The notes under the pieces are model-generated. The model ran no database searches and was not told where the DNA came from. It saw only the letters and a list, made by a program, of their open reading frames with translations. The position numbers and the translations under genes were made by a program. A stretch of DNA of 39,167 nt. Source: Nitrosomonas sp. Its GTDB lineage: Bacteria > Pseudomonadota > Gammaproteobacteria > Burkholderiales > Nitrosomonadaceae. The stretch's first letter is position 1. Each line of letters starts with the position of its first letter. The DNA lies in assembly GCA_021774195.1 (NCBI GenBank), contig JAJFJJ010000061.1, forward strand, positions 1 to 39,167, written 5' to 3'. This document shows positions 1 through 39,167 of the stretch, in pieces.

Positions 1-801
1 CGCCATTTCGGTGTTACAAAATGATCATTTACACGTGTAAACTCACATTTTGTGCCTTGAACTGACGAATTATAGGAGCAATCTGAACAGTTACTTTGAT
101 GTACTGAATAATTACGTTTATTTTTGCCAAGGCGCAGTGAGGCGTGAAAGAGTTCACAACGTAGTGCAACGCAGCAATAGATAAAGAACAGTGTGCTATA
201 AGCATCATAGCGTGGTTCACCTTTAAGATGCGTAACATTTGATAAAATATTTGTTCTATTTCATAAGACTAGTCAATGTTGAAGCGATCAACTGAGGATT
301 TTAGGATTAATGATGATAAATGGGAAACACTTTGACTTTGAATATTATGCATAATAAATTTCCATTTAATAACCTGGATTGTAGGACGCGGTAGGCCCTT
401 TGTAACTCATTAGTTATTCTTTACAGTGGTTTTTTTAGAAAGAATACCAATAAAATCAAAGGTGCTTCTTTTCAGATCCAGTGTGATGCCAACCAGTTAT
501 TTCTCAAAATCTCAAGATTTTGATTTTCAAGAGATAGGTAAATAATAGTAACGAAGTTGGGCTGAGCGATTTTTTTATACAGTGCTCAGTCTACGCCGCA
601 AAACTTTTCCCAAGCCTTGCATCTGAGCAAACTATGGATTTTCAGAGGCGTCTACAAGAGGTATTGTTGTGGCGACCAGTGCTTAGATATGATTTCAATT
701 GAGCAGACTCATATTCCGATTTGAAATTATATAGACAAACAGTTTGTTACTTTTCTATCCTGACTTTAGATCATATGCATATTCTTCGATTAAACTGTAA
801 A
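1..801. other. Gene-poor region downstream of corA
   Basis: No convincing intact gene is present. The stretch holds one diverged copy of a ~190-bp repeat (117-307), a perfect 14-bp AT-rich palindrome at 343-356, and an open stretch at 538-702 that reads like a short coding remnant but has no usable start. The minus-strand reading frame at 29-238 lies mostly inside the repeat and looks spurious. Confidence 0.6.
117..307 (+). repeat. Diverged 191-bp direct repeat, copy 1
   Basis: This stretch aligns end to end with 1973-2163. Both have the same length, share blocks such as the one around 'gctataagcatcatagcg', and carry an identical final 20 bases (288-307). Copy 1 retains the right terminal repeat of the element seen at copy 2, but I find no matching left terminal repeat upstream, so it looks like a truncated or decayed copy. 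The two copies flank corA in the same orientation. Confidence 0.8.
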
Positions 802-1914
802 TCAAAGCCATTTTTTCTTCTTGAAATAGACCAATAGACCAATGCTAATGGTAATAAATAGTATCCATAAAGTAGGATAAGCCCAGCGCCATTTTAGTTC
901 TGGCATGTATTCAAAATTCATTCCGTAAATGCCTACGATAAAGGTTAGTGGAATGAAAATAGATGCGAAAATAGTCAAAATTCTTATGGTTTCATTCATT
1001 TTGTTGTTGACGCTGGAGAGATAAATGTCCTGCATGGCAGTAATTCTTTCTCGGTAAGACTCTAGTGATTCAGAGATGCGCAACACATGGTCATATACGT
1101 CGCCGTAATAAGGTAGCGTTTTTTCCTGTAATAGCGGCGAATCCGCATGCTGAATTTTTGTCAGTAATTCACGTAAAGGAGAAATGTTACGCTTCATGGC
1201 AATTAGTTCGCGACGAATCTGTTGAATGACTTGCAACATCTCCGCTGTTGGGTTGGATAATAAATTATCTTCCATTGGGTCAAATATTTTATCCAAACTG
1301 TCTTCGATTACAAAATATTCATCAACGATTGTATCGAGTATCACATAAGCTAAGTAATCGCTACCTAATTTTCTCAGGCGACCCTTGTCGTTCTGCAATC
1401 GGTTGTGTATGGGGTTAAATGTATCGTCGGTTTTTTCTTGGAAGGTAACCACAACATCCGCTAATAGCAGAATACTGATTTGTTCGTAGCGCAGATTAAA
1501 AGCATCCTCGTAACCTACACTAATACATTTGACGACAAGATAGAAATAGTCCTCGTATTCTTCCAACTTGGGGCGTTGATGCGTGCTAAGAATATCTTCT
1601 AGTACCAGGGAATGGATATTTAGTTTTCGGCCAATACTTTCTACAATACTGACATCGTTTAATCCATCAATATTGACCCAGGTTATCAATTTGCTGTTTT
1701 GCAATTGTTTTAATTCAGCAATCGATGCAATGTCATGTTGCAGTAGCGTATCTGCGTTGTATTGTGTAACAGAAATTTTGCATTCTGTTTCATGTCTTTC
1801 ACCGATATGAACCAGTGATCCCGGTGGCAACCCCGATTTGTCGGCAGAGCTGTTCAGTACCGTTTCATCTTTTTTCTTATGCAGGCGGTGCCATGTTGGG
1901 ATCTTGAAATTCAT
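802..1914 (-). CDS. corA: CorA-type magnesium/cobalt transporter
   Basis: A 370-residue inner-membrane Mg2+/Co2+ channel of the CorA family. The N-terminal ~310 residues form the acidic/helical cytoplasmic domain. Two C-terminal membrane helices follow (about 313-330 and 345-364), joined by the family signature YGMNFEYMPE with GMN at 331-333, and a basic tail (KKKKWL) ends the protein. The length fits the longer CorA subgroup. The start ATG gives a typical N-terminus with no signal peptide. It is monocistronic on the minus strand, and its upstream region starts inside a transposon-like element at 1930-2163, which may carry or disrupt its promoter. I am sure of the family; the ion preference is inferred. 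Confidence 0.96.
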   Translation of the reverse strand: MNFKIPTWHRLHKKKDETVLNSSADKSGLPPGSLVHIGERHETECKISVTQYNADTLLQHDIASIAELKQLQNSKLITWVNIDGLNDVSIVESIGRKLNIHSLVLEDILSTHQRPKLEEYEDYFYLVVKCISVGYEDAFNLRYEQISILLLADVVVTFQEKTDDTFNPIHNRLQNDKGRLRKLGSDYLAYVILDTIVDEYFVIEDSLDKIFDPMEDNLLSNPTAEMLQVIQQIRRELIAMKRNISPLRELLTKIQHADSPLLQEKTLPYYGDVYDHVLRISESLESYRERITAMQDIYLSSVNNKMNETIRILTIFASIFIPLTFIVGIYGMNFEYMPELKWRWAYPTLWILFITISIGLLVYFKKKKWL

Positions 1915-1929
1915 AATAAACAGCCTATT

Positions 1930-2163
1930 ATCCTAAAACCCTCAGTTGAATGGTGCTTAGAGTGCATTGTTCTTTATTTTTGGCAAGGCGCAATGAGAAG
2001 TGAACGAGTTCACAACGAATTGCAACGCAGCAAAAGATAAAGAACAATGTGCTATAAGCATCATAGCGTAGCTCACCTGTAGGGTGTGTGGCATTTGACA
2101 GAATATTTATTTTATTTCATAAGACTAGACATTTCTTGAGCGATCAACTGAGGATTTTAGGAT
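1930..2163 (+). mobile_element. MITE-like element with 20-bp terminal inverted repeats
   Basis: The left end (1930-1949) and right end (2144-2163) are inverted repeats with a single mismatch over 20 bp. Inside, a second inverted pair (about 1956-1976 against 2036-2056) and a near-palindromic centre around 'gtgaacgagttcac' mean that much of the element can fold on itself. It has no coding capacity. These traits fit a non-autonomous miniature transposon or large palindromic repeat. I could not identify a clear target-site duplication. A related copy lies at 117-307. Confidence 0.7.
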
Positions 2164-2200
2164 TATCCTATGATAAACCTAGATTTCCCATTAGCCTGAT

Positions 2201-2223
2201 TCTCTAATGGAAACCATTAGAGA
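2201..2223 (+). promoter_or_regulatory. Hairpin with competing partner upstream of mscK
   Basis: A perfect 10-bp inverted repeat with an AAA loop. A third matching segment (CATTAG at 2189-2194) can pair with the left arm instead, so two mutually exclusive hairpins are possible. There is no T-tract, so it is not an ordinary terminator. Its role is unknown. Confidence 0.35.
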
Positions 2224-2379
2224 GCCTTATTGAATATATTGAGGTTTCGCTAAATTATTATTGTTGTAATTTGCATATTTTTATTCCTGACAATTTTGAT
2301 GAAGTTGTTTATTCGATTAGTTTCTCATCATCGGTAAATTGCTCATGGAAAATCTAGGATAAAACTTATTTTAAAGTTT

Positions 2380-2408
2380 TTGTACACTAACAGAAAGACT
2401 AATTAAAT
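2380..2408 (+). promoter_or_regulatory. Possible sigma-70 promoter of mscK-like gene
   Basis: TTGTAC at 2380-2385 resembles a -35 box and TTAAAT at 2403-2408 a weak -10, with 17-bp spacing, about 40 bp before the mscK start. This rests on consensus matching by eye only. Confidence 0.3.
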
Positions 2409-2444
2409 AATATCAGCTATTCTGATAGCTTTTCGTTTGCATCA

Positions 2445-5400
2445 ATGATTAATATGAATACAGTAACTCGCTGGACTTTACTTTTTCTGTTATTTTTTTT
2501 CTTGCCAATCTGTGTATCGCTTGCCCAGGAAGTTACACCTGTAGTAAAACCAGCCATCAACGCTGCTAATCAATCAGAAATCAAATTGGTGGCAATCAAA
2601 AAAAAAATTGATGCAATAACAAACAATACTATTCTTGAAGAGGTACTTAAGCAAAGAATTTTAGCCGCTTATTATGCGGCTGAAGCTAATATCGAAGATT
2701 TATTGATTTTAGAACAGGAAACTCAGACAGCTCAGAATCTGCTAAAAAATCTGCCTGCTGAAATCAAACAACTAGAACAGCGTATTAGCGCAACAGAAGA
2801 TCAGTTAAAAAATCGGCGAGAGAATAAGTTCCTAGATCATCCTATTGATGATCTGGAGCAACGTCTGATTATTGAAAAATCCAATCTAAATGAACTGAAA
2901 TCTGCTATTAGTCGGTTAGAAATTCAGATTGCTGAGCAGCTTAAATCACAGCAACAAATCAGGGAGGAAATGGCCGAAACCAATAATATACTGGCCAATA
3001 CCGAGCAGGAGCAGGTGGATTTGAGTACGCGGGCATTAAATAAGCTGGAAATCAAGGCACGCAATATGCAGTTGGATAGTCGTTTCAATAAGCTGAATGC
3101 GGCATTGAATAAGTTGAGCCTTGAGAACATCGTTTATCCGTTAAGCCTAGAGGCGCAGAAACTCGAACTGCAGTTACTGAATTTGCAAAGTAAACAGTTG
3201 TCAGGGTTGATTATACAGCTGGATAATTACCTGATTGAGAAAAGGCAAAAGGATATTGAGAAAGAGCGGGCAGCGTTAATTCAGGCACAGAAAGAAGCGT
3301 CCGGCAAGCATCTGGTCATACAAGAAGCGACTCGGAAAAGTATCCGTTATAACCAGTTGTTAAAGGAAGTTACTCAAAAGCTTGAGCAGTATCAGGACCA
3401 GAAACATGAAATAGAAGCTAGCTACAAGCAGTTGGAACATGATTTTCAAAGCGCCGAGCAGAAAATTAATTTGGCCGGACTCAGCCCATCGTTGGGTAAT
3501 CTATTGCGTGAACAACGCCGCAATTTGCCTTTGACTAAAGGCAATCAAAACTTAATTGACAGCTTACAGGAGGAGGTTGCACTAGCCAATTTGGAACAAT
3601 TTAAGTTGGATGAAGTAAAAAAATCTCTAGCTGATATAGATAAAGCTTTGCAGTCCAAGATGTCGCTTCATGTACAGGGTGATATTGACGAAGCTGAAAA
3701 ATTCAACATTAGTGTTGAATTGCGTGGTTTGCTAAATAATCAAAAAGAATTGGTTCAAAAGCTCACATCGGTTTATTCAGAATATGTAAGAACGGTCATT
3801 GATGTTAATTATTCCCTGCAACAGTTGGTTACTTTGGGCGAAAAGTTTGATCGCTATCTGAACGAGCGTTTGTTATGGGTGCCCAGCGCACCGGTGATTA
3901 ATAAGCATTATGCGGGTGAAATTCTTGAGTCTATTCTTTGGTTTAGCAAATTATCGTACTGGCAGCAACTGGCGGTAGATATAAAACACAGCGTACAAGC
4001 CAAACCATTACTAGCACTATTAGGCTTTTTTATAATTTCCTTGTTACTCGGGTTTAGACAAGCAATCAATATTCGCTTGCAGGATTTACTGATAAAAGCC
4101 AGTAAACCATATGCGGATCGCTTTATATTTACCTTTTATGGTTTGGGGTATATTTTTTTGTTAGTGCTGCCATTATTCCTATTGCTGGCTTGGCCAGGGT
4201 GGTTGTTGCTGATCAATAATCAGGTGGCAACTTTTAGCCATTTGGTGGCCGATGGGTTGTTGCGTGCTGCAATTCCATTACTGATTATTTCATTTTTTTA
4301 CCAATTATTTAAACCTGAAGGATTCGTGCAAACACTATTTGGCTGGCAAGAACACAGTATTCAGCTGTTGCACGGACAATTTAAATGGGTTCGCATTATT
4401 GTAATTCCTGCAATGTTTTTAATCGGCATGTTTGCTGATGGAATATACGCTGAACACAGCTATACGTTGGGCAGAATGGCATTGATTATTATCTTGCTGG
4501 CTTTAGCTTATGTCCTTCACCGTTTTGCACATCCTGTTACTGGGCTGGGAAAAGACTTTTATCGGGAAAACCCAACCAGCTGGGTGTATCGTTTACGCTA
4601 TATTTGGTATTTCGCTTTGGTATTTGCTCCATTGACAATCATCGGTTTTGCCATTGCCGGATATTATCAAAGTGCATTAGAACTGCAGTATAAATTAGTG
4701 CTTTTACTGCGCTTAATATTTTTTGCCGTGTTATTGCATGAAGTTGTTATGCGTTGGTTGGTGCTAGCCAATCGGCAACTAGCACTGCAAAATGCCAGAC
4801 AAAAACGTAAATTGCAAGAGCAAGCAGAGGGCAAGATCGGCGCTACGAAAATTAATCCAGAAGAAGAATTTTTGCTGGATATACCCCAAATCAATCAACA
4901 AGGTGAGAAGTTACTTAACGTTTTGATTATTGCCATTTTAGCTGTAGGCTACTGGCTGATTTTGCGTGATATGTTTCCCGCTTTTTCAATTTTTGAACAG
5001 GTGGTTTTGTGGCAGCATGTGGCCATAATAGATGGGCAGGAATCGCTGCAACCTATCACGCTGGTTAACATTTTTCTTAGCTTGTTGTACCTGGCGTTGA
5101 TGTTGATTTTTATCAAAAACTTTTCCAGTCTGATTGATTTGTTTCTTGTCGGCAGGTTCCGCATGACTTCTGGCAGTCGTTATGCGCTCATTCATCTGAC
5201 TCGTTATGCAGTGATTATCATTACTTTTATTGCCGTGGCTAGTGAGTTGGGCGGAAAGTGGTCGGAGGTGCAGTGGCTGGTGGCAGCAATTAGTGTTGGC
5301 CTGGGTTTCGGTTTGCAAGAGATTTTCGCCAACATGGTGTCGGGGATAATTTTGTTATTTGAGCGTCCCATCCGAGTGGGCGATACCGTGACGGTCGGCG

Positions 5401-5858
5401 AAGTTACCGGCAAAGTGAGTCGTATTCAGATTCGCGCAACAACACTGGTTGATTGGGACCAGAAAGAGCTGATTGTGCCAAATAAGATTTTTATCACCGA
5501 AAAACTTATCAATTGGACTTTGAGTGATACCATGACCCGCGTGGTCATACCCGTCGGTATCGCTTACGGTTCTGATGAAGAGCAGGCGTTGCGTATTATT
5601 AAACAGGTCATTGAAGAGTCACCGCTGATACTAAAAGAACCTGAACCAACAGTATTTTTTGTCGGTTTTGGTGAGAGTTCTCTGGATTTCTCATTGCGTG
5701 TGTTTGTACGCGGCATGGATGACAGATTTCCAGTAACTGATGAGCTGCATCGAAGAATTCTGCATGAATTCAAAGCGCACAATATTGAGATTCCATTCCC
5801 TCAACGCGATTTACATATTCGTTCGTCTGTACTTTCTAGAGAGCAAGTTCCCGTTTGA
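2445..5858 (+). CDS. MscK/KefA-type large mechanosensitive channel
   Basis: An 1137-residue inner-membrane channel of the MscS superfamily, long-subtype like MscK (KefA) or MscM. A hydrophobic signal sequence ends near residue 28 (VSLAQE). A Gln/Glu/Lys-rich coiled-coil periplasmic region covers about 45-500. About ten helices run from ~520 on, and the pore helix at ~940-975 contains the Gly/Ala-rich stretch ISVGLGFGLQEIFANMVSG. It is followed by the beta-domain (FERPIRVGDTVTVGEVTG) and the C-terminal alpha/beta domain. Length and order match the MscK/MscM group. Such channels release solutes on hypo-osmotic shock. A second Met at codon 4 is an alternative start. Whether gating needs K+, as in MscK, cannot be told from sequence. 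Confidence 0.93.
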   Translation: MINMNTVTRWTLLFLLFFFLPICVSLAQEVTPVVKPAINAANQSEIKLVAIKKKIDAITNNTILEEVLKQRILAAYYAAEANIEDLLILEQETQTAQNLLKNLPAEIKQLEQRISATEDQLKNRRENKFLDHPIDDLEQRLIIEKSNLNELKSAISRLEIQIAEQLKSQQQIREEMAETNNILANTEQEQVDLSTRALNKLEIKARNMQLDSRFNKLNAALNKLSLENIVYPLSLEAQKLELQLLNLQSKQLSGLIIQLDNYLIEKRQKDIEKERAALIQAQKEASGKHLVIQEATRKSIRYNQLLKEVTQKLEQYQDQKHEIEASYKQLEHDFQSAEQKINLAGLSPSLGNLLREQRRNLPLTKGNQNLIDSLQEEVALANLEQFKLDEVKKSLADIDKALQSKMSLHVQGDIDEAEKFNISVELRGLLNNQKELVQKLTSVYSEYVRTVIDVNYSLQQLVTLGEKFDRYLNERLLWVPSAPVINKHYAGEILESILWFSKLSYWQQLAVDIKHSVQAKPLLALLGFFIISLLLGFRQAINIRLQDLLIKASKPYADRFIFTFYGLGYIFLLVLPLFLLLAWPGWLLLINNQVATFSHLVADGLLRAAIPLLIISFFYQLFKPEGFVQTLFGWQEHSIQLLHGQFKWVRIIVIPAMFLIGMFADGIYAEHSYTLGRMALIIILLALAYVLHRFAHPVTGLGKDFYRENPTSWVYRLRYIWYFALVFAPLTIIGFAIAGYYQSALELQYKLVLLLRLIFFAVLLHEVVMRWLVLANRQLALQNARQKRKLQEQAEGKIGATKINPEEEFLLDIPQINQQGEKLLNVLIIAILAVGYWLILRDMFPAFSIFEQVVLWQHVAIIDGQESLQPITLVNIFLSLLYLALMLIFIKNFSSLIDLFLVGRFRMTSGSRYALIHLTRYAVIIITFIAVASELGGKWSEVQWLVAAISVGLGFGLQEIFANMVSGIILLFERPIRVGDTVTVGEVTGKVSRIQIRATTLVDWDQKELIVPNKIFITEKLINWTLSDTMTRVVIPVGIAYGSDEEQALRIIKQVIEESPLILKEPEPTVFFVGFGESSLDFSLRVFVRGMDDRFPVTDELHRRILHEFKAHNIEIPFPQRDLHIRSSVLSREQVPV

Positions 5859-6123
5859 CAGAGTGTTAGTTTGTAAGGGTATAGATAACGGCAGGTGTCA
5901 ACAGGTTTCCGTCCGAGCCTATTGCCTCATAAGCTTTAGATGTGGCTTTTTTGTTGTCGATAGTTACTTGTACTGCGAAAGCGATACTTCTGGATGGTCT
6001 TTGAATTCAAATATTAGTGCGTACTTGTGTGTTATTTCGGAAGTATGCAAATACACTTTCTTTAATTATTTACAGCTAAGTAGAAACCATATTTTCACAA
6101 TATATTAAATCGGGAATCACTAA

Positions 6124-7170
6124 ATGGAAGAATTATCAGTTGATGTTCTAGTTTGGGTCGGAATTTTGTTTTGTATCAGCCAGTCTGCCATGTTCTCTGG
6201 CCTAAACTTAGCATTGCTGGGCATCAGTCGTTTGCACTTGGAAGTTGATGTTTCAGCCGGAAATAAAGATGCAATAAAGATTTTAGCTCTGCGTAAGGAC
6301 TTCAACTTTCTTCTTGCTACGATTTTATGGGGTAATGTTGGCATAAATGTTCTTTTGACTCTGTTATCACATTCTGTAATGGCGGGGGTAGCTGCTTTCT
6401 TCTTTTCAACAATTCTCATCACATTCGCTGGTGAGATATTTCCACAAGCTTACTTCTCCCGTCATGCTATGCGGATGGGGGCACTGCTGGCGCCACTAAT
6501 ACGCTTTTATCAGGTCATTCTTTTTCCGGTAGCTAAACCTTCAGCGATGATGCTGGACTGGTGGCTAGGCAAAGAGAGTATCCCCTATTTTAGGGAACGT
6601 GATCTGCGATCAGTGATCCGCAAACATATAGAAGCAGAAGAGTCGGATGTAGATCGTCTGGAGGGCATCGGCGCTCTGAATTTTTTGGCACTAGATGATA
6701 TTTCCGTCACCCAGGAAGGTGAGAATATAGATCCTAATAGCATTATCAGCTTGCCAGTAAAAGATGGTATACCAATATTCCCAAAGTTTGAACGCCGCGC
6801 TCTGGATCCTTTTTTACTAGAAGTCAACAGATCTGGGAAAAAGTGGGTAATTATTGTTGATGAGCACGATCAACCGTGCATGGTGCTGAATGCGAATGCC
6901 TTTCTTCGTGAATCTTTGTTTGGTTCACGACCAATCAATCCTTACATTTATTGTCATCGCCCCATTATTGTCAAAGATTCGAGCACACTGCTTGGAAAGG
7001 TGCTATCTCATTTACAGGTGCATCCGAAATCCGAAGTGGATGATGTTGTTGATGATGATCTTATCCTCATCTGGTCTGATGAAAAACGGGTAATTACGGG
7101 CGCTGATATTCTTGGCCGATTATTGCGAGGTATAGCAATACGCGATATCAAACATTTGTATAAGGGTTAA
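6124..7170 (+). CDS. DUF21 (CNNM-like) membrane protein with CBS region
   Basis: This 348-residue protein begins with a DUF21/CNNM transmembrane domain of three to four helices (residues ~8-155), including the family-typical GEIFPQAYFSRH segment. A cytoplasmic region (~185-340) has the length and placement of a CBS-domain pair. CNNM/CorC-type proteins are linked to Mg2+ or other divalent-cation export. Unlike CorC/HlyC proteins there is no obvious C-terminal transporter-associated domain, so it is a short version. It lies 265 bp after the mscK-like gene on the same strand, with only a weak ribosome-binding site (GGGAA). Divalent-metal transport is inferred from the family. Confidence 0.8.
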   Translation: MEELSVDVLVWVGILFCISQSAMFSGLNLALLGISRLHLEVDVSAGNKDAIKILALRKDFNFLLATILWGNVGINVLLTLLSHSVMAGVAAFFFSTILITFAGEIFPQAYFSRHAMRMGALLAPLIRFYQVILFPVAKPSAMMLDWWLGKESIPYFRERDLRSVIRKHIEAEESDVDRLEGIGALNFLALDDISVTQEGENIDPNSIISLPVKDGIPIFPKFERRALDPFLLEVNRSGKKWVIIVDEHDQPCMVLNANAFLRESLFGSRPINPYIYCHRPIIVKDSSTLLGKVLSHLQVHPKSEVDDVVDDDLILIWSDEKRVITGADILGRLLRGIAIRDIKHLYKG

Positions 7171-7242
7171 CATTGTGATGTCGAGTACATCGGTTGGTGA
7201 AATTTAGTTAGCTTGGCAATGTTTGAACTTGCATGGTATTAA

Positions 7243-8469
7243 TCATTTGGCGATGGTGATAGCTGGGGGTGGCTTGGAGAATGTCGAATGCACGGACAGC
7301 TCGTACAGTTGACCGAGTAGACGAAATGCTTCGAGATTCCAGATGGCTTCTGGATTATCACCATTTAGAATGGAATAGGTGCGATCTTCATAGGATATTG
7401 AAAATGAGCCTTTGCCCAAATCACTCGATCCATCTTCGATCTCCATGGTTTTAACTGGATTGAGCCGAACTTCACCAGTTCGAGCGTCTTTTTCAACTGG
7501 AAACTCTACTTCTTCTGATATCCCTCGCCCCAAAAATTCCAAAACAGCCAAGAATGCACGCAATCTAATAACGCCATGGAACGGATAGTCTCCCCCAGGT
7601 GATCCAGGGCGAATATCAACAAAAATTTCGTTATTCGGCAATGCATTAGTGTACAAAAAGAGTTTGTTTCTTTCTTCAACAGTGAGATCCGAAACATCAT
7701 AGTTGCTGACTATAATTCGCCCGGCAACATTACGACTCAAAGTCCCCTTATTATCGTCTTCCGCCCAGCGATACCCTGTTTCCAAAGCATTTACCACGGT
7801 TTCCAAGTGATCGTTCTCCTTAGTAGAAAATGTAATAGTCTGTTGCACCACGATTGGCGCTACAAATAAGTGATGAGTATGATTCAAAGCGGTCAGATGC
7901 AATACCCTTCGACGGAACTCTTCATAACCTTTCCCACGCCTGGGAATATTGCGTAAAATTCGGTCGTCTCCCTTTTGATCAGCACGCAGTTCGCTGGCCA
8001 TCATTCTGATAAGAAGTCCAATATCCTCTCCTTGTTGATACAATCTGAAAAAATTGTGTTCTGAGTACGGGCTGAGTACCCGCTGATTAAATTCATCTCC
8101 ATTAACCGGAATAATGGTGATGGTCGGGTTCTCGGATATACCCGTCCCAAAGATCGGCGAAAGTCCTTGTCCAGCCGTTATTGCACCTAATGGCGGCACG
8201 GCTCCTGCGTTCATTTGAAAGCTGAACGTTGCGGCCACGCTCGACATAGTTGTGAATTGTATAGGGTGATGGTGCCGCACTCGCGCGATATTCAGCAGTA
8301 GTTCGTTTGCCCTGATTTCATTTATTGACTGATTATAGGCCAAGGCCGCCTTATCAAGTGCCATGGGCGACAAGCACCCATTAAGAGTTAGCAACCCAGC
8401 TAGACAGAACATTGTGCAGGTATATCGAAACAGCCTCCCAGGCTCTTTAGAATTGAGTTGCGATATCAT
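7243..8469 (-). CDS. Uncharacterised lipoprotein
   Basis: I do not recognise a named family. The 408-residue product has an N-terminal hydrophobic segment ending in a lipobox (LTLNGC, Cys32), so it is probably an envelope lipoprotein. The mature start has a conserved-looking stretch (NELLLNIARVRHHHPIQFT) followed by a Gly/Ala/Pro-rich segment and a mostly alpha/beta soluble region without membrane helices. The first Met is used because later ones would remove the basic n-region. It converges with the DUF21 gene, with 72 bp between them and no clear terminator. The neighbours give no functional clue. Confidence 0.75.
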   Translation of the reverse strand: MISQLNSKEPGRLFRYTCTMFCLAGLLTLNGCLSPMALDKAALAYNQSINEIRANELLLNIARVRHHHPIQFTTMSSVAATFSFQMNAGAVPPLGAITAGQGLSPIFGTGISENPTITIIPVNGDEFNQRVLSPYSEHNFFRLYQQGEDIGLLIRMMASELRADQKGDDRILRNIPRRGKGYEEFRRRVLHLTALNHTHHLFVAPIVVQQTITFSTKENDHLETVVNALETGYRWAEDDNKGTLSRNVAGRIIVSNYDVSDLTVEERNKLFLYTNALPNNEIFVDIRPGSPGGDYPFHGVIRLRAFLAVLEFLGRGISEEVEFPVEKDARTGEVRLNPVKTMEIEDGSSDLGKGSFSISYEDRTYSILNGDNPEAIWNLEAFRLLGQLYELSVHSTFSKPPPAITIAK

Positions 8470-9043
8470 GAGCGGGATATAAGAAACAAAATATTCTCTT
8501 CTTTAAGTATGAATTGAGTTGGTTTTCTAACACATTTAAGAACTAACTTGAATATTACAGTAACTACTACAATTTTATCGTAATATTGTTATATATTGAG
8601 CCTGCTCGCAGTCACTATAAACGCTGTCCAGCGCGTGATAACATTTGTTGCAGGATATAAAGTTGGCAGAAAAACGATTTCGCGTACAGCGTTCACAAGA
8701 TGTTTCGTAGTAAGGCGCAGCACGCAGGCAATGGTTATTCCCTTGACAAGGGAATAACCATTGCCTGTAAGACCTGCCTTGCCAGTAACGCTGAAAAACT
8801 AACTGTATCCGAAATTAGCAAGTTGAAGGAGTACTAGGAGAGTACCAAGGAAATTCTGATTAGCAGTTAAGAGATTTACTTCCAGAACGCTATACGTAGT
8901 TTGCTGGTGATACTTCTATATCCTCTTGCATTCATCGCGGCAGCGACTATTAATTCGTAATGCCAAGCGTTTTTTTGTTGATTTGGTTTTTTTGTGTTAG
9001 CTTTTTTCTTTATGGAACCCTGAAACTCTAGTATTCACTGATA
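8470..9043. other. Intergenic region holding a large palindromic repeat
   Basis: A 574-bp gap between the divergent lipoprotein and pqiA genes. Its main content is the inverted repeat at 8673-8815. The remainder is AT-rich, and I see no gene. The pqi promoter is presumably in the last ~150 bp, but no clear -35/-10 pair stands out. Confidence 0.6.
8673..8815. repeat. Palindromic repeat with perfect 21-bp core arms
   Basis: The core is a perfect inverted repeat, arms 8725-8745 and 8747-8767 around a single A at 8746. Outside it, both sides continue as a diverged inverted repeat (for example 'atttcg..gtacag' on the left against 'ctgtatccgaaat' on the right) to about 8673 and 8815. There is no T-tract, so terminator function is unlikely. 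The right half (8747-8783) resembles the end of the window (39129-39166), indicating a repeat family. Confidence 0.75.
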
Positions 9044-9655
9044 ATGAGTAATTACTTTTCTTTAATTGCCTGTCATGAGTGCGATTTACTTTATAAAATC
9101 GATCGCAACCCAAGACAGGGTTTCGCTAAATGCCGAAGATGTGGAGCTGTCTTAGTGAAACACGAACGACATAAATTAGAGCATACCATTGCGCTAACCA
9201 TCACTGGATTGGTGCTTTTTGTCGTCGCCAATGCCTTTCCGATACTAAGCTTGGAATTTGAGGGGCAGGTCACGGAAATAATACTCTTTACCGGCGTCAA
9301 TAGTTTGTATGATCAAGGCATGTGGCCTCTGGCAATGTTGGTGTTTCTGACTAGCATTGCGTTACCATTTGCCCGGTTGGTGGCCTTGTTGTATGTGTTT
9401 TTGCCGATTAAGTTTAATCGGACGCCGTTGAAGATGGCAGTAGTTTTTAGACTTGTTTATTCGCTCCGCCCCTGGAGTATGATAGAGATTTTTATGTTGG
9501 GCATTCTGGTGTCAGTGGTAAAATTGACCGCTTTAGCCACCATCATACCTGGAATCGCCATATGGTCTTTCGCGGTATTAGTCTTTGTTCTTGCCGCTAC
9601 TGCAACCAGCTTGGATCCCGATCTGGTCTGGGAGCGACTGGATACCGAAAGATGA
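9044..9655 (+). CDS. pqiA: PqiA domain protein (first copy)
   Basis: A 203-residue inner-membrane protein of the paraquat-inducible protein A family. Two CxxC pairs at the N-terminus (C10/C13 and C30/C33) form a rubredoxin-like zinc ribbon, and four membrane helices follow, including the family-typical RPWSMIEIFMLGILVS stretch. In E. coli PqiA is a single ~417-residue protein with two such units; here the units are separate genes. It heads a pqiA-pqiA-pqiB-pqiC operon and overlaps the second copy by 4 nt (ATGA). The system bridges inner and outer membranes and is implicated in lipid transport and envelope integrity. No strong ribosome-binding site precedes the ATG. Confidence 0.9.
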   Translation: MSNYFSLIACHECDLLYKIDRNPRQGFAKCRRCGAVLVKHERHKLEHTIALTITGLVLFVVANAFPILSLEFEGQVTEIILFTGVNSLYDQGMWPLAMLVFLTSIALPFARLVALLYVFLPIKFNRTPLKMAVVFRLVYSLRPWSMIEIFMLGILVSVVKLTALATIIPGIAIWSFAVLVFVLAATATSLDPDLVWERLDTER

Positions 9656-10268
9656 ACGAAAGCACCGTTACCGCAAATCAACTGGGGCTGCTGAATTGTT
9701 ATAATTGCGGGCTGCTATCGAAAGCAACGGGGCGGATCCATAGCCCATTGAAGTGTCCGCGTTGTGATACAACCCTTCATCGGCGCAAACCGAGAAGCAT
9801 TTCTCAAACCTGGGGTTTTTTGATTGCCGCCTATATTATGTATATTCCTGCAAATTTTCTGCCGATCATGACAACCACCCGCTTAGGGCATGTCCAGTCG
9901 GATACGATCATAAGTGGGGTCATATATCTTTTGGTGTCTGGCTCATGGCCACTGGCGCTGATAATTTTTATTGCCAGCGTTTTCGTGCCGGTATTAAAAC
10001 TCATCGTCCTGACGTATTTGGTTTTATCGGTGCAGCTAAAATCACAATGGCGGCCTGATGACCGAACGCGGCTCTATCGCATCACTGAAGCCGTAGGTCG
10101 ATGGTCGATATTTACGTGGTGACGTTGATGGTAGCACTTGTAAATATTAAGGGATTAGCAGAAGTCGATGCCGGACCTGGAGCAATTGCTTTTGGTGCTG
10201 TGGTGGTATTGACAATGATTGCAGCGATGGTGTTCGATCCACGATTAATATGGGACAACATAGAGTGA
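9652..10268 (+). pseudogene. pqiA: PqiA domain protein (second copy), frameshifted
   Basis: It starts at the ATG overlapping the stop of the first copy and encodes a zinc ribbon (C16/C19, C35/C38) plus three helices of a PqiA unit. The frame closes at 10122 right after AVGRWS. The missing C-terminal helix continues in another frame from about 10107 to the stop at 10268 (IYVVTLMVALVNIKG ... FDPRLIWDNIE). Restoring one extra 7-bp unit (GGTCGAT) at 10098-10109 would give RWSMVDIYVV and rejoin the frames, so loss of one unit of a short tandem repeat is the likely cause. Without the frameshift the product would be ~207 residues and end 5 bp before pqiB. It could be a sequencing error. Confidence 0.85.
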
Positions 10269-10272
10269 ACTT

Positions 10273-11907
10273 ATGAGTGAAAGGCGCTTGGAAGACATTG
10301 AACTAGATAAGTTGCCGGAGGCCGTTCCCGAAGAAAAGCCGGGACGGATTTCGATCGTCTGGTTAATCCCGCTGGTTGCCTTATTAATTGGGGTCTGGTT
10401 GGGTTATAAAGCATGGTCTGAGATGGGGCCGACAATCAAAATTACGTTCAAATCGGCGGAAGGCCTCGTGGCCGGTAAAACAAAGATCAAATATAAAAAT
10501 GTCGAAATTGGAATCGTGGATGAAATCGAGTTGAGTCCTGATATGTCTCACGTAGTTCTGACAGCCAGCTTGGTCAAAAGTGCTGGCGCTTATCTGACGG
10601 CAACGACTCGGTTTTGGGTTGTCCGCGCTCGTGTTGCCGCTGGCGAGGTGTCCGGGCTGGAAACGGTATTGTCGGGTGCGTATATTGGCATTGATCCGGG
10701 TGCAGGCGGCGCTATGGCAAAGCATTTTACCGGATTGGAAATCCCCCCTGTAGTTACGAAAAATTTACCCGGGAGGCATTTTCATTTGCGTTCCGATGAT
10801 CTTGGCTCGTTGGATCTGGGGTCGCCTGTTTATTACCAAAAAATAAAAGCTGGAAGCGTTGTCAGTCAAAAACTGGCTGACGACGGCCAATCGGTGATGC
10901 TAGGCGTATTCATTAATGCACCCTACGATAAGTTTGTCAATCAGGATAGCAAATTTTGGAATGCCAGTGGACTCGACTTTACCTTGGATGCGAATGGTAT
11001 CAAGGTCTATACCGAGTCTTTCGTAACGATGATGGTCGGCGGAATCGCGTTTAAGAATCCCCGCGGTTCGATGCAAGCACCGGCTGTTGATGAATGGCAG
11101 GAATTTATACTGTATGAGGATTATAACGCGATCACGGAAGGCACTCATCTCCAATCGAGCAGTTATATTTTATATTTTACCGGATCTGTTCGCGGTCTTA
11201 GGATTGGGGCGCCCGTTGAGCTTAAGGGAATAAAGTTGGGACAAGTATCCGAGATTATGATGGAATATAATCCAGATACAAAGAATGTCAAAATTCCGGT
11301 AACCATCGAAGTACAAATGGATCGCATCACTTTAAATGGAATTCCTGATACGGGCACTTTCATTCGCACTCACCACGAAGAATTATTCGATGAGCTCGTG
11401 CGACAGGGACTTCGTGCTCAACTCCAGACCGGTAATTACGTTACCGGACAATTATTGGTTGACTTGGATTTTTATCAGGATGCAACGCCAACGGAAATTG
11501 ATTGGGAAAGCAATCTCCCGGTCTTTCCAACTATTCCGACGCCACTAGAAGAAATATCCAATACAATTTTCAGCATCGTAAAAAGACTGGAAAAATTACC
11601 ACTAGAAAAAATGAGTGAACAGCTTCATCAAGCCATTGATTCAATGACAGAGATTATGAAGCAGACGGAGCTGCTGACGAAAAACTTAAATACGACGATA
11701 ACGCCTGCGGTAATCGCCACTTTGGAACAAACAGAAAAAACGCTGGCCACAGTCGAAAATGTGCTTGAAGATGAATCACCCGTTAAGCAGGATCTGGGTC
11801 GTGTGATGGATGAGTTATCCAAAGCGCTCCGATCAATCCGATTACTGGCAGATTATCTGGAACAAAATCCCGATGCTTTAATTTATGGTAAAGGAGAAGC
11901 CAATTGA
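10273..11907 (+). CDS. pqiB: PqiB, MlaD/MCE-domain intermembrane transport protein
   Basis: This 544-residue protein has one N-terminal membrane anchor (about 27-47) and then three MCE/MlaD domains (roughly 50-140, 165-230 and 290-395). A C-terminal helical region (~425-530) fits the coiled-coil needle of PqiB. E. coli PqiB is 546 residues with the same plan. MCE rings stack in the periplasm to make a conduit for lipids between the membranes. It follows the pqiA copies directly and its stop overlaps the start of pqiC by 3 nt. Confidence 0.95.
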   Translation: MSERRLEDIELDKLPEAVPEEKPGRISIVWLIPLVALLIGVWLGYKAWSEMGPTIKITFKSAEGLVAGKTKIKYKNVEIGIVDEIELSPDMSHVVLTASLVKSAGAYLTATTRFWVVRARVAAGEVSGLETVLSGAYIGIDPGAGGAMAKHFTGLEIPPVVTKNLPGRHFHLRSDDLGSLDLGSPVYYQKIKAGSVVSQKLADDGQSVMLGVFINAPYDKFVNQDSKFWNASGLDFTLDANGIKVYTESFVTMMVGGIAFKNPRGSMQAPAVDEWQEFILYEDYNAITEGTHLQSSSYILYFTGSVRGLRIGAPVELKGIKLGQVSEIMMEYNPDTKNVKIPVTIEVQMDRITLNGIPDTGTFIRTHHEELFDELVRQGLRAQLQTGNYVTGQLLVDLDFYQDATPTEIDWESNLPVFPTIPTPLEEISNTIFSIVKRLEKLPLEKMSEQLHQAIDSMTEIMKQTELLTKNLNTTITPAVIATLEQTEKTLATVENVLEDESPVKQDLGRVMDELSKALRSIRLLADYLEQNPDALIYGKGEAN

Positions 11908-12521
11908 AGAAATTGACGTTAAGGTGTCTTGGTCTGGGTATTTTGGTATTGACCGGTGGTTGCGCAGGGACGCCTTCTCCGAACTTTTATACCTTAAGCT
12001 CAATGTCGGACCAGGTAAATCGACTGGAGATCCTAACCAAAACCTGCCCGCTCAGCGTTGCAATCGCGCCAATCGAGTTTCCCGACTTTCTGGACCGCTC
12101 TCAAATTGTGACCCGGCCAAGTCCTAATACGCTAAAAATGTCCGAATTTCACCGGTGGGGTGGTTCCTTATCCAGCAATTTCTTGCGAGTACTTGGAGAA
12201 AATTTATCGATATTGCTGGGTACCGATCGAATTTTTTATCCACGGCAGGCGAAAGCCTTTCCCATTGATTACCATTTGACTCTCAACGTTAAAGCATTTG
12301 AAGGCGAAATCGGAAAAGAAGTGGTTCTAGATGTGGATTGGGTAGTCATCGACCAGCAGCACAAAGAAGCTGCCATGATGAAAAATACCGTAATTCTTGA
12401 ACCGGTGCAACGGTCGGATTATGAATCATTCGTCGCCGCCCAAAGTCGTGCGTTGGCAGCTCTCAGCCATCGGATTGCCAGCGCCATGGGACAATGTTCT
12501 ATCCGCCAGAATAAGAAATAA
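11904..12521 (+). CDS. pqiC: PqiC-like outer-membrane lipoprotein
   Basis: A 205-residue lipoprotein of the ABC-type transport auxiliary (PqiC/YmbA) family. The signal peptide ends in LTGGC with Cys20 as lipidation site, followed by the family-typical SPNFYTL motif. PqiC forms the outer-membrane end of the PqiABC pathway. The start is TTG, chosen because it sits 5 bp after a strong AAGGAG (11891-11896) and gives the complete signal peptide. It overlaps the pqiB stop, so translation is probably coupled. Confidence 0.9.
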   Translation: MKKLTLRCLGLGILVLTGGCAGTPSPNFYTLSSMSDQVNRLEILTKTCPLSVAIAPIEFPDFLDRSQIVTRPSPNTLKMSEFHRWGGSLSSNFLRVLGENLSILLGTDRIFYPRQAKAFPIDYHLTLNVKAFEGEIGKEVVLDVDWVVIDQQHKEAAMMKNTVILEPVQRSDYESFVAAQSRALAALSHRIASAMGQCSIRQNKK

Positions 12522-12535
12522 GGTAAACACTCGCA

Positions 12536-13498
12536 ATGCTCATAATTTTGATAAGCCTACTTAGCGGCCTTATTCTACTTTGGCTTGGCGGTGAAGGGTT
12601 TGTACGTGGCAGTGTCGCAGTAGCCACGCGGCTCAATGTCTCGCAGCTGATGATTGGCTTAATTCTCGTCGGCTTCGGTACGTCGTTACCGGAACTGATG
12701 ACGAGCGTAACTGCTGCATTAGCCGGTACTCCCGGTCTGGCGGTCGGCAATGTCGTAGGTAGCAACATCGCAAACGTCCTCCTGATCTTGGCGGTGGCAG
12801 CACTCGTTAAACCTGTGAACTCCCGGCCAGAGGCTTTCTATCGCGATGCCACTGCCCTGGCTGCTGCAACAATTATGGGTGCAGCGTTTATCTTCTTTGG
12901 TGATATTGGACGCATCCACGGCTTGATCCTATTGGCCGGACTTGCAGCGTACATTGTGAAAGTCTACTGGGCGGAACGACAACATCAAAGCCCAGCAGGT
13001 AAGGTGCTCATGGGCGAAGCACAAGTCGTCGAGTCTAAATCGGAGACCTGGTTGATGGCAATAATCCTGGTAATCGGCGGATTGGCTGCTGTTATTGGAG
13101 GTGCCTGGTTATTCGTTTCCGGGGCAACCAAGCTTGCTCTAATCTGGGGTGTTTCAAAGACATTTATTGGTCTCACCGTCGTCGCGGTTGGTACGTCGTT
13201 ACCTGAGCTTGTCATTACTGTTGTTGCCTCACTTCGCGGTAGGTCCGACGTAGCGCTTGGCAACATTATTGGAAGTAACATGTTCAACATTCTTGGCGTT
13301 CTGGGCGTCACCGCACTTACCGCTCCATTTGAAGTGCCACCAGAATTAAGCATCTTCGATTTACTCGTCATGCTCGCGGCAACGGCCTTACTCATTGTCA
13401 GCGCCGCAACGGATAAACGTGTAACGCGATGGGAGGGGGGGGGGTTACTCGTTGGTTACGTAGCATACATGGTTATTCGAACAAGTATTGCGTTGTAA
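12536..13498 (+). CDS. CaCA-family calcium/sodium antiporter
   Basis: A 320-residue inner-membrane antiporter of the YrbG-like CaCA family. Both alpha-repeats are clear: GFGTSLPEL at 46-54 with GNVVGSNIANV at 71-81, and AVGTSLPELV near 217 with GNIIGSNMFNI. About ten helices are predictable. It begins 14 bp after pqiC on the same strand and is probably cotranscribed. The base composition of this gene and the pqi genes looks more GC-rich than the neighbours. A run of ten G (13435-13444) in codons ~300-303 precedes the last ~18 residues, so slippage there would change the C-terminal helix. Confidence 0.93.
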   Translation: MLIILISLLSGLILLWLGGEGFVRGSVAVATRLNVSQLMIGLILVGFGTSLPELMTSVTAALAGTPGLAVGNVVGSNIANVLLILAVAALVKPVNSRPEAFYRDATALAAATIMGAAFIFFGDIGRIHGLILLAGLAAYIVKVYWAERQHQSPAGKVLMGEAQVVESKSETWLMAIILVIGGLAAVIGGAWLFVSGATKLALIWGVSKTFIGLTVVAVGTSLPELVITVVASLRGRSDVALGNIIGSNMFNILGVLGVTALTAPFEVPPELSIFDLLVMLAATALLIVSAATDKRVTRWEGGGLLVGYVAYMVIRTSIAL

Positions 13499-13675
13499 AT
13501 GCCAAATTATAATTTTACTGTAATGGGTGAAGCGGATTTTAGGTAATTCAATGAAAGTATTCATGGAATGGCGTTCTTAGCCCCTCGGGAAGCAAGGAAA
13601 TGGATATGGTATCCACATCGTTTATGCTGGGGCGCGGGGGTATTATGATCTGCGTGGGTACTAACCCAAAATGTG

Positions 13676-13759
13676 AAGTTGGCAGCGATATGTATTGATT
13701 TTGAAAAAGAATTGTTTCAGACTCACGATATAGAATATAGAAAGCAGTCGATTTCTTTT
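13676..13759 (+). repeat. ~80-bp direct repeat, copy A
   Basis: This stretch aligns by eye with 18424-18503 in the same orientation, sharing for example 'tattgattt', 'attgtt.cag', 'atagaaagca' and 'gatttct'. It ends at the stop codon of the lipoprotein gene. With copy B it brackets three minus-strand genes. The match is imperfect, with one ~7-bp gap. Confidence 0.55.
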
Positions 13760-14468
13760 AGTTTAGAATGTTTTTACTATCTACATCAGATGATGGCTTA
13801 TCTTTCTCTTGAGCTTTAATATTCTTTCTAAAAGCGCCAATATGTGGTGGCGAAATCAGATCGTTTTTATTAAATGTAAATGCGAATAACACTGTAAAAT
13901 CATTATGATGCGTTTCAGCAATAAATGGAGACGTTGAGCTAATAAATCGGTTTGAAGGTAATTCAAAAATATTAAAGTATAATTTTACATATCCTGTTTG
14001 ATATTGCGCTTTGTAAAAAGCTATCTCGGGAGTAGAAAAAGGAATCACAACACTTTGGATTGGCGGTAGCCCAAAAAAAGTTTCTCCATACGCTGTCCCC
14101 AATGACTCTACAATTACATTAATACGATGTGTTGCCTGATTAATATTACCTTGAACATGATATCCCTCTATCCCAAACCAGCCAACCATGACATGATAAC
14201 CTTGTTCTCCCAGCCATCCGGCCATGACTTGACGCACAATATCTTTGTCTTCACTAACGCCTGAAATATCGAGTACTATATTCGCGCCTTGAGGAATTGG
14301 CAGTGAGCTTTCAAGCTGCTCAGGAAGGCTTTTTATTACTGCTTCACTAAGCAACAATTGTTCAACTGCTGACCTAACAGAATGAGTTGGCTTGTGTACC
14401 GTTGAACAAGCTGACAATGCACCAAGAGCCGTAATTATTAATATTATATTTCTCAATGATTTATTCAT
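13758..14468 (-). CDS. Uncharacterised lipoprotein with internal tandem duplication
   Basis: I do not recognise a named family. The 236-residue product has a signal peptide with lipobox LSAC (Cys21) and a soluble, mostly beta-strand region. Residues 81-92 and 93-104 are near-copies (VMAGWLGEQGYH and VMVGWFGIEGYH), encoded by adjacent 36-bp units at 14157-14192 and 14193-14228, which points to a recent tandem duplication. A Lys/Ser/Asp-rich tail ends the protein. It lies downstream of two MscS-like genes on the same strand, but the 202-bp gap leaves cotranscription uncertain. Confidence 0.8.
   Translation of the reverse strand: MNKSLRNIILIITALGALSACSTVHKPTHSVRSAVEQLLLSEAVIKSLPEQLESSLPIPQGANIVLDISGVSEDKDIVRQVMAGWLGEQGYHVMVGWFGIEGYHVQGNINQATHRINVIVESLGTAYGETFFGLPPIQSVVIPFSTPEIAFYKAQYQTGYVKLYFNIFELPSNRFISSTSPFIAETHHNDFTVLFAFTFNKNDLISPPHIGAFRKNIKAQEKDKPSSDVDSKNILN
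14157..14228 (-). repeat. 36-bp tandem duplication inside lipoprotein gene
   Basis: Two adjacent 36-bp units with about ten differences keep the reading frame and add 12 residues. Each unit starts with ATGATA and ends with CCATGAC on the plus strand. Confidence 0.8.
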
Positions 14469-14670
14469 GATTATCGCTGCCCCTTAGTATCATAATGACG
14501 TGTAAATTATTGTATCACTAAAGCTTAAAAGCACCGCCAAGTAACCGCTTCTAGGTAAAAATAGCGGATAAATATTTTAGGAATCTTTGCGGCTTGAAAA
14601 AGGTTGTGCTAACATCAAGGCAGCATTGAATACTGAATAAGAGCAACTTGGCATTGCAATTGCTTTACTT

Positions 14671-16434
14671 TTAATCTTGATTGGTATGAACAACGAGTTG
14701 GCTGAAAGGAATTTTCCATCCCTGTTGGCTACAGACGTCAACCGCGTAACGTTGTAAGGCACGGGTAATGCAGTAGTAATCACCAGCAGCCTTTCCATCG
14801 AATAATGCAATTATTTTATAATCCAATGATGAAGTATTGGCTTGTGCAAAATAAACCCAAATATCCTCCAAAGAATCACCGTAAATTTCTTTTTGAAGGC
14901 CTTGTCGAATGCCCGCGCACAGCAGCTCAGGAATTTTAGTTGTACATTGCTGTTGGTGCTTATAGTCAATACCAAAATCACTAGTAATAATGAAACCTTG
15001 CGAGAGGTTTCTCGGATTAGTTGCTAGAAAATCAATGGCGCTATAAGTCTTAGGACTCATGCTGTTGTATAAGGATATAAGCACAATTTCAAATGTAATG
15101 CAGCTTACTTTGCCATAAGTGCCATCAGAAAGCATGACATAATCACCTTGTTGACAAGGAAACCAAGGTTCATCCTGAGTGTACTGCCGTGAAATATAAT
15201 TGGAAAGATCAGATAGCGGCAATCTCAGTGTCAAGCCTGGTATATTTGGATTCGTCAACTTGGAATAAAAATTGAGACTATCTACTTTCATCGGAATTCC
15301 GTTGTAAACAATGCGTTCTCCTTCTCTTACTGAGCCTGCATTAAGAAGAACTTTCAATTCATTGATATAGCTTGGGATAGAGTTTCTTAATGCTAACACC
15401 ATGACAATTAATATTAAAAATGCCAGTCCTATTAATGCTTGGTCATTACGTATACTTAGCACATAGAAAACAGCTGCAAGGGATAATAATACCATTGATG
15501 TATAGTAAACGAGCGTGGTGATACGTTGAAAATACGATGGTTCATTTTTTTGTTTTCGTGTGCAAATCCATATGGTTCCTTTCCACAACAATAACAAGGA
15601 AAAGTAAACGACTACAAATGCCATTACCGACATTAGAAGCGTAGCGCCACGGCCAGTAGCGAATTGTTTGATTTGGTCACTGAACGAGACTTCTCTTTCA
15701 GTTTGCGCCTTAACCATTGCATCGAGTTGCAATTCAGCCACTTCCAGTAGACGATTATTTTCTTCTAGTAGGTTTTGCCATTTCTGTTTTATTTGTTCAA
15801 ATTTCTCAAGAGCATCTATTTCAAGGCCGTTTTTATTAATCCGCGCCATTTGATTTAGCGCTTTATTGCCGTCATGAATCTGAGATTGGTAATAAGAGAT
15901 TTTATTTTGAAGCGCAACCAATTTACGTCTTTCTTCTGTAAGTTGGCGCAGCTCATTCATGATAGGTTGCAAAATTTCAAGTAAGTCTTTTTGCCAGTCA
16001 AAGGTTTTTTCTTGTGTTGCTTCAATTCTGGCCAATTCCAATCCTCCGGTTTGAATTAATTCAAAGGATTTCTCTTGTTCTTCAACTGATTGACTAAGTA
16101 CATTAATTTTAAGTTGAATACTAATTCTATCTTGCTCTGTTTTTGCTTTCTTTAGTAAATCTGATTTTTCTTCAATCTCTTTTTTTTGTAACTTTATACT
16201 ATGAACGATACCGTTTAAAATTTGATAAAATGCCTTTCCATCATGCAACGGCATATTGCTGAGAAGTGTTGGCTTGTCTTTGGGCAGAGGACGCGATGAT
16301 GTCCCTGTTTGAACAGTGTGGTCACTATTAGAAATTAATCTTTCTGCATTCGCGGCATGACTTTTGGCCATGCATAACAATACAAGAATGGCTAATACAA
16401 TGATGATTAATTTATTTTTTAAATGACTTTTCAC
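14671..16434 (-). CDS. MscS-like membrane protein with coiled-coil N-terminus (paralogue 1)
   Basis: A 587-residue protein with a signal peptide (cleavage near SHAANA, residue 28) and a periplasmic coiled-coil region (~75-260). Three membrane helices follow (around 270-295, 310-332 and 338-365), then a soluble beta-domain-like region (SVREGERIVYNGIPMKVDSL) and a C-terminal alpha/beta domain. The order is that of MscS-superfamily channels, but the third helix (ALRNSIPSYINELKVLL) lacks the Gly/Ala-rich pore pattern, so channel function is inferred. It is a clear paralogue of the gene at 16524-18209, in tandem with an 89-bp spacer. Confidence 0.75.
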   Translation of the reverse strand: MKSHLKNKLIIIVLAILVLLCMAKSHAANAERLISNSDHTVQTGTSSRPLPKDKPTLLSNMPLHDGKAFYQILNGIVHSIKLQKKEIEEKSDLLKKAKTEQDRISIQLKINVLSQSVEEQEKSFELIQTGGLELARIEATQEKTFDWQKDLLEILQPIMNELRQLTEERRKLVALQNKISYYQSQIHDGNKALNQMARINKNGLEIDALEKFEQIKQKWQNLLEENNRLLEVAELQLDAMVKAQTEREVSFSDQIKQFATGRGATLLMSVMAFVVVYFSLLLLWKGTIWICTRKQKNEPSYFQRITTLVYYTSMVLLSLAAVFYVLSIRNDQALIGLAFLILIVMVLALRNSIPSYINELKVLLNAGSVREGERIVYNGIPMKVDSLNFYSKLTNPNIPGLTLRLPLSDLSNYISRQYTQDEPWFPCQQGDYVMLSDGTYGKVSCITFEIVLISLYNSMSPKTYSAIDFLATNPRNLSQGFIITSDFGIDYKHQQQCTTKIPELLCAGIRQGLQKEIYGDSLEDIWVYFAQANTSSLDYKIIALFDGKAAGDYYCITRALQRYAVDVCSQQGWKIPFSQLVVHTNQD

Positions 16435-16523
16435 TTTTAAGTCGCTTCTTATTTTAGGGTTACTGGTATTTTAGAATTCGACGCGCAAGTAGTTTCCAGA
16501 TTTGCAGTAGAAAACTTTTCAAC

Positions 16524-18209
16524 TTAGCGGGGCTTTTCCTGATGCAAAGTAATTTGCTGAAACGGGATCTCCCAACCATTTTCGTTACAGGAATTAGCAA
16601 AGGAGTAGATTATAGTTCTTTCTACTTCTTCATATAAGTTCGCAGCTGAGCCTTTCAAAAACACTTCATACTCAAAATCTAGTGATGAAGCACTAGGTAA
16701 AAAGAAGTCCACTATGACACGAACCAAATTGTCCTCGCCAACTGCCTCAATGAGATCTTTGCGAAAGTTTTCGGTCATTTTTCTCGGAATAGTCGTAGTG
16801 CATTCAGCTTGATATTTATAATCTATCCCGAACACCATTTGGATTCGATATCCGTGAGATAAATTCATCGGACTAAGTGCCATATAGTTTTCAGTAGTAT
16901 AGATGATTAAATTGCCACCAAACAAGCGTACTTGAACCATTTCAGGACTCTGGTATACCACCTCTCCTATGGTGCCTTCATCCATTTTCACCCAATCGCC
17001 TTCGTTAGAAGGAAACCACTCTTCATTACCTGCAGCGGGTCGTGACACCAAGCCCACCAATTGTCGTACTGGCAGATGCAAACTTCCGCCACTAAGTTCA
17101 GGATTAACCAGACGTGTATAGAAATGGAGTGTTTCAACTTTCCACGGTATGCCGTTAAAAACCAGTCGTTCCCCTTCTCTGACTGAACCGAGATTCAACA
17201 ACATCATAAGTTGCTCAACCATGGCAGGAAAAGTCTTGATGAGCACCCAACCAAGTGCCACCAGAAATAAAACGCCAAGACCCAGTAATAACCAGTCATT
17301 ACGCAAATTAAAAATGAACAAAGTTGCCATGATGGCGGCAAGAACTGTTAACACGTGGTATATCAGATCAGTCAGTCGCTCAAAAGTAGATTGCTTTTTA
17401 TTTTTCCGTTTGGCCTGCAATTTTTTAACTAAGAAGTACAAAAAACGCATGAAGAAAAATACTGTCAAAAATGTTGAAACCCCAAGTATAAAATTAACAC
17501 CTCGACTCTTAAAAAAATCGGCAAACATCTCACCGGTTGCGGCTAGAATGGATCCTTTTGATTGCAACTTGTTATCCAATTGGCGAGAGATAATTTCAGA
17601 ATCATTACTGATATTTTCCATTTCTTCCTGCCAAGTATCCAGCATTGACTCAAGCGAGTTTTTTACAATCTCATCCTCAGCCTTACGCAACAAGTTGTTT
17701 AAATTACTAGTTGCAGTTATAGCGATTTTTTTACGGTATCTTATTTGTTCAAGGTCTTGTTTAAGTTCTTCGATTTCTCTTGAGTCTTGGGTAACCGTTT
17801 TAAGAGAATAAATCAGTGGCTGCAGCAATTTTTCAATTTCTTGTGCAAGATCAAACTTTTTAAGTGTCTTGTCACGGTAATCATCGATGGCTACGCCAGT
17901 AGCGACAGACTCTATCCTTAGTTTTAAATATGCCAGTTCAGCCTGAAGTTCATCGATGTTTTTTGATATTTCTTCAGCTTGTGTCTCATCGAGTCCAGCC
18001 AACTCTTTGGAAATTTGTACAAGCTCGGCATTTTTTTCTTGCTTATTGCGAACGAGTATCTGCAGATTTCTTAATATTCCTAAAGAAGATTCATTTATAG
18101 CTTCTTTTTCCATTTCTTCCTGAGTATTGTTTCCAGCTATAGCAGGGAAAGATAAAATCACCAGTAGGATCACCAGTTGTACAAGAAATTTCTTTTTTAG
18201 ATTTTGCAT
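16524..18209 (-). CDS. MscS-like membrane protein with coiled-coil N-terminus (paralogue 2)
   Basis: The reading frame is open to 18311, but I place the start at 18209 because the Met there begins a clean signal peptide (basic n-region, hydrophobic core, cleavage near AIAGNN). The upstream residues would spoil it. The 561-residue product has a coiled-coil region, three helices and the same beta-domain signature as its neighbour (SVREGERLVFNGIPWKVETL), followed by matching FGIDYKYQAECTTTIP and SSLDFEYE blocks. The helix before the beta-domain (IKTFPAMVEQLMMLLNLG) is also not a classical MscS pore helix. The two genes arose by tandem duplication. Confidence 0.75.
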   Translation of the reverse strand: MQNLKKKFLVQLVILLVILSFPAIAGNNTQEEMEKEAINESSLGILRNLQILVRNKQEKNAELVQISKELAGLDETQAEEISKNIDELQAELAYLKLRIESVATGVAIDDYRDKTLKKFDLAQEIEKLLQPLIYSLKTVTQDSREIEELKQDLEQIRYRKKIAITATSNLNNLLRKAEDEIVKNSLESMLDTWQEEMENISNDSEIISRQLDNKLQSKGSILAATGEMFADFFKSRGVNFILGVSTFLTVFFFMRFLYFLVKKLQAKRKNKKQSTFERLTDLIYHVLTVLAAIMATLFIFNLRNDWLLLGLGVLFLVALGWVLIKTFPAMVEQLMMLLNLGSVREGERLVFNGIPWKVETLHFYTRLVNPELSGGSLHLPVRQLVGLVSRPAAGNEEWFPSNEGDWVKMDEGTIGEVVYQSPEMVQVRLFGGNLIIYTTENYMALSPMNLSHGYRIQMVFGIDYKYQAECTTTIPRKMTENFRKDLIEAVGEDNLVRVIVDFFLPSASSLDFEYEVFLKGSAANLYEEVERTIIYSFANSCNENGWEIPFQQITLHQEKPR

Positions 18210-18423
18210 AATCAACTTGTAAATATTCAACATTATCAAAATAAGCATATCATTGATGAAGCGTAATTTTTGACAAAACGCTTGAAGCTCTTTGGCACAT
18301 GGATATGTCAAATATCGTGTATAAAATTTTTGGTAATGGGGCAGACATCTATGGTCTTAAAGGGCATCGAATGTCAAAGTAGTGGTGTTGTAATCACTTA
18401 ATTCGAGAAAAGTGCCTGAAACT

Positions 18424-18503
18424 AAGTTTGCAACGGTAGAGATATTGATTTAGCAAAAGCATTGTTGCAGATTCTCAACATAGAAAGCAATTGATTTCTC
18501 TTG
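18424..18503 (+). repeat. ~80-bp direct repeat, copy B
   Basis: Partner of 13676-13759, in the same orientation. Together the two copies flank the lipoprotein/MscS-like block. Its right end overlaps a possible -35 box (TTGATA, 18501-18506). Confidence 0.55.
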
Positions 18504-18529
18504 ATAAGACATATATTACTCTAATAATC
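18501..18529 (+). promoter_or_regulatory. Possible promoter of DUF4398/OmpA genes
   Basis: TTGATA at 18501-18506 matches a -35 box, and ATAATC at 18524-18529 is a poor -10 at 17 bp. TATACT at 18541-18546 is an alternative -10 without a good -35. By-eye call only. Confidence 0.22.
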
Positions 18530-18624
18530 AAAATAGAGCCTATACTGTTATGTAAAAGAAGTGCAATGGTTAATCTACGCACAGTCTGGTTTTAATGATA
18601 TTAAAATAGAAACAGGAGTAAAGA

Positions 18625-19002
18625 ATGAAAGTATCCTTTAAAAATTTGTTACTGGCCTTGTTATTTACAGCTGTTATTTTACTTGCAGGATGCAGCAGTG
18701 TACCTAAACCTATTGGTGAAATGGCAGGCGCAAAAGCACAGATTGAAACTGCCGTGACTAATGAAGCAGGTGAATTTGCTGCTGTTGAGCTAGATCGAGC
18801 CAAAAGTAAGCTGAGACGTGCTGAAAGGGCAGTTGTGGAAAAAGAGTATTTAACCGCCAAACTACTTGCTGATGAAGCACGATCAGATGCAAGACTGGCC
18901 ACTGCGAAGGCCAGTTCAGCTCGAGCTAAACAATCTGCACAGGAAATGAAAGATACTGTTCAAAGCATGGAGCGGGAAATTGAACGCGTTCAGAAACGGT
19001 AA
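18625..19002 (+). CDS. DUF4398 lipoprotein
   Basis: A 125-residue lipoprotein with signal peptide and lipobox LLAGC (Cys23). The mature part is almost entirely Ala/Glu/Lys-rich helix (AKAQIETAVTNEAGEFA ... ELDRAKSKLRRAE), the hallmark of the DUF4398 family. A good ribosome-binding site (CAGGAG) lies 8 bp before the ATG. It is followed 60 bp later by a second protein with the same type of N-terminal helical region plus an OmpA domain. The pair probably acts together at the outer membrane/peptidoglycan interface; the exact role is unknown. Confidence 0.88.
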   Translation: MKVSFKNLLLALLFTAVILLAGCSSVPKPIGEMAGAKAQIETAVTNEAGEFAAVELDRAKSKLRRAERAVVEKEYLTAKLLADEARSDARLATAKASSARAKQSAQEMKDTVQSMEREIERVQKR

Positions 19003-19062
19003 GAGAATTCTTTGGTTTATATAAAATAATTTAGCTAGCCTATTGTTATAGAGGGTTTTGTC

Positions 19063-19833
19063 ATGAAAATATGTGTTAAGAACATACTATTGATCGTTAT
19101 ATTTGTATCAATACTGGTTGCTTGTGGAGGGCCGCTCAAAAAAAATGAGGCATTGCAAGAAGCAGAATCTTCTTTTAATAAAGCAAAATCTGATCCTGAA
19201 GTGCTTAAATATGCTGTAAGACAGTTGGATGAAGCAGAAATGACTCTGAGAAGTGCTGCTGAAGCGGAAACGACTGATCACATGAATACACTGGCTTATA
19301 TTGGTAATAATGAGGTGCAAACAGCGCTGGAAATTACAGCTCAAAAACATGCGGAAATGGAAATAGCAAAGTTGAGTGACGCATCCGATCAGCTTGCTTT
19401 AAAGGCACGCGAATATGAAACGCAAAAAGCACAAGCTGAAAGTGCACGACTGCAACAACAATTAGCGGCGTTACAAGCAGAGAAAACTGATCGTGGTATG
19501 GTCATGACTTTAGGTGATGTACTATTTGAGACTGGAAAAGCAGATCTTATGCCTGGTGCTATGAATATGATTGTTCGCCTAGCTCAATTCATGAAACAGT
19601 ATCCAGAGAAAAAACTTCAAATTGAGGGCCATACTGATTCAACAGGCAGCGCCTCATTTAACTTGCGTTTGTCAGAAGACCGGGCTAACTCAGTACGCAA
19701 TGTCTTACTTGCTGAAGGTGTTTCTAACCACCGAATTGAAGCTATTGGATACGGTATGAGTAAACCAGTTGCAACGAATGCCACTGTAGAAGGTAGGCAG
19801 CTCAACCGCCGGGTTGAAATAGTTATTCTATAA
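19063..19833 (+). CDS. DUF4398/OmpA-family peptidoglycan-binding lipoprotein
   Basis: A 256-residue lipoprotein (lipobox LVAC, Cys21) with an N-terminal DUF4398-like helical region (~25-145) and a C-terminal OmpA domain (~145-256). The OmpA motifs are visible: LGDVLFETGKADL, then IEGHTDSTGS, then LSEDRANSVRNVL and a final NRRVEIVIL. Such domains hold meso-diaminopimelate in peptidoglycan. It is likely cotranscribed with the preceding DUF4398 lipoprotein, with which it shares the helical module. It converges with the DUF1207-like gene over a small hairpin. Confidence 0.92.
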   Translation: MKICVKNILLIVIFVSILVACGGPLKKNEALQEAESSFNKAKSDPEVLKYAVRQLDEAEMTLRSAAEAETTDHMNTLAYIGNNEVQTALEITAQKHAEMEIAKLSDASDQLALKAREYETQKAQAESARLQQQLAALQAEKTDRGMVMTLGDVLFETGKADLMPGAMNMIVRLAQFMKQYPEKKLQIEGHTDSTGSASFNLRLSEDRANSVRNVLLAEGVSNHRIEAIGYGMSKPVATNATVEGRQLNRRVEIVIL

Positions 19834-19837
19834 AACT

Positions 19838-19868
19838 GTCAAGCAGCGTCTATTTGGGCGCTGTTGAC
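19838..19868. terminator. Weak hairpin terminator between convergent genes
   Basis: GTCAA-G-CAGCG (19838-19848) pairs with CGCTGTTGAC (19859-19868), leaving one bulged G. On the minus strand it is followed by a short TTTTA tract. It fits best as terminator of the DUF1207-like gene and may also serve the OmpA gene. Confidence 0.4.
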
Positions 19869-19870
19869 GC

Positions 19871-21025
19871 TCAATAATGATAATGAGCGCCGATTCCAAG
19901 GTATTCGACTTTATCTATATAAAACTGACCCGTTGGTGAATTGCCGTTAAAGTACTCTAACAAGAATTGTAGTTTGCGACCAAATGTTTGAAAATTTTCA
20001 AATTGAATGCCTGCTCTGGCGGATACATCTGTGCTCCAATTTGTTTGTTCATAATTTTTGAGATCAACTGCCATGATGGGTCTAACGGCAGCAAAATCGA
20101 TACGCCAGGGGCTCCTGAATTCAACACCATATTGAACTGACCAAGGTTTGAGTGTCGATGGTTCCTTGTGAAAAATACCGCCACCGCCGCCATAGACGCG
20201 TACTCCATATGGCAATTCATATGAGAGTCTGAGATCGGCCCCTTCATAGCTCAGATTTATACGCTCCAAATCAGCTTTGGTTCGTAGTAAGAACTCATCT
20301 CCAAGATGTGAACTTTGGTGATATATACGGCCAAAAGCGGAAAACTTACCCGATCGCATGCTGGAATATGCAGATGCAATGAAATCACTGTTGATTAGAT
20401 CGGATGATTCGGCGCCGAGATTAAAGTCGCTGAAGACAGTGGCTTGAAGACCAGCTTCCCATTGTATGGAGGTTTGGCCTAAATTAGCACGGTAAAATGG
20501 GATGGTTTCGCCAAAGCTGACCGATCCGTTATGATTCCCATCAACATTGCGCCCAACATAATTGCGGTAAGCGGCTGAAAAATGTGCCCAACGGGGGTCA
20601 GCTAGTAATGGTTTGAACAGATGGCCTGTTGGCAGTAAGCCCGTTGGGAAAAGTACAGATCTTTTTATAGGCGTACTTGTGGGCTTGCTTGGTTCAACAG
20701 ACATTGAAGCTGAAGAAACAATGGTGGCAGATTGGTTGGTAGCATCCAGCAACTCAACTGCGGTTACGCCAGGTATTTCTGACAACAGTTGTAACACCCC
20801 GATTTGATCTTTATTGGTCAGATCGCTTGCCGGCACTATAATAACACCGTTACTTACCTCCAACGAAGGAAGCTCGAGGTTGAAGTTGATTTTGAGTACT
20901 CCTGCGGCATAACCTGCTATATAAGAATCATCGGGCATCTCAGCATTTGCAATGGATGATATGCAAAATAAAATGATTACTGAGTAGATTAAGTGTCGCG
21001 TAATATACCTTATTTTTCTATGCAT
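19871..21025 (-). CDS. DUF1207-like envelope protein
   Basis: A 384-residue exported protein with a signal peptide ending near ANAEM (residue 29). Residues ~33-95 form a small alpha/beta module resembling a BON-like fold (YIAGYAAGVLKINF ... SEIPGVTAVELLD). The rest matches what I know of DUF1207: LFKPLLADPRWAHFSA, a beta-strand-rich body with many alternating aromatic residues, and an aromatic C-terminal residue, as in an outer-membrane or periplasmic beta protein. The function of DUF1207 is unknown to me. It is monocistronic, convergent with the OmpA gene. Confidence 0.72.
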   Translation of the reverse strand: MHRKIRYITRHLIYSVIILFCISSIANAEMPDDSYIAGYAAGVLKINFNLELPSLEVSNGVIIVPASDLTNKDQIGVLQLLSEIPGVTAVELLDATNQSATIVSSASMSVEPSKPTSTPIKRSVLFPTGLLPTGHLFKPLLADPRWAHFSAAYRNYVGRNVDGNHNGSVSFGETIPFYRANLGQTSIQWEAGLQATVFSDFNLGAESSDLINSDFIASAYSSMRSGKFSAFGRIYHQSSHLGDEFLLRTKADLERINLSYEGADLRLSYELPYGVRVYGGGGGIFHKEPSTLKPWSVQYGVEFRSPWRIDFAAVRPIMAVDLKNYEQTNWSTDVSARAGIQFENFQTFGRKLQFLLEYFNGNSPTGQFYIDKVEYLGIGAHYHY

Positions 21026-21431
21026 TAATTTAATAGCCTAGTTGATATGCAAATTTTATGTTTTGAGTAGTAACACACGTCATATTTTGTGAAATTTAGT
21101 AACAACGTAAAAAGTTCTTGTAGTTTAGGAGGATTACACATTACACATTCCATCTTCACTATATAAGACATTTTTGCATAAACGATGCAAAGGTTTTATA
21201 GCATTTGTCTGAAGAAATAACCATAGGATAGGAGAGCTTACCATGTAATGTAGGTTAATCAGATGGCTCCACGAGTCCACATCAAAATTCAACGTGGATC
21301 TGATTTTATAAATTATTGATATTAGGCCTATAATATTAGTGCTTTGTTCAAACTCCGGTGATCTATTCTATCCAAGACATAATGATCATACCTAACTAAT
21401 CGACCGTATTTTAATAATCTTATTTTTCATA
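21026..21431. other. Divergent intergenic region before the rimK cluster
   Basis: 406 bp between the DUF1207-like gene and the RimB-like gene. It holds a 7-bp inverted repeat (TTTGCAT/ATGCAAA near 21173-21191) and the imperfect inverted repeat at 21258-21304. It probably carries both promoters, but none is clear. No small gene is seen. Confidence 0.5.
21258..21304 (+). promoter_or_regulatory. Imperfect inverted repeat upstream of the rimK cluster
   Basis: ATCAGAT (21258-21264) pairs with ATCTGAT (21298-21304) and CCACG (21269-21273) with CGTGG (21293-21297), giving a 12-bp stem interrupted by a GGCT bulge. TTTTA follows, so it could be a terminator-like or leader structure. It lies about 130 bp before the first gene of the cluster. 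Confidence 0.35.
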
Positions 21432-21878
21432 ATGAATAAAAAAATTTCTAAGCAGCGTTCGATTATCGGGTGGAGAGAGTGGCTGGTTTTGCCTGACCTT
21501 AATATTTGCAAGATTAAAGCGAAGGTTGATACCGGCGCAAGAACATCGGCGTTACATACTTTTTGGGTTGATGCCTATCAGAAAAATCATCAACAGTGGG
21601 TCAGGTTTGCGGTTCATCCTTTTCAATATAATACCGATGTTGTAGTTGAATGTGACGCACCAGTGAAAGACCAGAGAATGGTCACTGACTCTGGTGGGCA
21701 TAAACAACGTCGCTATGTCATTGAAACTTCTGTGAATTTAGGTGAGCGTGCCTTTGTGGCAGAGTTGACGCTAACTGACCGTGATACAATGAGATTCCGC
21801 ATGTTGCTTGGGCGTACGGCTATTAATAGCCGCTTTCTGGTCGATTCTAAAGCTTCTTATATGCAAGGGCGACTTTAA
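21432..21878 (+). CDS. RimB-like ATP-dependent zinc/aspartyl protease family protein
   Basis: A 148-residue cytosolic protein of the PF05618 family (annotated as ATP-dependent zinc protease; a RimB relative). The retropepsin-like signature DTGARTSALH is at about residues 35-44, and the family's MLLGRTAI motif is near the C-terminus. In other proteobacteria this family is coupled to RimK and processes poly-glutamylated S6. Here too it lies directly before rimK (51 bp). No Shine-Dalgarno sequence precedes the ATG (AT-rich only). Confidence 0.88.
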   Translation: MNKKISKQRSIIGWREWLVLPDLNICKIKAKVDTGARTSALHTFWVDAYQKNHQQWVRFAVHPFQYNTDVVVECDAPVKDQRMVTDSGGHKQRRYVIETSVNLGERAFVAELTLTDRDTMRFRMLLGRTAINSRFLVDSKASYMQGRL

Positions 21879-21929
21879 AACATTCGATGACCCTTGATTA
21901 GCGGTATCTTTAATTATAAGGAGATATTT

Positions 21930-22850
21930 ATGAAAATCGTGATTCTATCCCGCAATCCTAAACTTTATTCTACCAACCGGTTGTTAGAAGCAGCGACCGA
22001 GCGAGGACATGAAGTTAAGGTACTTGATGTATTGCGTTGTTATATGAATATTACCTCGCATAACCCTAAAATTCATTATCGAGGAGAAGTAATAGATGGC
22101 ATCGACGCAGTCATTCCTCGGATAGGTGCCTCGGTCACATTTTATGGCACGGCTGTTTTGCGGCAATTTGAAATGATGAATGTTTTTCCATTAAACGAGT
22201 CAGTTGCTATAACGCGTTCGCGTGACAAACTAAGATCAGTGCAACTATTGGCAAGACAAGGTATCGGCCTACCGATCACTGGGTTTGCGCATAATCCGGA
22301 TGATATCGAGGATTTGATTTCCACAGTGGGTGGCGCGCCACTTGTTATCAAGTTGTTAGAGGGAACACAGGGAATCGGCGTCGTACTTGCCGAAACACAT
22401 AAAGCGGCGGAAAGTGTAATTCAAGCTTTTATGGGATTAAACGCCAATATTATGGTGCAAGAATTTATTAAAGAGGCGGGGGGTAGTGACATCCGGTGTC
22501 TGGTGGTCGATGATAAAGTAGTTGCTGCGATGAAACGTCAGGGGGCGGAAGGTGAATTTCGTTCCAACTTACACCGTGGTGGGCAGGCTTCACTGATTCG
22601 ATTGACTCCCGAAGAACGCTCAACGGCGGTCAGGGCAGCGAAAATTATGGGACTTAATGTCTGCGGTGTCGATTTGTTGCGCTCTAATCATGGACCGGTG
22701 GTTATGGAAGTTAATTCATCACCTGGATTAAAGGGGATAGAAACCGCCACCAACAAAGATATCGCTTCGTTGATTATTCAGTTTATCGAGAAGAAACACA
22801 AATTGCTTGAGAGTAAGTCTGATCGATCTAAAACACGCGGTAAAGGCTAA
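21930..22850 (+). CDS. rimK: RimK, ribosomal protein S6 glutamate ligase
   Basis: A 306-residue ATP-grasp ligase. The ATG at 21930 is preferred over one at 21894 because it follows a strong AAGGAG and gives the standard [15 protein letters not shown] start. Visible ATP-grasp features are [13 protein letters not shown] (the glycine-rich loop), the [14 protein letters not shown] strand and the metal-binding [14 protein letters not shown]. RimK adds glutamates to the C-terminus of ribosomal protein S6; E. coli RimK is 300 residues. The C-terminus here carries a short Lys/Arg-rich extension. It sits between the RimB-like protein and an AstE-like deacylase (1-bp gap). Confidence 0.95.
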
Positions 22851-22851
22851 C

Positions 22852-23895
22852 ATGTCTGCTGAGCTGATCATCAATGATCAAATCATTGAGCCAGGCAGTA
22901 ATGTTATGATTGATTTACCTTTGCCTCGGCTTTATACACATGCTTTGATGACGATGCCGATTCATGTCATGCGAGGTAAAAAACCCGGCCCGAGATTATT
23001 TGTCAGTGCTGCTATACATGGCGATGAACTTAACGGTGTCGAGGTTATAAGACGACTTTTAAAACAACCCACCTTAAATAAATTGCGTGGTGATCTTATT
23101 GCGATACCAATGGTTAATGTTTATGGAGTCATTCATCACTCGAGATATTTGCCTGATCGACGTGACTTGAACCGCTCGTTTCCTGGCTCAAAAAAAGGCT
23201 CCTTGGCGGCTAGGTTAGCTGACTTATTTATGACTGAGATTGTGGTGAAATGTACCCATGGCGTCGATTTGCATACGGGAGCGATTCATCGTAGTAATTT
23301 GCCGCAAATACGCGCTAATCTGGATGATGCTGAAACTTTATCCTTAGCTAAATCTTTTCAAGTGCCGGTATTGCTCAATTCAAATTTACGTGATGGTTCT
23401 TTACGTGAAGCCGCAGATAAGTTTGGTATTCCAATGTTGCTGTATGAAGCGGGTGAAGCTTTAAGGTTTGATGAACATTCTATTCGTGCCGGGCTTAGAG
23501 GAATTTTAGGCGTCATGCGGCATTTGGGAATGCTTTCTGCCAGAAAGTCACGTAAATCTGCTGCGATTGAACCGTTTGTTGCACGTTCTAGTCAATGGGT
23601 TAGAGCGCCTAGCAGCGGAATTTTTAGAGCGGCAAAATCTCTTGGTGAAAAAATTAAACGCAATGATATATTGGGTGTCATTAACGATCCCGTGGCTACT
23701 TTAGAAACAGCCGTTATTTCTCCCTGCAATGGTTTGATCGTAGGTCGCTCTGAATTGCCGTTGGTTCATGAAGGCGAAGCCATCTATCATATTGCGCAAT
23801 TTGAAGACAATCGAGAAGTGGCCGAACATGTTGAAATGTTTCAGGATGACGTTTCTCCAGAATTGGAATGTGATGGAGAAGTTCCGATTGTTTAA
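22852..23895 (+). CDS. Succinylglutamate desuccinylase/aspartoacylase family protein
   Basis: A 347-residue zinc-dependent deacylase of the AstE/AspA (M14-like) family. The start at 22852 is chosen because it follows the rimK stop by 1 bp; an earlier in-frame Met would overlap rimK. Zinc ligands are visible as AAIHGDELNG (H56, E59) and GVDLHTGAIH (H141), with the RDLNRSFPG substrate-binding stretch between. Such enzymes remove acyl groups from the alpha-amine of acidic amino acids. Position next to rimK suggests an N-acyl-glutamate or glutamyl substrate; this is inference. The last ~100 residues form a beta-rich, lipoyl-like domain (ISPCNGLIVGRSELPLV). Confidence 0.9.
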   Translation: MSAELIINDQIIEPGSNVMIDLPLPRLYTHALMTMPIHVMRGKKPGPRLFVSAAIHGDELNGVEVIRRLLKQPTLNKLRGDLIAIPMVNVYGVIHHSRYLPDRRDLNRSFPGSKKGSLAARLADLFMTEIVVKCTHGVDLHTGAIHRSNLPQIRANLDDAETLSLAKSFQVPVLLNSNLRDGSLREAADKFGIPMLLYEAGEALRFDEHSIRAGLRGILGVMRHLGMLSARKSRKSAAIEPFVARSSQWVRAPSSGIFRAAKSLGEKIKRNDILGVINDPVATLETAVISPCNGLIVGRSELPLVHEGEAIYHIAQFEDNREVAEHVEMFQDDVSPELECDGEVPIV

Positions 23896-24144
23896 TAATA
23901 TAAATTAAGCTGCTGTAACTTCACGTCAAAACTAAAAAGTGCGGGGATTATTGAAATTGCTCCCGGAGTATCTTCAGACGGGATTCTTGTAATTTATCTG
24001 GCCTGTATCAAACACCTCTAGACAACTTTGCTTTTGGCGTTTCCCCTAGACTTTTTACATCGTTATTCCTAGCGTAGATATTCACCCTATATTTAAGCTG
24101 TTTTTATCGCTCATTTCTATTCAATTTAAAGGAAAAAAGAAAAA

Positions 24145-25509
24145 ATGAATGAATCGGAAAATACGTTGAACGAGCCTCAAAAATTTACCTTAGATCAGGT
24201 TTTTGATCTTCTAGATGAGGAAGATAATAAACAATTGCAGCTTTTATTTAATCAGGCGCATCCCGGACAATTGGCAGACATTCTGGAAGCCATGCCACCT
24301 AAGAAACGTAAACAGCTATGGGAGCTGATGCCGGAAGCGCAGGAAGTTGAAATACTGACGCTGCTGAATGATGAAGTCAGAAATAGCCTAATCGTTGAAA
24401 TGCCGGCAGAAGAGTTGGTTGCTGCCGCCGAACAAATGGATACCAACGATTTGGCGGAGATGATTGAAGAATTACCCGAACATGTCAGGCAATCCATCGA
24501 GGAAAGCTTATCTGATGAAATTCGAGAACACCTAGAAACTAATCTATCTTTTGAAGAAGGTACTGCTGGTCGTTTAATGAGCTTGGACGTAATTACTGTC
24601 AGAAATGATGTCACACTTGCTGTGGTGTTACGTTATCTGCAACTCCATGAAGACCTGCCAGAATATACCGAAGGTTTGATGGTGATTGATCGAGAGGGCT
24701 TTTATCAGGGTAAACTATTGTTAAACAAGGTATTGACACATGATGAGAATACGCTGGTTAAAGATGCCATGAATACCCAGCATGAACCCATTCTGGCGAC
24801 GACTCATGAACGTGAAATCGCACATTTTTTTGAGCAATATCATTTTGTCTCTGCGCCAGTTGTTGATGAAAATAATTTTTTATTGGGCCGTATAACTATG
24901 GATGATGTTATTCATATCCTGCGCGCAGAATCAGATCATGTGCTGATGGGCAGGGATGGTTTGGATGAAGAAGTGGATTTGTTTGCACCCGTCATTAGCA
25001 GCACAAAACGTCGCACCGTGTGGTTGGGCATTAACTTGGTTACTGCTTTTTTAGCGGCCTGGGTTATCGGTATCTATGCCGATACATTGGATAAAATCGT
25101 TGCCCTAGCAGTGTTGATGCCGGTTGTTGCCAGCATGGGTGGGATTGCCGGTAGTCAGACACTAACATTAACGATAAGAGGGTTGGCGCTGGATCAAATT
25201 ACCAAAGGAAATAGTGTTTGGCTAGCACGCAAAGAGATATTAATTGGCATCATAAACGGTATCTTGTGGGCATTGGTGGTGGCATTGATTGCCTGGCTAT
25301 GGTTTCAAGACACAGGCATCAGTTTGGTTATAGGTGCAGCTATTGTTATTAACCTGATTGCAGCGGCAGCCTCAGGTGTTGCGATTCCATTGATTCTACA
25401 GCGTTTAAATATAGATCCCGCCTTGTCCGGCGCGGTTATTCTAACGACGGTTACTGATGTGGTTGGTTTTATGAGCTTTTTGGGTTTGGCTACATATTTT
25501 CTTTTATAA
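24145..25509 (+). CDS. mgtE: MgtE magnesium transporter
   Basis: A 454-residue Mg2+ channel of the MgtE family. The N-terminal superhelical domain (~20-145, many acidic residues, repeated Met-Pro turns) is followed by two CBS domains (~150-275) and a five-helix membrane domain (~290-454) with the conserved VVASMGGIAGSQTLTLTIRG stretch. Cytosolic Mg2+ binding to the N and CBS domains closes the pore in characterised members. An AAAGGAAAA ribosome-binding site is present. The 249-bp leader could regulate it, but I recognise no Mg2+ riboswitch. Its stop is only 5 bp from the convergent DUF3617 gene. Confidence 0.96.
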   Translation: MNESENTLNEPQKFTLDQVFDLLDEEDNKQLQLLFNQAHPGQLADILEAMPPKKRKQLWELMPEAQEVEILTLLNDEVRNSLIVEMPAEELVAAAEQMDTNDLAEMIEELPEHVRQSIEESLSDEIREHLETNLSFEEGTAGRLMSLDVITVRNDVTLAVVLRYLQLHEDLPEYTEGLMVIDREGFYQGKLLLNKVLTHDENTLVKDAMNTQHEPILATTHEREIAHFFEQYHFVSAPVVDENNFLLGRITMDDVIHILRAESDHVLMGRDGLDEEVDLFAPVISSTKRRTVWLGINLVTAFLAAWVIGIYADTLDKIVALAVLMPVVASMGGIAGSQTLTLTIRGLALDQITKGNSVWLARKEILIGIINGILWALVVALIAWLWFQDTGISLVIGAAIVINLIAAAASGVAIPLILQRLNIDPALSGAVILTTVTDVVGFMSFLGLATYFLL

Positions 25510-25514
25510 ACTCG

Positions 25515-26024
25515 TTACTGTGCTAACGTGCAGTTTTCTTCAATCCAGCGACCACTGGTTTCAGCCGTTGCAAAGACAGGCATGCCTTGTACTACACTAT
25601 CAAATACAGTTTGCCCGGCGAAATGCTCAGGGCTGGCAAAAGAACCCTCAGCAATTCCAGTACCCTGAAATTGCGCGTTTGTACAAACAAGGTTTACTTT
25701 GTAGTGGTTTTCTGTTTTGGTGGCATTCTTGACGGTGCAACCAGACTGGCTTTCGTAAAAATGGGTAGGCACTTCCTGGTCGGCCATCTGTTGGGTAATG
25801 CACACTTTCGAAATTGCTGCGCCATTCTGGATTTGTGGCATTTGCAGGCCATATTGTGCGGCCAGGTTGGTTATTTGTTGCATCTGCTGCGATGAAATAT
25901 TTGGCACCATCGCCAGTAAATTCGATGTGGTAGTAATCTCCCATAATCCAGGTCGAATATTATTTGTCGCCCAGCTTGTTGCTGACATAATTAATAAAGA
26001 AATGAAAAATAGCGACTTATGCAT
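25515..26024 (-). CDS. DUF3617 family secreted protein
   Basis: A 169-residue protein with a signal peptide (cleavage near SWATN, residue 20). The DUF3617 opening RPGLWEITTTSNL is present, as are four Cys in the mature region (VCITQQM, SGCTVKN, LVCTNAQ, ENCTLAQ) spaced as for two disulfides. The function of DUF3617 is unknown; it is periplasmic by its signal. It lies 62 bp after the N-formylglutamate amidohydrolase on the same strand. Confidence 0.85.
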   Translation of the reverse strand: MHKSLFFISLLIMSATSWATNNIRPGLWEITTTSNLLAMVPNISSQQMQQITNLAAQYGLQMPQIQNGAAISKVCITQQMADQEVPTHFYESQSGCTVKNATKTENHYKVNLVCTNAQFQGTGIAEGSFASPEHFAGQTVFDSVVQGMPVFATAETSGRWIEENCTLAQ

Positions 26025-26086
26025 GGATTCTCCTAGAAAATGGCAGTGTGACTTGGGTCCAATAATCGTATGATTGCAATTTCATT

Positions 26087-26854
26087 TCAAGACTTAAAGA
26101 ATAGCACCAGGGTATTTTGGAATTTTTCTCGAAGTGCTTTTAAATGATCTTTTTGTACACTTAACTTGTCTTTATCAAACCAAGGTTCGGCCAAATACAA
26201 AGCTCTGCTGAGTTCAATCTGTATCCATGGAGTAGGTTTGTTGCCATAAGTGCGGGTTGTAAATCCACCTGAAAAAGGCTTGTCGATTGTGATTTCAGTT
26301 GCATCTAATTCAAAAGTCGTTTGAAAACATTCTGCCAGTTTTTGCGCTATGTCCATCGAGCAACTTTCCCCCCGGTTTGTACCTAAACAGATGGTGGGTC
26401 TTTTCTGTCCCCGGTCAGGCGATATTTCTGGACCGATCGCTTCCATGCTGTGACAATCCAGCGCAAGCTGTATGTCGGGATGCGTGTCGAGTAGCTGGTA
26501 AATTTTTTGATGATAGGGGTGATAATATCTTTCGATGAGTAGTGCAGAATCCTCTGGAGATAATTCTTTGCCCGGTGTGTAAATAGCTTTACCGTGACAG
26601 GTCTTGGTTTTAACAATGCCATCTGGGTTTTTAGGCGGCAAATCATTGGTATCTCGATTCAGGTCGATAAAAGCACGGGCGTAAGGCGTGTCCATGTAAG
26701 CGGTGACGGAATCCTTAAGGCCATAAATCTCACGTGTGAAAGCATCTCCATCTGCAAATAGATCTTGCTGTGATAGGCAAAGATGATCTTTGATCTCCAT
26801 CGGCGTTTCATCGCCGCCATGAGGAACAGAAATCAGAACGGGTAATTTTCTCAT
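26087..26854 (-). CDS. N-formylglutamate amidohydrolase family protein
   Basis: A 255-residue cytosolic hydrolase of the FGase (HutG-like) family. Family motifs are ISVPHGG, FIDLNRDTND, ALDCHSMEA, PFSGGFTTRTYG and IQIELSRALYL. Known members cleave N-formyl-L-glutamate to formate and glutamate at the end of histidine degradation. No other hut gene is in the window, so another N-acyl-glutamyl substrate is more likely. Its ATG overlaps the end of the gamma-glutamyltransferase gene by 4 nt, implying coupled translation with it and with the ATP-grasp fusion. Confidence 0.93.
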   Translation of the reverse strand: MRKLPVLISVPHGGDETPMEIKDHLCLSQQDLFADGDAFTREIYGLKDSVTAYMDTPYARAFIDLNRDTNDLPPKNPDGIVKTKTCHGKAIYTPGKELSPEDSALLIERYYHPYHQKIYQLLDTHPDIQLALDCHSMEAIGPEISPDRGQKRPTICLGTNRGESCSMDIAQKLAECFQTTFELDATEITIDKPFSGGFTTRTYGNKPTPWIQIELSRALYLAEPWFDKDKLSVQKDHLKALREKFQNTLVLFFKS

Positions 26855-28479
26855 TGGGGGCCGGCGGCAGTTCCATCCCGACGTATCTCAGCCACACCTT
26901 GGAAATCACCGGAAGTCTGGCACTTTAGAACGGCATGGATAGCGCCTAAATAAAAGGAATACGGTTCCTTACGAGCTATTTTATAGCCGACACTTTCAAG
27001 ATAGGAAATTACTGCAGGGTCATAACGATCAGCCTCTAGGCTGAGGGTTCCACCGATGGAGCAATGCAGTCTGGGGTGGGTCATGGCTTGATCAATCGGC
27101 AGATCGGCATCGATAATATGTGAAAGAAACTGGCTGATAGCGGAAAATATTCTTTCACTTCCAGGGCTCCCGGCAATTAGCCAGGGCTTATTATTATGAA
27201 AAACAAGTACGGGTGACACCGAACTCCATGGAATCGCATTGGGTCGGAGATAATACGGATGTGATGGATCTTTTGTTTCCAGCGCACTCATGTAATTATT
27301 GTAGAGAAACCCAAGCCCACGGGCTGCAGACCTTGATCCATATACGCGTTCAATCGACTGAGTAATACCCACCGCATTGCCATCTTTGTCCATGACCGAA
27401 AGATGCGTGGTATCGCTTTCCGCTGGATAGGGATCTACCATGGGCAGCGTAGGATCAATTTGATCCCGAATGGATGAAGACAGTGCCTTGGCATATTCTC
27501 GGCTTAAAATTTTCTTTTCATCTAAGGTTTGGGGATAGGTGTTGGGATCAAAAGGCCGTTCCTTTCGGTTGATTAATGCTTTCCTAAAAGTTTCCGCCAT
27601 AAAATGAAATGATTCTGGTGAAGCTTTTTTGAGAAACTTTGATGGTAGATTATTCAGCATCAATAACACTAAGAGAAGTGTTCTTCCTGAGGTTGGTGGT
27701 GGGCAGGAGAATACCTGTGTATTGCGGTATTTTCTTTTCAACGGTCTGCGTTCCACTGGCCAAGGAATTAATGCAAGATCTTCTGCGCGCAGGAAACCAC
27801 CATGGTCACGCATATCTTCATCTATTTTTTGTGCAATTTCTCCCAAATAAAATGGGTGAACACCTTCAAACGCAATATTCTCGAGCAAATTTGCTAAATC
27901 ATCTTGTTGAAACAGGTCGCCTTCATTATAGGGTTGACCATTCTTGAGAAAATAATCAGCACCAGATTTTGAATCGACACTATGAAATGCTTCCATCTCA
28001 CGTGTCTGAAGCGTATGTTGAAGCTGAGTAATGGCATAACCGGTTCTGGCAATGTGTATGGCCGGTTCAAGAATCGTCTTCCAGCGCAACTTTCCGTAAC
28101 GAAAGTGCATGTGGCCAAGGACAGCAGGTGTGCTCGGGACCGTTGTCGCTCGATAACCGGTAAATCGCTCTGTTTTTTCGATGCTGTCCATGTGCGTCAA
28201 GGAAGGAACCCGACTGGAACCATCAATGGCAATTGTTTTGCCATTGATGTGCATGAGTGCCATGGACTGACCGCCGATGCCGCTGGCTTGTGGTTCACAC
28301 ACGCATAATGCAAAGGCTGCTGCACAGGCTGCATCAACCGCATTGCCACCTTGCTCCAACATTTGCACACCAGCTGCCGTCGCTTCTGGAAAAGCGGTAG
28401 AAACCATTCCTTTTGTTGAGATAGCAGATTTTCCGTCTTCGCTAGGACGAAATTTTTTCTCAACGGTACTAATAATCAT
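26851..28479 (-). CDS. Gamma-glutamyltransferase family protein, apparently cytosolic
   Basis: A 542-residue N-terminal-nucleophile hydrolase. The autoprocessing site and catalytic Thr are present (SDTTHLSVMDKDGNAV, nucleophile T357), as are GGNAVDAACAAAFAL near the N-terminus and GSPGSERI near the C-terminus. Most bacterial GGTs are exported, but this one starts with a charged MIISTVEKKFRPSED and has no signal peptide. It is probably cytosolic and may act on a gamma-glutamyl product of the neighbouring ATP-grasp ligase; that is inference. It overlaps both neighbours by 4 nt. Confidence 0.94.
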   Translation of the reverse strand: MIISTVEKKFRPSEDGKSAISTKGMVSTAFPEATAAGVQMLEQGGNAVDAACAAAFALCVCEPQASGIGGQSMALMHINGKTIAIDGSSRVPSLTHMDSIEKTERFTGYRATTVPSTPAVLGHMHFRYGKLRWKTILEPAIHIARTGYAITQLQHTLQTREMEAFHSVDSKSGADYFLKNGQPYNEGDLFQQDDLANLLENIAFEGVHPFYLGEIAQKIDEDMRDHGGFLRAEDLALIPWPVERRPLKRKYRNTQVFSCPPPTSGRTLLLVLLMLNNLPSKFLKKASPESFHFMAETFRKALINRKERPFDPNTYPQTLDEKKILSREYAKALSSSIRDQIDPTLPMVDPYPAESDTTHLSVMDKDGNAVGITQSIERVYGSRSAARGLGFLYNNYMSALETKDPSHPYYLRPNAIPWSSVSPVLVFHNNKPWLIAGSPGSERIFSAISQFLSHIIDADLPIDQAMTHPRLHCSIGGTLSLEADRYDPAVISYLESVGYKIARKEPYSFYLGAIHAVLKCQTSGDFQGVAEIRRDGTAAGPQ

Positions 28480-30683
28480 GATTTAAAGTTATTTTCAGCG
28501 CGATGAATAGTGAGTGCCAATAAAACCGCTCGATCAATTAAGCTGTCTCGAACAACATATTCATCTTTTCTTCCGATATTCCCAGTGACAGGACCAAATC
28601 CATCAAGAGATGGAATCTCATCAGGTACATGGCTTAATGAAGTGCCAATATCACCGTGCGATTTCTTGGTGCGAACTTCGACGATTTTTGCCAATTGTTC
28701 GATTTTTTTGTAAAAAGACAAATCATCTTCAGATTCCAATAACGGTCTACGTTGGTGCCCACGAGTAATATGCACATGAATAGGCCATTTGGGATCAGAT
28801 TTAAATAGCTGGTACACTTCTTTTTCGAGATTATCTTTCTGCTGAGGCTGTGGATAATGAATGCGGAATGAAAGTGACACGTGATCAGGTGCCGTGTCTT
28901 CTCCACCTTGGGTTTTTATGTTGGTGATAATGACCGAAATACCCGTTTCTTTGATGCCAATCTTCTGAAGCTTTGAGATTTTATCGCTGACATAGAGTAA
29001 CGGATCAGTTTGTTTGTCTGTTAGTTTAGCGTTAATTTTATCCGAGGAACGGTTAATTTCAATGCTGTAACGCAAGATTCCTGAACAGGAAGTAATGATT
29101 TCTCCGGCTAGACCAGCGCCTCCCAGACCAATCACATAAGAGGATTTTCGGGAAAGTTCTTCAATCAACGGCTTGGAAGAGCGCCCACTGAGTGATTCGT
29201 CAGAGATAAGAAGAATTCCACATTTTACTTTTTTTAAGTTTCGCGTGTAATGCAGTGCTCGCAAAGCACTAAGTAAAGTGGCCAGCCCCCCTTTTCCTCT
29301 AGATACACCAGAACCATAAATTCTTCCCCGCTCTTCCCGAAATGGCACAAAATCAGAAAAGGGAATGGCATTGTCCAGATTGCCCAATATCAATATATCG
29401 TTATGATCACTGGCGTGATTGCTAAAATATAAATTATTAGCAAATTCCGCACGCGGAAAAACTTGACGCTGAAACTTGAGATTCTGAATTTGATTAGCAA
29501 TCCAACGACCAAATGAATTAATGCCTTCAATATTATGCACGTAAGAATTAATGCTAACCATTTTGGCGAGGTCTTCTTCCATGGTGCCCAAATTGCCGCG
29601 CAGGTAGCTTCGAAGTCGTACATTGATAGGCAGTTTATTGTTTTTTGCTGAACTTTGAGAGAGCAGCTTCTCGTCAGTCGATATTTGATCAATTTGTTGG
29701 CTTCCAAAATACCGTTCGACAGCAACATCCAGCATTCGGTTAACCAAAGAATCATAGGTGTACCCAGCTGCTTTGGCAGCTGTTACGTAAGATCCTGTAA
29801 ATCCCAGGCTAGCCATAGAATTTAATTCCAGCACATAGAGATTGTTGTTTTCATCCATGCGGAAATCAATTCGGCAAAAATCATAAATCCCTAGAACATG
29901 GGCCGTTTCTTTGGCAAGCCGTCTCAATTCTTCGGCTAGGTTGTCTTCAACGAGCGCTGGGCATATTTTCGCTTTGGGGGTTTTTAATTTGTCATCCAGG
30001 CTTTGAATTGCATTGGGGTCTCCTTCCAAGTCAATCTCAACAATTGGCAAAGTTTCAGGGTCTTGGTTACCTAAAACGCCAACAGCAAATTCACGTCCCG
30101 GAATGAATTTTTCTACCAAAACGGGTTGATTAAATTCCTTGACTAAATTGCTGATGGCTACTTGCAGTGCTTTTTTATTATCAAGCACTTCAATACCCAT
30201 GGATACCGCTTCCATTTTGGGTTTTATAATGACTGGATAGGGAAGGTCATCGGGAACCAGGTCAGGTGACATAAGAACCCAGAAAGGTGCCGTTGGGAGT
30301 CCACTTGATTCGAGCATCATTTTGGTCGTTACTTTATCTAGTGCAACGCCATGTCCGGCAGGGCTTGATCCGACATAAGGGATGCCGCTCATTTCCAGTA
30401 GGGAGGGAATGTGAGTATAGCGGCTGACACCCTGTAAGCCATAAGCCATATTAAATACCATTCCAGGCTTTTCACCTTGTACAACGCGTGGCATAAAATT
30501 GGTCAGTTTTTCAATGACATTGATGTTGCCCTCAATGATGCGAACATTGTGGCCGCCTTTTTCCAATGCGGATGCAACCCGTTCAACGGTTTGCGGATTA
30601 TAGACTTCCCGATTCTGCATGCCGAAAACATTGATGACACCATCCACATCCTGGCTTTTATTGTAAATAACTGCGACTCTCAT
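28476..30683 (-). CDS. D-Ala-D-Ala-ligase-like ATP-grasp fused to degenerate M20 peptidase
   Basis: A 735-residue fusion. Residues 1-325 form a Ddl-like ATP-grasp ligase: VIIKPKMEAVSMGIEVL (~151-167), VEKFIPGREFAVGVLG (~190-205) and the metal-binding RIDF...VLELNSMASLGFTG (271-297). Residues ~355-730 align with M20 peptidases, but each zinc-ligand position is changed: N435 for His (LGNLDNA), R462 for Asp (GVSRGKGG), S497 for Glu (SDESLSG), G521 for Glu/Asp (VIGLGGAG) and R705 for His (NIGRKDEYV). The general-base Glu (E496) and one Asp (D437) remain. The second half is therefore probably a binding or dimerisation module, not a protease. It heads the operon with the gamma-glutamyltransferase. 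The ligase substrate is unknown. Confidence 0.85.
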   Translation of the reverse strand: MRVAVIYNKSQDVDGVINVFGMQNREVYNPQTVERVASALEKGGHNVRIIEGNINVIEKLTNFMPRVVQGEKPGMVFNMAYGLQGVSRYTHIPSLLEMSGIPYVGSSPAGHGVALDKVTTKMMLESSGLPTAPFWVLMSPDLVPDDLPYPVIIKPKMEAVSMGIEVLDNKKALQVAISNLVKEFNQPVLVEKFIPGREFAVGVLGNQDPETLPIVEIDLEGDPNAIQSLDDKLKTPKAKICPALVEDNLAEELRRLAKETAHVLGIYDFCRIDFRMDENNNLYVLELNSMASLGFTGSYVTAAKAAGYTYDSLVNRMLDVAVERYFGSQQIDQISTDEKLLSQSSAKNNKLPINVRLRSYLRGNLGTMEEDLAKMVSINSYVHNIEGINSFGRWIANQIQNLKFQRQVFPRAEFANNLYFSNHASDHNDILILGNLDNAIPFSDFVPFREERGRIYGSGVSRGKGGLATLLSALRALHYTRNLKKVKCGILLISDESLSGRSSKPLIEELSRKSSYVIGLGGAGLAGEIITSCSGILRYSIEINRSSDKINAKLTDKQTDPLLYVSDKISKLQKIGIKETGISVIITNIKTQGGEDTAPDHVSLSFRIHYPQPQQKDNLEKEVYQLFKSDPKWPIHVHITRGHQRRPLLESEDDLSFYKKIEQLAKIVEVRTKKSHGDIGTSLSHVPDEIPSLDGFGPVTGNIGRKDEYVVRDSLIDRAVLLALTIHRAENNFKS

Positions 30684-30763
30684 GGGTGAATCCTTGGAGA
30701 TTAAGAATTAAGAGGAATTTGTCCTCAAAATATAGTAGCAAAATTAAATAGCTGTTAACTTCG

Positions 30764-31592
30764 TTAGTGCTTTCGGTAGGTTTGTTCCAAAACGCCGAAA
30801 GTTATTTGTTGTTCTAACTCGGTTGCTTTTTCAGTAGGGCAAAAAACAATAATTGTGATTATATGCTTAGCATATTCATTAGTGCTAATAATTATTCGCG
30901 GTTCAGCCCCTGGAAAATCCACGCCGGTATGTTTTTCTATATAAGTGTTATATCGTTTAGCGACTTCAATGAATTCAATGGAAAAACTATCGATCTCTGC
31001 AGCAATCCAGTCACATAGTTTGGATACATTAACACTTGGTTCAATAACAATATCAAAACTGTGAAACACGTAGCGTTTGGAGAAATTCAGGTTTTTTTAC
31101 AGGCTCGGATAAAAACAGACTATTAGGAACTGTAATTGTCTTGCCTGTATAGGTGTAATTATTAGGGATTTTATCAAGTTCCTGCAAAGTTGTGGAGAAA
31201 ATATTGTAGTCAATGACTTCGCCTCTATGTGGACCCACTTCTATCCAGTCATTAATAGAAAATGTACCAGAACCTGCGCGCATTAATGCGCCACTAAAAC
31301 ACAAAATCAGTTCTTTTGTTGCGATCACCAATGCCAATGCCACGGCGGCAATTGAAAAAGCAAAATTACTGAATTCTGACCACCAAATACTAAATAAACC
31401 AATAAAAATGATTGACCAAGTAAGATTCTTAACTCGGGTTGTCCACTGTCTTTGTCTTTCAGATAGAATGGAACTATTACGTTTGATGAAATGAATGAAG
31501 ATGATTCGAACTAACAACAACAACACAATTAATAGGCAACTTTGTAATGATTTGTTGTTTAGTAGAATAATGGGTAGTTCATGAAGCGTCAT
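30764..31592 (-). pseudogene. Small MscS-family channel, frameshifted
   Basis: The first part (31592-31053) encodes membrane helices, a pore-like helix (ALVIATKELILCFSGALMR) and the MscS beta-domain (INDWIEVGPHRGEVIDYN...ITVPNSLF). The second part (30764 to ~31075) encodes the C-terminal alpha/beta domain (FHSFDIVIEPSVN). They meet near 31079-31080, where removing one base of a CC pair (minus strand) gives PEFLKRYVFHSFDI and one continuous protein of about 275 residues. It is therefore one gene with a 1-nt frameshift or a sequencing error. It lies upstream of the ATP-grasp/GGT operon on the same strand. Confidence 0.8.
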
Positions 31593-31819
31593 AATCTTGG
31601 CTTATAGTTAGGCATAAAGGATAGATATTTGATGTAATGAAGTTTATATCATGCCCTAAATGTGAGGCTTCTTGTAAGTTAAGTACTCAAGCTTCGGAGT
31701 TCATTTTTAGCGATAATATTATTTCAAATCATCGATTAATAACAAATATAATCCTTTGGAGTGGTGAAATTCGGTTTATTGTCCCTTTTTTGGTCCAAAG
31801 CCCCCGACTTCTGGCGGAA
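31593..31819 (+). other. Spacer with possible zinc-ribbon gene fragment
   Basis: A frame from the ATG at 31637 reads MKFISCPKCEASCKL and runs into the transposase remnant. The CPKC start looks like the beginning of a zinc-ribbon protein that may have been interrupted by the insertion. Only about 55 codons precede the transposase, so this is weak. Confidence 0.25.
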
Positions 31820-32240
31820 AAAGGCTATACAACTGGTTGTTACCAATTGTTTGGACACCTAAATATCGACACAAGGTTCTGCGAGGAGAAATACGAGAAA
31901 GGGTTTGCACAATTGTTCGCCAAGTTTGTAAGGAGATGGGCGTGACGATTGTGCATGGTATATTGTCGGCAAATCATGTGCATATGTTCGTAGAGATACC
32001 GCCGCACATTGCTGTTAGTCGTTTTGTGCAACTAGTGAAGGGACGATCTTCACGAGAAGTTCAGCAGGAGTTTCCAGCATTGCACAAACGATATTGGGGG
32101 CAGCGTTTCTGGGCCAGCGGCTATTTTGTACGACAAGTGGTAACATCACTGACGAGATCATATTGCAGTACTTGGAAGAGCATTCAGAAAGTGCTAAAGG
32201 CTTCCAGCCCAAACTCGATCCTACCGGCGCCAGCCGATAG
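31820..32240 (+). pseudogene. tnpA: IS200/IS605-family TnpA transposase remnant
   Basis: The central frame (31837 on) reads IVWTPKYRHKVLRGEIRERV, then ILSANHVHMFVEIPPHIAVS with the HxH metal site of Y1 transposases, and KGRSSREVQQEFP...RYWGQRFWASGYF. The N-terminus (GYTTGC) sits in another frame after an apparent deletion near 31840. After GYF the catalytic-Tyr end (TSGNITDEIILQYLEEHSE) continues in a third frame because of a 1-nt loss near 32126, ending at the stop at 32238-32240. Two frameshifts make it non-functional. I could not define the element ends. Confidence 0.88.
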
Positions 32241-32393
32241 TGGTTCAGTGTTTTGACTCATTTGGTTTATAGTAAAATAAATGAGGTGTGCTGTTATACT
32301 GGTTTCTCAATAAAGGCCATTACTTTCGATAAGAACTTTATCAACAGGTTAACTGCTCTTTTTTACTGTCAAGTACCAGAATGATCATGTCTC

Positions 32394-35093
32394 TTAGTTA
32401 GACACTAATTCCCTTAATACATAAGGTAATATGCCGCCATGCTGATAATATTCCACCTCAATATTGGTATCAATACGGCATAGTAATGATGTTTCTTGCT
32501 GTGTGCCGTCTTGCTTATGGATGACTAGTTTAACTTCCTGCTGAGGTTGTACATTTTCTAAGCCAAGTATGTCAAAAGTGTCATTCGGTTCAATACCTAA
32601 TGATTGCACGCTTTCGTTGTTAGTGAATTGCAGTGGAAGAACGCCCATGCCGATCAGGTTGCTTCGGTGAATACGCTCGAAACTGGCAACGATGACGGCT
32701 TTTACACCAAGCAATTGAGTGCCTTTGGCTGCCCAGTCTCGGCTTGATCCGGTACCGTATTCTTTGCCACCAAATACAACCGTTGGAATACCTTGCGACT
32801 GGTATTTCATCGCAGCATCATAAATACTCATTGGTGTGGCTTCATGACCTTCATCACCTTGATAGAGGGTGATGCCACCTTCGCTACCGGGAATCATGAG
32901 GTTTTTAATACGGACATTGGCGAAGGTGCCACGCATCATGATTTCATGATTGCCTCGACGTGAACCATAGCTATTAAAATCTTTTTTTGCGACATGATTG
33001 CTCACTAAGTATTCTCCGGCTGGTGATGCTTCTTTAATCGCACCGGCAGGGCTGATATGGTCAGTGGTTACAGAGTCGCCGAAAATTCCCAGCGCATAGG
33101 CATTGCGAATGCTGTCGGCTTTGTTTGCGTCGCCTGATTGCATGGAGAAATCCTGGAAGAAGGGTGGTTCCGCAATATAGGTTGAGGTTGGCCAATTGTA
33201 GGTTTGACCGGTGACAGCAGTTACTTCATTCCAGAGGGGGTGGTCTTTGGTTAAATTACCATATAGTCGGCGGAATGTATCTGCGTTGGTGGCGAATTTT
33301 AACAGTGCATGGATTTCTTCACTACTTGGCCAAACATCTTTGAGCCAGACCGGGTTGCCATCCTTGTCAGTGCCCAAAGGCTCAGCAGTTAAGTCTTTCA
33401 GAATGGTGCCGACAATCGCATAGGCGACCACTAGAGGCGGTGAGGAAAGGAAATTAGCGCGGATGTTCGCGTGAATGCGGGCCTCAAAATTTCGATTGCC
33501 TGATAATACGGCCGCACAAATCAAATCGTTCTCAACAATTGCTTTCTCTATCGGTTCCGCTAATGGGCCGGTATTTCCGATACAGGTGGTGCATCCATAA
33601 CCCGCCAGGTTAAAGCCCAGTTGTTCGAGATAAGGGAGTAAACCTGTTGCGGTCAGATAGTCGGTAACTACCCTTGAGCCGGGTGCCAATGAGGTTTTGA
33701 TATGGGGCTTTACAGATAGGCCTTTTTCGACCGCTTTTTTCGCTAACAATCCGGCAGCGATTAACACACTCGGGTTGGATGTATTTGTGCATGATGTAAT
33801 CGCCGCAATTAACACATCACCGTGTCCGATTTCATTCGCCTCGCTTGGGAAGCGTTGGCCGATATCAGCGTCTTGTTTACCAAATCCGCCTTCAGAAACC
33901 GGTTGGTTGAAAAGCGTATTAAATTGCGTTTTGACATTGGCCAGATCAATACGGTCTTGTGGTCGTCTTGGGCCCGCTAGTGATGGTGATACCGTGCCCA
34001 AATCAAGTGCCAACTCTTGCGTGTAGTCAATGTCACCTTTGCGTGGAATGCCATACATTTGCTGCGCTTTGAAATATGCTTGGAATGCGGTGATTTCTTC
34101 ATCACTGCGTCCAGTACCTTGGAAATATTCTATGGTGGCGTCATCAACTGGGAAGAAACCCATTGTTGCGCCATATTCAGGCGCCATATTAGCAATGGTG
34201 GCACGGTCAGGTAGCGTCAGTGATGCCGTGCCTTCTCCAAAGAACTCGACAAATTTACCGACCACATTCGCTGATCGAAGCATCTCGGTAATGGTCAGTA
34301 CCAAATCGGTTGCAGTAACGCCTTCACGTAATTGCCCGGTTAAATTTACGCCGATGACATCGGGCGTCAAGAAATAAACCGGTTGCCCTAGCATGCCTGC
34401 TTCCGCTTCAATGCCGCCCACGCCCCACCCAACGACGCCGATGCCGTTAATCATCGTGGTGTGTGAATCAGTACCGACCAAAGTGTCGGGGAAGATTACA
34501 CCGTCTTTTTGGTGCACACCGCGGGCGAGATACTCCAAATTGACTTGGTGCACAATGCCAATACCCGGCGGAACAACTTTGAAGGTATCAAAAGCTTGCA
34601 TGCCCCATTTGATAAATTGATAGCGCTCATTATTGCGTGCAAATTCGATTTCCATGTTTTTCTTGAGCGCATCTTTATTGCCGTAGTGATCCACTTGAAT
34701 AGAATGATCAACCACTAAGTCAACTGGAACCAATGGCTCAATCAGTTTAGGGTCTTTGCCCAACTTAGCGGTGGCGCTGCGCATGGCAGCCAGATCGACC
34801 AATAATGGTACACCGGTGAAATCTTGTAAGACAATACGTGAAACAACAAAAGGAATTTCGTTAGTTCTAGCGGCGTTTGGTTGCCAGCCAGCCAATTGTT
34901 TGACATGTTCCTGCGTTATTTTTTTGTCATCGTAATTTCGTAGTACAGACTCTAAAACAATTCGAATAGATACCGGAAGCCGGGAAATATTGCCAAGACC
35001 ACTTTCTTCAAGTGCTGGTAGTGAATAAAATTTTGCAGTACTGCCAGGAATTGTAGGGAGTTCTTGTAAGCTATTGAATAGATTGTGCGTCAT
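32394..35093 (-). CDS. acnA: Aconitate hydratase A
   Basis: An 899-residue cytosolic [4Fe-4S] enzyme interconverting citrate and isocitrate in the TCA cycle. The cluster ligands are C435 (TSCTNTSNP) and C501/C504 ([12 protein letters not shown]). The C-terminal swivel domain shows [31 protein letters not shown] and [13 protein letters not shown]. The length matches AcnA/IRP-type aconitases (~890), so it is not AcnB. It is monocistronic, with an AGGAA ribosome-binding site before the ATG. Confidence 0.97.
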
Positions 35094-35251
35094 TTGGAAT
35101 TCCTAGAAAGAATTGTATATAGCTATTGATTTCAGCGTAATAAAATTCATTTATGCTGAAACTTATGGCGTTTCAATGCGCGTATTTTATCATAGCAAGG
35201 ATGGCTGTAATACAGCCAGGCATCATGCTCAAGATTGTTTTAGTGGACCAA

Positions 35252-35458
35252 TTAATCCAGTCGAAAACCGATTTTTAGCTTAACTTGATAGTGGCCAATC
35301 TTGCCGTTCACAATATGCCCACGAGTTTCAACGACTTCGAACCAATCCAAGTTATGTAGGGATTGACTTGCTTTTGCAACAGCTTGCTCAATCGCATGAT
35401 CACTACTTTGGCTTGAAGAGCCGACTATTTCGACTACTTTGTAGACATGATCACCCAT
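35252..35458 (-). CDS. Dodecin family flavin-binding protein
   Basis: A 68-residue protein matching dodecin in length and motifs: VYKVVEIVGSSSQSSDHAIEQAVAKAS, then LDWFEVVETRGHI with the flavin-stacking Trp, and GKIGHYQVKLKIGFRLD at the end. Dodecins form hollow dodecamers that store or buffer flavins, sometimes CoA. An AAAGGA ribosome-binding site is present. It is divergent from the M48 lipoprotein gene and 158 bp from acnA. Confidence 0.93.
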   Translation of the reverse strand: MGDHVYKVVEIVGSSSQSSDHAIEQAVAKASQSLHNLDWFEVVETRGHIVNGKIGHYQVKLKIGFRLD

Positions 35459-35630
35459 AATTTCGTCCTTTAGATAGTTAGTGGAAGTTTGTTTTGTTGA
35501 TTAGTATTTACAAATGGTGTTCTTTCTGTCATTCAATTACGGTATAGAATACACTAAAAACATTAAGCGTTTATGCGATGGTATTTTGGATCACACCCAT
35601 TTTTCATAAAAACTAAAAAGGAAAGCGATT

Positions 35631-36416
35631 ATGAAGAGCAGATTGATATTGGTTTTGTTCCTGTTGGTGTTTCTAGTGGCTTGTGCAACAACACCAACCG
35701 GCAGGACTCAATTGGCTTTTATGCCGGATGATGAAGTGGATGCAATGGGGCTGCAGGCTTTTAATAACCTGAAACAAGAAAAAGAAATTAGTAGTAATAG
35801 TCGGGAGATTCAGTTTGTCCAGTGTATTACTGACGCGATCACAAATGAGGTTGATGGGTCTTGGGAAGTGGTGGTTTTTAATGATAATACCCTCAATGCT
35901 TTTGCGCTGCCGGGACGAAAAATTGGTGTTCATACCGGATTAATTGATCTGGTGGATAATCAAGATCAATTGGCGTCAGTGATTGGTCATGAGGTGGGCC
36001 ATGTGTTAGCCAAACATAGCAATGAGCGCATGTCCCAACAATTGGGTGCGCAAGTCGGGGTGTCATTGGTGGCTGCAATTGCCGCACCACAAACTGCAAT
36101 GGGGCAGACGGCAATCAGCTTGCTAGGGGTTGGTGCGCAGTACGGAATAATCATGCCATTTAGCCGTTTGCATGAAAGTGAGGCAGATACGATTGGCCTT
36201 GAGTTGATGGCTAAGGCAGGGTTTAATCCAAGAGAAAGCATAACCTTATGGCAAAAAATGGCGCAGGCCAGCCAAGGGGCGCAACCGGCTGAGTTTTTGT
36301 CAACTCACCCATCGCATGCAACGCGTATAGACGATTTGCAGGCGGAGATGTCCGAAACTATAAAATTACAGCAGCAAGCTAATGCGGCTGGTAAGAACCC
36401 GAATTGTCAAAAGTAA
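35631..36416 (+). CDS. M48-family metalloprotease lipoprotein (LoiP/BepA-like)
   Basis: A 261-residue lipoprotein with lipobox FLVAC (Cys18). The zinc site HEVGH is at 120-124 and the third ligand is E184 in HESEAD, both typical of M48. A family-typical FNDNTLNAFALPGRKIGVHTG stretch is at ~83-103. It resembles LoiP (YggG), an outer-membrane-associated protease for misfolded envelope proteins, and lacks the TPR region of BepA. An AAAGGAAAG ribosome-binding site is present, and a good intrinsic terminator follows 4 bp after the stop. Confidence 0.93.
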   Translation: MKSRLILVLFLLVFLVACATTPTGRTQLAFMPDDEVDAMGLQAFNNLKQEKEISSNSREIQFVQCITDAITNEVDGSWEVVVFNDNTLNAFALPGRKIGVHTGLIDLVDNQDQLASVIGHEVGHVLAKHSNERMSQQLGAQVGVSLVAAIAAPQTAMGQTAISLLGVGAQYGIIMPFSRLHESEADTIGLELMAKAGFNPRESITLWQKMAQASQGAQPAEFLSTHPSHATRIDDLQAEMSETIKLQQQANAAGKNPNCQK

Positions 36417-36420
36417 TTAG

Positions 36421-36457
36421 TGCTCCGTCAATATCAAGTAGACGGAGCATTAAGTTG
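36421..36457 (+). terminator. Rho-independent terminator of M48 gene
   Basis: A perfect 9-bp GC-containing stem, TGCTCCGTC (36421-36429) with GACGGAGCA (36441-36449), has an 11-base loop and is followed by a T-rich tract (GTTTTT). It may also stop transcripts of the convergent VOC gene. Confidence 0.82.
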
Positions 36458-36468
36458 TTTTTAATTGC

Positions 36469-36855
36469 TTATTGGGTTGGTTCAGGCTCGTGTGCTGCAA
36501 AATCAAGTTCCACCTTCGCGCCATCAGGATCATGACAGAATAGTTGCCAAATTTCTAAGCCTGGCAGGCGCTGTAATTTGTACTGGATATCATGCCGTTT
36601 TAATTGATTTATAACCAATTGCAAATTGGATGCAGTGAATGCCATATGGTCAATGACGCCCGCTGCGTTTGACGGCATGGGCCTACCGGCCATAATATGT
36701 AAAAGGGCTTGGTCTCCAGAATAAAGCCATGCGCCTGGAAATTCAAATGGAGGACGATAACCTTCGGTGAGTCCAAGAATGTTAATGTAAAACGCTTTGC
36801 TTTTTTCTAAATCACTGCTCATTACAGTGAAGTGATTCATGCCGTCAATGGTCAT
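36469..36855 (-). CDS. VOC-family (glyoxalase/bleomycin resistance-like) protein
   Basis: A 128-residue single-chain VOC protein with two beta-alpha-beta-beta-beta units. Metal-ligand candidates are H8 (MNHFTVMSSD), H70 (VIDHMAF) and E116 (AKVELDF), with H53 (LLHIM) as a possible fourth. The C-terminal CHDPDGAKVEL is typical of the family. The reaction cannot be assigned: glyoxalase, dioxygenase and thiol-transfer enzymes share this fold. It is convergent with the M48 gene. Confidence 0.88.
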   Translation of the reverse strand: MTIDGMNHFTVMSSDLEKSKAFYINILGLTEGYRPPFEFPGAWLYSGDQALLHIMAGRPMPSNAAGVIDHMAFTASNLQLVINQLKRHDIQYKLQRLPGLEIWQLFCHDPDGAKVELDFAAHEPEPTQ

Positions 36856-36959
36856 TTCGATTACCTTGTAGGAGAAGTTAAATCCGATTATCAGCTTAAG
36901 TATCTCATCAATGAGAGGTGTTCTATAAACTTTTACTTCAATCCAATGGAGGAAATAAC

Positions 36960-37346
36960 ATGTCTAATCAGTCTTCAGTTGTTCCTGTAAAAAATAATGT
37001 GGCACCAGAGTCAAGTAAAGACCCGATAAAAATTATGGTAGAGATTGCTGAAAATGAGAAATTATCTGATACAGATAAGCGTGCGCTTATTCAGTATGCG
37101 CAATCTCGTTTTACCAATAGAAGGCGCATGGCCTATATCGCGCTTTACGCATTGGTATTTTCGTTGCTTATGGTGTTTGCCGCTATATTTATTGATGGAT
37201 TTAGGACCTGTCCGGTGGGGCAAACATGTGCAGGGCTTTTAAAGTCACTAGAAGATAGTAAGACGCTGATTATTTGGATTGAAGGTTTTTTGGCATCGAT
37301 TGTGGCAGCATATTATGGCGTGTCAGCCTGGCGGCCATCAAGTTAA
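36960..37346 (+). CDS. Small two-helix membrane protein, unrecognised
   Basis: A 128-residue protein with no family I recognise. The start at 36960 is preferred over an upstream in-frame Met at 36918 because of the GGAGG site 9 bp before it. The N-terminal ~55 residues are polar and soluble (SSKDPIKIMVEIAENEKLS). Then come a helix (~57-78), a short loop with two Cys (TCPVGQTC) that may form a disulfide, and a second helix (~103-121). It stands alone between the VOC and SDR genes. Confidence 0.7.
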   Translation: MSNQSSVVPVKNNVAPESSKDPIKIMVEIAENEKLSDTDKRALIQYAQSRFTNRRRMAYIALYALVFSLLMVFAAIFIDGFRTCPVGQTCAGLLKSLEDSKTLIIWIEGFLASIVAAYYGVSAWRPSS

Positions 37347-37414
37347 TTGTTATGGAATCTTTTGCTCTGTTAATTAGTAGCTTGCATTAATTGTTTTCGC
37401 AGTATAGGCGCCCT

Positions 37415-38230
37415 TTAGATTTTCATTTTTTGTCGAACTGCCCAGTCAAAAATGCGACTGCCCAGAAACCACTTGGCGATAACCGCTGTTTTAGCGTCCA
37501 AAGGTAATGCATGTCGCGTTGGTGGAGAAGAAGCAGTTGCGGCTTTAAGGACGGCCTGTGCGATAATTTCCGGTCCGGGGGCCTGGGGTTCTCCGGCCAA
37601 AAGACGGGGGAGGGCGTTAAGTAATTTTTGGTAAGCGGGCGGATGCTTGACTGTTTTAAGCAATTCAAATTCTTTTGCCGCGAATTCGGTTTTTATTAAG
37701 CCAGGGGCGATGACAATCACATTAATGCCAAACTTGATGACTTCTCCTCGTAAAGTTTCTGATAACGCTTCTACAGCGTGTTTAGAGGCGGCATACCAGC
37801 CAAAGCCCGGAATCGAAGTTTTTCCCAGAATTGAAGCAATGTTGATGATGCAGCCGGAATTTTGAGTGCGCATTTGTGGTAAGACTGCTTGCATGAAACG
37901 TGCATAACCAAAGACATTAACCTCAAACTGTTGATGAGCAGCTTCCATTGATACGCATTCAACGGCACCCAATTGACCGTAACCTGCATTGTTGACCAGC
38001 ACGTCAATACGTCCTTTTGTTGTGATAGCATGATCTACTGTTTTTTGTATGGCCACTGTATCAGTGACATCCAAACAAATGGGTTCAATATTTTCAGAAC
38101 GTATTTGTTCTAATCGGTCCATGCGCCGAGCCATGGCAAAGACATAAAAGCCATTCTTGGCGAGAAGTTGGGCTGTTGCTTTCCCAATGCCACTGGATGC
38201 ACCGGTCACTAAAGCGATATGTTGTGTCAT
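37415..38230 (-). CDS. Short-chain dehydrogenase/reductase
   Basis: A 271-residue classical SDR. The Rossmann motif TGASSGIG (~9-16) and NNAGYG (~81-86) are present, with catalytic Ser in the IASILG region and the YxxxK pair in GWYAASKHAVEAL. The substrate is unknown. The charged residues after the second strand (ARRMDR) suggest NADPH preference. It is divergent from the BCCT gene. Confidence 0.92.
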   Translation of the reverse strand: MTQHIALVTGASSGIGKATAQLLAKNGFYVFAMARRMDRLEQIRSENIEPICLDVTDTVAIQKTVDHAITTKGRIDVLVNNAGYGQLGAVECVSMEAAHQQFEVNVFGYARFMQAVLPQMRTQNSGCIINIASILGKTSIPGFGWYAASKHAVEALSETLRGEVIKFGINVIVIAPGLIKTEFAAKEFELLKTVKHPPAYQKLLNALPRLLAGEPQAPGPEIIAQAVLKAATASSPPTRHALPLDAKTAVIAKWFLGSRIFDWAVRQKMKI

Positions 38231-38286
38231 AAATTTCGATATAAGAGGTGATGAGTAGCTAATGATAGCAGGAGATAATTAAAAAA

Positions 38287-38358
38287 ATGCGCTCAGTAGT
38301 GACAGACTTTGTTGGTTGGATTCGGAATTCATTTGTTCCTGGTTACAGTACGGTATGA
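38287..38358 (+). CDS. Possible 23-codon leader peptide before BCCT gene
   Basis: The ATG at 38287 follows a GGAG at 38271-38274 and encodes 23 residues (MRSVVTDFVGWIRNS...). Its TGA overlaps the BCCT start in an ATGA arrangement. The BCCT ATG itself has no visible ribosome-binding site, so translation could be coupled through this frame. It has no recognisable homology, and coding status is unproven. Confidence 0.35.
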   Translation: MRSVVTDFVGWIRNSFVPGYSTV

Positions 38359-38942
38359 AACTTGCTACTGATTTGACGCAACTGATGCGTGAATGGCGTG
38401 AAGGAATTTTGCCGCCGGTTTTTTTTATCGCTGCAGCCATTAATATCGTATTAATTGCTTTTGCAGGGATTTGGAGTGAAACGGCAGGTCGTTTATTTAG
38501 CGCTGTATTACATTACATTACCGATACCCTGGGTTGGTATTATATTTTCGCAATAGGTGTGATGGTTATCAGTGTTTTCTGGTTGTTATTTAGTCGGCAT
38601 GGGAAGTTGCGCTTGGGTAAACCAGATGAGCAGGCTGAATTTAGTTATTTAGCTTGGTTGTCAATGCTGTTTGCCGCCGGGATGGGGATGGGGTTGGTTT
38701 TTTGGGGTGTTGCCGAGCCACTGTATCATTATCAAATGCCCCCTACAGCAGAACCAAGGAGTGCAGCCGCTGTGAATGAAGACATGCGGTTTAGTTTCTT
38801 CCATTGGGGGTTGCATCCATGGGCGATTTATGTGGCTTTTGGATTGTCAATTGGTTTGCTGCATTACCGTCAGGATTTGCCGTTAGCACCACACACTTTG
38901 CTCTACCCATTATTTGAGGCGCGTATTCACGGCTGGCTATGA
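38355..38942 (+). pseudogene. BCCT-family osmolyte transporter, truncated
   Basis: The N-terminal 195 residues of a betaine/carnitine/choline transporter. The conserved AAGMGMGLVFWGVAEPLYHY and FFHWGLHPWAIYVAFG stretches are intact. The family normally has 12 helices and over 500 residues, but this copy stops after four helices at ARIHGWL, where the sequence changes into repeat-like DNA. The start at 38355 is the best fit to family N-termini; a TTG at 38316 in the same frame is less likely. Full-length members import glycine betaine or choline for osmoprotection. This copy looks disrupted by an insertion; the remainder may lie beyond the window. Confidence 0.82.
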
Positions 38943-39167
38943 TTTAAAGCGATTAACTGCGGTTTTTAAGTTGAACCTAGAAAAATCAGTTGACCGCTAA
39001 AACCGCATATAAGTGACTGAATTACGAATATGAAAACTAAGCGTTTTGCACACCTTGAAGGTGATTGTAATAACGCTACACAGTTTTGCATTGAATCTAA
39101 GGCCACAATACTGTGTTGCCGCTCTTGCCAAGGACTACGGCCATTGGCTGCGAACGGCGCCTTGTCT
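38943..39167. repeat. Repetitive, non-coding DNA interrupting the BCCT gene
   Basis: After the BCCT stop the sequence has no coding signal. It opens with an inverted pair, TGCGGTTTTT near 38957 against TAAAACCGCA near 39000. It ends with a stretch (39129-39166) that resembles half of the palindromic repeat at 8673-8815, sharing CAAGG, CCATTG, CTG and GCCTTG in order. The insertion may continue beyond the window. Confidence 0.55.

Follow-up and report, generated by a model that had tools for sequence, protein, structure and literature searches.

The window, a stretch of 39,167 nucleotides from Nitrosomonas sp. (GenBank assembly GCA_021774195.1, contig JAJFJJ010000061.1, positions 1 to 39,167), contains an operon in which a gene encoding a Ddl-like ATP-grasp ligase and an M20-like domain in one protein comes first, followed by genes encoding a GGT-like Ntn hydrolase and an N-formylglutamate-amidohydrolase-like (FGase-like) enzyme. 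The operon and the neighbouring genes are listed below, the fusion gene and its linker as assigned from Pfam, PDB sequence and fold matches and an AF2 model.

28476..30683, minus strand: fusion gene, 735 aa
29709..30683, minus strand: ligase half, Ddl-like ATP-grasp, aa 1-325
About aa 326-350 of the fusion protein: linker
28479..29633, minus strand: pseudo-M20 half, about aa 351-735, with N435, R462, S497, G521 and G704 all non-canonical
26851..28479, minus strand: GGT-family Ntn hydrolase, 542 aa, 4-base overlap with the fusion gene
26087..26854, minus strand: N-formylglutamate-amidohydrolase-like enzyme, 255 aa, PF05013, 4-base overlap with the GGT gene
30764..31592, minus strand: small MscS-type channel gene adjoining the operon, two ORFs in two frames here
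24145..25509, plus strand: MgtE-type Mg2+ transporter, one of two in the window's genome
21432..23895, plus strand: Zn-protease (PF05618), RimK-type ligase and AstE/AspA-like gene

It is nearly certain that a ligase fold and a zinc-less M20 fold are combined in one protein, and the fusion of these two domains, already described in the first-pass annotation, is borne out by Pfam, the PDB matches and the AF2 model. The closest relatives of the ATP-grasp half are D-Ala-D-Ala ligases and the closest fold to the M20 half is that of carboxypeptidase G2 (CPG2); unlike M20 enzymes of the CPG2 type (1cg2), the M20 half has no zinc-ligand set and is fused to a ligase. None of the best 25 of 62 matched NCBIfam families reaches its cut-off with the fusion protein, the M20 half scoring 92.4 bits against a cut-off of 357 among these.

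The two halves of the fusion protein

Both halves were compared in an alignment of 64 rows, consisting of 63 loci and the window, to which five ordinary M20 proteins were added as controls; 13 of the 76 fusion loci, being partial, split or over-long or having no gene call, lie outside this alignment (L062, L071, L073, L082, L091, L093, L094, L097, L098, L101, L103, L104, and L106).

Regarding the ligase half, the ATP-grasp fold and the catalytic Arg, Asp, Glu and Asn of D-Ala-D-Ala ligases (Ddl; PF07478; DdlB, 8evy) are present, the fold alignment with DdlB showing 28% identity. The seven main ATP-grasp residues, K154, E191, R197, R271, D273, E286, and N288, are invariant (64/64), in keeping with the earlier description of this half as a competent-looking ligase, and we infer that it is catalytically active. 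E26, also invariant, may match either Glu15 or Glu17 of DdlB, one residue of the Ddl rows having been dropped in the alignment. In E. coli DdlB the D-Ala site includes Ser150 and Tyr216, and their counterparts are replaced in the ligase half of the fusion (column 160: V 41, T 22, M 1; column 233, five commonest residues: L 36, K 17, M 3, V 3, S 2; n = 64 for both). Because these positions are changed, the substrate of the ligase is probably not D-Ala. Further differences from Ddl are that the ligase half remains below the NCBIfam cut-offs (152 against 243 bits for PRK01372.1 and 136 against 245.65 bits for TIGR01205), that it is joined to an M20 half, and that it is present in archaea. Since the archaeal hosts have no peptidoglycan, the protein cannot act as a wall D-Ala-D-Ala ligase in archaea. 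A role in peptidoglycan synthesis was ruled out by the occurrence of the operon in archaea together with the presence of an ordinary Ddl (L128) elsewhere in the window's genome.

Regarding the M20 half, the zinc-ligand columns were placed by the M20 controls at positions 435, 462, 497, 521, and 704, and each of the five controls has all five ligands. The window protein has none of them (0/5), as had been claimed from the sequence before; of the individual positions proposed, N435, R462, S497, and G521 are correct, while the fifth, R705, is one residue off and the column is occupied by G704. Canonical ligands are absent from 30 of the 64 sequences, a single one is kept in 33 and two are kept in one. 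Two diverged fusions likewise have no ligand set (L116 with 1/5, L117 with 0/5). The absence of a full ligand set across the alignment indicates that the loss is fixed in all sequences aligned, and we infer that it is old. The ligand columns read mostly N, R, S, S, and G in the 31 rows of the Nitrosomonas/Nitrospinota group and mostly H, E, S, K, and R in the remaining 33 rows, from archaea and various phyla, where His435 is present in 32. Other positions of the M20 half, D437, K464-G465-G466, D495, and E708, are conserved in at least 90% of the 64 rows, and column 496, which corresponds to the general base Glu175 of CPG2, contains E in 15, D in 40 and other residues in nine. The mean majority fraction in the 64-row alignment was 0.56 for the M20 half vs. 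0.74 for the ligase half.

Strong purifying selection acts on both the ligase and the M20 halves in Nitrosomonas, with dN/dS values, for which silent sites were saturated in some pairs, of 0.010-0.032 for the ligase half and 0.029-0.141 for the M20 half in the same seven Nitrosomonas pairs. The first-pass annotation had proposed a conserved pseudo-peptidase and had named homologues with intact ligands and relaxed selection as findings that would speak against it; no homologue with intact ligands was found among the 64 sequences and relaxed selection was absent from the M20 half in the seven pairs. The two operon partners, the occurrence in nitrifiers of both bacteria and archaea and the frequent Mg2+ and osmotic neighbours go beyond that annotation.

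The idea that lysine or arginine side chains replace zinc is a weak one: K or R was found at the five ligand columns in 57 of the 64 sequences, a figure also reached by 1037 of 5000 random column sets, and the numbers do not bear the replacement out as a significant feature. An M20 protein with all five ligands is encoded next to a fusion gene in Latescibacterota (L102, 8702-9895), but as a separate gene.

Operon partners, distribution and genomic neighbours

Operon structure was counted in 65 copies, namely those longer than 690 aa, with L031 left out and the over-long L091 included. The GGT gene lies directly downstream of the fusion gene in 49 of these, with the 4-base overlap (gap -4) in 32, and is followed by the FGase gene in 36 of the 49; six of the remaining 13 have a different gene in that place and the rest end there. 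The other 16 copies are not directly followed by GGT, which several archaea have a few genes further along, and at L055, L083, L089, and L102 none of the GGT/FGase cluster was seen adjoining the fusion gene. The diverged fusions L116 (G106) and L117 (G109) also adjoin GGT genes.

The GGT-like protein resembles gamma-glutamyltransferase (T03 family, 2e0w) in passing the TIGR00066 cut-off (362.1 against 357.85 bits), and the catalytic Thr of the family (Thr357 in the window) was found in 58 of 58 proteins, a few of them encoded outside the operon. It differs from gamma-glutamyltransferase in that the counterparts of N411, Q430, and D433 of E. coli GGT, presumably the residues for the gamma-glutamyl amino group, are replaced in the window's protein, and in the 58 GGT-family proteins these positions hold E in 57, Y in 57 and a residue other than D in 57, respectively. 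Owing to these replacements the acyl group used by the GGT-like hydrolase is probably not that of GGT. No signal peptide was seen by eye at its N-terminus, and the protein is probably cytoplasmic. The FGase-like protein resembles HutG in matching PF05013 (169.5 against 28.9 bits), and the motifs PHGG, DxNR, DCHxM, and QxExxR are intact in 43-44 of 44 sequences; unlike the HutG N-formylglutamate deformylase, it does not reach the cut-off of TIGR02017 (109.8 against 278.75 bits), and it had no match among PDB sequences at E 0.01.

The fusion was searched for in 84,980 genomes in one scan with two exact peptide patterns, so that members without those patterns were missed. The scan detected 76 fusion loci, mainly in Nitrosomonas, Nitrospinota, and Nitrosopumilaceae; the labels Binatia, Gemmatimonadota, Dehalococcoidia, Chitinivibrionales, Latescibacterota, Coatesbacteria, Polyangiaceae, Ignavibacteria, Planctomycetota, Woeseiaceae, and others each account for one or a few loci. 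Most of the carrier genomes are bins and some may be mislabelled; in the tree, the copies labelled Planctomycetota and Woeseiaceae branch among Nitrospinota. Scanning of viral_contigs for the fusion patterns gave two pattern matches, neither of them a relative. Counting the window's genome, the fusion gene was detected in 13 of 85 genomes of the genus Nitrosomonas. It was detected in 23 of 77 Nitrospinota genomes, with two chosen carriers and three partial matches among the 23, and the archaeal phylum has it in 10 of the 151 genomes sampled, one of these being the chosen carrier. Among the named carriers are Nitrosomonas marina Nm22 and Nm71, N. aestuarii Nm36, and Nitrosomonas sp. Nm51. PMC10308925 assigns the species N. 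marina and N. aestuarii to cluster 6b, which is common along coasts and in the sea, and this paper and the record titles are the sole sources for carrier habitat.

In a tree of 65 rows (the 64-row set and L111 from G006; quick method, SH-aLRT support only), Nitrosomonas copies are found at three places among Nitrospinota, the window group with L033 (support 97), NMNS01 with L047 (99), and the marina group with L049 and L055 (98), which suggests that genes passed repeatedly between ammonia oxidisers and nitrite oxidisers. Part of this signal could be an artefact of binning, but the marina group contains named strains.

Regarding the genomic neighbours, a scan of 141 genes, up to two per side, at 39 loci chosen for spread and flank length gave CBS (12), MgtE_N (10), MgtE (7), MscS (6), CorA (5), and Ion_trans (4) as the six commonest among the best 25 of 152 families, the counts for CBS, MgtE_N, and MgtE coming largely from one protein type. 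Among 12 whole genomes, each with 0-3 copies of MgtE, MgtE lies about 5 kb or less from the operon in four (G000, G101, G103, and G111), and MscS lies within 3.2 kb of it in four (G000, G101, G103, and G104); both MscS genes found by family search in the window's genome sit on the window's contig. A long CorA (frames of 549-560 aa) was detected in all 10 operon-bearing archaeal genomes, in eight of them within 5 kb of the operon, and in none of the 35 operon-free archaeal genomes searched, which were taken from the 141 in the phylum sample nearly in list order across the whole phylum and were not matched for relatedness. A seed search for six ion and osmotic families placed at least one of them within 5 kb at 32 of 75 loci, whereas the other 43, to which the N. 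marina group belongs, showed none; these 75 loci include short and partial ones, many of the contigs with no neighbour are short, and the seeds miss certain members, for example the MscS gene beside the operon in G104. The trio of Zn-protease, RimK-type and AstE-like genes seen in the window is also found near the operon at three Nitrospinaceae loci (L038, L045, and L048). Neighbours and phylogeny are not independent of one another.

Ectoine synthase was detected in six and the operon in 13 of the 85 Nitrosomonas genomes, with no overlap. A mutual exclusion of the operon and ectoine synthesis finds no support in these counts, as an overlap of only about 0.9 genomes would be expected by chance and the absence of co-occurrence therefore says little. 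Gains of osmotic genes, including those for ectoine and MscS, have been described for these archaea (PMC7554672), the passages of that paper on archaeal osmotic genes containing no mention of the operon.

Proposed function and alternative explanations

The operon may represent a biosynthetic pathway found in other lineages as well as in certain marine or estuarine nitrifiers. The ATP-grasp half would convert a carboxylate to an acyl phosphate, which would then be joined to an amine, while the M20 half, without the ligands of the catalytic zinc pair, would no longer hydrolyse and may serve as the substrate-binding or carrier module proposed in the first-pass annotation. It may be a scaffold for binding or dimerisation that keeps a carboxylate-bearing substrate in place for the ligase, probably a glutamate-like one because CPG2, the closest solved relative, is a glutamate carboxypeptidase. 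Known members of the GGT and FGase families act on glutamate amides, and the two hydrolases of the operon may trim, transfer, or recycle the product. This product could be a small glutamate-type amide or peptide that is accumulated for osmotic or Mg2+ homeostasis, a role suggested by the neighbours and the hosts. Taken as a whole, the chain from ligase through pseudo-M20 binding and processing by the partners to a glutamate-type amide for osmotic or Mg2+ adaptation is proposed tentatively, at somewhat below an even chance. A version in which the fusion stands for a new class of solute-making enzymes, its metal-free M20 scaffold forming the acceptor-substrate site of the fused ligase, and in which the product is a glutamate-derived osmolyte or Mg2+ counter-ion whose genes spread by transfer among marine and estuarine ammonia-oxidising bacteria, nitrite oxidisers and ammonia-oxidising archaea, is rather doubtful.

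Two systems may be compared with it: the synthesis of N-acetylglutaminylglutamine amide yields, as the proposed pathway would, a glutamine/glutamate peptide as a solute, by different enzymes, and in MysD-type ligases of mycosporine synthesis a Ddl-like ligase has been turned to a small-molecule pathway, although we know of no M20 fusion among the latter. No description of the fusion or the operon was found in a literature search of open-licence PMC papers. The pseudo-peptidase, which is under selection, occurs in both bacteria and archaea, and the operon is common to three co-living nitrifier guilds; if a solute is made, this would partly explain how certain marine nitrifiers handle changing salt, would give the zinc-less M20 domain a role, and would make the operon a genetic marker of the trait.

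A glutamate-type amide might instead have a non-osmotic role, serving to chelate metal, as a redox cofactor or signal, or to store nitrogen, with the salt and Mg2+ neighbours belonging to a shared marine genomic island rather than to a pathway. This explanation is possible, if on the unlikely side: it agrees with the presence of such neighbours within 5 kb at fewer than half of the loci and with the co-travelling trio in the window and the three Nitrospinaceae loci, but a shared island is at odds with the recurrence of the same neighbour types through different gene families across phyla: in Nitrospinota and Binatota the family is MgtE, in archaea it is CorA, and MscS is seen in four of 12 genomes. 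Salvage or proofreading, in which the hydrolases would degrade glutamate amides, the ligase would re-form the peptide and the pseudo-M20 half would sense the peptide or Mg2+, is unlikely, for although two of the three proteins come from hydrolase or transferase families, their tight coupling with an ATP-using ligase, as reflected in the directly downstream position of GGT in 49 of 65 copies, favours synthesis.

A still functional M20 half, with another metal arrangement or metal-free, could account for the widely conserved positions of the M20 half and for His435 outside the Nitrosomonas/Nitrospinota group; it is nevertheless improbable, as no sequence keeps more than two of the five ligands and the pattern of substitutes is not common to both groups. 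Decay of the fusion gene in the window's genome is scarcely credible. It would fit the adjoining MscS gene, which is split over two frames, but is contradicted by the low dN/dS of the M20 half, 0.029-0.052 in the three closest copies, in all of which the reading frame is open. The counterpart of the split MscS gene in the relative L032 is a single ORF of 275 aa.

Genes adjoining the operon and the RimK trio

21432-23895, window: Zn-protease, RimK and AstE/AspA-like genes
30764-31592, window: MscS-type gene adjoining the operon, split over two frames into two ORFs
31837-32256, window: IS200-like transposase (PF01797, E 8e-33)

The MscS-type gene, two ORFs in the window, is a single ORF of 275 aa in the relative L032, and its split in the window probably reflects either a frameshift or an assembly error. 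The IS200-like transposase is positioned between the aconitase gene and the MscS gene of the operon. Trios matching the Zn-protease, RimK and AstE/AspA-like set were also detected near the operon in the Nitrospinaceae loci L038, L045 and L048; the trio possibly represents a shared island of glutamate chemistry and salt functions.

An M20 protein and a diverged relative of the fusion

L102, 8702-9895: ordinary M20 protein (Latescibacterota)
L117, 5194-8964: diverged fusion relative of 1257 aa

The L102 protein, encoded directly upstream of a zinc-less fusion, retains all five canonical zinc ligands, unlike its neighbor. The L117 relative, flanked by two GGT genes, has approximately 540 additional N-terminal residues, for which no Pfam match was found.

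Ddl-like ligases outside the fusion

L018, 11-2451: stand-alone Ddl-like ligase cluster
L115, 6723-8633: fusion protein with a 7TM_transglut membrane domain followed by a Ddl-like ligase domain
L122, 2448-6340: two overlapping Ddl-like ligase ORFs (Gemmatimonadota genome)

Stand-alone Ddl-like ligases are present in many Nitrosomonas, most of which do not have the operon, with comparable matches in L012-L030. In L018, the one locus of this set that was scanned, the ligase is accompanied by genes encoding a GNAT acetyltransferase and a DAP-epimerase-like protein, a set that constitutes a further putative small-molecule pathway. Regarding other architectures, matches of the same cluster as the L115 fusion, which has an HlyD-like gene and a PGA_cap gene nearby, occur in L113 and L114, and a lysine-2,3-aminomutase-like gene adjoins the overlapping ORFs of L122.
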